57,933 bases of DNA from an uncultured Verrucomicrobiota bacterium (lineage in GTDB: Bacteria > Verrucomicrobiota > Verrucomicrobiia > Limisphaerales > UBA9464): assembly GCA_903854475.1 (NCBI GenBank), contig CAINWP010000142.1, forward strand, positions 1 through 57,933, given 5' to 3'. The number at the start of each line of letters is the position of its first letter. Position 1 is the first letter of the stretch. Shown here piece by piece: positions 1 to 57,933 of this stretch. Under the pieces are notes generated by a model that made no database searches, had not been told where the DNA came from, and was given only the letters and a program-made list of their open reading frames with translations. The position numbers were made by a program, and so were the translations under genes.

Positions 1-25
1 AACGATCCCGAGCCGGATTCCATCT

Positions 26-394
26 TTAGTGCGTCATGGGCCATCCGGCTGTCACCAAGCCTTTGTAGCCACCGATGAGGGAACGGACATTCTGGTAGCC
101 CATCTTCTGCGCCGCGTCGCAGGTCAGAGCACTGCGGTATCCCCCGCCACAGTACATCACGATTTCCGCCGACTTGTCGGGATACCGAACCTCGAGATCT
201 CGTTCGAGGATACCCTTGCCCAGGTGGCTCGCTTGCGTCGCATGCCCGGCGGCCCACTCGCTCTCCTCGCGGACGTCGAGCAGGACCAACGACGGATTGG
301 CCTTGAGGCGTTCACGCAAGGCGTCGATGGAGAGTTCCTGGATGCGGGTCTGGGCGTCTTGGACCAGGGCGAGAAAACCGGGAGAGTGATTCAT
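26..394 (-). CDS. single-domain rhodanese-like sulfurtransferase
   Basis: The product of 122 aa is one rhodanese domain. The active-site loop is CGGGYRS with the catalytic cysteine near residue 82, which would carry a persulfide. The conserved LLDVREESEW strand lies near residues 38-47 and the C-terminal GGYKGLVTAGWP is the usual end of the fold. No signal peptide is visible, so it is probably cytoplasmic. A longer frame with a GTG start at 424 exists, but the ATG at 394 has AGAGGA about ten bases upstream and starts where the family normally starts. It is divergent from the DUF1080 gene. The sulfur donor and acceptor cannot be told from sequence. Confidence 0.88.
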   Translation of the reverse strand: MNHSPGFLALVQDAQTRIQELSIDALRERLKANPSLVLLDVREESEWAAGHATQASHLGKGILERDLEVRYPDKSAEIVMYCGGGYRSALTCDAAQKMGYQNVRSLIGGYKGLVTAGWPMTH

Positions 395-523
395 GGAGAC
401 CAAATCCTCTGGCAACCTAGGCACTGACGAAAAGCCGTTTTGTGCAAGAATTCCAAACTGCGTCGGACTTCAACATTGAGTTTTTCTAACCAGATACCGA
501 GCGTAGCCCCTCATCCAGTCCTC

Positions 524-1324
524 ATGAGCACACTTGCGCGTTTCCTGCCTCTGGCCATCGCCACCGCAACCGCCTTCGCCGCTGGCGTCGGCTACGACAA
601 CACCCCGCAAATCCCGGGACAGAAGTGGAAGGTCCACGACAAAACCCGCCCCAACCCGCCCATCGTAGAACCGGGTGAGTCCTTCAGCCATCAGGCCCCG
701 GCCCCGGCCGACGCCGTGGTCCTCTTTGACGGCAAAGACCTTTCGAAGTGGAAGGGCGGCAAAGACGGCAAGGCTCCCTGGAAAGTCGAGAACGGCTATT
801 TCGAGGTCGTGAAAGGCACGGGCGACATCCAGACCCAAGAGAAGTTCAAAGACTTTCAGCTTCATTTCGAATGGTCCGCCCCGAATCCCCCCAAGGGTGA
901 AAGCCAGGGCCGCGGCAATTCCGGGCTCTTCCTGCATGGCCTCTATGAGGTGCAGGTGCTCGACGTGTACAACAACAAGACCTACGCCGACGGTCAGGCC
1001 GGTGGTCTCTATGGCATGTGGCCCCCGCTGCATAACGCCATGAAGAAGCCCGGCCAATGGAACACCTACGACGTGATCTTCGAAGGCCCGCTGTTCGACA
1101 CCGAAGGCAAGGTCACCCGCAAGGCCTCGGTCACGGTCATCCACAACGGCGTGGCACTGCACCACAAGCAGGAGTTCAACGGCCCCAGCGGCCACCAGAA
1201 CACCCCGAAGTACTTCAAGTACGACGGCACCGGCCCCATCCGCCTGCAAGACCACGGAGATCCGGTCCGCTTCCGCAACATCTGGATCCGCCCGCTCGGC
1301 GAATACGATCAGCCGGAGAAGTGA
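524..1324 (+). CDS. exported DUF1080 (3-keto-disaccharide hydrolase family) protein
   Basis: About 266 aa from this ATG. An N-terminal signal peptide (STLARFLPLAIATATAFAAG) is followed by a single DUF1080 domain, a concanavalin-like beta-sandwich. Family hallmarks are LFDGKDLSKW, GNSGLFLHG, YEVQVLDVYNN and a C-terminal GPIRLQDHGDPVRFRNIWIRP. DUF1080 proteins are strongly expanded in Verrucomicrobia and Planctomycetes and are associated with degradation of glycans or modified disaccharides. The substrate here is unknown. A longer frame with a TTG start at 440 would bury the signal peptide, so the internal ATG is preferred. A strong terminator follows about 30 bases after the stop. Confidence 0.88.
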   Translation: MSTLARFLPLAIATATAFAAGVGYDNTPQIPGQKWKVHDKTRPNPPIVEPGESFSHQAPAPADAVVLFDGKDLSKWKGGKDGKAPWKVENGYFEVVKGTGDIQTQEKFKDFQLHFEWSAPNPPKGESQGRGNSGLFLHGLYEVQVLDVYNNKTYADGQAGGLYGMWPPLHNAMKKPGQWNTYDVIFEGPLFDTEGKVTRKASVTVIHNGVALHHKQEFNGPSGHQNTPKYFKYDGTGPIRLQDHGDPVRFRNIWIRPLGEYDQPEK

Positions 1325-1354
1325 TCCGGGAGATCCAGTCTTTCTAAACGCACG

Positions 1355-1383
1355 AAAGCCCGGGCTGTGGCCCGGGCTTTTTT
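1355..1383 (+). terminator. intrinsic terminator after the DUF1080 gene
   Basis: A perfect 11-bp stem (AAAGCCCGGGC, loop TGTG, GCCCGGGCTTT) is followed by a T run ending at 1383. It lies between two convergent genes. The T run is on the plus strand, so it mainly serves the DUF1080 gene. Confidence 0.9.
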
Positions 1384-1450
1384 GTGCCGACCACCGCAAT
1401 AGGCCCTCAGCCCACCGACTGAAGGACCACAGCTCGGTGAATCGCGCGAA

Positions 1451-2329
1451 TCAGTACAACCAGCGTGCGATGCCCGAGTTGGCGTCGAGTTCGACGCCTT
1501 GACGACGGAAGGCCCAGCACATGTAGCTGACGCTCACGAAAAACGAAGCCGGCACCCGATTGGCTGCGGTGATCTTCACCCCCAGGAGGGTCGTCTTGCC
1601 GCCGAAGCCCATTGGGCCGATGCCCAATTCATTGGCGGTCTTCAGCACATCTTGCTCCAGCGCATCCAGAGCGGGATCCGGGTTGCGGTCGTCCAAGGTA
1701 CGCAAGAACTGGGTTTTGCTCATCGCATAGCCCGTGGATCGATCGCCCCCGATGCAAATGCCGAGGATCCCGGGACCGCAGCCCTTGCCCTGCGCTTGCA
1801 ACACAGCATCGAGGATCACCTTGCGGCACCCGTCGAGATCCCGGCTGGCGTGGAGTTTCTCCAAGGGCAACGAATACTGAGCGCCCACGTTCTCACAACC
1901 GCCCCCCTTGAGCATCAGGCGCACCTGCACCTCGGACGAACGATGCTGATGGAAATGAACCGACGGAGAGCCAGGCCCGACGTTGGTCCCGTCATTTTTG
2001 CCCGTCACCGAGTCCACCGAGTTCTGACGCAGATACCCTTTGCGGGTCGCCAAGGTCACTGCTTCCCGAGCCGTTTCCTCGAAAGTAATTTGGTCGAAGC
2101 CCACGGGGCAGTCCACGTAGAAGAGCACGCTGCCCGTGTCCTGGCAGAGCGGCTGGGACTTCCGTTTCGCCAGCTCGATGTTCTGTTCGATGATCTTGAG
2201 AGCACTCTCGGCAATGGTCCCCTTTTTCTCGGACTCCAACGAGCGGACCAACGCCGCATTCACGTCATCCGGAATCTCGGCAGACGAGCGGCGGATCAAT
2301 TCAACCAACGAATCAAGCAACGCGGACAT
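1451..2329 (-). CDS. class I fumarate hydratase / tartrate dehydratase, alpha subunit
   Basis: The 292-aa product matches the N-terminal (alpha) half of iron-sulfur fumarases of the FumA/TtdA family. This half holds the [4Fe-4S] cluster that activates the substrate hydroxyl. Three cysteines in family contexts are visible: CQDTG (C62), GGGCENVG (C145) and GCGPGI (C184). The GKNDGTNVGPGSP segment near 110-122 is typical. The length fits a separate alpha subunit, not the fused 500-aa form. The beta subunit usually lies directly downstream, but here a convergent DUF1080 gene follows. Tartrate dehydratase cannot be excluded. With sdhCAB at 42.5-46.1 kb the TCA role is the likelier one. Confidence 0.87.
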   Translation of the reverse strand: MSALLDSLVELIRRSSAEIPDDVNAALVRSLESEKKGTIAESALKIIEQNIELAKRKSQPLCQDTGSVLFYVDCPVGFDQITFEETAREAVTLATRKGYLRQNSVDSVTGKNDGTNVGPGSPSVHFHQHRSSEVQVRLMLKGGGCENVGAQYSLPLEKLHASRDLDGCRKVILDAVLQAQGKGCGPGILGICIGGDRSTGYAMSKTQFLRTLDDRNPDPALDALEQDVLKTANELGIGPMGFGGKTTLLGVKITAANRVPASFFVSVSYMCWAFRRQGVELDANSGIARWLY

Positions 2330-2534
2330 GGCCGCAAAAACTACGGAGACCTCCCACTCGCGTCAACGCAACCGGGAAGCGATCCGGGCAGTTCACCCAC
2401 CACCGCCCCGGATCCCAAATTCCCATTCCCCATCAGCCCGTCCCCAACAAAAACTGATCCCCATCCGCACAGGAGAAGCTCTGCAAACCGCAGTTGGTCA
2501 ACCGAATCGATCCTGCATAAGGTTGCCGAGTCCG

Positions 2535-3971
2535 ATGCGCCTCCTCGACCGTTATCTGCTCCGGGAACTCCTGCTGCCACTGGGCGTATGCCTCAGTGGC
2601 TTCACGCTGTTCTGGATCGCCTTCGACCTTCTGGGCGACATGACCCGATTCCAAAAGGCCGGGCTGAGCCTGGTTGGAGTAATGGAGTTCTATCTCTGGG
2701 GTCTGCCCGAACTACTGAACACCACGCTGCCCATCGCACTGCTGCTGTCGCTGCTGTACACCCTGACCAACCACGCCCGATATCATGAATTGACAGCGAT
2801 CCGGGCAGCCGGAATCAGCCTGTGGCGAACCATCGTGCCCTACCTCGCCGTCGGGTTGTTGCTCTCACTGGCACTGTATTGGAGCGGAGAAAACCTCATG
2901 CCGCAGGCCAAACGCCGGCAGGACAACCTGACCTCCAGAAAATCCAGCAGCGATAAACCCAAAGAAGCATGGCAATCCCAGTTCCACTTTGAGAACCAGA
3001 CCGACCATCGCTCCTGGAGCATCAGTCGTTTCCTGCCTCCCACCGGCGACATGGTCGGAATCCGTCTGTTGATGCCACTAGGAACCGGAGCCCATCGCGA
3101 AGTGCGAATTCCTTCAGCCCAGTGGACCAACGGCGCCTGGAACTACTCGACGGCCGGCGAACGCTTGTGGCGCAGCGCCGAAGATTCCGATCCCGCCATC
3201 CGCGAAACCCGCTTCACCCCAATTCCACCCCTGCCCGGCACCAACCAATGGCTCGCGTGGCCCGGTTCGCTGCAGTCCTTCACCAACGGGGTGCTCATCA
3301 CCAACATCGTCTTCCACGACACGACGACCCAAATCAACTGGTCGGCCACCTCGTTTGATACCCGAAGCGGTGAGCTCATCGGACTTGTGATCCAAGAACC
3401 CATTCGCCCCGGCGCCCAGCGCCAATTTCTGGCTGATGGCGCGGCATGGACGGGCTCGAACTGGCGCTTCACCAACGGCAACGAGTACGTCTTCAGAAAT
3501 CATCAGGACCGCGAACCCCTCTGGCTCCCCGGAGTGGAAATCCTCAAAGAACTCAATGAGACGCCGGACATCATCCGCAGCGAATTGCGCATCGCCGATT
3601 TCAACCGGGCCAAACCGATGCAGCGGCCTCAATTGACGCTGCAGGAAATCGTCGACTACCAACAACTACACCCGGTGCTTAAGCCTGACCTGAAGGCATG
3701 GCTCGACACTCAGTTCCACGCACGATTGGCAGCACCCTGGACTTGCCTGGTGGTGGTGATCATCGCCGTGCCGTTTGCCGCTCCATCCGGGCGCAGAAAC
3801 TTGTTCTTCGGGGTCGCCGGCAGCATTGGCTTGGCCTTCATCTTCTTCGTGGTCCAACGCGTGGGATTCGCCATGGGTCAGAATGGGATCGTTCCGGCGT
3901 GGCTTGGCGCCTGGCTGCCCAATCTCGTGTTCAGCGTCACCGGCCTGATTCTCACGGCGAGGGTCCGGTAA
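2535..3971 (+). CDS. LptF/LptG (YjgP/YjgQ) family permease
   Basis: 478 aa from the ATG beginning MRLLDRYLLRELLLPL. The N-terminal half has the conserved LDRYLLRE start, several membrane segments (about residues 10-100) and the family's WRTIVPYLAVGLLLS region. A periplasmic beta-jellyroll segment occupies roughly 110-370, and three C-terminal membrane helices follow. LptF and LptG form the inner-membrane permease that extracts lipopolysaccharide for LptB2FGC. The two genes usually sit in tandem, but only one is present here. The reading frame stays open far upstream to 2136, overlapping the fumarase gene; that part is antisense coding and not a plausible N-terminus. The histidine kinase gene starts four bases after the stop. 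Confidence 0.85.
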   Translation: MRLLDRYLLRELLLPLGVCLSGFTLFWIAFDLLGDMTRFQKAGLSLVGVMEFYLWGLPELLNTTLPIALLLSLLYTLTNHARYHELTAIRAAGISLWRTIVPYLAVGLLLSLALYWSGENLMPQAKRRQDNLTSRKSSSDKPKEAWQSQFHFENQTDHRSWSISRFLPPTGDMVGIRLLMPLGTGAHREVRIPSAQWTNGAWNYSTAGERLWRSAEDSDPAIRETRFTPIPPLPGTNQWLAWPGSLQSFTNGVLITNIVFHDTTTQINWSATSFDTRSGELIGLVIQEPIRPGAQRQFLADGAAWTGSNWRFTNGNEYVFRNHQDREPLWLPGVEILKELNETPDIIRSELRIADFNRAKPMQRPQLTLQEIVDYQQLHPVLKPDLKAWLDTQFHARLAAPWTCLVVVIIAVPFAAPSGRRNLFFGVAGSIGLAFIFFVVQRVGFAMGQNGIVPAWLGAWLPNLVFSVTGLILTARVR

Positions 3972-3975
3972 CATC

Positions 3976-5721
3976 ATGAATCCTGTGAATGAGCCCAACT
4001 CGACTCTCGACCTCCAGGCCCGCCTCTCCCGCCTAGAGTCGCTCCACCGGACCGCGCAGCGAGTGTACTCAACCCTCGATCTGCGAGAGTCGCTTCAAAT
4101 ACTGCTCGATGAAGTGGTCCGTCTGATGGACAGCAACTCAGGTTCCATCTGCCTCATCAATCCAACCAGTGGCTTCCTCGAAATCGAGGCCACTTGCGGC
4201 CTCCCTAGACACGCCAACCAATTCCGACTCCGCCTGGGCGAGGGCATCACTGGTGAGGTGGCCCGATCTGGGCGCACGATGCGCATCGACGATGTCTCCA
4301 AAGAACGCCGATACGTCCCCTTGCGGGACGGTGTGAGTTCAGAATTGGCCGTACCCTTGCGCGTCGGCGGAGACGTGCGCGGTGTCATCAATGTCGATTC
4401 CGACCGGCTCAACGCCTTCTCATTAGAACAACAGACCCTCCTAGAGGAACTCGCATCGCTGGCCTCTCCCGCCATCCGGAACACCTGGCTCTACGAGTCG
4501 GCACGCCAACGGGCCGGGTTGCTAGAATCTCTCCTCAAGGTGGGCCAACTCATCAACTCCACCCTCTCGGTCGACGACGCCCTCACCGTCATCACCCGAG
4601 AGGCCCGGGTCCTGATGCGGGCCAAGATGTGTTCACTAATGATGGTGGACCCCTCGGGCGAGTGGCTGGATCTCCGCGCCCATAATGGAGCCGGAAAGGC
4701 CTACGCCTCCAAACCTCGGGTGAGCCTGGCCGAAAGTGTGATGGGCATCGTCGCCCGGAGGCGCAAACCGCTTCAGGTCGACAACGTGCAAGTGTCGGGT
4801 TGCTACCAGAATGTCGGTATAGCCCGACACGAAGGACTCGTCTCACTCTTGAGCGTTCCTCTCCTCTTCTCGGAAAAGGCCATCGGCACGCTGAACATCT
4901 ATTCGGGCGAGCCTCATGTCTTCTCGGACGAAGAGGTCCGCACCCTTTCGACCTATGCCGAACTGTCGGCCCTGGCCCTCGAAAAAGCCCGCCTCTACGA
5001 CCGCATCATGTCCATCGAAGAGGCCCTCCGCCAAAGCGAACGCCTGAGCGCCCTGGGACTCTTGGCCGCCGAGATCGCCCATGAAATCCGCAATCCGCTA
5101 ACGGTGATGAAAATGCTTCACCACTCGCTCGACTTACATTTTGGTCCCGGCGACCCCCGCCAAACCGATGTCCGCATCATGGGTGAGAAGATGGATCACC
5201 TAAACCGCATCGTGGATCGAGTTTTGGATTTCGCCCGTGGCGCCGAACCCCATCTAGAAGAGGTCAACGTGAACCAGGTCCTGGACGACTTGCTGATGCT
5301 GACCCGGGTCAAACTCCGTTCGGCCGGCGTCGAGCTCATACGAGAGCTGGATTCGCACCTACCACTGTTGATGGCTGACGCCACTCAACTAGAACAGGCG
5401 TTTATGAATCTCACCCTCAATGCGGTCGAGGCCATGCCAGACGGGGGCCGATTGAGCATTCGATCCCGCGCTCTACCGCTCGTTCGAAAGGGTCCGGCAA
5501 CCCATGTCTTGGTTCGGTTTCGAGACAGCGGCATCGGCATGACCCGGGAGCAGGCGCAGAACGCTTTTTCGTCGTTGCTGCAAACCTCCAAGCCACGCGG
5601 CAACGGCCTGGGCATGGCAATTGTCGCCCGCGTGGTCGAGACCCACCGCGGTCAGGCCCGTATCCGTTCTAGCCCTGGCCGTGGCACAACCATCAGCCTA
5701 GTATTCCCCGTTTCCCGATAA
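3976..5721 (+). CDS. orphan sensor histidine kinase with two GAF domains
   Basis: 581 aa, no transmembrane segment or signal peptide, so probably cytoplasmic. Order: GAF domain about 25-165, second GAF about 195-340, HisKA with the phospho-acceptor in AHEIRNPLTVMK (H369), then HATPase_c with N box (FMNLTLNAVEAMP, near 475), G1 box DSGIGMT (near 517) and G2 box GNGLGMAI (near 543). The arrangement resembles NtrB-like kinases. No receiver-domain gene is adjacent, so the partner regulator is unknown. It is separated from the LPS permease by only four bases and is probably co-transcribed with it. GAF domains would sense a small ligand, redox state or cyclic nucleotide; the sequence does not say which. 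Confidence 0.92.
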   Translation: MNPVNEPNSTLDLQARLSRLESLHRTAQRVYSTLDLRESLQILLDEVVRLMDSNSGSICLINPTSGFLEIEATCGLPRHANQFRLRLGEGITGEVARSGRTMRIDDVSKERRYVPLRDGVSSELAVPLRVGGDVRGVINVDSDRLNAFSLEQQTLLEELASLASPAIRNTWLYESARQRAGLLESLLKVGQLINSTLSVDDALTVITREARVLMRAKMCSLMMVDPSGEWLDLRAHNGAGKAYASKPRVSLAESVMGIVARRRKPLQVDNVQVSGCYQNVGIARHEGLVSLLSVPLLFSEKAIGTLNIYSGEPHVFSDEEVRTLSTYAELSALALEKARLYDRIMSIEEALRQSERLSALGLLAAEIAHEIRNPLTVMKMLHHSLDLHFGPGDPRQTDVRIMGEKMDHLNRIVDRVLDFARGAEPHLEEVNVNQVLDDLLMLTRVKLRSAGVELIRELDSHLPLLMADATQLEQAFMNLTLNAVEAMPDGGRLSIRSRALPLVRKGPATHVLVRFRDSGIGMTREQAQNAFSSLLQTSKPRGNGLGMAIVARVVETHRGQARIRSSPGRGTTISLVFPVSR

Positions 5722-5786
5722 GGGGCCCAGGGTATCCGTCCAATTGGGTGGGCATTCTTTAAAGCTCACCACACACGCTTCACCGT

Positions 5787-7295
5787 TCAGATCGGCTTGC
5801 TGAACAGACTGCCGATGGGTTTGCCGACACCATCACGGGTCACATAGAACGGGCGCTTTTCAATCTCATACGAAAGCTTGGGTGAAACCCCCATCGCCCG
5901 GTACAGCGTCGCGTGCAAATCCTCAATGCCGACGCGGTCCTTGATCGTCTTGCAGGGTCGCTCGTCGGCGGTCACACCATGGAGGTGCCCACGCTTCATT
6001 CCGCCGCCAAAGAGCAGCACGCTGCCCGCATCGGTGAAGTGTCGGTGCATGCCGTAGTTGACGGGTGAATCGATGCGCTGGGGCACCGGCACCTGATCTT
6101 GGATGGGTTTGTCCGGCTTGCCCTCCTGCATCATGTCGCGACTGAACTCGCTCGCCACCACCACCAGTGTCCTGTCGAGCATGCCTCGCTCCTCAAGATC
6201 GAGCACCAACTGCGAGATCGCCCCGTCGATGGCCATCTTCATGTGGACAAGTTTTTCGTGCCCTCGCTCGTGGGTATCCCAATTGAGGAACGGAATGTAC
6301 TCGGTCGTCACCTCGATGTATCGGGCACCCGCCTCGGCCAAACGCCGGGCCAAGAGGCACCCCAAGCCAAAGCGCTGGAGATTGGCCTTTTCGTAAATTC
6401 CCTCCCGGGTCCGGTCGCCGCCCAATCGGCGACTGAAATCCCAGCCTCCGGGCGCGTATTTGGCGATGGTCTCCGGAGACTCCAGAGTCAAATCGAAGGC
6501 CTTGGCCGAAGGCGAGGCCAGCAGGCGATGGGCGTTGTCGAGCGAGCGCAGCAACGATTCCTTCTGGTACCCGCTGCCCAACTGACCCACCGGGGATGCC
6601 TCTACCAGCCGACGATAGAAACGGTCCCGGTTCTCGAAGCGGGACGGGCTCATCCCCTGAGGCGGCGTCACCACGTCCTTGGCGGCATCGGGGAACGGCA
6701 CGTTGAAGGGACCGAACTCACTGCCCAGGAATCCGCCCGAAGTGAAGGCCTTGAGGTCCTCGCCCTCGCCGACATCCAAACGCTGGCCAATGTTGATGAA
6801 GGCAGGCACCGCGGGGTTCTTGGTCCCCAGTGTGCGCGACATCATGGCTCCGATGTGCGGGCAGGCAACCGACTGCGGTGGCGCGTAGCCGGTGTGCCAG
6901 TGAAACTGATGCCGCGAGTGGAGGATGAATCCCAGATCACCCGCCGTATAAGTCCGGATCAGGGTGCCGCGATCCATCACCTTGGCCACCTTCTCCAGCC
7001 CCTCACTCAAGCGTATGCCATCTACCGCCGTCGGGATGGACGGGAAGGTCGAGAGCACCGTGTTCGGGTTCATGCCCTTTTCGTAGGGCGTATAGCGCTT
7101 GGGATCGAAGGTCTCAGTGGAGGCCATGCCGCCACCCATCCACAGCACGATAATCGTGTCGGCCGTCGCCGGGGGCCTCAGGGTCTCGCCTTCGGCGCCC
7201 ACCAGGGCCCTGGGATACCCGGCACCCAGGGCTCCCAGCGTGGCGGCGCTGAGTCCCTTGACGAAATCGCGGCGACTGAAATCGGGAGTCTTCAT
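5787..7295 (-). CDS. DUF1501 protein with Tat signal
   Basis: 502 aa. The N-terminus carries a twin-arginine motif (SRRDFVKGLSAATLGALGAG), indicating folded export. The body is a DUF1501 domain, related to the alkaline phosphatase/sulfatase fold: metal-site-like IVLWMGGGMAST near 48-60, HSRHQFHWHTGY near 125-137, NWDTHERGHE near 334, and MHRHFTDAGSVLLFGGGM near 415. DUF1501 genes in Planctomycetes and Verrucomicrobia nearly always follow a DUF1549/DUF1553 gene, as here (68 bases downstream). The pair is thought to act in the cell envelope on complex sugars, but the reaction is not established. Confidence 0.93.
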   Translation of the reverse strand: MKTPDFSRRDFVKGLSAATLGALGAGYPRALVGAEGETLRPPATADTIIVLWMGGGMASTETFDPKRYTPYEKGMNPNTVLSTFPSIPTAVDGIRLSEGLEKVAKVMDRGTLIRTYTAGDLGFILHSRHQFHWHTGYAPPQSVACPHIGAMMSRTLGTKNPAVPAFINIGQRLDVGEGEDLKAFTSGGFLGSEFGPFNVPFPDAAKDVVTPPQGMSPSRFENRDRFYRRLVEASPVGQLGSGYQKESLLRSLDNAHRLLASPSAKAFDLTLESPETIAKYAPGGWDFSRRLGGDRTREGIYEKANLQRFGLGCLLARRLAEAGARYIEVTTEYIPFLNWDTHERGHEKLVHMKMAIDGAISQLVLDLEERGMLDRTLVVVASEFSRDMMQEGKPDKPIQDQVPVPQRIDSPVNYGMHRHFTDAGSVLLFGGGMKRGHLHGVTADERPCKTIKDRVGIEDLHATLYRAMGVSPKLSYEIEKRPFYVTRDGVGKPIGSLFSKPI

Positions 7296-7339
7296 GAAAA
7301 GGTGTTTGGCGGTGAATCGATCGATGATGTCTGGGGAGC

Positions 7340-7383
7340 GGTCAATACTTCAGCTGGAATTGGTCAATACGTCAGCTGGAATT
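7340..7383. repeat. 22-bp tandem duplication across the stop codon of the DUF1549/DUF1553 gene
   Basis: Two directly abutting 22-base copies, 7340-7361 and 7362-7383, each read GGTCAATAC[T/G]TCAGCTGGAATT with one mismatch. The right copy contains the last codons and stop (TGA at 7366-7364, minus strand). The left copy is a noncoding echo of the gene's own 3' end. Confidence 0.9.
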
Positions 7384-9871
7384 CAGGCAGCAAGGCGAGG
7401 CTCCACAAGAGGTCTTCGACGCCCTCCGATTGGGGCTTTGCACCCACCAATTCCAAGGTCAACGCCAACTCCTGACGGGTCGGCGGCCGGGACAAACCCT
7501 GCTGGAAAACCCGCTGAGCCAACACCCGTCCGTCGGGGTGCGCGGCCACCAGCTTCTCGGACCCCCGCTTGAGGAGTTTGGCCAGGCTTTCGCCATTGGT
7601 GAGCTCCAGCGCCTGAATCGTCGTGGCCATGGACTGCCGCGTGGTGATGACTTGCTCGCGATTGGGACGCCCCAAAGCCAAGGCCAGCGGATCGGCCGGG
7701 ATCAACGAGGCCCGCACCGAGCCATAGACCTGACGGCCTGAAACGTTTTGCGCCAGAGTCGTTTCCACATTCCACGGCGACATTCCCGGCACTCCAAGAA
7801 TGTCGGCGGCAACCCAACGTTCCGTAGACGAAGTCTGCCAATCACCCGAAGGATTCTTCTTCACCCGCCACGATGCATCGGACCCGAAGTCGAGAACGAC
7901 TTCGGCAGGAGACCCGGTTTGCTTCTTGGATAGGGTCTCCTCCTGACGCACACGGGCATAGACCAACAGGCCCGCGGGATTGATCGAATCACCGCCGTTG
8001 ACGGCCTCAATCGCCAGGATGTTGGTCCCGACGCGAAGCTGACCGCGCACATCGTACACGCTGGACTGCATCCATTCGGAGGACTCGGTGCCCCGCACCT
8101 TCTTGCCGTTCAAGAAGACCTTGGCCGAGTTGTCGGCGTGGACAAACAATGTGGCCTCCGTCGGAAGGGCTGACACCACCCAATCCTTGCGAAAGGCGTT
8201 GGTCTCCGGAGGCACACCCGTGGTTCCGGCGTGGGCATCGCTCCAGATCCAAAAAGCGTTCCCGCGCAACTTCTTCGAGGGGCCGGGTTCCGCGAGCAAT
8301 CGATCCAAATCGCCCGATGGCTTGTCAGCCCAAATCCCGGTGATGGAACTCAAAGCATCCCGGAATTGCTCGGCCGTGAGGCGGCGAATGGCAGGCCCCT
8401 TGAAGGTGTACTCGGCCTCGGGTTTTTCCGGAACATTGACCGACGGCAACTGATAAGCCCGGGAGCTGAGGATGAGCTCCAGCGTGCGCTTGAGGTCCCA
8501 TTGGTGGGCCACCAGGTCTTCGGCCAACCAATCCAGCAAGTCGGGGTCCCAGGCCGTGTTTTGCATCACGTCCAGCGGCTCCACCAAACCACGTCCCAAC
8601 AACCGGGCCCAAAGGCGGTTGACGATGGTGCGGGACAGTCGCCCGTTTTCACGCTGCGTGATCAAGCGGGCCAATTGCTCGAGCCGGTTGGTTTTCGGAG
8701 CCTTGGGATCCACGGAACCGAGTTCGGGAAAGAGGAACTTCAGCGGAGCCACCTTCCCGGTGGGTTTGTCGCACAGGACCATTTCGAGGGCGCCATCGGC
8801 ATAAATGCCCGCCAGGCCATAGGCATCGCTCAATTTCCAATCATCAATGAACGAGTCATGGCAGGAGGCGCACTTGAGGTTCACACCCATGAAGACTTGT
8901 CCAATGTTCTGGGCGGCCTGAAGCGGCGGCGTCATGGATGCGTTGACCGTGCCGCGCCAGACAATGCCCTTGGTAAAGCCCTCGCTCCCGTTGACCGGAT
9001 TGACCAACTCCCGGACAAACTGGTCGTACGGCTTGTTGTCGAGCAAGGCTTGATAGAGCCAGAGACTGATTTGCTTGCGACCGCCATCGATGTACCCGGT
9101 TCCCTCATAGTCATTGCGAAGGAGATCGTTCCAGAAGGTCAACCAGTGCTGGGCGTAGCGAGGTTTGTCATCGAGCAACTGCCGAACATAGCGCGCCCGC
9201 TTGTCCTTGCGACGATCTTTGAGAAACACCTCCTGCGCCTCCGGGGTCGGCAAGAGCCCGGTGATGTCCAACGAAACCCGTCGCAAGAACATCCGGTCAT
9301 CGACCGGCTTGGGAGCTTGGATTCCGTGCCGCGAAAAATATGCCTCAGTGAACCGATCCACCGGATGGGCTGCCCGGCCGGTCGGCAGCTCGGGACGACG
9401 GGGCTTAAGGTTGTTGGCGGGCGGCTGGGCGAACGAAACCTGCGGGTCCCATTTTAGCCCCTGATCGACCCATGCGCGCAGAATCCCCACCTGTTCCGGG
9501 TTCAATTTGGACCCCTTCTTGGGCATGGCAGAATCCGGATCGGTTCCGGCCACGAGATGAATGAAATAACTGTGTGCGCTATTGCCCACGACCACCGCCG
9601 GTCCTGACTCACCGGGCTGGAGAAAGGTCTCGCGCGTGTCGATTTTCCAATCGCCGTTGGCCTTGCCGCGACCGTGGCATTTGACGCAACTGGCTTCCAA
9701 AATGGGTTGAACATCCTTGCGGAAATCCACAGCTCGGCCGGCGGCCGACGGCAGTTTCTGGATGGCCTCGAGCGTGGGTGCGGCGGCAGACACAGCCATC
9801 CACTGGCCCAGGCTCAACAGGCCCAGGAACCAACGGAAAGCCACTGCGTAAAACGGACCGGTGGAATGCAC
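7364..9871 (-). CDS. PSCyt1-DUF1549-DUF1553 protein with inserted beta-sandwich domain
   Basis: About 835 aa. A signal-like segment (FRWFLGLLSLGQWMAVSAAA) precedes a Planctomycete-type cytochrome c domain with CVKCH (C62, C65, H66). DUF1549 follows with a second haem-type motif CASCHDS (C334, C337, H338), then DUF1553. Between about 537 and 723 DUF1553 is interrupted by a segment (NAFWIWSDAHAG, LFVHADNSAKVFLNGKKV, ILAIEAVNGG) that looks like a galactose-binding-type jellyroll. It lies upstream of and is co-directional with DUF1501. The frame opens at a TTG (9907); GTG codons at 9871 and 9844 are alternatives and no ribosome site decides among them. The product is presumably periplasmic; its reaction is unknown. 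Confidence 0.9.
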   Translation of the reverse strand: MHSTGPFYAVAFRWFLGLLSLGQWMAVSAAAPTLEAIQKLPSAAGRAVDFRKDVQPILEASCVKCHGRGKANGDWKIDTRETFLQPGESGPAVVVGNSAHSYFIHLVAGTDPDSAMPKKGSKLNPEQVGILRAWVDQGLKWDPQVSFAQPPANNLKPRRPELPTGRAAHPVDRFTEAYFSRHGIQAPKPVDDRMFLRRVSLDITGLLPTPEAQEVFLKDRRKDKRARYVRQLLDDKPRYAQHWLTFWNDLLRNDYEGTGYIDGGRKQISLWLYQALLDNKPYDQFVRELVNPVNGSEGFTKGIVWRGTVNASMTPPLQAAQNIGQVFMGVNLKCASCHDSFIDDWKLSDAYGLAGIYADGALEMVLCDKPTGKVAPLKFLFPELGSVDPKAPKTNRLEQLARLITQRENGRLSRTIVNRLWARLLGRGLVEPLDVMQNTAWDPDLLDWLAEDLVAHQWDLKRTLELILSSRAYQLPSVNVPEKPEAEYTFKGPAIRRLTAEQFRDALSSITGIWADKPSGDLDRLLAEPGPSKKLRGNAFWIWSDAHAGTTGVPPETNAFRKDWVVSALPTEATLFVHADNSAKVFLNGKKVRGTESSEWMQSSVYDVRGQLRVGTNILAIEAVNGGDSINPAGLLVYARVRQEETLSKKQTGSPAEVVLDFGSDASWRVKKNPSGDWQTSSTERWVAADILGVPGMSPWNVETTLAQNVSGRQVYGSVRASLIPADPLALALGRPNREQVITTRQSMATTIQALELTNGESLAKLLKRGSEKLVAAHPDGRVLAQRVFQQGLSRPPTRQELALTLELVGAKPQSEGVEDLLWSLALLPEFQLTY

Positions 9872-9980
9872 GCTAGAGACTATCCGCGCGAGGTCGGGAT
9901 TCGGCAAGTCCTTCGGGTAAAATGGGGCCTACCCTTGACCGCAATGCTGGGCCCACGTCGCCGACCGAAAAGCGACAGAG

Positions 9981-10874
9981 TCACTGAGCCCGAGTGCTGC
10001 GCTCAGCCATCCAATACACATCCGAGCGAGCCAGATTATCGCGGGCCGACACGTTCAAAGGAAGTGTCTGCCCCTTCTTGACGGGTTGCAGGAACTGAGA
10101 GGAACGCCAGCGATGGATCTCGGAATGACCGTCGGCGAAGGCGAATCCAGCCGCCCCGTTGTGATAAGATGCCGGAAAATCTACAACTTGCCGCGTTGAG
10201 GTGAGATTACCCTCCACAAATCCCGCCATATCCACCACGAAGTATCCATCGTTGATGGAGTCTTCACGCTCATCCACCAGCACCCAAGTGTTGGATGGCC
10301 CCGGAAGGTTGAGATCAGACTCTTTCGTATACACCTTCCACTGAGTACCGGAATTGCCCCAACCCGGACCTCCCACCCAATTGTTCATGGAGACGCTGCG
10401 AATGCGAGAGACGTACTTCTTCTCGCGCGTGTTGTAGGCCATCGTCATGTCGGCCGGACAATGCCAAATGCCGATAGACCCCCCGCAATAGGGCCAGAGG
10501 ACACTCTTCTTGGTGTATGCCTCGTGATCCCAATTGTTTGGATCCCGCTCCATGGCTTTGGTGTTGTCCAACCAACTGCCGCCGGTCCAGTTGGGCACTT
10601 CCCGCCCCGCCCCAGGAGGAGTCCAACTGGCGGCCCCGGGAAAGCGGTCTCCGTTGTCGGCCGCATACAACTTCCACGCGAGCATCAACTGCTTGGTGTT
10701 GTTCATGCAGGAAATGCCCGTCGCTTTAGATTTTGCCTTGGCCAACGCCGGAAGGAGCATTCCCGCCAAAATCGCGATGATGGCGATGACCACCAGCAGT
10801 TCGATCAGGGTAAATCCCGGTGATCGAGGGAGGCGTTGTCCGCACAGGGGGGATGTTTTCATTGGGGTTCTCAT
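9981..10874 (-). CDS. prepilin-type H-X9-DG protein (pseudopilin 1)
   Basis: About 297 aa. A short basic leader ends in [20 protein letters not shown], a type IV prepilin peptidase site followed by the hydrophobic helix. A large extracytoplasmic domain follows, ending with the H-X9-DG signature ([20 protein letters not shown]) and a C-terminal [10 protein letters not shown]. No secretin, ATPase or peptidase gene is nearby. Such proteins occur in many copies in Verrucomicrobia and Planctomycetes; their role is not established. The frame extends to a TTG at 10949, but ATG codons at 10874 and 10862 give a normal leader. Paralogues lie at 31594 and 41569. Confidence 0.88.
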
Positions 10875-11025
10875 TGGATAGTGAAGCAGGGATCTGAAGG
10901 CAAGGTCCTCGTTGCGCGCTCTCCACTCTCGAAGCGAGTTGATCTTCAATGTCCGTTCCTAACGTCCACCAGCCTGTCGGGGCGGGTCGCAACGATGGAA
11001 TGCAACGGCCGGCTTCCTCACCGGT

Positions 11026-11865
11026 TTACCGGGACCGAAGAAACCCATCCCAAAGGAGTTTCCCAGCCAGCAGCGTCACCATGGTGAGGAAGATAGGGCG
11101 GATGAATCGCGCTCCTCCCTTCACTGCCACTCCAGCCCCCAGTCGCCCGCCGATCATCTGCCCCAGAGCCATCACACCACCCACCCCGAAACGCACATGA
11201 CCCGTAGCGAGGAACAACCCCAGCGAGGCCAGATTGCTGGAGAGGTTCATGGCCTTCGTATAGGCCGTTGCTGTCAGCAAATTCCAGCCCATGCCTATTA
11301 AAGCTGCGATGGTCCAGAAGCTCCCGGTGCCCGGACCGAAGAACCCATCGTAAAACCCGATGAGCAACCCGCAACCCACGGCGAACACCCAACGGGTCTC
11401 GGCAACCGCGTCTTCGGAAATCCACCCACCGCCCCACCCCAATGACCGCCAGCGGAGCAACAGTCCGGTGAGAGTCGATGGCCGCGCCTCACGACCCAAA
11501 TCCGGTTTTAGCCCCAGATACAGGGCAATGGTAACCAACAGGACCGGGATCACCGGACGCAATACCTGAGCATCCATCCGAGTGACGCAGGCCGCGCCCA
11601 GCAACGCACCGGAGGCCGTGGCCAAGACGCCTTGAGACACCTCACTCCACTTCAACAGTCCATGCCGCGCGTACTGGATCGTGGCCATAGTCGTTCCCAT
11701 CGACGACTGGAACTTGTTGGTGCCCAGGGCGTCCTGCGGATCCATGCCCGTGGCCAGCAACATCGGCACGGTCAGAAGACCTCCTCCGCCAGCGATGGCG
11801 TCCACCCAACCTGCCACCAACCCGGTGACAAAGAGCACCGGATACCATTCCCAGGAGAGTTCCAT
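11026..11865 (-). CDS. TSUP (TauE/SafE) family membrane exporter
   Basis: 279 aa with about eight hydrophobic segments in two halves. Family motifs are visible in each half: GWVDAIAGGGGLLTVPMLL near 20-38 and GFYDGFFGPGTGSFW near 170-184, plus ALGTNKFQSSMGT. TSUP proteins move small anions such as sulfite, sulfoacetate or other organosulfur or carboxylate anions. It is the last gene of the five-gene run starting with the GH84 gene, 13 bases after the alpha/beta hydrolase. The cargo is unknown. A link to acetate or sulfate released from amino sugars would be speculation. Confidence 0.9.
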   Translation of the reverse strand: MELSWEWYPVLFVTGLVAGWVDAIAGGGGLLTVPMLLATGMDPQDALGTNKFQSSMGTTMATIQYARHGLLKWSEVSQGVLATASGALLGAACVTRMDAQVLRPVIPVLLVTIALYLGLKPDLGREARPSTLTGLLLRWRSLGWGGGWISEDAVAETRWVFAVGCGLLIGFYDGFFGPGTGSFWTIAALIGMGWNLLTATAYTKAMNLSSNLASLGLFLATGHVRFGVGGVMALGQMIGGRLGAGVAVKGGARFIRPIFLTMVTLLAGKLLWDGFLRSR

Positions 11866-11878
11866 GTCGAAGGTTTAA

Positions 11879-12697
11879 TCAGCGCTGCTTTCGGCATTCG
11901 CTCAAGACGAACGCCACGAGTTCCGGTGATTGGAAAAACCCCGTCCACATGTTGTGTCCCTGCCCCGCTGGGACCACCCATTCGAACGTCCCGCCGAACG
12001 CCTGGTACCGCGATCGCACCAGGCCGGAGTTGGCCTCCAACGGCACCAGTTTGTCTTGGTCGCCATGGATCACAAAGAGCGGTACCCGGGCTCGGGCCAA
12101 GGGCTCCAATCGATCCACCGGATTGTGCCGGGTCAATTGCGCCTCGAGATCCGCCGGTTTGAGTCCGAAAGCCGGAGCGGCATTGGTGATGCCTGGGTAA
12201 CTCGCCAAATTGCAAACCGGATAAATCCCTGCAAATCCAGCCACCTTGTCAGGGTTCTCGGCCGCCCAGGAGAGGGTCATCAAACCTCCGCGACTGCGAC
12301 CCAACAGCATTACCTTCCGGGCAAATTGGCGGTGCGAGGTGAGTTCATCATGGAGTGCCGAATAGAGCACCCGCCCCGCGGCATTGCCGTAAGATTCCCC
12401 CACGTCGATGCCAGCAACCGCGATGCCCGCTTCGAGAAAGCGCTCGAACATCCACTTCTCTTCGGTGCCTGGAAGCCCCGGTAACGTCGGAGCATAGAGC
12501 ACCCAGGGTATGATTTTCCCGGCCGATGGCGGAGCCAGAACAAAGGCCGTGTGTCCCCGGATGGACAGCACCTCACCGGGCAGCGGTAGCACCTTTTTGG
12601 GGGGCACCGCCGGCTTCGTCTCTTCGGCCCGGATGGACGCCCCCATCATTGCCAGAAAGACCCAAACCCCAAGACTCCATCGTATCGTTGTCATCAT
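11879..12697 (-). CDS. exported alpha/beta hydrolase
   Basis: 272 aa with an N-terminal signal peptide (RWSLGVWVFLAMMGASIRAEE). The alpha/beta hydrolase core has the nucleophile elbow GRSRGG (S135), an acid in VIHGDQDKLVP (D213 or D215) and a histidine in GQGHNMW (H248), so the triad is intact. The closest families are prolyl-oligopeptidase-like and dienelactone-hydrolase-like esterases. Its start lies three bases from the stop of the EIIC gene, so the two are almost certainly co-transcribed. A periplasmic esterase or deacetylase acting on a glycan-derived substrate would fit the operon, but this is inference. Confidence 0.85.
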   Translation of the reverse strand: MMTTIRWSLGVWVFLAMMGASIRAEETKPAVPPKKVLPLPGEVLSIRGHTAFVLAPPSAGKIIPWVLYAPTLPGLPGTEEKWMFERFLEAGIAVAGIDVGESYGNAAGRVLYSALHDELTSHRQFARKVMLLGRSRGGLMTLSWAAENPDKVAGFAGIYPVCNLASYPGITNAAPAFGLKPADLEAQLTRHNPVDRLEPLARARVPLFVIHGDQDKLVPLEANSGLVRSRYQAFGGTFEWVVPAGQGHNMWTGFFQSPELVAFVLSECRKQR

Positions 12698-12699
12698 TG

Positions 12700-13986
12700 C
12701 TATTTCTCTTGGTTGAGCGTGGTTCCTTGAGGCCCGAAAACGGGCGACGACGGTGACGACGCGGATGCGGCCAACCGCTGCCTCTCGGCCGCTTTAGCAA
12801 AGGGCCAGTAAACCAGCATCGCTAAACCCAACGAAACAACACCCCAAACTGCTGCCCGCCAATCACCACCGGTCAGCAAGTAATGACCGATGACGGGCGG
12901 TGTGGTCCACGGGACGTTGACGAAGGGTTTTCGAATCCAACCCCAGTCCATCAGGCAATAAGTCGAGGCTGTCAGCAGCAATGCGTTGGCCACGTAAGGG
13001 ATCATGAACCACGGATTGAGCACGATGGGGATGCCGAAGAAAATGGGCTCGTTGATTTGGAAGATTTGGGTCGGCAAGGACAGACGGCTAATTTTCCGGT
13101 AAACCGGGTCCTTGGACATCGCCAAAATTAACGCCAACCCCAGCGTCGCTCCGGTGCCGCCAACATTGACGAAGGTCGAAAAGAATCCATTGGCAGTGAC
13201 ATAGGGCATGGGCTGACCGCGGCCCACGGCCTCCACATTCTCAGCCAGGAATTGCAGGAAAATCGGTGCCACAAAGGCGTCAAGCGTGTTGTCGCCATTG
13301 ATCCCCACCGACCACAGCAAGGTCACCAAAAAGGCGTACACCAGAATGCCCGGCAGGGTGTTTAAGGCGAAGACCAGCGGCTTGAAGAGCGTCTGGACGC
13401 CCGCATCGATGTCCACCCCCATCACAAACCTTAGGATCCAAAAAGCCACCACGAGGAACACGGTGGGGGTCAGTGAAATGAACGTATCCGAGACCACCTT
13501 GGGCACCGAATCCGGCAAGCGGATGACCCAATTGGCATCGGTGAAGGCCTTCTGGATGCGGACTGTCACTAGGGCGATGAGAATGGCCGTGAACAACCCC
13601 TTCGATCCCAGACCCTCCATGACCAGAGTTTGATCCTTCATCTCTAACTGGATGAGCAGGAAGACCAGCGCCGACTGGGTCGCGCTCAAGATGGCCTCTT
13701 GTTTGAGCCGCGTTCCCAGATCGTAGCCGATGGCCAGACAGACGAAGAGACCCAAGAGTCCGAAGGTGGCGGTGACCGGAATTTGCAGGAGCGGCAGGTG
13801 CGGAGCCATCCGGGCTTCCCACCCTGGGATGGGCAAATAAGCCACCACCATGAAGAGCCCGCCCAAAATGGTCAAAGGGACCACGGAAACCATCCCGGCG
13901 CGGATGGAGGCGAGATAGGTGTTCTCACTGAGCGCGGTCATCCGCGGGATCAGCCAGCGGTGAAGAAAGAGGGACAGCGAGTTCAT
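12700..13986 (-). CDS. PTS-type sugar permease EIIC, lactose/cellobiose family
   Basis: 428 aa, about ten membrane segments. It matches the EIIC domain of the lactose/N,N'-diacetylchitobiose/cellobiose family: N-terminal LIPRMTALSENTYLASIRAGM, central VNVGGTGATLGLALILAMSKDP, and the substrate-site NEP triad in QINEPIFFG (N312-P314). There is no EIIB (cysteine phosphorylation) or EIIA domain fused, and none encoded within 15 kb. It lies 21 bases after the GNAT gene and three bases before the hydrolase. In phosphotransferase systems EIIC moves sugars coupled to phosphorylation. Here the protein may work without phosphorylation or with EIIA/EIIB encoded elsewhere. Confidence 0.9.
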   Translation of the reverse strand: MNSLSLFLHRWLIPRMTALSENTYLASIRAGMVSVVPLTILGGLFMVVAYLPIPGWEARMAPHLPLLQIPVTATFGLLGLFVCLAIGYDLGTRLKQEAILSATQSALVFLLIQLEMKDQTLVMEGLGSKGLFTAILIALVTVRIQKAFTDANWVIRLPDSVPKVVSDTFISLTPTVFLVVAFWILRFVMGVDIDAGVQTLFKPLVFALNTLPGILVYAFLVTLLWSVGINGDNTLDAFVAPIFLQFLAENVEAVGRGQPMPYVTANGFFSTFVNVGGTGATLGLALILAMSKDPVYRKISRLSLPTQIFQINEPIFFGIPIVLNPWFMIPYVANALLLTASTYCLMDWGWIRKPFVNVPWTTPPVIGHYLLTGGDWRAAVWGVVSLGLAMLVYWPFAKAAERQRLAASASSPSSPVFGPQGTTLNQEK

Positions 13987-14007
13987 GGCACGTGGGGCTA
14001 GGCGGTC

Positions 14008-14676
14008 TCACTTCTCACTCGAGGCCGGCGTAGGAACATTCAATCGGTGACCCAAATACAGGCAGCCTTCCATCCCCTCTCCAACCTGGATGAGCGGCTG
14101 GAATCCCAGCTTCCGGTAAAACCCCTGAGCCGAAACATTGGGCAAGCTCACCCCGAGATGCGCTCCCGGAGATCCGCGCTGACGCAGCAGCGCCAGCACT
14201 TCCGCCATCATCGCCCGACCGAGCCCTCGACCTTGGGCCCGTGGCAGCAAGTCGATGTGCACATGCGAGGGATATTGGTCGTAGGGCTCCGGGCAAAAAT
14301 AATCCGGGTGGTGATAGACGTTGTGGATTTGCTGGACCCGGTTCCATCCGCCCGGGTCGCCGGTCGGAGCCGGATAAGCCCGGCACAACTCCGGCCGCCA
14401 CTCGGCTTCATACCGAGCGTAAAACGCGTGGGAATCCATCGCCGCGAGCACGTACCCGCAAATACCCTGGTCATCTTCGAGGATCCGCGCCAACTCCGGC
14501 TCGTAGTCCAGATAGGGCCCAACGAATACCCGGCCCAACGCATCCGGGTCGTCGCGGTAAAACGACTCGCCATCCTGTCCGAAATTACCGGTCTTTAGGC
14601 ACACCGCGTAGGCTCCTGCTCTGTCACCCGCTTGGGGTGGGCGCAACTGAAAGGGAAAAGGAATGGCTGGAGTCAT
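14008..14676 (-). CDS. GNAT acetyltransferase related to the C-terminal domain of animal O-GlcNAcase
   Basis: 222 aa, one GNAT fold. It has an acetyl-CoA loop of the R/Q-x2-G-x-G/A type (RAQGRGLGRAM, residues 146-156) and a C-terminal GFYRKLGF strand. Segments EDDQGICGYVLAAMD (67-81), EWRPELCRAYPAP (92-104) and YPSHVHIDLLP (135-145) follow, in order, the human OGA acetyltransferase-like domain as I remember it (EDEDGICGYALGTVD, then WIPFMQEKY, then FPSLIKMDI). The human domain lacks the acetyl-CoA loop; this protein keeps it. The start ATG overlaps the GH84 stop as ATGA, implying translational coupling. An open extension to 14847 is antisense-like sequence inside the GH84 gene. The acetyl acceptor is unknown. 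Confidence 0.88.
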   Translation of the reverse strand: MTPAIPFPFQLRPPQAGDRAGAYAVCLKTGNFGQDGESFYRDDPDALGRVFVGPYLDYEPELARILEDDQGICGYVLAAMDSHAFYARYEAEWRPELCRAYPAPTGDPGGWNRVQQIHNVYHHPDYFCPEPYDQYPSHVHIDLLPRAQGRGLGRAMMAEVLALLRQRGSPGAHLGVSLPNVSAQGFYRKLGFQPLIQVGEGMEGCLYLGHRLNVPTPASSEK

Positions 14677-16055
14677 ACCGCCGATTCGGGTCCGGGGTTT
14701 ATGGAGTTCCATTCCATCGAGCCGTCCGGCTTGGGTTTCAGGAACGACTGCAAGCGCACCACAAAGCCTCCGCGATACGTCTTCGGCCGGTGGAAGTCGG
14801 ACTCGAACGGAGTGCCCGCGCGGGCCGGATCGATCTGGTGGCTCCACCAGCGGTCAATGAGGTCCAGTTCCTCGCGCAATTCCCAGACCCGCCGGTGGAA
14901 CGCGTGGAACAGGCCGCGATCCTTCAAATCCACCAACCGCGCACAAAAGTCCTTCAACCGAAGCATCCGCGCTCGCACGGCCAGCGACTCCGGGTCCTCC
15001 GGCCGCCGGGGCGACGACAAACTCCGGGCGATGGCCTGCGCCAACGCATCCGCCTCAGGCCCCTCCTGATAAGGCAGATAGAAACAATCCGCGAAGGTCA
15101 CCAAATCATCGAAACTCAACGGAGCCCCCACGGTGGCGAATCGAGGCCACCAAGCCTTCAAGCCCTCCAGGAAGGACGCCCTGGAATCCCACGCTCCGTC
15201 GGCCGCGAGGTAGGCCCCGAACGAATGGATCGGCACGAAGTTCAGCGGAAACTCCGTATTGGGATTCAGCAGAATTCCCCGCACCGCCTGTTTCAACTCC
15301 AGAGGTCTTCCGGCATACGGACCGCAGAAAAAGCGGCGACCATCGTAATCGTTGGCGAAGAGATTGTCCCAAATCAGCGGAGGACGCCGCAGGATCTTGG
15401 TCAAGCGAGCGAGCGGGTCCAAATCCAGCGTCTCGGAAATGATCTCCGGACCCGTCCAAAAAATGTCGATGTCAGGATGAAGACCCAGACCGAGTGTTTC
15501 CAAATACCCCTCACCTCCGTGACGTGCAGCAACCATCCGTGCGCAATAGGGCGTTGGGCACACCAGAAAGCGCCCCTGCGTGCGGGCGCGAGTCCAGGCG
15601 TACACCTCATTGACCCAGGCGGCTTGAGCCGCCGCCAGAGAGCCCCAGCGAGCCAGATCTTCCGAGCGCATCGCGTCTGGGATGTCATCGAGTAAGATGC
15701 AAACGTCGCTCAAGCCGGCGTCAAGCAATTGGGTCAAGCGGCCTTGGATCGCAGCCATGTCGGCGGGATCCGAATAAGTGACATCCAATCCCGGGCTACA
15801 GGCATAGATGAGACGCAAACCGCGCTGCCGGCATGCGGCCACTGCCTCCCGGACCTCCATCAACCCGGATTCATCATACGGCTGCCTCCAGATGGCTCGC
15901 TGGTGCAAATCATCCTTGGGACCATAGAAATAGGTGTTCAAGCCGCTGCGAACCATCCAATCCCAGAGTTGGTATCGCTCGGCTGAAGTCCACGGCGGGC
16001 CATAGAAACCCTCGATCACGCCGGATAAAAACTGGGGTTCGGAAGAGTCAGTCAT
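14673..16055 (-). CDS. GH84 beta-N-acetylglucosaminidase, O-GlcNAcase-like
   Basis: 460 aa, no signal peptide: the GH84 domain begins at once (SGVIEGFYGPPW, residues 11-22). The catalytic aspartate pair is in CILLDDIPDAM (D123, D124), and IWDNLFANDYDGRRFF (228-243) is a substrate-binding stretch. After the barrel come a helical segment with DCFYLPYQEGPEA (323-335) and a YRGGFVVRLQSFL end (427-439), which resemble the stalk of human OGA. Secreted bacterial GH84 enzymes usually have an N-terminal alpha/beta domain and signal peptide; both are missing. The expected reaction is hydrolysis of beta-GlcNAc from proteins or small glycosides in the cytoplasm by substrate-assisted catalysis. It is the first gene of the operon. 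Confidence 0.93.
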   Translation of the reverse strand: MTDSSEPQFLSGVIEGFYGPPWTSAERYQLWDWMVRSGLNTYFYGPKDDLHQRAIWRQPYDESGLMEVREAVAACRQRGLRLIYACSPGLDVTYSDPADMAAIQGRLTQLLDAGLSDVCILLDDIPDAMRSEDLARWGSLAAAQAAWVNEVYAWTRARTQGRFLVCPTPYCARMVAARHGGEGYLETLGLGLHPDIDIFWTGPEIISETLDLDPLARLTKILRRPPLIWDNLFANDYDGRRFFCGPYAGRPLELKQAVRGILLNPNTEFPLNFVPIHSFGAYLAADGAWDSRASFLEGLKAWWPRFATVGAPLSFDDLVTFADCFYLPYQEGPEADALAQAIARSLSSPRRPEDPESLAVRARMLRLKDFCARLVDLKDRGLFHAFHRRVWELREELDLIDRWWSHQIDPARAGTPFESDFHRPKTYRGGFVVRLQSFLKPKPDGSMEWNSINPGPESAV

Positions 16056-16347
16056 CGGAGGAGTGGAGCGCTGCGCCGATCAAGCCCCCGGGTCACCGGC
16101 CCGGTCAAGCCTGTCCCCAACGAATCCGCACCTTCGACCATTCTGCCTACTTTGAACCTGTCACTCTATACGCAGCCACTGGAAGCCCGGCCGGCGCGAC
16201 TCCCCAATCGAATCCTCACCCAACTCGATTCCAAACATTGAACCTGTCACTCTATTGCGGTTTCTACTTTGAACCTGTCACTCTATTTGATTTCTGGCTT
16301 CATCGAATCCTTGATTGAAACGGTAGGGATTCTAACTTCTCTCTCTG
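16056..16347. other. divergent intergenic region between GH84 operon and Rrf2 gene
   Basis: 292 bases without a gene. It must hold the promoter of the minus-strand GH84 operon and that of the Rrf2 gene. The most visible content is a cluster of three direct repeats (listed separately). I could not place convincing -35/-10 pairs; TTGATT at 16311 lies too close to TTCTAA at 16330 for a normal promoter. Confidence 0.6.
16151..16287. repeat. three direct repeats of TTGAACCTGTCACTCTAT
   Basis: Three 18-base copies at 16152-16169, 16238-16255 and 16269-16286 are identical in TTGAACCTGTCACTCTAT. Two are preceded by CTACT. Spacing is 86 and 31 bases. The 12-base core TGAACCTGTCAC recurs at 33905-33916 beside the RAYT gene. 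On the minus strand the core reads GTGACAGGTTCA. They look like REP-type dispersed repeats, although regulatory sites are possible. Confidence 0.85.
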
Positions 16348-16809
16348 ATGAAGCTGACCGTCCGCGGTGAATACGCCCTGCGCGCCCTGACCCACCTTGG
16401 GTTGCGCTATTCGCCCAAGGTCATCCAAATTTCGGCGATCTCATCGGCGGAAAACATCCCGAAGCGTTTCCTCGAGCAAATTCTCAACGACCTCCGGACA
16501 GGAGGGTTCGTCGAAAGCCGTCGCGGAGTCGCCGGAGGATACCGTCTGGCCAAACCGCCGGAGAAGATCGTCATCGCCGGGGTGATCCGACACATCGAAG
16601 GAGCTTTGGCTCCGATTGGCTGTGTTTCAGAAAACTATTACGAGAAATGCAACTGCCCCGATGAGGCCCGATGCGCCCTGCGCTCAATCATGAAGGAGGT
16701 CCGCGACTCCATCGCCCACCTCCTCGAAAAAACCACCCTCGCTAATCTGGTCACCCGCGCCGAAAAGCTCAAGGCCGCCGACCTAGCCGATGCGGACTTC
16801 GTGATCTGA
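16348..16809 (+). CDS. Rrf2 family transcriptional regulator with cysteine cluster
   Basis: 153 aa. The N-terminal winged helix begins MKLTVRGEYALRALTHLG and contains FLEQILNDLRTGGFVESRRGVAGGYRLA, the family recognition region. The cysteines are C92, C101, C103 and C109. IscR uses three cysteines in the same region to hold a [2Fe-2S] cluster, so iron-sulfur or redox sensing is plausible. It is divergent from the GH84 operon and upstream of the NCS2 permease gene. No isc or suf genes are in the window, so the regulon is unknown. Confidence 0.92.
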   Translation: MKLTVRGEYALRALTHLGLRYSPKVIQISAISSAENIPKRFLEQILNDLRTGGFVESRRGVAGGYRLAKPPEKIVIAGVIRHIEGALAPIGCVSENYYEKCNCPDEARCALRSIMKEVRDSIAHLLEKTTLANLVTRAEKLKAADLADADFVI

Positions 16810-16887
16810 GATTCAACCATCGCCTCAAATCACCGTGTTACGGCCCAACGCCGCTGCGGTATCCGCGCTAGTGACGCATTCCGAGCA

Positions 16888-16906
16888 TGATGATCACTAA
16901 TCATCA
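16888..16906. promoter_or_regulatory. 7-bp inverted repeat upstream of the nucleobase permease gene
   Basis: TGATGAT (16888-16894), spacer CACTA, ATCATCA (16900-16906): a perfect dyad typical in size of a dimeric regulator site. It lies about 175 bases upstream of the permease start, in the 271-base gap after the Rrf2 gene. A second perfect palindrome, GGGACCGGTCCC, is at 16986-16997. The function of both is unproven. Confidence 0.4.
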
Positions 16907-17080
16907 CCACCCTCCTCTCGACTGCGGGCAGCTTGGCGACTCCCAATGCGGTGAAAAAGTCTGTCCCCGGGCACAAACCCTCGACGGGACCGGTCCCCAA
17001 CGGGCTACCAGCCAGGCACGGCTCGCCTCCTGCTTCCGCGGGGATGTTAATTTCCTCAGTCACAAGAACACTTCCACCTC

Positions 17081-18409
17081 ATGATCGAACGTTGGTTTCA
17101 ACTGACCCACCACGGCAGCACGATCCGCAAGGAGATCATCGCCGGCATCACCACCTTCGCCGCCATGGCCTACATTCTGGCGGTGAACCCGGCGATTCTC
17201 GGGATGAGTGGCATGGACAAGGGAGCCCTCATCACCGCCACCGCCCTGGCCTCAGCCATCATGACTCTCGCCATGGCTCTAGCCACCAACTACCCCATCG
17301 CGCTGGCTCCGGGCATGGGCTTGAATGCGTTCTTCACTTTCGGCATTTGCCTCGGTGCCAAGATCCCTTGGCAGGCGGCCCTAGGACTGGTGTTTTACGG
17401 AGGCGTCCTGTTTATGGTCCTGAGTCTGACGGGCATCCGTCAGCGCTTGTTGGAGGCCATTCCCCAGGAACTTAAACTGGCTATCACCTGCGGTATCGGG
17501 CTTTTTATCGCCTTCATCGGCCTCAAGAACGGGGGGGTCATCGTGGACAATCCGGCCACACTGGTAGGCTTGGCCGCCTTCAACCAACCCAGCCCCCTGA
17601 TGGTCATGGCCGGCGTTGTCGTGGCCGCGGCGTTGGTCTGGAGAAAAGTGCCCGGTGCAATCATCCTGACCGTGATCGGACTCACGATCTTGGGACTCTT
17701 CACCCAGACCTCCGACGGCAAGGGCGGACTCATTCCCATCACCCGGATGCCCGAGGCCTGGGTCTCCATGCCCGCCTCGCTGTCTCCGAGCTTTTTGAAA
17801 CTAGACCTCGGTTATTTCTGGAGCCACTGGCGCCAATGCCTCCCCATCCTGCTCTCCCTGCTCTTCGTGGATCTCTTCGACAACATGGGTACCTTAATCG
17901 GCGTGTGCCACCGGGCCGGATTGCTCGATTCGAGGGGGCAGTTGCCGAAGATCGGTCGTGCCCTCATGGCCGACGCCTCGGCCGCCATGGTTGGATCGGT
18001 CTTGGGAACCAGCACCGTGACCAGCTACATCGAATCAGCCGCCGGCGTCGAAGCGGGCGGCCGTACCGGCCTGAGCGCCATTATCACGGCTGGGTGTTTC
18101 CTTGTGGCTTTGTTCCTGTCTCCGCTCATCGCCATCATTCCCGAGGTGGCAACAGCCCCGGTCTTGGTTCTGGTGGGCATCTTCATGATGCAGAGCATCG
18201 CTGAGTTGGACCTCAAAGACTTCTCCAAGGCCGTTCCTGCGGTCATTACCATGATCGCCATGCCCCTGACCTTCAGCATCGCCGAAGGCATTGCTCTCGG
18301 ATTTGTGGCCTACATCGGCTTCAGCCTATTGACCGGACGTGCTCGCACCGTGCCCCCGCTCGCACACCTGCTGGGGCTACTCTTCTTGGCTCATCTGATT
18401 TTCCGATGA
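17081..18409 (+). CDS. NCS2-family purine base permease (AzgA/PbuG type)
   Basis: 442 aa with about a dozen membrane segments. It matches AzgA-like hypoxanthine/guanine/adenine:proton symporters: N-terminal EIIAGITTFAAMAYILAVNP, the half-helix motif NYPIALAPGMGLNAFFTF (near 69-86), LFVDLFDNMGTLIGV (near 265-279) and GTSTVTSYIESAAGVEAGGRTGL (starting near 308), each diagnostic for the family. It imports purine bases across the inner membrane. Its stop overlaps the start of the nucleosidase gene (ATGA), which points to use of bases released outside the cytoplasm. Confidence 0.93.
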   Translation: MIERWFQLTHHGSTIRKEIIAGITTFAAMAYILAVNPAILGMSGMDKGALITATALASAIMTLAMALATNYPIALAPGMGLNAFFTFGICLGAKIPWQAALGLVFYGGVLFMVLSLTGIRQRLLEAIPQELKLAITCGIGLFIAFIGLKNGGVIVDNPATLVGLAAFNQPSPLMVMAGVVVAAALVWRKVPGAIILTVIGLTILGLFTQTSDGKGGLIPITRMPEAWVSMPASLSPSFLKLDLGYFWSHWRQCLPILLSLLFVDLFDNMGTLIGVCHRAGLLDSRGQLPKIGRALMADASAAMVGSVLGTSTVTSYIESAAGVEAGGRTGLSAIITAGCFLVALFLSPLIAIIPEVATAPVLVLVGIFMMQSIAELDLKDFSKAVPAVITMIAMPLTFSIAEGIALGFVAYIGFSLLTGRARTVPPLAHLLGLLFLAHLIFR

Positions 18410-19326
18410 AACCGATTTGGCTCCTCTTGCTCTGTTTCGGATGCGGTTGCTCATCGGCCTCGCTGAAATCAGTTCGTGACCGACGTCCGGGTCCCTTCAT
18501 CGCGGTGATGGCCGCCTACCCGCCGGAGATCGAAGCCAACGAATCCGTCCTGACCGAGGGCGGAACCCGTGTGGCCACCTGGCGGATCGACGGAATTGTC
18601 TTCCAGCATGTCCGCTTCGAAGGCCACGACCTCCTGCTCTTCCCTAGCGGCGTGAGCATGGTCAATGCTGCCATGAACACCCAGAAGGCGCTCGATCGCT
18701 TCAGGATCAGCCACGTGTTCTTCGCCGGAATCGCAGGCGGCATTAATCCAGAGCGACACATCGGTGATGTGGTCATCCCAGAACACTGGTACCACCACAG
18801 CGAGGCGGCCTACCTCAACCCGCGTCCCGATGGCACCGGTTACGTGCTGCCCGACTACTTCAAACCCAAACGGGAGAATTTTGGTTTCATCTTCCCTGAC
18901 ACCGTGGAAGTCATCCGCGAAGGCATGGCCAAACCGGAGTCCCGGGAAACATTTGATGCAGACCCTCAACTTCTGGCCATCGCCCAAAAGGCCATTCATC
19001 ACGTTCCGCCCATCCAATTGGGTTCACGGACGGCTGAACTGACGGTCGGGGGCAACGGAATCTCCGGCCCCGTGTTCCTCGACAACCGCCAGTACCGCCA
19101 GTGGGCGTTTCGAGTCTGGAAGGCCGACTGCCTCGACATGGAATCAACCGCCATCGCACAGGTCTGTTGGGCCAACCAAACACCTTTCCTCATTGTCCGC
19201 AGTCTGAGCGACCTGGCGGGCGGACAAGAAGGCATCAACGACGCTGACCGAACGGAACGCCCTGTCTCCCGCCACGCCTCAATAGTCCTACGGGAAATCC
19301 TGAAGCGACTCCCGGCGCATCACTAA
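18406..19326 (+). CDS. exported nucleoside phosphorylase/nucleosidase-family lipoprotein
   Basis: 306 aa. A hydrophobic leader with Cys-rich end (LLLLCFGCGCSS) looks like a lipoprotein signal, with C13 or C15 as the lipidated residue. The body is the PNP/MTA-SAH nucleosidase fold: GVSMVNAAMNTQKALDRF near 84-101, FFAGIAGGINPERHIGDVVIPE near 106-127, the ribose-binding CLDMESTAIAQ (E246) and the catalytic-aspartate motif SLSDLAGG (D269). The set is that of MTAN-like nucleosidases. Export is unusual, since the classic enzymes are cytoplasmic. Coupling to the purine permease suggests hydrolysis of extracellular purine nucleosides followed by base import. Substrate preference cannot be read from sequence. 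Confidence 0.85.
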   Translation: MKPIWLLLLCFGCGCSSASLKSVRDRRPGPFIAVMAAYPPEIEANESVLTEGGTRVATWRIDGIVFQHVRFEGHDLLLFPSGVSMVNAAMNTQKALDRFRISHVFFAGIAGGINPERHIGDVVIPEHWYHHSEAAYLNPRPDGTGYVLPDYFKPKRENFGFIFPDTVEVIREGMAKPESRETFDADPQLLAIAQKAIHHVPPIQLGSRTAELTVGGNGISGPVFLDNRQYRQWAFRVWKADCLDMESTAIAQVCWANQTPFLIVRSLSDLAGGQEGINDADRTERPVSRHASIVLREILKRLPAHH

Positions 19327-19633
19327 TCTTCCTCCCGGTGGGGCTCACATAACCCACCGGAAATTTGGCGAGATCCGCCCGCAAGAATTTTGCCCGGAGG
19401 CATCCAGCATCGTGAGACAACTGAGACAACACAACTGCGTCACTGTGTCACTCTGTCGCATTCCATTCCCCTGACCGAACGAACTTATTCGTCACTAGCA
19501 CTTCAAAAGTGACCAGAAATCGATGATTTCCATCGGTTTTTATCGAAATCCTAAATTTTCGTCGTCCCGCTGAAATCGGCATTCGCCTTGCAGGTGGCTG
19601 AGAACAACAGAGGCACTTAAACGGAAACCGACT
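19327..19633. other. intergenic region upstream of dnaK
   Basis: 307 bases. It contains imperfect repeats near 19415-19435 (TGAGACAAC twice) and 19438-19458 (GTCACT/CTGTC runs). GTCACT (19491) and AGTGAC (19508) form a loose dyad that encloses CACTTCAAAAGTG. A terminator-like hairpin is listed separately. I see no CIRCE element (TTAGCACTC-N9-GAGTGCTAA) and no clear heat-shock sigma promoter. There is no strong Shine-Dalgarno before the dnaK ATG. Confidence 0.5.
19517..19541 (+). terminator. hairpin with U run upstream of dnaK
   Basis: AAATCGATG, loop ATTTC, CATCGGTTTTT: a nine-pair stem (one G-U) ending in a T run. It may end the permease-nucleosidase transcript, about 190 bases after that stop codon. 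It could instead lie in the dnaK leader. The stem is AU-rich and modest. Confidence 0.4.
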
Positions 19634-21571
<1,938 letters not shown>

Positions 21572-21651
21572 TCCCCTCAAAACCCATTTGCCCTGCCGTT
21601 CCAACGGCGGGCTTCATCCGCACAACACAACACTACACTAGTAACCATCAT

Positions 21652-21945
21652 ATGGCACTGAACGTAAAACCCCTGGGCGATCGCGTCCTCGTGGAAATCG
21701 GCGAGGAAAAAGAAATCAAAAAGGGAGGAATCATCATCCCGGATTCCGCCAAGGAAAAACCGTCTGAGGGCCTCGTGAAGGCACTCGGAACCGGCAAGAC
21801 TGGTGACGACGGCAAGAAGGTGGCCTTCGAGGTCAAGGTCGGTGATCGCGTTTTGGTTTCCAAGTACGGCGGCACCGAGGTCAAGATCGACGGCAAGGAA
21901 TACAAGATCTTCAGCACCGACGACCTGATCGCAATCGTTGGCTAA
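21652..21945 (+). CDS. groES: co-chaperonin GroES
   Basis: 97 aa, the normal length. It contains the N-terminal [22 protein letters not shown], the mobile loop region [18 protein letters not shown], and the C-terminal [22 protein letters not shown]. It caps GroEL in the folding cycle. It lies 80 bases after dnaK and 71 bases before groEL. A GC-rich inverted repeat in the dnaK-groES gap (CCCTGCCGTTCCAACGGCGGG, near 21591) might tune read-through but lacks a T run. Confidence 0.97.
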
Positions 21946-22016
21946 TCGCCAATCGGCTAATCCCTATTTGGCTGATTCCCACTCTCAACAACAACATTCA
22001 CAACACACTCTAGAAC

Positions 22017-23651
<1,635 letters not shown>

Positions 23652-23680
23652 GTCCCACACCGTTTCCTCTCGGACAGTTC

Positions 23681-23716
23681 AAAAGCGCGGCCTTCGTAGG
23701 AGGGTCGCGCTTTTTT
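23681..23716 (+). terminator. intrinsic terminator after groEL
   Basis: AAAAGCGCG and CGCGCTTTT arms, a 16-base loop and six T residues, about 30 bases after the groEL stop. It ends the chaperone transcript before convergent ldcA. Confidence 0.85.
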
Positions 23717-23776
23717 CAATTCACCACAGCCCTGCGCCGATGGCGACGATTCGATCGCATCCAAAGCCCCGACCCA

Positions 23777-24721
23777 TTAAACCACCGCTGCCTCCAGCAG
23801 GGACACCGTCTGCTTCTTGCCATCCACGCGAACCGGAATTCCCCAAGGCAGCGTGACCTTCCGCGGTACATGGCCATACGGAAACTGGGCCAGAATGGGT
23901 CCGGGGATTCCCTTCAGCACCGATTGCCACACCGCCTCCAAATCATGGAACGGGTGAGCCGGATCAGCCGCAGAGGTGTGCGTGAATTGCCCAAGCAACA
24001 ACCCACTGGCCCGCCCCATCACACCGGCTAATCGCAATTGGGTCAGCATGCGATCCACCCGGTGGAACTGCTCATACACATCTTCCAAGGCCAACACCGC
24101 ACCGGAATAGTTCGGCGAAAATGGCGTCCCTAACAAGGCCACCACCAGCGAGAGGCAACCTCCCAGCAACGGGCCTTCACCGGTACCGACCTGGCGTGTC
24201 TGCAAGGGATGATCTTCGGGCAGCGGCAGTCGCCCACGGGTACGCCGTGAAGTCACCAATCGCCAGAAGCTCTCCTCAGTTTCCGGATCCGGAGTACTCG
24301 CAAACTCCACTGCAGCGAGGGGCCCCGAAAAACTCACCAAACCGGTCTTGCGAAACAGAGCCAGTTGCAACGCGGTAATGTCGCTGTAGCCAACCACGAT
24401 CTTGGGATCCCGCTGGACTGCCGAATAGTCGATTTGATCGAGCAGGCGCGGAGTACCATAGCCCCCTCGAAGGGCCATGATCGCCCGAACTCGCGAATCA
24501 CGGAGCATTCCGTTGAGATCGGACAACCGCTCTTCATCAGTACCCGAGAAAGCGCCGTCGTGCCCCAGAGCATGGGTGCCGACTTCAACACGATACCCCC
24601 GCCCCTCGAGGTAGCGGACACACCCTTCCACTCGCTCGGGCCGCCATAGGGCCCCAGCTGGGGCCACCAGACCCACGACGTCACCGCGTCGCAACGCCCG
24701 TGGACGCAGGATGTTTTTCAT
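23777..24721 (-). CDS. LD-carboxypeptidase, peptidase family S66
   Basis: 314 aa. All family signatures are present: N-terminal RRGDVVGLVAPAG, RAIMALRGGYGTPRLLDQID near 79-98, the nucleophile in GYSDIT (S113), GGCLSLVVALLGTPF near 188-202, catalytic glutamate in LALEDVYE (E214) and histidine in GHVPRK (H285). Family members remove the terminal D-alanine from murein tetrapeptides during recycling, or act on microcin-like peptides. No signal peptide, so cytoplasmic. Its ATG overlaps the ribE stop (ATGA), making it the last gene of the long minus-strand operon. Confidence 0.92.
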   Translation of the reverse strand: MKNILRPRALRRGDVVGLVAPAGALWRPERVEGCVRYLEGRGYRVEVGTHALGHDGAFSGTDEERLSDLNGMLRDSRVRAIMALRGGYGTPRLLDQIDYSAVQRDPKIVVGYSDITALQLALFRKTGLVSFSGPLAAVEFASTPDPETEESFWRLVTSRRTRGRLPLPEDHPLQTRQVGTGEGPLLGGCLSLVVALLGTPFSPNYSGAVLALEDVYEQFHRVDRMLTQLRLAGVMGRASGLLLGQFTHTSAADPAHPFHDLEAVWQSVLKGIPGPILAQFPYGHVPRKVTLPWGIPVRVDGKKQTVSLLEAAVV

Positions 24722-25347
24722 TTTCGCGCCCGGACAAAGCGCTCCACATACTTGCCGAGCATGTCCGCCTCCAAATTGACCACATCGCCCACCAGCCTCT
24801 CCCTCAGCGCGGTCACCTCATAGGTGTGCGGGATGATCCAAATGCGAAATCCACCCCGAAACACATCGGCCACCGTGAGGCTGATTCCGTCCACAGCTAC
24901 AGACCCCTTGAAGACGATGTAGCGCCTAATGGCCGCGGGCGCTGTGATTTCGAGAATATGATCCCGGCCGCGACGCTCCCAGGTGCGAATCGTTCCAGTG
25001 CCATCAATGTGTCCGGTGACAAAATGTCCACCGAGACGGTCCCCGGCGGCCAGAGATCGCTCCAAATTCACCGCCGAGCCGGGTTTCACTGCCGACAAGT
25101 TTGTGCGATCCCAGGTTTCTTGGAGAAGATCAAAGGCGAGGCAGGTCCCGGCACCCGCGGCCTTGCTCCCTCCGGCACGAATTGCTCGTCGCGCCACCAC
25201 AGTGAGGCAGCACCCATTCACGGCAATGCTGTCTCCCAAGCGGGCCCCCTTGGCCGTCACTCGGGCATCCACCCACAGGCGAACAGAATCATCCTTTGGT
25301 TCTACCCGACGCACGGTTCCCGTCTCTTCAACCAATCCAGTGAACAT
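24718..25347 (-). CDS. ribE: riboflavin synthase, alpha chain
   Basis: 209 aa made of two tandem lumazine-binding repeats. The first starts MFTGLVEETGTV, the family's invariant N-terminus, with GDSIAVNGCCLTV near 38-50. The second has GGHFVTGHIDGTGTI near 105-119 and GSVAVDGISLTV. The enzyme dismutates two 6,7-dimethyl-8-ribityllumazine molecules into riboflavin. It lies 152 bases after ribD and overlaps ldcA. The lumazine synthase and GTP cyclohydrolase II genes are not in the window. I saw no FMN riboswitch upstream. Confidence 0.96.
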   Translation of the reverse strand: MFTGLVEETGTVRRVEPKDDSVRLWVDARVTAKGARLGDSIAVNGCCLTVVARRAIRAGGSKAAGAGTCLAFDLLQETWDRTNLSAVKPGSAVNLERSLAAGDRLGGHFVTGHIDGTGTIRTWERRGRDHILEITAPAAIRRYIVFKGSVAVDGISLTVADVFRGGFRIWIIPHTYEVTALRERLVGDVVNLEADMLGKYVERFVRARK

Positions 25348-25499
25348 GTCTTCTCCTTAGCTGAAACGATTCAGTAGGCCAGCGATCATCCGGCGGATCT
25401 TCCCCTCCTAGAAAAACTCAAGGTGAACGTCACCCATGGCTCGCCCTGAGGCAACCATCTGCGGCGCAAGCGCCCGCCGTCCAACGGAATCCTCCAGAC

Positions 25500-26633
25500 T
25501 CAGCCCGATATCGCCCGAACCACACGCGCTGTGATGAACAAATCCTCACCAAAACGGCTTAATTCCACGTCGGTGAGACTGGGAGCTTCTGCCAACGAGC
25601 GAAACCCTCGTCCAGCGACCGACCGGCGAGATTCCTCACCGCCCAGTATTCGCGGCGCATAGAAAAACGCGGTCCGATGCACGAGACTGGCGGTAAAAAA
25701 CGAGGCGAGCACCGTTCCTCCGCCCTCCACCAGCAGGTGCAGGACTCCCATGCGACCCAACTCAGGCATGAGCCACGCGAGGTCGATCCTTCCTTCTCGC
25801 TCCGGTGCCTGCAGCACAGTCACGCGCGTCTGCAAGGCTTCGACCGCCTCACGGGCAGCCGATTCACCGACCACCACGAGAGTGCTGGCCCTTTCATCAT
25901 CGGAGACGAGACGACAACCCAGTGGGGTCCGAGCCCGAGTATCGAGAATGATCCTCCGCTTCATGGGAAGCCACCCCGGTCGGCGAAACCCCGGCTGAGT
26001 CCGCACTGTCAAACTAGGATCGTCTGCCAGAACCGTCTCAACGCCAACCAAGACGGCGTCGACACCCAGGCGCAAATGCTGGGCATGGGCTCGCGATTGC
26101 GGACCCGTGATCCACTTCGATTCACCCGAAGCGGTGGCGATCTTGCCGTCGAGAGTCATGGCCGACTTAGCCGTCACCCACGGAATCCGATGCACTATCC
26201 AGTGGTTAAATGCTTCGTTGATCCGGTTGGATTTTGCCTCAAGCACGCCAGAATCAACCGTGATCCCCGCTTCCCGTAGCAGCACCAAACCGTGGCCGGC
26301 ATGGCGCGGATTGGGGTCTACTGCGGCAACCACCACCCGCGAAACCCCTGCCCTCATTAATGCCTCGGTGCAGGGAGGCGTGCGCCCGTGAGAACAGCAG
26401 GGCTCCAGGGTGACGTAAACCGTTGCGCCCGACACCGACCGCTGGCGACGAGCCGCATCGGCCAAGGCTTCTATCTCCGCATGTGGAGCACCCGCCCGAT
26501 GATGCCATCCGCGGCCAATCACCTCGCCATCCTGGACTAAGACGGCTCCAACCAGTGGGTTCGGCGATGTCTGACCGTAAGCCCGCTTTGCCAACCTCAG
26601 GGCCTGAGCCATGAATTGCTCGTCGGGAGTCAT
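25500..26633 (-). CDS. ribD: bifunctional riboflavin biosynthesis deaminase/reductase RibD
   Basis: 377 aa, two domains. The N-terminal zinc deaminase has HAEIEAL (H51, E53) and PCCSHGRTPPC (C79 and C88 as zinc ligands). The C-terminal reductase begins about residue 150 (TAKSAMTLDGKIATASGESKW) and contains LLVEGGGTVLASFF near 305-318. It deaminates and then reduces the pyrimidine intermediate of riboflavin synthesis. It starts 20 bases after the ftsY stop. The 152-base gap before ribE holds only a small GGTGA/TCACC hairpin near 25411. Confidence 0.97.
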   Translation of the reverse strand: MTPDEQFMAQALRLAKRAYGQTSPNPLVGAVLVQDGEVIGRGWHHRAGAPHAEIEALADAARRQRSVSGATVYVTLEPCCSHGRTPPCTEALMRAGVSRVVVAAVDPNPRHAGHGLVLLREAGITVDSGVLEAKSNRINEAFNHWIVHRIPWVTAKSAMTLDGKIATASGESKWITGPQSRAHAQHLRLGVDAVLVGVETVLADDPSLTVRTQPGFRRPGWLPMKRRIILDTRARTPLGCRLVSDDERASTLVVVGESAAREAVEALQTRVTVLQAPEREGRIDLAWLMPELGRMGVLHLLVEGGGTVLASFFTASLVHRTAFFYAPRILGGEESRRSVAGRGFRSLAEAPSLTDVELSRFGEDLFITARVVRAISG

Positions 26634-26653
26634 GGATCCGTCTCAGAACGCGC

Positions 26654-27571
26654 TTAGCCCTTGGCTGAGAACAAAGCCTCGGCGAACTCCCGGGCATTGA
26701 AAGCCTGAAGGTCTGCGGCTTGTTCGCCCACTCCGATGAACTTCACCGGAATGCCCAACTCCCGCTGGATAGCCACGACCGCCCCGCCCTTGCTGGTGCC
26801 GTCCAGCTTGGTGATGACCAAGCCTGTCAGCTTCACCAACTTATGAAATTCCCGAGCCTGAACCATTGCATTCATGCCAGTGGAACCGTCCAGCACCAGC
26901 AGCACCTCATGCGGCGCCCCAGGGAGCTTGCGGTCGACCACCCGATGCACTTTTTGCAACTCTTGCATCAGGTTGTGTTTGGTATGCAAGCGACCGGCCG
27001 TGTCGATAAAGAGCCACCGGGCATTACGGGCCTGCGCAGCCACAACGGCGTCGTGGGCCACCGCCGCGGGATCGGCCTGGTAAGCCCCGGCGATGACAGG
27101 GATTTCCAATCGGCTTCCCCACAATTGGAGCTGCTCAATGGCGGCAGCGCGAAAGGTGTCGCAGGCTGCGAGGATCGCTGGCTCTCCGCGCTCAGCCATG
27201 CGCTTGGCCAACTTGGCACAGGTGGTCGTTTTTCCGGTTCCATTCACCCCCACCATCGAGACCACCGTCACGCCATCCGGCCGGGCTATCAGTGCCGGAT
27301 CCATGCCTCCCAGACTCCGCTCGACTTCAGTGATGGCGATGTCCACGAAGTCCAAACCAGACTTTCCCTGAGTCTCGAAGGCGACACGGACTGCAGCCAG
27401 AATTTGCTGGGTCATGGGCAGACCCAGGTCGGCCGCCAATAAGGCCGATTCGAGTTCTTCGACACTCTGCGCCGTCAGCTTCGGAGATCGGGTAACAATC
27501 CGCTGGATCTCGTGAGCCAGCGATGTGGCGGTCTTGGTGAAGGCAGATTTAAGTTTGTCGAAGAATCCCAT
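26654..27571 (-). CDS. ftsY: signal recognition particle receptor FtsY
   Basis: 305 aa, the short NG-domain form without a long acidic A domain. The N domain occupies about 1-85. The GTPase has P-loop GVNGTGKTTTCAKLAKRM near 109-126, DTFRAAAIEQLQLWG, DTAGRLHTKHNLMQEL near 200-215, and TKLDGTSKGGAVV near 258-270. It docks SRP-ribosome complexes at the membrane. The lack of an acidic membrane anchor is common outside Enterobacteria. It is placed between the PHP gene and ribD, within one transcription unit. Confidence 0.96.
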   Translation of the reverse strand: MGFFDKLKSAFTKTATSLAHEIQRIVTRSPKLTAQSVEELESALLAADLGLPMTQQILAAVRVAFETQGKSGLDFVDIAITEVERSLGGMDPALIARPDGVTVVSMVGVNGTGKTTTCAKLAKRMAERGEPAILAACDTFRAAAIEQLQLWGSRLEIPVIAGAYQADPAAVAHDAVVAAQARNARWLFIDTAGRLHTKHNLMQELQKVHRVVDRKLPGAPHEVLLVLDGSTGMNAMVQAREFHKLVKLTGLVITKLDGTSKGGAVVAIQRELGIPVKFIGVGEQAADLQAFNAREFAEALFSAKG

Positions 27572-27589
27572 GGGGTCGGTCTGTATTCG

Positions 27590-28417
27590 CTACGAAACTC
27601 TTCGGGAACGCCGGGCACGCAAGGCCTCGACCTGAGGATAGGGCAGCTTGACCCGGCCGATGAGCGGTTGCCCTTTGGCCATGCCATGACAATCGCTGCC
27701 TCCTGTGGCGACCAAATCGAGATCGGCCGCCTTGCGGGAGTAGCTTTCACTCACCTCTGGAGAATGTCGGGTATGCCAACATTCCAAACCGTCGATACCT
27801 GCGTCCTTGAGCTTCCCGATGAGGCTATCGTTGCGATAAAGCCCTGGGTGAGCCAGCACGGCAACTCCGCCTGCCCCCTGAATCAACCCGACGGCATCCT
27901 GAGCTTTCATGCGAGCCTTGGGAACAAAACCTGGGCGTCCCCGCTTCAGGAACTTGTCGAAAGCCTGGTCATGATCACGAGCAAAGCCCTGTTGAACGAG
28001 GGCTCGCGCGACGTGCAGACGACCCGGGGCCTCGCACTGGGCCAAGGACAACACCAGCGACTCGCTCAGGTTGACGCCGTTGTCATTGAGTTGGGTGACC
28101 ATCTCGCGCACTCGTCGCTGACGGACTCCCTGAAAATGTTGAAGCTCCACCCGAAGCCGCTCGGACGAGAGATCCATCCAGTACCCCAAGATGTGAACTT
28201 CTTGCCCGGTCACCTCGGCGGTTAATTCGGCCCCGGGGATGAACTCGAGGCCTTCTTTGGTGCAGGCCGTTTCCATCCGTTCACATCCCTCCACACTATC
28301 GTGATCGGTGAGGGCGACGGCATCCAAGCCTTGTGCCCGCGCGTGCGCTGCCAATTCTTCCGGCGAGTAGGTCCCGTCGGAGAAATGCGTGTGCAGGTGC
28401 AGGTCGGCGAGTTTCAC
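27590..28417 (-). CDS. PHP-domain phosphoesterase (TrpH/RNase AM-like)
   Basis: 275 aa, one PHP domain. Metal-site motifs are DLHLHTHFSDGTYSPEEL at the N-terminus (H7, H9), ALTDHDSVEGC near 34-44, EFIPGAELTA near 56-65, VLAHPGLY near 168-175 and GGSDCHG near 240-246. The family includes nucleoside 3',5'-bisphosphate phosphatases and the 5'-3' exoribonuclease RNase AM (YciV). The start is GTG. The position between nusB and ftsY does not fix the substrate. Confidence 0.9.
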   Translation of the reverse strand: MKLADLHLHTHFSDGTYSPEELAAHARAQGLDAVALTDHDSVEGCERMETACTKEGLEFIPGAELTAEVTGQEVHILGYWMDLSSERLRVELQHFQGVRQRRVREMVTQLNDNGVNLSESLVLSLAQCEAPGRLHVARALVQQGFARDHDQAFDKFLKRGRPGFVPKARMKAQDAVGLIQGAGGVAVLAHPGLYRNDSLIGKLKDAGIDGLECWHTRHSPEVSESYSRKAADLDLVATGGSDCHGMAKGQPLIGRVKLPYPQVEALRARRSRRVS

Positions 28418-28426
28418 TAGAGAGGC

Positions 28427-28936
28427 CTAGACTAAGGTTTCCTTGGCAGTTCGCGCGGGCCGGAGCAGGTCGGCTTTGACCTTATCGAGGATGCCATTGA
28501 CAAACTTTCCACTGTCGGCTGTGGAAAACTTCTTCGCGACATCGACTGCCTCATTAATGCTCACCACAGGCGGAATATCGTCGCGGTGGAGCATTTCATG
28601 GATAGCCAGACGCATGACATTGCGATCGACGGCCGCCATTCGATGAAGGTCCCAATTCTTCGCGTGCTTGCGGATGATATCATCCAGTTGTTCTCGATGT
28701 TCCAACACACCTCGAACCAGACGTTCAGCAAAGAGCCTCGTGGCACTCTCCTCGGCATTCGGGGGCGGCAAGTGAACCCGTTCACCCCACGTGGGACCGT
28801 GCGATTCCAGAAAATCGCTCATCCTCTGGGCATCCCAGAATTGGTTAAGAGCCGATGCCAAATCCTCAGGTGGATTCAGGTCGTGCTGAAAGAGAAACTG
28901 CACCGCTCGTTCACGTGCCTCCCGGCGCTTGCGCAT
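28427..28936 (-). CDS. nusB: transcription antitermination factor NusB
   Basis: 169 aa from the ATG at 28936 (MRKRREARERAVQFLFQHDL), where the family normally begins. The all-helical NusB fold is recognised by that start, NWDLHRMAAVDRNVMRLAIHEML near 100-122, and PVVSINEAVDVAKKFSTADSGKFVNGILD near the C-terminus. It works with NusE in antitermination on ribosomal RNA operons. A longer open frame runs into fdhD to 29125 and is unlikely to be translated. Linkage of nusB to riboflavin genes is common in bacteria. Confidence 0.95.
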   Translation of the reverse strand: MRKRREARERAVQFLFQHDLNPPEDLASALNQFWDAQRMSDFLESHGPTWGERVHLPPPNAEESATRLFAERLVRGVLEHREQLDDIIRKHAKNWDLHRMAAVDRNVMRLAIHEMLHRDDIPPVVSINEAVDVAKKFSTADSGKFVNGILDKVKADLLRPARTAKETLV

Positions 28937-28976
28937 GCCGACACGATAGACCAAAGGCTGGGCAGACAAGAGTGTT

Positions 28977-29813
28977 TTATTGAACGGCCGCATCGGACGC
29001 CGAGCCGACACGCTGGGAACCGGCGTAAACGTTGAAGCGGCCCTCACGCAAAAAACCCACCAAGGTCTGTCCGGACTCGCTGGCAAATTGGACCGCAAGA
29101 CTGGAAGGGGCCGAGACGGCGGCAATCATTGCAATGCCTGCTGCCAACGCCTTCTGGACAATTTCAAAGGAAACGCGACCGCTGACCATCAGCACCGAGG
29201 GCCCTGCTGGGAAGGCTCCATCCAGAAACCGTCGACCGATCACTTTATCCACGGCGTTGTGCCGGCCAACATCTTCGCGAACCACCCACAATTGGCCGCT
29301 CGGGCTAAAGAGCGCCGCCGCATGCAACCCTCCGGAGGCTGAGAATCCCGCTTGCGCCAAACGCAGTTGTCGAGGCAACGACAGCAACACTTCGGGGTCC
29401 ATCTCAAATTGTTCTATCACCGGAGAAAACTGTCGCCTCAGCGCCGCGATGCTCGCCGTGCCGCAGAGCCCGCAACTGGAGGAGGCAAAGACATGCCGGG
29501 TGAGTGATGCAAAATCGCAGGTCACCGAATCATTCAAAAAAACATCAACCACGTTCCCGGTTTCGTTGCGCGAATAGGGACGAATCCCTTTGAGATCTGA
29601 TGGAGCGCGGAGCAATCCCTCACTCACCAAGAAGCCGACCGCTAATTCGTCATCATGACCCGGAGTTCTCAGAGTTACGCTCACGCTGCGGGTCTCAACG
29701 CGGATTTCCAGAGGTTCCTCGGCCGCGACGAGGTCGGCTGAGGGGTCTTCCCACCGGCCTTGAATCCACCGCCGAATAGTGGTGGACCGGGTGGATGTCT
29801 CCGGCGAATTCAC
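28977..29813 (-). CDS. fdhD: formate dehydrogenase accessory sulfurtransferase FdhD
   Basis: 278 aa. Family motifs: RTPGHDDELAVGFLVSEGLL near 48-67, the catalytic cysteine pair in SSSCGLCGTASI near 111-122, and VREDVGRHNAVDKVIGRRFLDG near 178-199. FdhD passes sulfur from a cysteine desulfurase to the molybdenum cofactor of formate dehydrogenases. No formate dehydrogenase or molybdopterin genes are in the window. The start is GTG and overlaps the SDR stop (GTGA). Confidence 0.95.
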   Translation of the reverse strand: MNSPETSTRSTTIRRWIQGRWEDPSADLVAAEEPLEIRVETRSVSVTLRTPGHDDELAVGFLVSEGLLRAPSDLKGIRPYSRNETGNVVDVFLNDSVTCDFASLTRHVFASSSCGLCGTASIAALRRQFSPVIEQFEMDPEVLLSLPRQLRLAQAGFSASGGLHAAALFSPSGQLWVVREDVGRHNAVDKVIGRRFLDGAFPAGPSVLMVSGRVSFEIVQKALAAGIAMIAAVSAPSSLAVQFASESGQTLVGFLREGRFNVYAGSQRVGSASDAAVQ

Positions 29814-30616
29814 AGTGTTTGACTCAAGAATCCCCCATCCACGCGCACGTCGGTCCCGGTAACAAAACCTGCTGCCCGCGAACTCGCCAGAAACACCACC
29901 GCTCCACCCAACTCTTGGGAGGCACCGAAGCGAGCCATTGGGGTGTGGCTGAGGATGGCTTGGGCACGAGCGGTGGGACTGCCGTCCTCGTTGAAAAGAA
30001 GGCGACGATTCTGCTCAGCCGGAAAGAACCCCGGCGTGATGGAGTTGACCCGTACCCCGCTCGGGGCCCATTCGCGTGCCAAGAACTGGGTGAGGCTCAG
30101 AACGGCCGCCTTGGCCGCTGAATAGCTGACCACCCGAGACAGCGGAATATGCGCTGAAACGCTGGCAACATTAATCACCGTACCGCGGCGGCGAGCACAG
30201 AATCCCGGACCGAAGGTCTGGCAAGGCAACAAGACTCCGCCCACCAAATTGAGATCAAAATTGCCCCTCCAAGCATCCAAGCCAATCGCTTCGAACGGAA
30301 GATCTGCCGTCACAGTGGCTTTAGGATCATTACCCCCGGCGGCATTAACCAAGACTGAGGGAACCCCCAACTGGCTTTCCACCTCGGCCTCCACGCGCCG
30401 AAGATCATCGCGACTCATGGCATCGGCAGCGAAGAAAGCCGCCCGAATTCCCTGCTGCTCCAGCGATTCCACGCAGGCTTGTCCGCGCTCAACATTTCGT
30501 CCCACCACGGCGACCGCCGCCCCTGCCTGGCCTAAGGCTTGGGCCATAGCCCCACCCAGAGATCCGGTCGCACCGATGACCACCGCCACCTCTCCAGAAA
30601 GATCAAACAGGTTCAT
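29810..30616 (-). CDS. SDR oxidoreductase, probably D-mannonate oxidoreductase-like
   Basis: 268 aa, classical SDR. The NAD(P) loop is GATGSLGG (near 15-22), with NAAGG near 91-95 and the catalytic YSAAKAA near 157-163. AGGNDPKATVT, ITPGFFPAEQNRRLLF and ILSHTPMARFG resemble the SDR-type mannonate oxidoreductases (UxuB/YjmF of Bacillus) more than generic 3-oxoacyl-ACP reductases. These reduce fructuronate to mannonate. No uxuA or uronate isomerase is nearby, so the substrate remains a guess. First gene of the long minus-strand operon. Confidence 0.85.
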   Translation of the reverse strand: MNLFDLSGEVAVVIGATGSLGGAMAQALGQAGAAVAVVGRNVERGQACVESLEQQGIRAAFFAADAMSRDDLRRVEAEVESQLGVPSVLVNAAGGNDPKATVTADLPFEAIGLDAWRGNFDLNLVGGVLLPCQTFGPGFCARRRGTVINVASVSAHIPLSRVVSYSAAKAAVLSLTQFLAREWAPSGVRVNSITPGFFPAEQNRRLLFNEDGSPTARAQAILSHTPMARFGASQELGGAVVFLASSRAAGFVTGTDVRVDGGFLSQTL

Positions 30617-30925
30617 CCGTCAGACGGTGAACCAGGCCCGCAAGCGAGGGGAGCAGAAATCGGCAAATCTAGCATCCCAGCCGCACCGCCTCATCCGGAA
30701 CGATCCAATGGGGATAGGAGTCATGGCGGAGGAGACTCTCTCCCAAGACTCTGCGTGAGCCAGGAGTCACCGGGCTGAGGCCCGTAACCAGCGGAGAACG
30801 AAGCTATGACGCAAACAGATGCAAGCGGCATGACCGAACCCAGTGAAATCATTGAAGCGAAGCACTCAATACTCGGATCGAGATAGCCCCTGCCCTACTC
30901 CTGCCACTTCCCAGTCGCCAACTTT
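30617..30925. other. intergenic region between SDR gene and thiE
   Basis: 309 bases. It should hold the promoter of the SDR-fdhD operon and the 3' end of the thiE transcript. A CGGGC-TGAG-GCCCG hairpin lies at 30771-30784 without a T run. No tRNA, small gene or TPP-type element was recognised. Confidence 0.5.
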
Positions 30926-31567
30926 TCAGGCCGGCAATCGCCTGCGAAATTCTCGGCAAGCCGCCGCGATATCGCCCTCGTTGAGGATGGCACTCACCAC
31001 GCAGATGGATCGGGCTCCTGCCCTAACCACGGTATCGACGGTTTCAAGATTGATACCGCCGATGGCAAACCACGGGATCGAAACATTCTCGCGAGCCCAC
31101 TGAACGTAATTGACCGTCACGGGGCGAGCGGTCGGCTTGGTGCCGGTGGCAAACACGGGGCCGATCGCCACGTAGTCAGCCCCTGCGGCGACGGCACGGG
31201 CGCATTGATCCGGCGCGTGGGTGGACAAACCAATCTGGCACCCGGCCTTCTTGCTGGAGAGTTCGCGAACATGATGGTGGCCCGCGTCAAAGAAATCTTC
31301 CTGACCCAGATGAACCCACGGAGCACCGACTTCCAAGGCAACCTCAGGATGATCGTTGATCACCAGACCGACACGGGCATCGCGCAGCACGGGTGCCAGT
31401 GCTTGAGCCAGACGGAGAACCTCCGCCGCAGGAAGTCCCTTGGCCCGCAGTTGGATCAGGTCTGATCCGCCGTCACACAGAGCCGCCGCCACGGCCACAG
31501 GGTCACGCCCGTTCAGGTAAGCGGTATCTACGAAGGTGTAGAGGCGGCAATCGGCAATCGATTTCAT
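30926..31567 (-). CDS. thiE: thiamine-phosphate synthase
   Basis: 213 aa, a TIM barrel of the ThiE family. Diagnostic pieces are LIQLRAKGL near 37-45, LVINDHPEVALEVGAPWVHLGQED near 67-90, IGLSTHAPDQ near 112-121, DYVAIGPVFATGTKP near 130-144 and WFAIGGINLET near 166-176. It joins the pyrimidine and thiazole phosphates of thiamine. No other thiamine gene is near, and I found no TPP riboswitch before it. It follows the pseudopilin gene by 26 bases and may be read from that promoter. Confidence 0.95.
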   Translation of the reverse strand: MKSIADCRLYTFVDTAYLNGRDPVAVAAALCDGGSDLIQLRAKGLPAAEVLRLAQALAPVLRDARVGLVINDHPEVALEVGAPWVHLGQEDFFDAGHHHVRELSSKKAGCQIGLSTHAPDQCARAVAAGADYVAIGPVFATGTKPTARPVTVNYVQWARENVSIPWFAIGGINLETVDTVVRAGARSICVVSAILNEGDIAAACREFRRRLPA

Positions 31568-31593
31568 TCCGGATCCAAAATCAAACCGTCACC

Positions 31594-32457
31594 TCAACGG
31601 CGAACCGTGGTGTGTTCGCCGAGCCAAGTCATATCAGGCCGACTAGCGGTTCCCGGGTACCCGCTTCCGTGGACGCCGTGGTGATCCACATTGGAAGTCG
31701 GGTTATTGAACGTGCCACTGACCCATCGGTGAGATTCTGCATGACCGTCGGCGAAGGAGAAATTGGAACTCCGCCCGTGGTAATTGCCCGGTACGTGATA
31801 CGCTCCGCCTGAGGTGGTCGCCATGTTCACTCCGAAGAATGGGCGGCAGATTGCCTTAGGATGAATTTCTCCATGAACAAAAATATCCGAGGCGGACAGC
31901 ATGTCTGTAGTCTTTCGAAAATTGCGGTAAGTTCGATCGTCTCCGAGGGCGCTGGTCGCGTAGGGAGCATCATCGGCCCAATTGACCCAAGGATTCTGGC
32001 CGTAGGTACGAGGGTTACCCTGCTTGCGACCATTAACGATCTCGGTGTAACGATCCCCGGGGCACTTGAATGATCCCAAGGCCGGCAGATACGTTGCCAA
32101 AAGCGAAACCCGCGGATTGATGAGACTTGAGGCCGAGGAATCGACCAGATTATTCCCATCTCGTCCCTCGACCCAGTACTTGGGAACGTAGTTGGCAGGA
32201 GGATTTATGAGATTCACCGTTGGATCTCCGGCGCCATTCGGAGGGAAAAAATCTCGGTTTTCAACGACATAGAGCATCGAAGCCACCATCAACTGTTTCT
32301 CGTTGTTGATGCAGGCGATACCAGTGGCTTTTTGGCGCGCTTTGGCCAGCGCAGGCAAAAGCATTCCAGCCAAGATCGCAATGATGGCGATGACCACAAG
32401 CAGTTCAATCAATGTGAAGCCGGCGGACTGCTGCGAACGAGGGGAATTGATTCTCAC
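31594..32457 (-). CDS. prepilin-type H-X9-DG protein (pseudopilin 2)
   Basis: 287 aa with a GTG start. A short leader precedes [21 protein letters not shown], the prepilin peptidase site and helix. The C-terminal region has [20 protein letters not shown] (H-X9-DG) and ends [11 protein letters not shown], a variant of the tail in the two paralogues. The helix segment is the same in all three proteins, while the DNA differs at many silent sites. It lies four bases after the TPR gene. Assembly partners are not in the window. Confidence 0.88.
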
Positions 32458-32461
32458 GGTA

Positions 32462-32812
32462 TTATTGGGGTAGCATTACTGAGCCTAAATGGGTCGCATC
32501 TGGGTTCAACCCCGAAAGAAGGTCTATCAACTCAGCCTCGGGACCCTCATGGTGCTGTTGACGAGCCAGTTGCAAGGCTCGTTCGAAGGCAGATCGTGCC
32601 GCTTCCGTGGATCCTTGAGCCAGATCGCACTTACCCAAAAGAATTTGGACCACCATCCAATCGGGCTTACGTCGGAGCGCGATCTCCAAATGTTCACGTG
32701 CTTCAGCAAAGTCACCGGCATCAAACAGTGCTCGACCTAAACTGAATCGGGCCAATTCGTTTTCAGGATACTGCCGAACCATTTCACGCTGCCGAGCAAA
32801 GAGATCACTCAC
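32462..32812 (-). CDS. small TPR-repeat protein
   Basis: 116 aa with a GTG start, no signal peptide. About two and a half tetratricopeptide repeats are visible: [21 protein letters not shown] (starts near 18), [29 protein letters not shown], and [18 protein letters not shown]. TPRs form protein-binding helical hairpins; there is no catalytic domain. It ends four bases before the pseudopilin 2 start, so the two are probably translated together. A partner role for the pseudopilin is inference. Confidence 0.8.
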
Positions 32813-32898
32813 GAGGGAAAGCTTACCTCAAGTTCTCATTCGAAGCAGCGTTGATTTTCAACCTGCAGCGCTCTCCAAGACTTCAACCCAAATTCCAT

Positions 32899-33864
32899 TC
32901 ACCCGATGGCATTGACACGGAGGTCGCGGAGGGTTTTGAGGTGAGGCAGAGGGACTCCACGGATGGGCCGAGCACCCTCGAGGCGTTTGGGGCCGAAGTG
33001 GGAGCGGTGGTGTGCGAAGATCTGATTAACGAAGTCCCTTGAGCCGATGGCGACGCCGGCTGAGAGGTGACGAACCCGGAGACGGAGGATTTCTGGGAGG
33101 CTCAAGCGTCCCCCGCGGGCTAATTCGGCGCGGATGGCGTCCCTATTGATGACCTGCTTATCGCTGTGGCCAGCGACCCCAGCGGTGGTGAAGAGATTCA
33201 GGCGGTATTCTGCGGCAGCGGCGCCCCAAGACCTGCCTGACAGGAAGCTCATCAGGCCACTGCGAACCACTAGATTTCCGGTTAGAGCGGCTGAATAGCC
33301 GCAGAATCGGTAGTCCTTCGGATCGGAGACTAAGCCAGCGCGGACGGGGTTGAGGTCGATATAGGAAGCGACTGTTTGGAGCGCGGTGGTGGAATCCTCG
33401 ATGAGAGTGCTGGAGAAGCGTTCTGCCCAGAGCGTACCGAAGCGGCTGGAGTGGCGATTGAACCAGCGGCTGAAGCGTTGTTTAAACTCCTTCATGAACG
33501 CGGAGACATCGCCCATGCGTCTGGAGAGGGAGTGGCGGATGTGAGAGCTAATGGAGCCTGAGCGTTGGAGATCGGCCCTAGCTAGAGAAGGAAGGAGAGC
33601 CTGTTTGCCGTAGAAGAGTTCGGCCCGTTGGAGGAGGACAGAGTCTGGAATGCAGGTATCAGCGGGCGGTATTCGTATGAGCAAGTGGAAGTGGTTAGAC
33701 ATCATGCAGTAGGTGATGATTTCCACGCCACAGAACTGAGCTAGAGGGAAGAGCAGATCGACCAGGCGTTGTTTAGCGAGGTCATCGAGCAAGAACTGCC
33801 CCCCGACGGTCCGAGAAACGCAGTGATAAACCGCCCCTGCCTCCTTGATTCGCGCCCTTCGCAT
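32899..33864 (-). CDS. REP-associated tyrosine transposase (RAYT, Y1 family)
   Basis: 321 aa. The Y1 (IS200-like) domain has AVYHCVSRTVGG near 11-22, the metal-binding HFH in YCMMSNHFHLLIRIP (H58, H60), and the nucleophilic tyrosine in VASYIDLNPVRAGLV (Y168). The MKEFKQRFSRWFNR and GTLWAERFSSTLIE segments are typical of RAYTs. The C-terminal part (about 200-321) is longer than the minimal domain. RAYTs are single-copy, vertically kept enzymes that nick REP hairpins. A core motif upstream matches dispersed repeats at 16.2 kb. The frame is intact. Confidence 0.92.
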   Translation of the reverse strand: MRRARIKEAGAVYHCVSRTVGGQFLLDDLAKQRLVDLLFPLAQFCGVEIITYCMMSNHFHLLIRIPPADTCIPDSVLLQRAELFYGKQALLPSLARADLQRSGSISSHIRHSLSRRMGDVSAFMKEFKQRFSRWFNRHSSRFGTLWAERFSSTLIEDSTTALQTVASYIDLNPVRAGLVSDPKDYRFCGYSAALTGNLVVRSGLMSFLSGRSWGAAAAEYRLNLFTTAGVAGHSDKQVINRDAIRAELARGGRLSLPEILRLRVRHLSAGVAIGSRDFVNQIFAHHRSHFGPKRLEGARPIRGVPLPHLKTLRDLRVNAIG

Positions 33865-33904
33865 AACCTGAACCTAGCCAACCGCTTTCTCCAGTCAACA
33901 ACAA

Positions 33905-33932
33905 TGAACCTGTCACCATGTGCAAAATGGTG
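33905..33932. repeat. REP-like element beside the RAYT gene
   Basis: TGAACCTGTCAC (33905-33916) runs into a hairpin, CACCAT-gtgcaaa-ATGGTG (33914-33932). On the strand of the RAYT gene the conserved core reads GTGACAGGTTCA. The position 40 bases upstream of the RAYT start is typical for the REP that accompanies such genes. Confidence 0.65.
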
Positions 33933-33945
33933 AGGTAGATGGAAG

Positions 33946-33980
33946 AAAAAGGCCTCCGCAGCTTTCGCTGCGGAGGCCTT
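33946..33980 (-). terminator. strong terminator downstream of the MacAB-like operon
   Basis: A 14-bp perfect stem (AAGGCCTCCGCAGC, tetraloop, complement) with a run of five T on the minus strand. It lies 224 bases after the last permease gene, before the RAYT locus. The 223 bases between it and that gene show no recognisable feature. Confidence 0.85.
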
Positions 33981-34203
33981 ACCCCAAATGAGTCAACCAA
34001 CCAGGCTCTTCAACCCGGACACGACAGGTCAACAAATCCAGTACAGTGCCAAGTATTGGGGAGCCTAGAGAATCATACGGAATCAGCCCTCCGGATGGTC
34101 GAACTCTCAATCCCAACTAGAGGGGTGGAGGCCGGGGAACGGTTGATGTGCGAAGTTCACGCGTTCGATGCGCATCGGCCACGCCTACCGGGATAATCAA
34201 GGT

Positions 34204-35562
34204 CTATTCGTAGCGAAGGGCTTGTATCGGCTCAAGGCGGGCCGCCTTGATGGCCGGCAGGAAGCCTGCAAAAACACCGACGGATCCACTGAAGGCAACA
34301 GCGATGGCTTGGGCTTCCCAGGTGATAATCGGGGTGTTTCCTGTCGGCGCGATAAAGGACAGCAAATCCACGATCAACAGCGATGCTGCTAGACCCGCAA
34401 TCGCGCCCAAAAGCGATAGCACCACGCTCTCAACGATGATCTGAACAAAAACATCGACCCCGGTGGCTCCCAATGCCTTGCAGGTACCAATCTCACGGAC
34501 CCGCTCGTTGATGCTGGCCAACATAATATTCATGATGCCAATACCTCCCACCAAAAGACTAATTCCAGCGATAATTCCCCCGCTGAGTCGGGCATTCTTG
34601 ATCTGCTTGTTGATGTTTTCAACCTGACTCTCTTGGGTCTGAAACGTGAAATCTTCAATGCCTCGATGGGTGACCAAAAGCACATTTTTGGCCTGTTGAA
34701 GAGCCAACTCCATCTGTTCCATGGACTTCACTTTAAGATCAATGTCGCTGAGCCGAGGGTCAGGAATGCCGTCCAGATCCCCCGCCATCCGGAACCGCAC
34801 CCAAGCCGTGTTGAGTGGGATGTACAGGGTGTTGTTCTTGCGCCAAAAGGCCCAACCACCCTTCCTGCCCCACCCTCGGGATTTCTTGGTCTCAACCTTA
34901 TTTGTGAATGCGTTGGCTTGCTTGCGCAGGGCACGAGCCTTCAGGTCTTGCTCGCTGGCATACTGTGTGAACATCCCAACGATGACGAAGGGTTGTCCAT
35001 TGATCTGGATCGTTTCGCCGAGCGGAATGATCTCGCGCCCCACTTCATCCGGATCGCCAAATAGGGAGTCTCGTATCCCAGTTCCAATGACACAAACCGC
35101 ATGCGCTTTCTCTTCGTCCAACGCATTGAAGAACCGGCCATGCTCCACGGTGTGGAGATTCATCTCCAATACTTCCGGCCAAACTCCCACGCATTCCTCA
35201 GGGCTAGCTCGTTTGTCTCCGCGGGAAACCATGGCGTCCGGCACGGCCATTTCTGGTGAAATCACCCGCAATAACGGGGCACCCTGTTTTAGGGCAATTA
35301 CGTCTACCAAGGTCCTGCCAGGCGCCTGGTCGGCCAGATGCTCTTGGTAGGCCGGAACCGCCTGCCTCTGGAGGAGCACCTTGTCCGCCCCACCCATGGC
35401 AATCATCGATTCCCTCATGCCGTTCTCCATGCCCTTGATGATGGCACTCATGCCGACCAACGAGGCGACTCCCAGCACAACCCCAAACAGAGTGAGCAAG
35501 GATCGGAACTTATGGGCCCAAACTTCTTTGAGACCAATTAGGATCGCATTGAAAAGGTTCAT
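34204..35562 (-). CDS. MacB/FtsX-family ABC transporter permease, subunit 2
   Basis: 452 aa, no ATPase domain. One N-terminal membrane helix (SLLTLFGVVLGVASLVGMSAI) is followed by a periplasmic MacB-PCD domain of about 280 residues. Three C-terminal helices follow, with IGIMNIMLASINERVREIGT near 340-360 and a final RLEPIQALRYE. It is a diverged paralogue of the upstream permease and overlaps its stop by one base (TGATG). MacB-type permeases work as mechanotransducers with a periplasmic adaptor and an outer-membrane channel. It has a basic stretch (near 210-235) where the paralogue has a different one. Confidence 0.92.
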   Translation of the reverse strand: MNLFNAILIGLKEVWAHKFRSLLTLFGVVLGVASLVGMSAIIKGMENGMRESMIAMGGADKVLLQRQAVPAYQEHLADQAPGRTLVDVIALKQGAPLLRVISPEMAVPDAMVSRGDKRASPEECVGVWPEVLEMNLHTVEHGRFFNALDEEKAHAVCVIGTGIRDSLFGDPDEVGREIIPLGETIQINGQPFVIVGMFTQYASEQDLKARALRKQANAFTNKVETKKSRGWGRKGGWAFWRKNNTLYIPLNTAWVRFRMAGDLDGIPDPRLSDIDLKVKSMEQMELALQQAKNVLLVTHRGIEDFTFQTQESQVENINKQIKNARLSGGIIAGISLLVGGIGIMNIMLASINERVREIGTCKALGATGVDVFVQIIVESVVLSLLGAIAGLAASLLIVDLLSFIAPTGNTPIITWEAQAIAVAFSGSVGVFAGFLPAIKAARLEPIQALRYE

Positions 35563-36998
35563 CAGTCGTAACGAAGAGACTGAATGACATCCATCCGAGC
35601 CGCTTTCACGGCCGGGAATATGCCAGCCAAGAGACCAACAACCACAGCAAACCCGAAGGACAACGCCATGGCACCGCTGGTGATCACCGGATCATTGCCG
35701 GTGGGTGCCACCCAGGAGATACCCAGCACCACGAATCGGGAAAACGCCAACCCAAGAATCCCGCCCACCACAGCGATGACCGTGCTCTCTACAAGGATCT
35801 GAACGAAGATATCAAGCCCCCCTGCCCCGACGGCCTTGCGGATGCCAATCTCCCGGATGCGCTCAGAGATGCTCGCCAGCATGATGTTCATGATGCCGAT
35901 GCCACCGACAAACAGGCTGATGCCGGCAATAAGCCCACCACTCATTCGGGCATTCTTGACGAAACGGTCGATGTCGGCGCTCCAATCCTCAAAGGTCCGG
36001 AAGGCAAAGTCCTCGATGCCGCGATGGTTCACCATCATGATGTTCCGAATTTTAGTCAGCGTTTGCTCGATCTGCGAGAAATCGCGGACTTTCAATTCTA
36101 TATTACTCAGACGGGGCTCAGCTGGGGCATTGGAAAGGCCGGACTGGAACCGATGCCACATCGTGTTGAGGGGCATGTAAACGGTGTTGTTCTTAATCCA
36201 AAAAGCAAAGTTGCCGCTGCGCCCTTGCCCACGCACCGGTCCCTTGGGCGGAGCTTTGCCCTCGGATCTAAGCCTCTGACGCTCAACCTCTCGCTCTAAG
36301 CGCTGCTTGCGGTCCTGCTCACCCTCGTAGTGCTTAAACATTCCGATGATGGTGAAGGGCTGACCGTTGATGGTCATGGTGCGCCCCAAAGGGATCACCT
36401 CGGAGCCCGCTTCTTCGGGCCTACCGAAGAGTTCATCCCGGATGCCTGTGCCAATGACACACACCGGCCGAGCCTCCGATGCGTCAATGTCATTAAACAT
36501 CCGACCATGCTCCACTTCGTGCTCCATGATCTTCACCTTCTCCGGCACAACCCCTCCGGTCATGAAGGTTCGATGAAACTTGCCGTTGGCCTGCAGCGTC
36601 GGATCCAAATCAAGTCGCATCTCGGGGGCGATGATTTCGATGTCAGGAACACCGGCCTTAAGAGCCTCGACATCTGCCAAGGTCATTCCGCGAGCCATGT
36701 CCCTGAGATGCCGCTGCTCGACCGGTACGCGCTGGGCCTCCATGCGCACCTTCTGTAGACCACCAATGGCCAGCAACGCTTCACGCTGACCATTCTCCAT
36801 GCCTTGAACCATCGCACTCATCGCCACGAGCGAGGACACCCCTAGCACAATCCCTAACATGGTTAGGGCACTGCGGAACTTGTGCGCCCAGATCTCCTTT
36901 AAACCGACCACCACAGCATTGCCCAAGCTCGTCTTACCAACAGGAAGATCTTGCAACGATAGCTCTGCTGACGAAACGCGCGGTAGTTCCAGACTCAT
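35562..36998 (-). CDS. MacB/FtsX-family ABC transporter permease, subunit 1
   Basis: 478 aa, same architecture as the next gene: helix SALTMLGIVLGVSSLVAMSAM, MacB-PCD domain, three C-terminal helices with IGIMNIMLASISERIREIGI and final ARMDVIQSLRYD. A charged, Arg-rich insertion (near 225-255) distinguishes it from the paralogue. The N-terminus has an extra 25 residues before the GLKEIWAHKFRS start shared by both. Its start overlaps the ATPase stop (ATGA). Confidence 0.92.
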   Translation of the reverse strand: MSLELPRVSSAELSLQDLPVGKTSLGNAVVVGLKEIWAHKFRSALTMLGIVLGVSSLVAMSAMVQGMENGQREALLAIGGLQKVRMEAQRVPVEQRHLRDMARGMTLADVEALKAGVPDIEIIAPEMRLDLDPTLQANGKFHRTFMTGGVVPEKVKIMEHEVEHGRMFNDIDASEARPVCVIGTGIRDELFGRPEEAGSEVIPLGRTMTINGQPFTIIGMFKHYEGEQDRKQRLEREVERQRLRSEGKAPPKGPVRGQGRSGNFAFWIKNNTVYMPLNTMWHRFQSGLSNAPAEPRLSNIELKVRDFSQIEQTLTKIRNIMMVNHRGIEDFAFRTFEDWSADIDRFVKNARMSGGLIAGISLFVGGIGIMNIMLASISERIREIGIRKAVGAGGLDIFVQILVESTVIAVVGGILGLAFSRFVVLGISWVAPTGNDPVITSGAMALSFGFAVVVGLLAGIFPAVKAARMDVIQSLRYD

Positions 36999-37729
36999 GA
37001 AGCCTGCCCTTCGGTGAGCACTTTGGAAACCTTGTCCAGCCCTGCCAACTTTGAATCAACCTGGTGAGCGATCTTACCGTTGCGAATTTCGATGCGCCGT
37101 GGGGTTACCGCTGCGATCTCCGGATTGTGAGTTACCAAGATCACGGTGCGCCCCTCGGCCGCCAAACGCCGAAACAGAGCCAAAATCAACTCGCCCGTGT
37201 GGGTATCAAGGTTGCCGGTCGGCTCGTCGGCTAAGATAATCTTGGGATTGTTGACCAGAGCCCGGGCAATGGCCACGCGCTGTTGCTGACCGCCGGAAAG
37301 CTGATTCGGGCGATTCTTGAGGCGGTGGCTTAATTCCACCATTTCAAGAGCCTTCTCAGCGCGTTGCCGCCGCTCACGACTTCCGATGCCCGCATAGATC
37401 ATCGGCAATTCAACATTCTGCAGCACGTTGAGTTTGGGCAGCAGGTTGAAGAACTGGAACACGAAGCCGATGGTGCGATTACGCACCCGGGCCAGTTCCC
37501 GGGCCGAAGCATGGGCAATATCGGTGCCTGCCAAAACCACATTACCCAAGGTCGGCGAATCCAAACAGCCCAAAATATGCATCAAGGTGGACTTACCGCT
37601 GCCGGAAGGACCGATGATGGATACAAATTCTCCCTGATCCAGATCGAGGGATACGTCGTCCAGAGCTCGGATCTCCTCCCCACCGAGATGGTAGATCTTG
37701 GAGACGTTGCGAAGTTCGAGCAGCGCCAT
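36995..37729 (-). CDS. ABC transporter ATPase, MacB/LolD type
   Basis: 244 aa, a complete nucleotide-binding domain: Walker [10 protein letters not shown] near 41-49, Q-loop region [21 protein letters not shown] near 89-109, signature [15 protein letters not shown] near 144-158, Walker [13 protein letters not shown] and H-loop LVTHNPE near 199-205. It drives the two permeases downstream. It lies 14 bases after the adaptor gene. Confidence 0.95.
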
Positions 37730-37743
37730 GTTCAGGTTCAGTC

Positions 37744-38892
37744 TCAGCGTTGGGCCGCGGTCGCCTTTGTGGCTACCTTGACACTGTTGGTGGCACTGCC
37801 CATTCCCATCTCCTTGGCACGATCTTCCAAAGACACCACCTCGCCCGCCTGAAGCCCCGAGGTGACCTCCGCGAAAAAGTAATCACTGACACCGATCTTG
37901 ATGGGGCGCCGTTCCCAGGTCTCCTCCTTGCGAACCCAGATGTGGCGCTCGATTTCACGGGTCGCCGGATTGGTTTCCGTAAACACCGCGGCCAGAGGTG
38001 TAGCCACCACATTGTCGGCACTGGCAACCGGTATGGAAATGTTGGCACTCATGCCCGGCCGAATCTGGCTATCGACATCCTTCAGCAGGATGCGCGCTGC
38101 AAAGCCCCGAATATTATTCTTCAGGGTCGATTGAGGAGCGATGCGCTCGACCTTGCCGACTACCTTAAGGCCGGAAACCGCCTCCACGCTGACCTCCACT
38201 TGCTGGTCCACGTGGAGCCGAGTCACATCCGCCTGATTGATGTGCGCATTGACAATAAGGTCATTGAGATTGGCGATGGTGAGCACTTCGGTGCCCGCAT
38301 TGAAACCGCCCGATCCAGAAACGGCCTGCCCTACAGAGATGGGCCGGGTGAGAATCGTGGAATCGAACGGGGCCATCACCTCGGTTTTTCGCAGACGTTC
38401 GACGATGAGTTCCAGGGACTTCTCCCTCAAGGCCAACTCGTTCTTGGCCAAATCAAACTTAGTGCGGCTGTCTTCGAAGAGCTCCTGGGAGATGAGTTTG
38501 CCTTCAAAGAGCTGCTGCGCCCGCTTGTAGTCCCGTTCCGCCTGTCCCAGTTGTAAGCGGGAGCGCTCCACATTCTTGTCTTCCTGCTGCCTCTGGGTCT
38601 GCAATTCGCGGTCATCCAGCTTAAAGAGTAATTGGCCCGATTTGACCCGGTCACCCACATCGACTGGCAGCACTTCGATCTTGCCGTTGACCTCCGGCCG
38701 CACACTCACCTGCTCGGCCGGTGTGATGTCGCCCGCGGCGTTAATGGCAAACTTGATGTTGCGAGTCTCAATGACCGCGGTGTCCACCTTGGTACTGACC
38801 TGAGGTACTGACCCGGCCCGCTGCCTCTGGGTGTAAAACCACCCCCCGGCTCCCAGGGCTCCTACCAACAGGATAACAATCAGAATCTTCAT
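37744..38892 (-). CDS. MacA/HlyD-family periplasmic adaptor subunit
   Basis: 382 aa from the ATG at 38892. One N-terminal membrane anchor (KILIVILLVGALGAGGWFY), then a lipoyl-like domain (PEVNGKIEVLPVDVGDRVKSGQLLFKLDD), a long coiled-coil hairpin rich in Gln/Glu/Arg (about 95-190), and beta-barrel domains to the C-terminus. It bridges the MacB-type permease to an outer-membrane channel. No TolC gene is in the window. The frame extends to 39093, but that part overlaps the divergent protease gene and has no sense as a leader. Confidence 0.92.
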   Translation of the reverse strand: MKILIVILLVGALGAGGWFYTQRQRAGSVPQVSTKVDTAVIETRNIKFAINAAGDITPAEQVSVRPEVNGKIEVLPVDVGDRVKSGQLLFKLDDRELQTQRQQEDKNVERSRLQLGQAERDYKRAQQLFEGKLISQELFEDSRTKFDLAKNELALREKSLELIVERLRKTEVMAPFDSTILTRPISVGQAVSGSGGFNAGTEVLTIANLNDLIVNAHINQADVTRLHVDQQVEVSVEAVSGLKVVGKVERIAPQSTLKNNIRGFAARILLKDVDSQIRPGMSANISIPVASADNVVATPLAAVFTETNPATREIERHIWVRKEETWERRPIKIGVSDYFFAEVTSGLQAGEVVSLEDRAKEMGMGSATNSVKVATKATAAQR

Positions 38893-39004
38893 CGACGATT
38901 TTCTCTTCTTACCACAATCGTACGAACACGTACAATCCACCAACGAAGTTTTCCCGCGTTGTCGGGAAGGCCTTCTGATGCTTGGCTGATTAAAGACGCT
39001 TTCA

Positions 39005-40279
39005 ATGACTCCTTCATTCATCCTCCTTTTATCCCTGTCGTTGCTGGTGTTGCGCTGGCTAGGCCAATGGTTTCTGGACCGATTGAACCGCAACCACGTC
39101 CAGACCCATGCTCACCAACCGCCCGAGGCGGTCCGGGATATCATGGATGAGGCGACCTACCGCCGCTCCGTAGACTACACACTCGCCAAATCCCGCTTCG
39201 GCCAGATCGAGGAACTGTGGGGCTTGGCCATGAAGATCCTCTTTTTGAGCAGCGGATTCCTACACTGGAGCTTGAGCTTCTGGGCTGGTTGGGTCGGTTC
39301 AGGCGTGCTGGCCACCGCCGGCTGGCTCTTGGTGGTTTCGCTCGTGATGGGCTTGCCGGACCTTCCTCTAGAATGGTGGTCCCAATTTCGGCTCGAAGAA
39401 CGCTTTGGGTTCAACAAGAGCACCCTCAAGATCTGGATCACCGACCACCTCAAGATGCTGGCCCTCAGCACGGCTTTGGGACTACCTCTGATCGCTGGAA
39501 TCCTCAAACTCACTGATTGGATCGGAGACCAATGGTGGCTCTGGGCGTGGGTCCTCCTCATGGCTTTTCAGGCGGTGATGATGGTTCTGGCCCCCATTCT
39601 CATCCTACCCTTGTTCAATAAATTCACCCCTCTGCCAGAAGGTTCGCTGCGGGACCGCCTCCTAAAGCTGGGCGAACGCACCGGATTCTCCGCCAAGACC
39701 ATTCAGGTGGCCGATGGCAGTCGACGCTCGGCCCACTCCAACGCGTACTTCACAGGCTTTGGGCGATTTCGGAAAATCGTGCTCTACGACACGTTGATCA
39801 CCCAGTTGACCGAGGTGGAACTCGAAGCGGTGCTGGCCCACGAAATCGGCCATTACCGGCGCGGTCATATTCCCAAGATGCTCATTTGGGCCGGCGTTTC
39901 ATCGCTCGTGAGCTTCGCATTGCTGGGCTGGTTGGCTCGCCAGTCGGTGTTCCTCGAAGCCTTTGGTTTCAAAGGATCGGCCGGGACCGCCCCGGTACTG
40001 CTCTTGGCCGGATTGCTGGGGGGTGCGGTCACCTTCTGGCTGACACCCTTGGGAACGCGTCGGTCACGACTGCACGAATTCGAGGCAGATACCTACGCCC
40101 GGAACGCAATGGGTGAAAGTGCTTCGCTCATCGGAGCCTTGCGCAAGCTACACGAAAAAAACTTGTCCAACCTAACGCCCCATCCGTGGTTCAGCGGGTT
40201 CTACTACTCGCACCCGACCTTGGTGGAGCGAGAGGCCTCCCTGCGTCTTGATTCGGGATCCACCGCTCCGGTCCACTGA
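39005..40279 (+). CDS. M48 family Ste24-like zinc metalloprotease
   Basis: 424 aa with about six membrane segments. The metal-site HEIGH (H279, E280, H283) is in a VLAHEIGHYRRGHIPK context, and the third ligand lies in HEFEADTYARNAMGE near 358-372. The N-terminal PPEAVRDIMDEATYRRSVDYT stretch is typical of the Ste24/CAAX protease N-terminal domain. Bacterial members are membrane-bound quality-control proteases; CAAX processing is not expected here. Divergent from macA across 112 bases. Confidence 0.92.
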   Translation: MTPSFILLLSLSLLVLRWLGQWFLDRLNRNHVQTHAHQPPEAVRDIMDEATYRRSVDYTLAKSRFGQIEELWGLAMKILFLSSGFLHWSLSFWAGWVGSGVLATAGWLLVVSLVMGLPDLPLEWWSQFRLEERFGFNKSTLKIWITDHLKMLALSTALGLPLIAGILKLTDWIGDQWWLWAWVLLMAFQAVMMVLAPILILPLFNKFTPLPEGSLRDRLLKLGERTGFSAKTIQVADGSRRSAHSNAYFTGFGRFRKIVLYDTLITQLTEVELEAVLAHEIGHYRRGHIPKMLIWAGVSSLVSFALLGWLARQSVFLEAFGFKGSAGTAPVLLLAGLLGGAVTFWLTPLGTRRSRLHEFEADTYARNAMGESASLIGALRKLHEKNLSNLTPHPWFSGFYYSHPTLVEREASLRLDSGSTAPVH

Positions 40280-40291
40280 ACCGAAGGGCTT

Positions 40292-40720
40292 TTAGCGGTA
40301 CATCCGCCCTTCGGCCAACGGGAAGGCATTGGGGATGTGCCGCACTTCGCGGACCTCGGCCCCGGCAAAGAGCACTTCAACGATGTCGAAGCGGAAGGCG
40401 ACTTGAGGCCGGCCTAATTCGTTGAGGTAAGCCAACGCCGTGTCGGACAGCATGCGCTGCTTCGGCCGCCCGACTGCTTGGGCCGGACGCACCCAACTTT
40501 CCGACGACCGCGACTTCACCTCCACAAAAGCCAGCACTTCCCCGTCCCGAGCAATCAGGTCGATCTCCCCGCGCCCGTGCCGGTAGTTGGCGCACAAAAT
40601 CTTCATCCCCAGCCTCTCCAATTCGCTCCGGGCGGCGTCTTCGCCATTCCGCCCCAAGCGGAGGTGGGCCCCGGGTTCGACAGTCTTGCCGGGTTTCCGT
40701 AATTGGCTCCAAAGGCTCAT
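40292..40720 (-). CDS. YraN family (UPF0102) endonuclease-like protein
   Basis: 142 aa from the ATG at 40720. Family core: LGRNGEDAARSELERLGMKIL near 24-44, then the nuclease-like GRGEIDLIARDGEVLAFVEVKSR near 49-71 with the D-x-n-E-V-K acidic pattern of restriction-like enzymes. The biochemical role is unsettled; it is often next to rnhB. The ATGA overlap with the rnhB stop supports this start over the longer open frame. Confidence 0.93.
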   Translation of the reverse strand: MSLWSQLRKPGKTVEPGAHLRLGRNGEDAARSELERLGMKILCANYRHGRGEIDLIARDGEVLAFVEVKSRSSESWVRPAQAVGRPKQRMLSDTALAYLNELGRPQVAFRFDIVEVLFAGAEVREVRHIPNAFPLAEGRMYR

Positions 40721-41379
40721 GTCAGGAATAACTCCGGCTCCGGCCGGCGCAACGGTGCAAAACTCAGGCGATGGATGGGACAAGGTCCCAGACGGGCGAC
40801 GGCCTCTAGGTGTTCGGGTGTGGGATAACCCTTGTGACTGGCAAACCCATAACCGGGCCACCGCACCTCCGCCTCCCGCATCACCCGATCCCGAGTCACC
40901 TTGGCCAGCACCGAGGCGGCAGCGATGGAATAGCTCAGAGAATCTCCTTTCACCAAGGCTGTCTGGGGCCAGCGAAGACTGCGGACTGGGCGCCCGTCCA
41001 CCAACGCGTGATCCACGTCGTCCCCCAAATCGGCCAATGCCTGATTCATCGCACGATGGGTGGCTTGCAAGATGTTGATTTCATCAATCACCGAAGGCTC
41101 CACCGCAGCGATGGCGAAACGAACGGCTGGATCTCCCGTTAGTCCGGCGAAGAACCGATCCCGCTGAGCTTCGGTCAATTGCTTGGAATCATTCAAATCG
41201 GCAAACGCATCTGGAATCCCTTCCAACACCCAAGCACGCGGCAAAATGACCGCGGCCGCAACCACCGGTCCGGCCAGCGGACCCCGACCCGCCTCATCTA
41301 CTCCGGCCACACGTTCGATCCCAGATGCGAATCGGGCTCGCTCATGCAGAAACCGGTCTACAGCGGGGCGTCGCGGCAT
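40717..41379 (-). CDS. rnhB: ribonuclease HII
   Basis: 220 aa. Catalytic-site motifs: RVAGVDEAGRGPLAGPVVAAAV near 23-44 (D28, E29 as metal ligands), DLNDSKQLTEAQRDRFF near 61-77, HALVDGRPV near 123-131 and the KGDSLSYSIAAASVLAKVTRDR stretch near 143-164. It removes ribonucleotides and RNA primers from DNA. Overlaps yraN by four bases. Confidence 0.97.
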   Translation of the reverse strand: MPRRPAVDRFLHERARFASGIERVAGVDEAGRGPLAGPVVAAAVILPRAWVLEGIPDAFADLNDSKQLTEAQRDRFFAGLTGDPAVRFAIAAVEPSVIDEINILQATHRAMNQALADLGDDVDHALVDGRPVRSLRWPQTALVKGDSLSYSIAAASVLAKVTRDRVMREAEVRWPGYGFASHKGYPTPEHLEAVARLGPCPIHRLSFAPLRRPEPELFLT

Positions 41380-41493
41380 GCGCTCATCACACCGTCACGG
41401 GCGTCGGACGTCAAAGCCTGCCTTGATGGATCCAGCCCAACCAGGAGTGCAGCAACCGATCGCGGCGTGACACAAACCACACGGCAAACCGAA

Positions 41494-41513
41494 GTGCGCC
41501 CTGCCGGGCGCAC
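41494..41513. other. perfect hairpin GTGCGCCC/GGGCGCAC next to a terminator
   Basis: An 8-bp perfect stem with TGCC loop, lying three bases from the terminator of pseudopilin 3. It has no T run of its own. It may be a second stem of a tandem terminator or protect the RNA 3' end. Confidence 0.5.
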
Positions 41514-41516
41514 AAT

Positions 41517-41542
41517 AAAAAAGCCCGCCAATTGGCGGGCTT
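41517..41542 (-). terminator. terminator of the pseudopilin 3 gene
   Basis: Stem AAGCCCGCC/GGCGGGCTT with AATT loop. On the minus strand it is followed by a T run (41517-41522), 27 bases after the pseudopilin stop. Confidence 0.88.
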
Positions 41543-41568
41543 TGAAAATATTGTTTGAACCGGGAGCC

Positions 41569-42420
41569 TCAGCGAGCGTATGTGCTGCGCTCCTTCATCC
41601 AATTGAGGTCAATGCCGCGATCGGCCGGAGCTGCTCCGATGGTAGCACCCTTCTTAGTGACGTTACCGTCACGCCACCGCTTGATCTCAGAGTGACCATC
41701 TGCGAAGGACAGGCCACCCGCACCGTTGTGGTAGGTCGCCGGAATATCCACCCAATTTCCGGAAGTCGGATCGACTACGAACCATCCGTCGTTAATGGAA
41801 GCCGGGTTCTCATCAATGGTCACCCAAGTGTCGCTCGGGCGTTGGATCTGAGACTGACGACGGAAGCTAGTGATACCGGCACCCTGATAACCGCCGCTGC
41901 TGCTATCGGCGGCCCAAGCATTAATTGGGTTCATCCAAGCGTTCATCGACATGGAACGAACCGTCAAGATACCACCACCACCAAGAGGACGGCGGGTACC
42001 GCCCTGCCACGAATGACGATCTGACGGGCACTTGTAGGGCCCGAGAGCGTTCACAAACCCGTACATCGCCGAATGCATAATCAATGTACTATTGGTTGCC
42101 ACATTGCCCACATCCATGGTGCCCATGCACCACTGGTTCAGTGGGTAATTGCGCGTCGCGCTCGTCACGGAAACCAAGGAATCCAGACCCGCAGTGCGAC
42201 ATACAGCATCAGAGTTATCACCGGAGTATAGGGTCCAGCCCAACATGAGCTGCTTGCCGTTGTTCATGCACATGATGCCTTGTGCCTTGGACTTAGCCTT
42301 GCCAAGTGCGGGCAGAAGCATACCGGCAAGAATGGCAATGATGGCAATAACTACCAACAGTTCAATGAGCGTAAAACCTTTGCGCTGGGTATCCACCGAA
42401 ACCTTATGGGAGATCTTCAT
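41569..42420 (-). CDS. prepilin-type H-X9-DG protein (pseudopilin 3)
   Basis: 283 aa. Leader [15 protein letters not shown] precedes [18 protein letters not shown]. The C-terminal part has [20 protein letters not shown] (H-X9-DG) and ends [10 protein letters not shown]. It resembles pseudopilin 1 most: [20 protein letters not shown] corresponds to [20 protein letters not shown] in that protein. It is a single-gene unit with its own terminator. A type IV pilus or type II secretion-like assembly elsewhere must process it. Confidence 0.88.
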
Positions 42421-42482
42421 GTATTTTCTAACTAGGGTAGAGACATCTTCGAGCCGGAACTTCCGATTTGCAAGTTTAGAGG

Positions 42483-42534
42483 AAAATCTTCAGCCCAGGA
42501 GATGGCCTTCACACTGCTTCGGCCATGGGCTGAA
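42483..42534 (-). terminator. probable terminator of sdhCAB
   Basis: A long interrupted stem, TTCAGCCCA...TGGCC paired with GGCCA...GGGCTGAA, followed on the minus strand by TTTT. It is 16 bases after the sdhB stop. The left arm has a five-base bulge, so it is less regular than the other terminators. Confidence 0.55.
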
Positions 42535-42549
42535 AAAAGTCCTAGAGAG

Positions 42550-43326
42550 TCAACCCGCCCCACCGCCAGCCACCTGCTTGGGTTCCCCCTTGATGAGGGC
42601 CACGGCGTAATCGCGATTCATCCGGGCGATGAAGTCGAGGGAGATTTCTTTCGGGCAAACCGCCTCGCAGCTTCCCGTCACGGTGCAGGCTCCGAAACCC
42701 TCGGTATCCATTTGTTCCACCATGGATTTGACGCGCTTGTAACGCTCTGGCTGTCCCTGCGGCATCAAACCCAAATGGGATACCTTGGCGGCCACGAAGA
42801 GCATGGCGCTGGCGTTCTTGCAGGCGGCCACACAGGCTCCGCAGCCAATGCACTGGGCCGCGTCCATTGCCAGATCGGCATTCTCCTTCGGCACCGGGAT
42901 GCTGTTGGCATCGGGCGCGCTGCCGGTGCGGACAGTGATGAATCCTCCGGCTTGCTGGATGCGGTCGAAGGACTTCCGGTCACACACCAAATCTTTAACG
43001 ATGGGAAAAGCCTTGGCGCGCCAAGGCTCGATGACAATCTCGTCGCCATTGCTGAAGCTGCGCATGTAGGTCTGGCACGTGGCCACGCCCTTGTGAGGAC
43101 CGTGGGGCTTGCCATCGATGACCAACGAGCAGGTGCCACAAATGCCCTCGCGGCAATCGTGGTCGAAGGCGATGGGATCTTCGCCCCGGTTAGAGAGTTC
43201 TTCGTTCACCACGTCGAGCATCTCCAGGAAAGACATGTTCGGATTCAGCTCGGGCGAGGTGTAGGTCTTAAATTCGCCCGCGGTGTTCGCGTTCTTCTGG
43301 CGCCAGACTTTCAGGCTAACTTTCAT
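42550..43326 (-). CDS. sdhB: succinate dehydrogenase/fumarate reductase iron-sulfur subunit
   Basis: 258 aa. The plant-type [2Fe-2S] ligands are C58, C63, C66 and C84 (CREGICGTC ... ATC). The bacterial-ferredoxin part has C159, C162, C165, C169 ([11 protein letters not shown]) and C214, C220, C224 ([11 protein letters not shown]), enough for the [4Fe-4S] and [3Fe-4S] clusters. It carries electrons from the flavoprotein to the quinone site. Lies 33 bases after sdhA. Confidence 0.96.
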
Positions 43327-43359
43327 TGGCAGTAGGGAAAGGGTTGTGCAGGTGGCGAG

Positions 43360-45321
43360 TTATTTGTAGCTCCGGGTGCTCATCTTCACCTCTTCGTAGA
43401 TGAGCGGCTCTTTGTTCAGGATCGGTGCTTTATCCGGCGCACCGGCATACTCCCAAGCCGCCACGAAGGCGAACTGATCGTCCCGCCGCTTGACGTCGCC
43501 CGTGTTGACCACGCCCTGCTGCACTTCAGGATCATTGGACGTGTATTGGTACTCTTCGCGGAAATGTCCGCCGCAACTCTCCTCGCGCATGAGGGCGTCA
43601 CGACACATGAGCTCACCCAGTTCGATGAAGTCAGCCACACGACCGGCCTTTTCCAGCGGCTGATTCCAACCATTCGGCTCGCCCAGCACGTTCACGTTGG
43701 TTCGAAATTCCTCGCGGAGGTCGCCGATCAGTTGGATGGCTTTCTGCAAACCCGTCTCAGTGCGCGCCATGCCGCAGTAATCCCACATGATCTTGCCCAG
43801 CTGCTTGTGGAAACTATCCGGCGTACGCTTGCCGTTGCTCGAAGTGACTTGGCGGGTGAATTTTTGAACTTCTTCCTCAGCCTGTTTAAATTCCCCGCGA
43901 TCGGTTGCCGGACGGCCCCCAGCCTTCACATTGGCCAAGTAGGTCGTGATGGTGCTTGGGAGTACGAAGTAACCGTCGGAGAGTCCCTGCATCAGGGCGC
44001 TGGCCCCAAGGCGGTTGGCGCCGTGATCGGAGAAGTTGGCCTCGCCCAGGACAAACAAGCCCGGAATGTTGCTCATCAGGTTGTAGTCCACCCAAAGACC
44101 ACCCATGGTGTAGTGGACCGCCGGGTAGATACGCATCGGCGTCTTGTAGGCGTCCTCATTGGTGATCTCGTGGTACATGGCGAAGAGGTTGCCGTAGCGC
44201 TCCCGCACCTTGTTTTCGCCTAAACGCTGGATGGAGTCACCGAAATCCAGATAAACACCCAGCCCCGTATCGCCAATACCCCGACCTTCGTCGCAGACGG
44301 ACTTGGCAGCGCGGCTGGCAACGTCGCGCGGAGCGAGATTGCCAAAGGCCGAGTACATCCGCTCCAGGTAGTAGTCGCGATCGCCCTCAGCAATTTCAGC
44401 GGGGTTCTTCTTGCAGTCTTCCTTGCGCTTCGGGACCCAAATGCGTCCGTCGTTGCGCAGCGACTCCGACATCAGGGTCAGCTTGGACTGATAGTCGCCC
44501 GACACCGGGATGCACGTCGGGTGAATTTGCGTGTAGCAGGGATTCCCGAAACAGGCACCCCGCTTGTAGGCGCGCCAACTGGCCGTAACATTGGAACCGC
44601 GGGCGTAAGTGGAAAGGTTGTAGACATTGCCGTACCCACCGGTGGCGAGAACGACTGCATCGGCGCTGTGCCGGGTGATTTCGCCTGTCTGCAAGTTGCG
44701 GACGATGATGCCCTTGGCGTGGCCATCCACCACCACCAGGTCGAGCATTTCGGAATGGGTGTAGGACTTGACTCCTCCCGCAGCTATCATCTTGTTGAGC
44801 GCCGAATAAGCGCCCAGCAGAAGCTGCTGACCCGTTTGGCCGCGGGCGTAGAAGGTTCGGGAAACTTGTGCACCGCCGAAGGACCGGTTGTCTAGCAACC
44901 CACCGTACTCACGAGCAAACGGGACACCCTGCGCAGCACACTGGTCGATGATGCTCACCGAAACCTCAGCCAGACGGTGTACGTTGGCCTCTCGGGCACG
45001 GTAGTCGCCACCCTTGATGGTGTCGTAGAACAGGCGATGCACCGAATCACCGTCGTTCTGGTAATTCTTGGCCGCGTTGATGCCACCTTGAGCCGCCACC
45101 GAATGGGCCCGACGGGGGGAACCGTGGAAAACGAAGTTGTGCACCTCGTAGCCCAACTCGGCCAAGGTCGCTGAGGCGCTGGAACCGGCCAATCCGGCTC
45201 CGACCACGATGACCTTGTATTTCCGCTTGTTGGCCGGATTGATCAGCTTGGAGCTGAACTTGTGTTTCTCCCACTTGTCAGCCAGAGGGCCGGAGGGAAT
45301 CTGAGAATTGAGCGTGGCCAT
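43360..45321 (-). CDS. sdhA: succinate dehydrogenase/fumarate reductase flavoprotein subunit
   Basis: 653 aa. FAD-binding [21 protein letters not shown] near 38-58, the flavin-linking histidine in [11 protein letters not shown] (H73), [19 protein letters not shown] near 148-166, and MGGLWVDYN near 411-419. The set is typical of type B enzymes with a 640-aa flavoprotein, as in Bacteroidetes and epsilonproteobacteria. The direction, succinate oxidation or fumarate reduction, cannot be told. It starts one base after sdhC ends. Confidence 0.96.
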
Positions 45322-45322
45322 A

Positions 45323-46087
45323 TCAGCGAAGAGTCTCCGTGTTGGTCGTCGGCGCTTTCATGAGGTTCTTAACGTAGTCGCCCCCCATGCCGGTCAGCAC
45401 CGCCACCGGGATTGAAGCATATCCCAAAAAGACCGCGAAACTGGCCACTTGGGCAAAGGCGGCGATCCGAGATCCCCAAACATGGTTGCGTAAGCCCAGC
45501 GACTGGAACATCGAGGACAACCCATGGCCGAGGTGAACGAACAGCAAGGCCTGAGCAATCAGGTAGAAAAGAGAAACCCAACCCACCTGGAATCCGTGAA
45601 CCATCATCGCGTACACATCCTGGACCTGGGTGCCATCGGCCAAACGGGTGGTCAGAGAATGGAAATCCAAACCACCCTTCACGCCGTTCACTGGGGTCAA
45701 CTGCACAGTGTAGTGCAGCAGATGATAGATGACGAAGGCCATGATCACGAGACCGCTGACCAGCATGTAGCGCGAGCGCCAACTAGAGCCATAGGCTGAC
45801 CCGCCCACATAGCCAACCGGACGCGCTGCCTTGTTGGCCGCGCTGAGGGTGAGCGCGGCGGCCACATGGATCGTCACCGTGGCCAACAACCCCAATCGGG
45901 CTCCCCACAGGAGTCCCGGTTTGGACTTCAGGAAGTGGGCGTAGGAGTTGATCAACTCCGGGTTACCGAACACCTGGAGATTACCTACCAGATGGCCGAC
46001 GACGAAACCGAAGAGCGCCAGGCCGGTCAAGGCCATCAGGTACTTCTTCCCCAGGGAGGATCGCCAAACGCGTTGCAACAAATTCAT
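45323..46087 (-). CDS. sdhC: succinate dehydrogenase cytochrome b subunit (type B)
   Basis: 254 aa from the ATG giving [20 protein letters not shown]. Five membrane segments with histidines in [35 protein letters not shown] and FVHLGHGL fit a dihaem single-subunit anchor (no sdhD needed). The order sdhC-sdhA-sdhB is the type B order. The open frame reaches 46159, but the added residues do not resemble the family. Confidence 0.94.
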
Positions 46088-46257
46088 TGGATCAAAGTCA
46101 CCGAAGAAACTCGAGGTTTCAATAATTCCAAATATGCAGATACTTCCCTTACAACCCAACCGTCAAACGTTCCGGAACAGTATAAGGTCGGCTTGCAGCC
46201 ATCTTAAGGGCTAGACCGGAAAATTGTGAGGGTCTAAAGCGCGAAGTTGAGCCCCCC

Positions 46258-48366
46258 TTAGCGCGCAGTCACCCGATAGAAAAAATTGCCAACCGGTGGC
46301 GTATGCACCCAACTCAGCCTCCCGGCGCTGCGGTCCACCAATCCGGCTCCGGACACCGACTGCCATGCTTCCAGCAATGAAGCGCGCCCTTGGAGCGCCC
46401 ATTCTCGGGCAACCCCCGAGGTGAGTGCGAAATCAATAATCATTTGGCCGGACTCGTTCCGGCGGATTCCCTCAACCACCACTGTTCCGGAGGCAATGGC
46501 CGTTGGAGAAAACCGCACAACCAACGGAGGCGAGTACGGCAACACCTGGCCTCCGAAACGGGGACGGGCTTTTAGCTCGTAGGTTTCTCCGGTGCCGCCA
46601 TTAAAGACAAAGGACTTGCCCACTGCCAGAGTGTGGCTGGCTGGCTCGGTACCCACCTGCGAGTTGATGAATTGAACATCGTCCAGAGACCATCCAAAGG
46701 ACGGCTGAGTTTGGCTGTAAAACCGGGCACCCTCAATGGGTTCGACGAGGAAACGAAATCGAACCTCCAGTTCCACCCCAACCCAGGGGGCCAGCGAAAC
46801 AGACTTGGCCACATAGCTACCGTTGGGGGGCACTGAAATTCCGCGTCCCCGCTCCTGCAAGAGCGCTGTCCAATCGATGCCATTGGTAGAAACGTCCACT
46901 GAGGCAATCTGGTTGGTGGTCGTGTAACCCAGGAAGGACTTAAGGCGAATCTCGGCGCCAGTGCCCGGGCGAATCCTCGGCTGGAACTGAAGAATCTGAT
47001 CCAGCCCATTGGTGTGAACCAATTGGAAAGAGTGAGTCCCGGATGCCGGAGTTCCCAGCTTCACCGGATCCCAACCCTCTAGGCCACTGAACTGAAAGCG
47101 CACGCCTCCATCCTCGCCACCCTCGACCCCGGTGAACGCATCCCAGCGCATGGAAGCCCACTCGTAACCGGAGGCTCCCAACACGGGCTCGACCTGGAAC
47201 ATGTTCAGCCCGACGGACGACGCGGAAGTGGGGCCAAGCACTCGGGTCCCGCCGTAGGGCAGTACCCAGTCTTGCTTCACATTTTTTCCGGCAAGGACAG
47301 TCACCGCGCGGGTTCCAAGTTCGTGATCACCGCTCAAAAAAACAACCCTCTGGGTTCCCTCCGCTGCGGGAATAGCATAGCCCCCGGAACTTCGGGTTAG
47401 GGCGAACCAACCAGAAGCTTCCCCCTCCACTCGAACTCCCGGCACCCCCTCATCCACATCGTAGAAACCGTTGGTATTGAAGTCGTAATACACCACACCG
47501 GTTACCAGGGGTTGTGTTTCGGTACGGGCTCCGAAATCTAGTGTCACCAAGCTGGGACCCACGGTGTTGGTCAAGCTGGGACCCACGGTGTTGGTCACCG
47601 CCGGAGTGATGACCACGTTGGTCCCCACAATATTGGTGAACGGAGGGGTCACGCGGGAACGGGTTCCATGCACCACCCCGACTCCCAATTCCCGAAACGC
47701 TCCTTCGTGGTTGCTGTTACGATGTCCGGGCGGACGCTGAACACCGCCATCACCAAAGCCCCAGTCGACCTCGAAACTGGCGTGCCCCTCCAGTGGGGAC
47801 TTAGCGTAGGCATAAACACTCTCACCCCCGGCGCTCAGGGGGTAACCCGTTCCCAGCAGACGGGAGGACGTCGTGTTAATAATAGCACCGGTCGCCGGAT
47901 CTCGTTCCTCATGCTCTTGGACGGCATTTTGGAGCATGTACTCGCTGTGGCTGCGGGCTATTTTGATGAGTCGCGGCTCGAAGGACAGCGGCGGTTGAGG
48001 CGGATACGCCGCGACTTCATCAACGACCCGCTGGAGATCGACGCCAAAAAAACGATAGGTGAACTGAATCTCTGAATCGGAGCTTATCGCCAGCAAGTAC
48101 CCTTCCTCCCAGGGCAAGGCGCGGGCTCGGTTGATGTATTCGAGATACATCTGCTCCTCAGAAGTCGGATCCCCGATAGAATACTCACGCCATGGAGCGA
48201 CCACACCCGCACTCACGGTCTCGAGGCGCTTAGCTAAAGGTGCCTCCGCCAATCCCGGCGAGAGCCGAATCGCTGGAGGTGCTGGCTGCGGATCCACCGC
48301 CCCGACCCGGAGGGAAAGGAGCACCGTCAACGCCATTAGGAACATCCAAATCCGTCCGAGCATCAT
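46258..48366 (-). CDS. secreted CAP-domain protein with SdrD-B-like repeat and jellyroll
   Basis: 702 aa. Signal peptide at 1-23. A CAP (SCP/PR1/YkwD) domain lies near 70-240 (EYINRARALPWEEG, RSHSEYMLQNAVQEHEE, GESVYAY, NHEGAFRELGVGVVHG). A Thr/Val/Asn-rich linker with a tandem repeat follows, then an SdrD-B-like module (GVVYYDFNTNGFYDVDEGVPGVRV, near 291-314) with a calcium-binding-type D-x-N-x-N-G. A carbohydrate- or protein-binding jellyroll follows (near 400-575, ending SLDDVQFINSQ), and a beta-rich C-terminus. CAP domains are often hydrolases or binding modules; the role here is unknown. Monocistronic. Confidence 0.8.
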   Translation of the reverse strand: MMLGRIWMFLMALTVLLSLRVGAVDPQPAPPAIRLSPGLAEAPLAKRLETVSAGVVAPWREYSIGDPTSEEQMYLEYINRARALPWEEGYLLAISSDSEIQFTYRFFGVDLQRVVDEVAAYPPQPPLSFEPRLIKIARSHSEYMLQNAVQEHEERDPATGAIINTTSSRLLGTGYPLSAGGESVYAYAKSPLEGHASFEVDWGFGDGGVQRPPGHRNSNHEGAFRELGVGVVHGTRSRVTPPFTNIVGTNVVITPAVTNTVGPSLTNTVGPSLVTLDFGARTETQPLVTGVVYYDFNTNGFYDVDEGVPGVRVEGEASGWFALTRSSGGYAIPAAEGTQRVVFLSGDHELGTRAVTVLAGKNVKQDWVLPYGGTRVLGPTSASSVGLNMFQVEPVLGASGYEWASMRWDAFTGVEGGEDGGVRFQFSGLEGWDPVKLGTPASGTHSFQLVHTNGLDQILQFQPRIRPGTGAEIRLKSFLGYTTTNQIASVDVSTNGIDWTALLQERGRGISVPPNGSYVAKSVSLAPWVGVELEVRFRFLVEPIEGARFYSQTQPSFGWSLDDVQFINSQVGTEPASHTLAVGKSFVFNGGTGETYELKARPRFGGQVLPYSPPLVVRFSPTAIASGTVVVEGIRRNESGQMIIDFALTSGVAREWALQGRASLLEAWQSVSGAGLVDRSAGRLSWVHTPPVGNFFYRVTAR
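47548..47595. repeat. 24-bp perfect tandem duplication in the CAP-protein gene
   Basis: CAAGCTGGGACCCACGGTGT followed by TGGT occurs twice in direct succession, 47548-47571 and 47572-47595. It is in frame and duplicates eight residues (T-N-T-V-G-P-S-L) in the linker after the CAP domain. Confidence 0.95.
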
Positions 48367-48564
48367 AATTCAACACTGTTGCATCTACAATACCCCGATC
48401 CAGCCCAAAACCCAATTACCAAAAAACACCCGGGGCGACTCCATCAGGCAGTAGCGGGACTGCCCAAACCAAGCCTCGGAGCCGCCCCCTCGCGCGCAAC
48501 CCGCAGTTCTACTTCCCCAGAAACTCCTCAGCGAGCGAAGGCCTTGTCTTGCGGAGTCGCCAGT

Positions 48565-49935
48565 TCACCTACTTAAAGAAAATACGCGCTGCCCACCGAC
48601 GAAAGTCCCCGTCACGCGCCCTTTCATGGGCCATCCGTGGAAGGGATTGTTCTGACTTAGACTCTCTGTGTCGCGGCGGTCACAAACCCAGGAAGCTTCC
48701 GGATCAAACAAGGTGATGTCGCCCCAGGCCCCCACCGAAAGCGTCCCTCGACCCTCGGACAGTTTAAGGAAACGCGCCGGATTAACCGTGAGTTTCTCGA
48801 GTACCCCGGAAAGCGAAAGCCGCCCGGTATGGTAAAGCTGCATGAGAGAAAGGGGCAGCTCGAGTTCCAAACCCACGATCCCGAAGGGCGCGTCGTCAAA
48901 TTCGACCTCCTTCTCCGACTCGGTGTGCGGGGCGTGGTCGCTGGCAATAATCTCCAAGGTTCCATCAACCAACCCCTCGAGAATCGCCTCCCGATCCGCC
49001 GCAGTGCGCAACGGCGGATTCATCTTAAAGTGGGTGTGGTAAATGGGCCAAGTAGGCAGCGGGTGGCCCTGAAAGACACGCCGAGCCAATTCCTCGCCAT
49101 CTCCGGACCAAAACTCTGCACTGCCAGCGATGGTCGAATCGGTGAGCGTAAAATGATGCGGACAGGCCTCTCCAGAAATCGGCACCCCCCGCTTCTTGGC
49201 TTCGCGAATCAGCCGAACGCTGCCCGCCGCACTCATGTGCTGACAGTGCACTGGTGTTCCAGTTTGTTCGGCCAAGAGGATGTTGCGGGCGACGATCAGC
49301 TCTTCACCGGCGGCAGGCCATCCGCGAAGTCCTAGGCGCAGGCTTTGAAGCCCCTCGTTCATCACGCCATTCATGACCATCCCGTAGTCTTGGCAGTGGT
49401 CCATCACGGGTAGTCCGAACTGACGGGCGTACTCCAGGGCTCTGCGCATCAGGTCGTTGTTCTGAATACAATGGCCGTCATCGGTCAATGCCACCACGCC
49501 AGCCTTGGCCAACGAACCAATCGACGCCAATTCTTCGCCCTGAATGCCCTTGCTCATCGCACCGGAGACCTCGATACGAATCACCGCCGTGCGGGCCTTT
49601 TCCTGAATGAGGGCGACGGTGCTGGCTGAATCAATCGACGGCTGCGTGTTCGGCATGCAAACCACCGTGGTAAAGCCACCGCGGGCAGCCGCCAGAGCGC
49701 CGGTGGCGATCGTCTCTTTGGAGGTCTGTCCCGGTTCACGAAAATGAACATGGAGGTCGATGAGTCCGGGACACACCACTTGCCCGGTGGCGTCAATCCG
49801 TTGGGCCTCCGCCGGGGCCTGCAGAGACGGGCCAACCCGGGCGATCCGCCCATCGGTCACTAGGACATCGGCCACACCGTCGAATCCATTGGCCGGATCC
49901 ACCACCCGCCCGCCTGAAATCAGCAATGATCGCAT
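48565..49935 (-). CDS. pyrC: dihydroorotase, class I
   Basis: 456 aa from the ATG giving MRSLLISGGRVVDPANGFDG. Metal-site motifs: CPGLIDLHVHFREPGQTSKET near 56-76, MPNTQPSID near 93-101, VMDHCQDYGMV near 177-187, HCQHMSAAGS near 223-232 and SDHAPHTESEKEVEFDDAPFG starting near 303. It closes carbamoyl-aspartate to dihydroorotate in pyrimidine synthesis. A TTG at 49974 is an alternative start. The usual partner pyrB is not adjacent. Confidence 0.94.
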   Translation of the reverse strand: MRSLLISGGRVVDPANGFDGVADVLVTDGRIARVGPSLQAPAEAQRIDATGQVVCPGLIDLHVHFREPGQTSKETIATGALAAARGGFTTVVCMPNTQPSIDSASTVALIQEKARTAVIRIEVSGAMSKGIQGEELASIGSLAKAGVVALTDDGHCIQNNDLMRRALEYARQFGLPVMDHCQDYGMVMNGVMNEGLQSLRLGLRGWPAAGEELIVARNILLAEQTGTPVHCQHMSAAGSVRLIREAKKRGVPISGEACPHHFTLTDSTIAGSAEFWSGDGEELARRVFQGHPLPTWPIYHTHFKMNPPLRTAADREAILEGLVDGTLEIIASDHAPHTESEKEVEFDDAPFGIVGLELELPLSLMQLYHTGRLSLSGVLEKLTVNPARFLKLSEGRGTLSVGAWGDITLFDPEASWVCDRRDTESLSQNNPFHGWPMKGRVTGTFVGGQRVFSLSR

Positions 49936-50001
49936 TTCGGGCCCGACGCTAATGAACCCCTGGCCGTTCGGCAACGATGCCGGGGCCCACCTGCTAGAGA
50001 A

Positions 50002-50406
50002 TCATTCTAGATCTTCAATGACGCCTTCGTCCTCAGTCTGAACTCCGTGACGAGCCATCGCGTCCCTCAATTGGGATCGAAACTCATACCGACGAGAGGG
50101 AGTGATCACAAACCACGGGAACACACCTGTGTTTCGCTCCAAGACCAAAACCCGGTGGCTATCAAAGAACCCATTGCGCCAATTCTCCGTCCTATGCCAT
50201 GGGAGGCCTCCCCGAGGTTTTTGAATGCGCCGGATTTGTTCGAAAGGCACCCGCCGAACGGTGGTTTTACCAAAAACCACCCGCAGAGAGCTCTGACCGA
50301 TGACGTAGCGCAAGCGAGTGCGGAACCAATACCAGACACCAACCCCAAGGGCCGCCACAGCGACACCCGTCAAAATCCATTGCAGGGGCGTCAGTAACAT
50401 AATCAT
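50002..50406 (-). CDS. small membrane protein with bacterial PH-like domain
   Basis: 134 aa. One N-terminal membrane segment (LQWILTGVAVAALGVGVWYWF) precedes a PH-like (DUF304/bPH2) domain: YVIGQSSLRVVFGKTTVRRVPFEQIRRIQ near 32-60, with an ITPSRRYEFRSQLRDAM end. Function is unknown. The ATGA overlap with the PepSY gene supports this start. Confidence 0.72.
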   Translation of the reverse strand: MIMLLTPLQWILTGVAVAALGVGVWYWFRTRLRYVIGQSSLRVVFGKTTVRRVPFEQIRRIQKPRGGLPWHRTENWRNGFFDSHRVLVLERNTGVFPWFVITPSRRYEFRSQLRDAMARHGVQTEDEGVIEDLE

Positions 50407-50783
50407 CCCCTTCGTCCCGCCCAAAGTAGGCCTACCGGAACGGCCAGACCCGCCAACAACCAGAACAGCACCCACCCTTTGCCGCGCACCGTCTTGAAAG
50501 CCAGAAAGACTCCCAGCGCCGTCGAGAGCAATACAGCCGCGGACATGGCACCGATGAGTCCCTGGAAGAGCTTCGGCGACGAAGGCCGACTAAATTCTCT
50601 GTCACCCGGATAAACTTGATCGGTGTGAACCACCCGAAATTTCTGCAGCAACGTCTCGGCATCACCGGCGGTCTTGAGCCGCTCTGGGTTGATCGTCTGA
50701 TACCAACCCGTCGCCACGAAGAAAACTAGCAGCGGGGTGAAGAAAACCCCAAGAAACAAGTGCAGTCGGCGGATGAGTTTCAT
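50403..50783 (-). CDS. small PepSY-type transmembrane protein
   Basis: 126 aa. N-terminal KLIRRLHLFLGVFFTPLLVFFVATGWYQT is the RxLHxxxG segment of PepSY-associated membrane proteins. There are three membrane helices with a short loop between the first and second. It lacks the full PepSY domain of siderophore-linked members. No iron genes are nearby. Confidence 0.72.
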   Translation of the reverse strand: MKLIRRLHLFLGVFFTPLLVFFVATGWYQTINPERLKTAGDAETLLQKFRVVHTDQVYPGDREFSRPSSPKLFQGLIGAMSAAVLLSTALGVFLAFKTVRGKGWVLFWLLAGLAVPVGLLWAGRRG

Positions 50784-50825
50784 CGGTGGATTCGTGCTAC
50801 TTAAACTGAGAAAGCCTGACTGAGC

Positions 50826-51500
50826 TTACTTGACCACCGGGATGCGAACTTTTTGTCCCGTGACCAGCCGCTCGGGGCGCAACTTGGGGTTGGCCTCAAG
50901 AACGTGCTTCAGGCGCACCTTCATTCCGTAGCCCTTGTTGTACTCATTAATGATTTGGCTCACCGATTGGTTCTCACGGACAACGTGCTCATAAAATTCG
51001 TAATCGGCCGGCAACGTCGGCTTAGGGACGTCCGCCTTGGGCTCGACTTTGGATTCAACCTTGGCAGACCCACCGGCACCCAAGCTGGGCTCTCCGGATG
51101 GCTTGCGACCTTTCGGTTTGGGATCATCGAAGCTTGGAGGCGGCGCTGTGGGCAGGTCTGCGAGTCGTTTAATTTGTTGCAGAACCTTTTCGTTGTCCTC
51201 CTGACGGCGGCGATCCAAATCCCGCAACTGGTCGAGCACCTTTTTGAGTTGCTCTTGGGTTACAGAATCCTTGCCCGCCGAAGCCGCGACAGATCGAACC
51301 TCTCCGAGTTGCGAGCGCAGTTCAGCGATGGTGGACTCCATCTTCTGCATCCGGGCCCGCAACCGTTCCTCGGATTCTTCGGCCTGTTGAAATCGGGTCT
51401 GCAACTGGCGAATGTCCTCTGGCGTGATCTCTGCCTGCAGGGACAGGATCCCACCTAGAATCATGGCCATCGACAGGGAACCAGCTCGGAGCAACCTCAT
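50826..51500 (-). CDS. exported coiled-coil protein with C-terminal LysM domain
   Basis: 224 aa. Signal peptide (LLRAGSLSMAMILGGILSLQA), then a coiled coil rich in Gln/Arg/Glu (about 28-112), a Pro/Lys/Gly-rich linker, and a LysM domain at about 168-222 (HVVRENQSVSQIINEYNKGYG, NPKLRPERLVTGQKVRIP). It should bind peptidoglycan in the periplasm. First gene of the run to the PepSY and PH genes. Confidence 0.85.
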   Translation of the reverse strand: MRLLRAGSLSMAMILGGILSLQAEITPEDIRQLQTRFQQAEESEERLRARMQKMESTIAELRSQLGEVRSVAASAGKDSVTQEQLKKVLDQLRDLDRRRQEDNEKVLQQIKRLADLPTAPPPSFDDPKPKGRKPSGEPSLGAGGSAKVESKVEPKADVPKPTLPADYEFYEHVVRENQSVSQIINEYNKGYGMKVRLKHVLEANPKLRPERLVTGQKVRIPVVK

Positions 51501-51651
51501 ACATTGCTATCCTAAGAGCGGCACCGAATCGGGCGCAAGGCTGGTGAAGGTTTCCCTGCATCTGTGACTCAAAGGATACACACACAAACTTGCGCCTCGA
51601 TCCTACCGGCACCAACCTTTGGCGCTTAGTTCAACACATCTGTTCAGTTGC

Positions 51652-52362
51652 ATGATCACTCGACGTCTCGCACTCAAGTCGGCCGGTGCCTTGGCTTTGG
51701 CCATGGCTGCGGCTCCGTTCCGGACCTTCGCGCAATCCGCCTCCGGCCCACACAAGTTGCCTCCGCTGGGATACGCCTTCGACGCGCTGGAGCCGTACAT
51801 CGATGCCAAGACCATGGAAATCCACCATGGCAAGCATCACCAGACCTACGTCACCAAGCTCAACGAAGCCCTGGCGGATTACCCTGACCTGCAGAAACTC
51901 TCGGTGGAAGATTTGCTCAAGAACCTAAGCACCGTTCCTGAGAAGATCCGCTCCGCCGTCCGCAATCACGGTGGCGGCCACTATAACCACTCCCTCTTCT
52001 GGCAGTGCCTCAAGAAGGATTCGGCCCCGCTGACCGAAGGTGGACCGCTGATGAAGGCCTTCGGCGAACTCTTCAGCAGTGAAGACGAGGCCAAGGAAGA
52101 ATTCCTCAAGCGCGCCATGGGCGTTTTCGGAAGCGGATGGCTCTGGATTGTGGTCACCAAGGACAAGAGCCTGAAGCTGGTCACCACAGCCAATCAGGAC
52201 AGCCCGTTGTCCAACGGCGAGGCTCCGCTCTTCGGCATCGACCTGTGGGAGCATGCCTACTACCTGAAGCACCAGAATCGCCGCGCCGACTACGTGCAGG
52301 CCCTCTCGAAGGTGCTCAACTGGGAGTTCATCGAGGCCCGGTTCGAGAAGCTCACCGCCTGA
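51652..52362 (+). CDS. Tat-exported Fe/Mn superoxide dismutase
   Basis: 236 aa from this ATG. The N-terminus ITRRLALKSAGALALAMAAA with FAQSA after it is a twin-arginine signal. The mature enzyme is a Fe/Mn-SOD of normal length. Metal ligands are in MEIHHGKHHQTY (H58), HGGGHYNHSLFW (H113) and IDLWEHAYYLKHQ (Asp and His). The GGGPLMKAF/GSGWLW region is normal. It is expected to protect the periplasm from superoxide. A frame eleven residues longer (51619) would put the twin arginines too far in. Confidence 0.92.
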   Translation: MITRRLALKSAGALALAMAAAPFRTFAQSASGPHKLPPLGYAFDALEPYIDAKTMEIHHGKHHQTYVTKLNEALADYPDLQKLSVEDLLKNLSTVPEKIRSAVRNHGGGHYNHSLFWQCLKKDSAPLTEGGPLMKAFGELFSSEDEAKEEFLKRAMGVFGSGWLWIVVTKDKSLKLVTTANQDSPLSNGEAPLFGIDLWEHAYYLKHQNRRADYVQALSKVLNWEFIEARFEKLTA

Positions 52363-52420
52363 ACACCGCACCCTCCGGTCTTCGCGGACCGGCCGGGTTT
52401 CCATCCGATCACATCTGATC

Positions 52421-52451
52421 ACGCCGGCGTGCACGCACTGTGCGCCGGCGT
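52421..52451. terminator. GC-rich hairpin between convergent sod and alcohol dehydrogenase genes
   Basis: ACGCCGGCG and CGCCGGCGT form a 9-bp stem, extendable by four inner pairs. It is placed 58 bases after sod and 8 bases before the other stop. The T run is weak, so terminator is the likely role but not certain. Confidence 0.55.
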
Positions 52452-52459
52452 TGTCATTG

Positions 52460-53533
52460 TCACCGGGCCGATCTGACCGGTTTTTGGGCCAAACCACTCT
52501 CGACCAAGATCTTGAGGGAATCCTCGCTGGGACGGGCCGCCAACGCCACCGCGGCCGCGGTTTCCTCGAGCGGAAAGCGATGGGTGATGAGCTTTCGAAC
52601 ATCCAAGCGTCGGGAAAACACCCATCGGGCGACTTCTTTTTGCAGGGTGAAGTCCGAGGAATAACTGCCCATCAATCCTTTTTCATCCACGCAAAGCACC
52701 CCGAGGTCTACGGGTGCCATTTTGCCGCGCAAGGTGTGGGCAAAAAGCAGGGTCGCTCCCCCGCCCCGCAATGCGGCCTGAGCCTGGGCCACCACGGCAT
52801 CCACCGGCACACAAACGACGGCGGCATCCAACCCGCGACCACGGGTCAGTGCGCGCAGCGCATCCACCAGGTTCGTATCCGCCCCATCCAAGGCCTTCCA
52901 AGCCCCCCAACGTCGGGCCAAGTGACGGCGGGATTCCATGAGGTCGGTCGCCACCACACGCATCCCCAGCTCGGAGAGCATTCCAATGAAGAGTAACCCG
53001 ATCGGGCCCGCGCCGGCCACCCAGACGGTATCACCCTTGAGGAGAGGAAGACCGCGGATGCCTTTGAGCACCGTATTCACAGGCTCAAGCATGGCCCCTT
53101 CTTCCAAGCTGTTCTTGGCCGGAATCTTCACCACCCCGGGCAGGCAGAAATCCATGACCCGAACGAATTCAGCATAGCCGCCACCGGCCGGCTCGAAGCC
53201 CGCCGTGATGCCCGTGCGCTTGTAGGTTTCACATTGGGCAAAGGCCCGGTGCCGGCAGAAGTGGCAGTCCAGACACGGCACATGGTGGTGAAGCCCGACG
53301 CGGTCACCGACCGACCACCCTTGAACCCGTGCACCCACCTTGACGATGGTTCCGGCCGTTTCATGGCCGTAAATCCTCGGCGGTGTCTGGGTTCCGTGGT
53401 GGACTTTCTTGATGTCGGTGGGACACACGCCGCACACGCCGACCCGCACGAGGATTTCGCTGGAGCCAATCCGAGGCACCGGAACCTCCTCGATCCGCAA
53501 ATCATTCACACCACGATACACCACCGCCCGCAT
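52460..53533 (-). CDS. zinc-dependent alcohol/polyol dehydrogenase (MDR family)
   Basis: 357 aa. Catalytic zinc site: CGVCPTD near 32-38 and GHETAG near 56-61. Structural zinc: CLDCHFCRHRAFAQC near 87-101. The Rossmann loop is VWVAGAGPIGLLFIGML near 170-186. It resembles sorbitol/threonine dehydrogenases. NAD probably, from VVATDLMESRRHLARRWG after the second strand. A GTG start at 53557 would add eight residues; the MRAVVYRG start is the usual one. The substrate is unknown. Confidence 0.9.
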   Translation of the reverse strand: MRAVVYRGVNDLRIEEVPVPRIGSSEILVRVGVCGVCPTDIKKVHHGTQTPPRIYGHETAGTIVKVGARVQGWSVGDRVGLHHHVPCLDCHFCRHRAFAQCETYKRTGITAGFEPAGGGYAEFVRVMDFCLPGVVKIPAKNSLEEGAMLEPVNTVLKGIRGLPLLKGDTVWVAGAGPIGLLFIGMLSELGMRVVATDLMESRRHLARRWGAWKALDGADTNLVDALRALTRGRGLDAAVVCVPVDAVVAQAQAALRGGGATLLFAHTLRGKMAPVDLGVLCVDEKGLMGSYSSDFTLQKEVARWVFSRRLDVRKLITHRFPLEETAAAVALAARPSEDSLKILVESGLAQKPVRSAR

Positions 53534-53720
53534 GGTCTTGGGAATCGTCGCAGACACGCTCTAAAGCTTGAACCAAAGGCACGGGGGCGAAAACGGGATT
53601 TTGCCGGGAAAACCAGAAGGATGAACCGGGGTAATGAGACTCTTCGAAACCGCCTGACCCCGGGCATCCTTGATCCAACTCAGTCATTCCTAGACTGGAG
53701 ACCCACGCACTCCTGAAATA

Positions 53721-54308
53721 ATGTCTCCGTCCATGAGGCCCTCCGAAGCGCATCCCCTGTCTCTGGAATCCCTGCTCGGCGACATTTGGAGCCGCCTGAG
53801 CCAAGCCACTTCGGATCTGTCCCATCCGTGGCGGACGCCAACTTTGGCGACCGCCGGTCCGGATCATCCGGATGCGCGGATCGTGGTCCTGCGGGGAGTC
53901 GATCTCCATGAGCGGAGGCTGGTTTGTTTCTCGGACAGCCGGACCCACAAGGTCGCCGGTGTGCGGATTCAACCCGCGGCCACCTGGTGTTTCTACGACC
54001 CGGTCTCGCGCATTCAGTTGCGGGCCCGCGGAGAAACCCGCGTGCATGTCTACAACTCGGTGACGCGCTTGTATTGGGAAAAACTGCCCCACAGCAGCCG
54101 ACGCCTGTATGCTACAGTGCCGCGTCCTGGAGAACGGATTCTAGCTCCGTGGGAAATCCCCTTCGGAGACCATCCCGTGGAGCAATTCGCCGTGCTGGTA
54201 ACCACCGTTCATGAACTGGACTGGCTGCAGTTGAAGCCCGAACATCATGAGCGCGCCCGGTTCCGATGGGAGGCCGATTCCTGGGAAGCCCATTGGGCCT
54301 GCCCCTGA
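53721..54308 (+). CDS. PPOX-type FMN flavoprotein (pyridoxamine phosphate oxidase-like)
   Basis: 195 aa, split-barrel FMN-binding fold: LATAGPDHPDARIVVLRGVD near 43-62, RLVCFSDSRTHKVAGVRIQPAATWCFYDP near 68-96, and a terminal FRWEADSWEAHWACP. The family includes true PdxH and many uncharacterised FMN proteins; the C-terminal part is not the canonical PdxH one. The ABC exporter start overlaps its 3' end. Confidence 0.83.
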   Translation: MSPSMRPSEAHPLSLESLLGDIWSRLSQATSDLSHPWRTPTLATAGPDHPDARIVVLRGVDLHERRLVCFSDSRTHKVAGVRIQPAATWCFYDPVSRIQLRARGETRVHVYNSVTRLYWEKLPHSSRRLYATVPRPGERILAPWEIPFGDHPVEQFAVLVTTVHELDWLQLKPEHHERARFRWEADSWEAHWACP

Positions 54309-56197
54309 ACCGACAGAGTTTTAGAGCCCTCACGCCAGACCGTCCGCATCCAGTCATTGTGCAATACCTCGCCCATGTCCACGGCGACGCAAAGGGAGCC
54401 TTTGCCGTCCGTCCCCGCACCACGGGGGAAATCATCCGTCGCGTCTCCGGCTACCTGCGGCCTTATCCGCTGCTGGCCTCGGGCACCATCGTCTGCGCCC
54501 TCTTGGGGCAACTGGCGACCTTCGCCTATCCCAAGCTGACCCGCTTCGTGATGGACGATGTGATTGGGGGTGGGCGGAAAGAACAATTGGGTGGCGCCAT
54601 CCTCGGACTCCTGGCGGCCTTCGCACTCAGAGACGCCTTCAACTCGCTGCGAATCCGACTCAACAACCGCTTCGAACAGAACGTCATCTTCGACATCCGC
54701 TGCCAGGTCTATGGCCGGCTGCAGCAACTCGCCCCCAGCTGGTTCGACCACCGGGCTACCGGTGACCTGATGACCCGAGTCATCGAGGATGTCGGGGCCA
54801 TGGAACGATTGCTCATCGATGGCACCGAACAAGGCGTTGTGGCTGTCTTGGGCGTACTGGGCGTGGCGACACTGCTCTTCCTTAACGATCCTGCTCTCGC
54901 CGCGGTCGCCCTCATTCCCGTGCCGCTGCTGGTGGCCGGTGGTGTCTGGTACACCCGGACCGCCGCCTCCCGCTACCGGGCCCGCAGTCAGGCCAGCAGC
55001 GCTATGAACGCCCTCTTGATGGACAACCTTCAAGGCATTCGGCAAATCAAACTCTTCGGCCGAGAGGCTCACGAGGACTCACGCTTCGCCCAACGAGCCG
55101 ATGCGCTGCGCAAAGGAACGCTGACCGTGATGAAGGCCTGGGCGGGCTACAACCCGGCCATGCAGTTCGCCTCGGCTCTGGGCACAGTGCTGGTGTTATG
55201 GCTGGGCGGGCACAAGGTCATCGAGGGTTCCATGACCCCGGGCGCCCTTGTGGAGTTCTTGCTCTTTCTCGGAATGTTTTATGCCCCGCTGAATGTGCTG
55301 CATCAACTGAACCAAATGTCCCAATCGGCCCGGGCAGCCGGTGAACGCGTCTTTGATATTCTGGATGCCCCAGCGGAGGCCGCCACGGCCCCTTCCAATC
55401 CAACTCGCTCCAACCCCAACCCCTCTAATCCAACCAGCACGTCCCCGACCCGCCTCCGGGGAGAGGTCTCTTTCGAAGGTGTTTCGGCCGCCTACGAAGG
55501 ACGCCCGGATGCGCTGAACGACATCGATCTGCAAGTGCACGCCGGCCAGACAATTGCCCTGGTAGGGCCCACCGGTGCGGGCAAATCGACTTTGGTAAAC
55601 CTGCTGCCGCGCTTCTATCCAATCGCCAGAGGCCGGATCACGGTCGACGGTCAACCACTGGAATCCATCCCGCTGGTCCACCTGCGTTCCCAAATCGCGG
55701 TGGTGAGCCAAGAGCCCTTCCTCTTCAACGGCACAATCCGCGAAAATATTCTCTATGGTCGCCTCGATGCGACCGAAACCGAATTGATTGCGGCGGCCGA
55801 GACGGCCAACGCCGCCGAGTTCATCCGACGCTTGCCCGACGGGTTCGACACTCGGGTGGGCGAGCGGGGTATTCGCCTGAGCGTGGGCGAAAAACAGCGC
55901 ATTAGTATCGCGCGAGCCCTGCTGAAGGATGCTCCCATCCTCATCCTCGATGAGGCCACAGCCAGCGTCGATACGGCCACCGAGCGGCTCATTCAGGAGG
56001 CACTCAAGCGGTTGATGAGCAACCGGACCAGCTTTGTGATCGCCCACCGGTTGGGCACGATCCGCGATGCGGATCTCATCGTGGTGCTCAAAGACGGCCG
56101 CATCGTGGAACGCGGCACCCACTTGGAGCTCCTGGCTGTCGACGGACTCTACACCCGCCTCCACCGGGCCCAGGAGGCTTCTGCGGCCATTCTCTGA
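54266..56197 (+). CDS. MsbA-like ABC exporter, fused permease and ATPase
   Basis: 643 aa from the ATG at 54266, which overlaps the previous gene by 43 bases. A GTG at 54359 (residue 32) could be the real start. Six membrane helices (about 65-330). A linker rich in Ser, Asn, Pro and Thr follows (about 368-392). The ATPase has Walker A GPTGAGKST, Q-loop VVSQEPFLFNGTIRENILYG, signature LSVGEKQRISIARAL (Val and Glu for the usual Gly and Gln), Walker B ILILDEATASVD and H-loop IAHRLGT. Probable lipid or drug export. Confidence 0.93.
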   Translation: MGGRFLGSPLGLPLNRQSFRALTPDRPHPVIVQYLAHVHGDAKGAFAVRPRTTGEIIRRVSGYLRPYPLLASGTIVCALLGQLATFAYPKLTRFVMDDVIGGGRKEQLGGAILGLLAAFALRDAFNSLRIRLNNRFEQNVIFDIRCQVYGRLQQLAPSWFDHRATGDLMTRVIEDVGAMERLLIDGTEQGVVAVLGVLGVATLLFLNDPALAAVALIPVPLLVAGGVWYTRTAASRYRARSQASSAMNALLMDNLQGIRQIKLFGREAHEDSRFAQRADALRKGTLTVMKAWAGYNPAMQFASALGTVLVLWLGGHKVIEGSMTPGALVEFLLFLGMFYAPLNVLHQLNQMSQSARAAGERVFDILDAPAEAATAPSNPTRSNPNPSNPTSTSPTRLRGEVSFEGVSAAYEGRPDALNDIDLQVHAGQTIALVGPTGAGKSTLVNLLPRFYPIARGRITVDGQPLESIPLVHLRSQIAVVSQEPFLFNGTIRENILYGRLDATETELIAAAETANAAEFIRRLPDGFDTRVGERGIRLSVGEKQRISIARALLKDAPILILDEATASVDTATERLIQEALKRLMSNRTSFVIAHRLGTIRDADLIVVLKDGRIVERGTHLELLAVDGLYTRLHRAQEASAAIL

Positions 56198-56226
56198 TCT
56201 TCGATCTCTGTAACCCCAAAGCCCCC

Positions 56227-56775
56227 ATGGAAACCCTGATCGCGCAACTCGACCGCCATCTCCGCAAAAGCCCCGTGCTGGGGCGCGATGTCTACTTAGC
56301 CAAGACCGCAGTGGTGGTGGGTGATGTCTCCATCGGCGACGAATCCAGCGTCTGGTATGGGGCCGTGCTGCGCGGGGACATCAACCGCATTGAAATTGGC
56401 CGCGGCACCAACGTTCAGGACAACGCCGTCTTGCACCTCTCCGACGACCATCCGTGCATCCTCGGCGACTATGTCACGGTCGGCCACTCTGCCAATGTCC
56501 ACGCCTGCACCATTGGCGACCGCTGTCTGATCGGCATGGGGGCCACGGTCCTGGACGGATCAGTCATCGGCGAGGAATGCCTCATCGGGGCCAACGCGTT
56601 GGTCACCCCAGGTTCCCGGATCCCGGCCGGTTCCATGGTCTTGGGAGCTCCCGCCAAGGTCGTCCGCCCGCTCACCTCGGAAGAACGCGCCGGCCTAAAG
56701 CACTGGGCCGACAAGTACGTGACCAACGGCGCCTACTGCCTCCGCCACGGCCTGCACGTGGGCCAACCGCTCTGA
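56227..56775 (+). CDS. gamma-class carbonic anhydrase family protein
   Basis: 182 aa, left-handed beta-helix with hexapeptide repeats. Zinc histidines lie in VLHLSDDH and VGHSANVHACTIGD. Core sequence SSVWYGAVLRGDINRIEIGRGTNVQDNAV near 39-67 is typical of YrdA/PaaY/CaiE proteins, many of which are true gamma-CAs or thioesterase-associated. Lies 29 bases after the exporter. Confidence 0.93.
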   Translation: METLIAQLDRHLRKSPVLGRDVYLAKTAVVVGDVSIGDESSVWYGAVLRGDINRIEIGRGTNVQDNAVLHLSDDHPCILGDYVTVGHSANVHACTIGDRCLIGMGATVLDGSVIGEECLIGANALVTPGSRIPAGSMVLGAPAKVVRPLTSEERAGLKHWADKYVTNGAYCLRHGLHVGQPL

Positions 56776-56795
56776 CTCCGGGGTCGCATCTGGTC

Positions 56796-57797
56796 TCAGC
56801 CCGCGTTTTCTATGGGTAAGGCGCTGATCTCCAGCATCCGCTCGATGGGCTTGCGGGCGCGCTCGATGATGTCGGGCGGCAAGATGACTTGGGGCTCCAA
56901 GGTGGTCATGCAATCCCGGAGCTTCTCGAGGGTGTTCATCTTCATGAAATGACACTCGTTGCAGGCACAACGCTCCGTTGGGGCCGGGATGAAATGCTTG
57001 TCGGGGCACTCCTTTTGCAGGCGGTGCAACATGCCCGCCTCGGTGGCGATGATGATGTCCTTGGCCGGGGTCTTCCGGCACCAGGTGATCATCTTCTCGG
57101 TGGAGCAGACTTCGTCGGCCAGCATTCGCACCGATCGCGTGCACTCGGGGTGGGCCACGACCGGAGCCCCGGGAAACTGCTGACGAATCCGGGTGATGGC
57201 CTGATGGGTCCACTCGACATGAACATAGCAATTGCCCTTCCAGAGGGTCATCGGTCGCCCCGTCTGTTCCATCACCCAAGCTCCGAGGTTCTCGTCGGGC
57301 ACGAACAGCAATGGCCGATCTTTCGGTGCGTGCTCGACAATTTTGACCGCATTGCCGCTGGTCACGATGCAGTCGCTCAAGGCCTTCACCTCGGCCGAGC
57401 AGTTAATATAAGCGATGGTGTAGAAATCGGGATTCGTCGCCTGGAGTTCCCGCAATTTTGCAGCCGGGCAACTCTCTTCGAGGGAACAACCGGCATCGCG
57501 ATCCGGGAGAATGACCCGCTTGGTGGGATTCAGGATCTTGGCCGTCTCCGCCATGAAGTGCACCCCGCAGAAGACAATGACATCGGCCGAGGTCTTGGCC
57601 GCCTGCTGGGACAACCCCAGGGAATCACCTACGAAGTCGGCCACGTCCTGGATCTCCGGCACCTGATAGTTGTGGGCCAGAATCACGGCGTTGTGCCGGC
57701 GCTTCAGCTCCAGGATCTCCCGGGAAAGGGCATCGAACTGCGCCGGAGGCATCGGCTTGCGGACAGAGGCGATCAGCGGATCGGACGCGTGAACCAT
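56796..57797 (-). CDS. nadA: quinolinate synthase A
   Basis: 333 aa. VILAHNYQVPEIQDVADFVGDSL near 39-61 and GVHFMAETAKILNPTKRVILP near 97-117 are signatures. The [4Fe-4S] cysteines lie in VFCGVHF, INCSAEVKALSDC and CACNECHFMKMNT. It condenses iminoaspartate with dihydroxyacetone phosphate to quinolinate for NAD synthesis. nadB and nadC are not in the window. Confidence 0.97.
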   Translation of the reverse strand: MVHASDPLIASVRKPMPPAQFDALSREILELKRRHNAVILAHNYQVPEIQDVADFVGDSLGLSQQAAKTSADVIVFCGVHFMAETAKILNPTKRVILPDRDAGCSLEESCPAAKLRELQATNPDFYTIAYINCSAEVKALSDCIVTSGNAVKIVEHAPKDRPLLFVPDENLGAWVMEQTGRPMTLWKGNCYVHVEWTHQAITRIRQQFPGAPVVAHPECTRSVRMLADEVCSTEKMITWCRKTPAKDIIIATEAGMLHRLQKECPDKHFIPAPTERCACNECHFMKMNTLEKLRDCMTTLEPQVILPPDIIERARKPIERMLEISALPIENAG

Positions 57798-57933
57798 AGG
57801 TTGAGGTTAAGCCGCAGGAGCCTCGGTGCCAAGGGTTGGGTCGCTTTGTCCGAGCCAGGCTCCGAACTACCACCAGCAGCCTGGCTCTGGCCCAAGCGGC
57901 CCGGTCGTCCGAGCAGAGTGAGCCTGTCCCTAG

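Follow-up and report, generated by a model that had tools for sequence, protein, structure and literature searches.

A leader-bearing MTAN-fold nucleosidase encoded in overlap with an AdeP-like permease: a probable periplasmic purine salvage pair in Verrucomicrobiota

What is the role of a nucleosidase of the MTAN/PNP fold whose start codon overlaps the stop codon of a purine-base permease gene and whose protein begins with a lipoprotein-like leader? The question is raised by a locus in a contig of an uncultured Verrucomicrobiota bacterium (GCA_903854475.1, CAINWP010000142.1). The whole stretch of 57,933 nucleotides is called the window here. An earlier note, made from the letters alone, had proposed that nucleosides are cleaved outside the cytoplasm and that the freed base is imported. 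With a probability of about three in four, the two genes form a single unit of transcription and translation for the scavenging of purine nucleosides outside the cytoplasm, by the mechanism proposed below.

The permease and nucleosidase genes

Both genes lie on the forward strand. The permease gene (17081..18409, +) and the gene for a nucleosidase of 306 residues (18406..19326, +) share the four bases ATGA (18406..18409, +): the start codon ATG begins at 18406 and the stop codon TGA occupies 18407-18409, an overlap that had already been described. Rfam finds no RNA elements in the window, and a scan of 16200-19700 for sigma-70-type promoters gave no match. At 16152-16300, upstream of an Rrf2 gene, there are short repeats, imperfect and about 18-32 bases long, that cross-match within related loci. 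Elsewhere in the window, a lactose/cellobiose-type PTS EIIC (passing TIGR00410) is encoded beside a GNAT acetyltransferase and a PF07555 N-acetylglucosaminidase (12700-16055, -), and no further PTS parts were noticed near it. Several prepilin-like proteins with nearly identical leaders are encoded at 9981-10949, 31594-32457 and 41569-42420.

The permease matches PF00860 (Xan_ur_permease, Pfam, E 2e-45), and its solved relatives in the PDB are the plant proteins AZG1 (E 4e-68) and AZG2, which confirms the earlier assignment as an AzgA-like permease. Identity is 41% to E. coli AdeP and AdeQ versus 36% to GhxP/GhxQ, and the permease tree splits the AdeP/Q side, including the window protein, from GhxP/Q at 100/100. 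Judged by its sequence, this NCS2 purine-base permease is on the adenine (AdeP/AdeQ) rather than the guanine/hypoxanthine (GhxP/GhxQ) branch, and its AdeP-like character can serve only as a guide to the base that is carried. AdeP/AdeQ and AZG1/AZG2, members of the same family, are its closest characterised relatives.

The nucleosidase matches PF01048 (Pfam, E 8e-32). Its AlphaFold2 model, built from 48 relatives, has a mean pLDDT of 90.8, and the top ranks in both Foldseek and VIA-align are held by MTANs and futalosine hydrolases. The best VIA-align match is the Aeromonas hydrophila MTAN 5b7q (Z 29.3, 248 residues, 2.5 Å). Model and both structure comparisons thus give the MTAN fold, and alignment recovers every catalytic residue of the E. 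coli enzyme. Glu41 (18526..18528, +) corresponds to the catalytic Glu12, Met245-Glu246 (19138..19143, +) to the ribose-binding Met173-Glu174, and Asp269 (19210..19212, +) to Asp197, which protonates N7; F151, R193 and S196 are found as F224, R265 and S268. The claim of an MTAN/PNP-fold protein with catalytic Glu and Asp is therefore borne out. E41, E246, R265 and S268 are invariant across the 48 relatives, and W128, N227 and R231 are invariant residues specific to the family. From established MTAN chemistry, we infer that the enzyme is a hydrolytic nucleosidase.

Annotation pipelines name such proteins MTA/SAH nucleosidases, and the window protein scores 78.3 bits against the TIGR01704 model for this activity (NCBIfam, cut-off 73.8). 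This score, the presence of the MTAN catalytic set and a periplasmic MTA/SAH nucleosidase as the closest structure speak for an alternative: the exported enzyme would act on MTA/SAH (or 5'-deoxyadenosine) leaking from the bacterium's own metabolism, either to detoxify or to recover these by-products, and the permease would take the adenine back up. We regard this alternative as unlikely. The second NCBIfam model, NF004079, gives 101.4 bits, below its cut-off of 169, and sister operons carry an adenosine-deaminase-like gene, not methionine-salvage genes. In addition, the residues Met9, Phe105 and Phe207 of the 5'-alkylthio pocket of MTAN are Y38, N138 and A280 in the window protein, and the hydrophobic pocket is not kept. 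Across the exported clade, Met9 is replaced by Tyr or Phe, Phe105 by the polar Asn or Arg, and Phe207 variably by Ala, Met or Ile; the alignment of the loop region here is less certain. As the pocket is not conserved, the enzyme may act mainly on substrates other than MTA and SAH. The changed pocket, read with the same caution for the loop, suggests that a polar 5' group is accommodated, i.e. that of ordinary nucleosides. Environmental nucleosides of the adenosine or inosine type are more likely to be the natural substrate than MTA or SAH.

Leader and location of the nucleosidase

The nucleosidase begins with MKPIWLLLLCFGCGCSSASL, a predicted N-terminal export leader that extends to C15 (18406..18450, +). 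The earlier note had counted two cysteines in it, C13 and C15, and no perfect lipobox. Both cysteines are present, but the count misses a third, C10. A lipobox of the form [LVI][ASTVI][GAS]C is indeed not matched, as C10-F-G precedes C13 (CFGC) and G-C-G precedes C15 (GCGC). C15 and not C13 aligns with the cysteine of close relatives bearing a clean lipobox, for example ...MVIGC-TS in the locus L031, which makes C15 the probable lipidation site. When lipobox usage was surveyed across related loci, 9 cases were obtained, too few for judging whether Gly is tolerated at position -3; a NUP lipoprotein of the same genome also has Gly at -3.

Nearly all relatives examined, from Verrucomicrobia, Proteobacteria and Cyanobacteria, carry a lipoprotein, Sec or Tat-like leader. 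They were taken from species-representative genomes, with starts picked by a simple hydrophobicity rule and not by SignalP. Verrucomicrobial orthologues mostly have lipobox-type leaders, among them LTAC (LLTAC), VSGC (VVSGC), FAGC (LFAGC) and VIGC. Alphaproteobacteria and most Betaproteobacteria have Sec leaders with A-x-A-like sites (ALAE, ASAQ), two Calothrix species have twin-arginine-like leaders, and the leader of L042 is only weakly hydrophobic. A lipoprotein-like leader, as first claimed, is thus supported by leaders that are conserved clade-wide in three chemically different forms, and sequence comparison supports export of the window nucleosidase.

A tree was built that also included further verrucomicrobial MTAN-like proteins, E. 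coli Mtn and one MtnN of Borreliella. In it, the clade of the window nucleosidase is supported at 100/100 and excludes both E. coli Mtn and the Borreliella MtnN, the latter on a long branch. Three proteins labelled canonical (L145-L147) fall inside the exported clade and have leaders too. A second, separate verrucomicrobial group of the MTAN fold (L126-L132) bears signal-peptide-like leaders as well, which indicates that export arose more than once. The two Calothrix homologues, at 59% identity and with no permease nearby, are nested among verrucomicrobial ones; the nesting and the Tat-like leader suggest lateral transfer and a changed export route.

The poor lipobox of the window protein and an internal ATG (M35) would be compatible with a leader that is a membrane anchor or the product of a mis-assigned start. 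The enzyme would then be cytoplasmic and its coupling to the permease a matter of expression only, for example with nucleosides split after uptake. This is highly improbable. Homologues carry the textbook lipoprotein, Sec and Tat-like leaders described above, and M35 lies within the first core strand of the AlphaFold2 model (E31-36), so that a protein starting at this residue could not keep the fold intact. Furthermore, NCS2 permeases of the AzgA/AdeP branch transport bases and not nucleosides.

For the favoured reading of cleavage outside the cytoplasm, we propose the following mechanism. The short hydrophobic leader would carry the nucleosidase across the inner membrane, and a lipid on a leader cysteine would probably hold it in the inner or outer membrane. 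In the periplasm, the enzyme would hydrolyse the N-glycosidic bond of purine nucleosides with the MTAN machinery. By analogy to MTAN, Glu41 would activate water, Asp269 would protonate N7, and Glu246 and Met245 would hold the ribose. The AdeP/AdeQ-like permease would then import the released base, which is most likely adenine but may be hypoxanthine, and APRT or HPRT, both of which are encoded in the same genome, would convert it to the nucleotide.

Linkage, co-occurrence and joint loss

In 42 relatives, at 18 verrucomicrobial and 24 alphaproteobacterial loci, the permease gene immediately precedes the nucleosidase gene in the same orientation; the linked species are often close kin, and these locus counts are not independent. 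In 36 of the 42 loci the genes overlap by 4 or 1 bases (-4/-1). In Verrucomicrobia and Sphingomonadales, the nucleosidase gene is thus repeatedly linked to a permease gene of the AdeP/AdeQ type. It speaks against the proposed unit that most of the listed relatives beyond these two groups have no adjoining AzgA-type permease. The arrangement varies within the Alphaproteobacteria, with the permease downstream at six loci, at L098 and L105 and, about 2 kb off, at L067, L074, L079 and L081; at L077 it is convergent. In the permease tree, the linked label changes at least twice among grouped rows, with unlinked verrucomicrobial permeases inside, and on these sequences the pairing may have arisen once or several times.

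Co-occurrence was evaluated in 59 related genomes. The permease is present in all 20 genomes with the nucleosidase, versus 3 of 39 genomes without it (Fisher 6e-13, a p-value to be read as a guide because the genomes are related). On the other side, several genomes of the same genus have no pair. Two of these, G001 and G005, have lost the block corresponding to 16816..19194 (+) with identical breakpoints, which removes the whole permease gene and the nucleosidase gene except its 3' end. What remains is a 3' scar of the nucleosidase gene between the Rrf2 gene and dnaK. A single deletion with the same breakpoints means that both genes were lost together. In a further genome, G011, the nucleosidase reading frame is broken into two that overlap, both with about 95% identity to the window protein; this may be either a frameshift or an assembly error.

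In Burkholderiales relatives the permease is often absent, and genes for a BMP-type ABC transporter are found near five of the loci (L062, L063, L070, L085 and L106). At L106, the gene ahead of the nucleosidase gene encodes a BMP-type binding protein, and at L063 the ABC genes are followed by a gene of the cytosine-deaminase type. Conserved leaders, recurrent overlapping linkage, co-occurrence, joint loss and ABC genes in place of the permease all back the original proposal, and this comparative evidence supports export of the nucleosidase and its coupling to base import.

Known systems and the wider purine pathway

Most enzymes of this fold are indeed cytoplasmic, as the earlier note says of the classic ones, but exported MTANs are already known. 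The closest in structure is the MTA/SAH nucleosidase of Aeromonas hydrophila (PDB 5b7p/5b7q), which is periplasmic according to its entry title and 19% identical to the window enzyme. The NUP family (PF06516, purine nucleoside permease) comprises exported members of the PNP superfamily; the window nucleosidase differs from it in matching PF01048 only, with no PF06516 match in Pfam. In E. coli, neither adeP nor adeQ adjoins a nucleosidase gene; adeQ adjoins the gene for an adenine deaminase.

The exported MTANs Bgp and MtnN of Borrelia burgdorferi have been proposed to supply adenine (PMC7557402). They share with the window enzyme the MTAN fold, a signal peptide and, as predicted for the window enzyme, a location outside the inner membrane. 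In contrast, the window enzyme belongs to a different MTAN branch and is about 25% identical to an MtnN of Borreliella, and no permease gene adjoins the mtnN of B. afzelii that was examined. Bgp also binds glycosaminoglycans (PMC7557402), and this precedent would allow a surface protein that serves mainly in adhesion or signalling, with nucleosidase activity being secondary. We consider such a role the least probable of all readings, since the window clade differs from the Borreliella exported MTAN tested and the genomic context concerns purine metabolism throughout.

The nucleoside hydrolase Nuh of Pseudomonas aeruginosa, which we take to belong to the IunH family and not to the PNP/MTAN fold, offers a parallel in function; Pfam finds no IunH-type match among the window proteins. 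Nuh hydrolyses adenosine and inosine in the periplasm, followed by base uptake (PMC5437708), the same order of events as proposed for the window pair. The inner-membrane adenine transporter of this route was reported as unidentified in a review (PMC5437708), whereas a candidate base importer adjoins the window nucleosidase.

The genome that contains the window encodes cytoplasmic MTAP and PNP. With these and its APRT and HPRT, the window enzyme would not be a housekeeping enzyme of MTA salvage. The idea that it is the sole MTA salvage enzyme of the cell was dropped, as MTAP is present. In six genomes of the same family, a third gene precedes the permease gene and encodes an adenosine-deaminase-like protein (PF00962) that also carries a leader; one other genome, G026, has deaminase and permease with the nucleosidase absent. 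In the window's genome, the orthologous deaminase gene is on contig C235, away from the pair. There it stands in a row on one strand (L226) with genes for a TonB-dependent receptor and the NUP lipoprotein (PF06516, E 1e-112). This row resembles a second unit of exported proteins for purine nucleosides. In another verrucomicrobial family, a protein of the PNP superfamily that has a long extension at its N-terminus (L199, 398-1648, -) adjoins an AzgA-like permease on the opposite strand. The deaminase in the sister operons would favour inosine and hypoxanthine, and the main base may be adenine or hypoxanthine. A combined route of outer-membrane entry, periplasmic deamination and/or cleavage, base import and salvage to the nucleotide is plausible.

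Exported MTANs, a periplasmic nucleoside hydrolase and base permeases are each already known separately. In the open-access literature, with most subscription journals outside the search, we found no description of a pair of nucleosidase and permease, and nothing on the Aeromonas periplasmic MTAN. Within the literature searched, what seems to be new is that the nucleosidase is paired with a base importer at the level of the operon, and that this arrangement extends across phyla. Going by sequence, the window pair is probably a periplasmic purine salvage module with activity on adenosine-type nucleosides. Beyond that, and at slightly less than even odds, there may be a widespread, undescribed class of exported MTAN-fold enzymes re-purposed from MTA/SAH to adenosine/inosine. 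Its members would have been joined more than once to a base importer, either an AdeP-type permease or a BMP-type ABC transporter, and in some lineages also to an exported adenosine deaminase, giving self-contained periplasmic salvage with no nucleoside importer.

The label MTA/SAH nucleosidase implies methionine salvage in the cytoplasm. Leader and context suggest instead that these proteins serve nutrient scavenging in many Verrucomicrobia and sphingomonads. The window permease becomes a candidate importer for the base that the window enzyme would release; for Nuh, the corresponding step was reported as unidentified (PMC5437708). More generally, the pair offers a testable answer to how Gram-negative bacteria may use dissolved nucleosides without a nucleoside importer.
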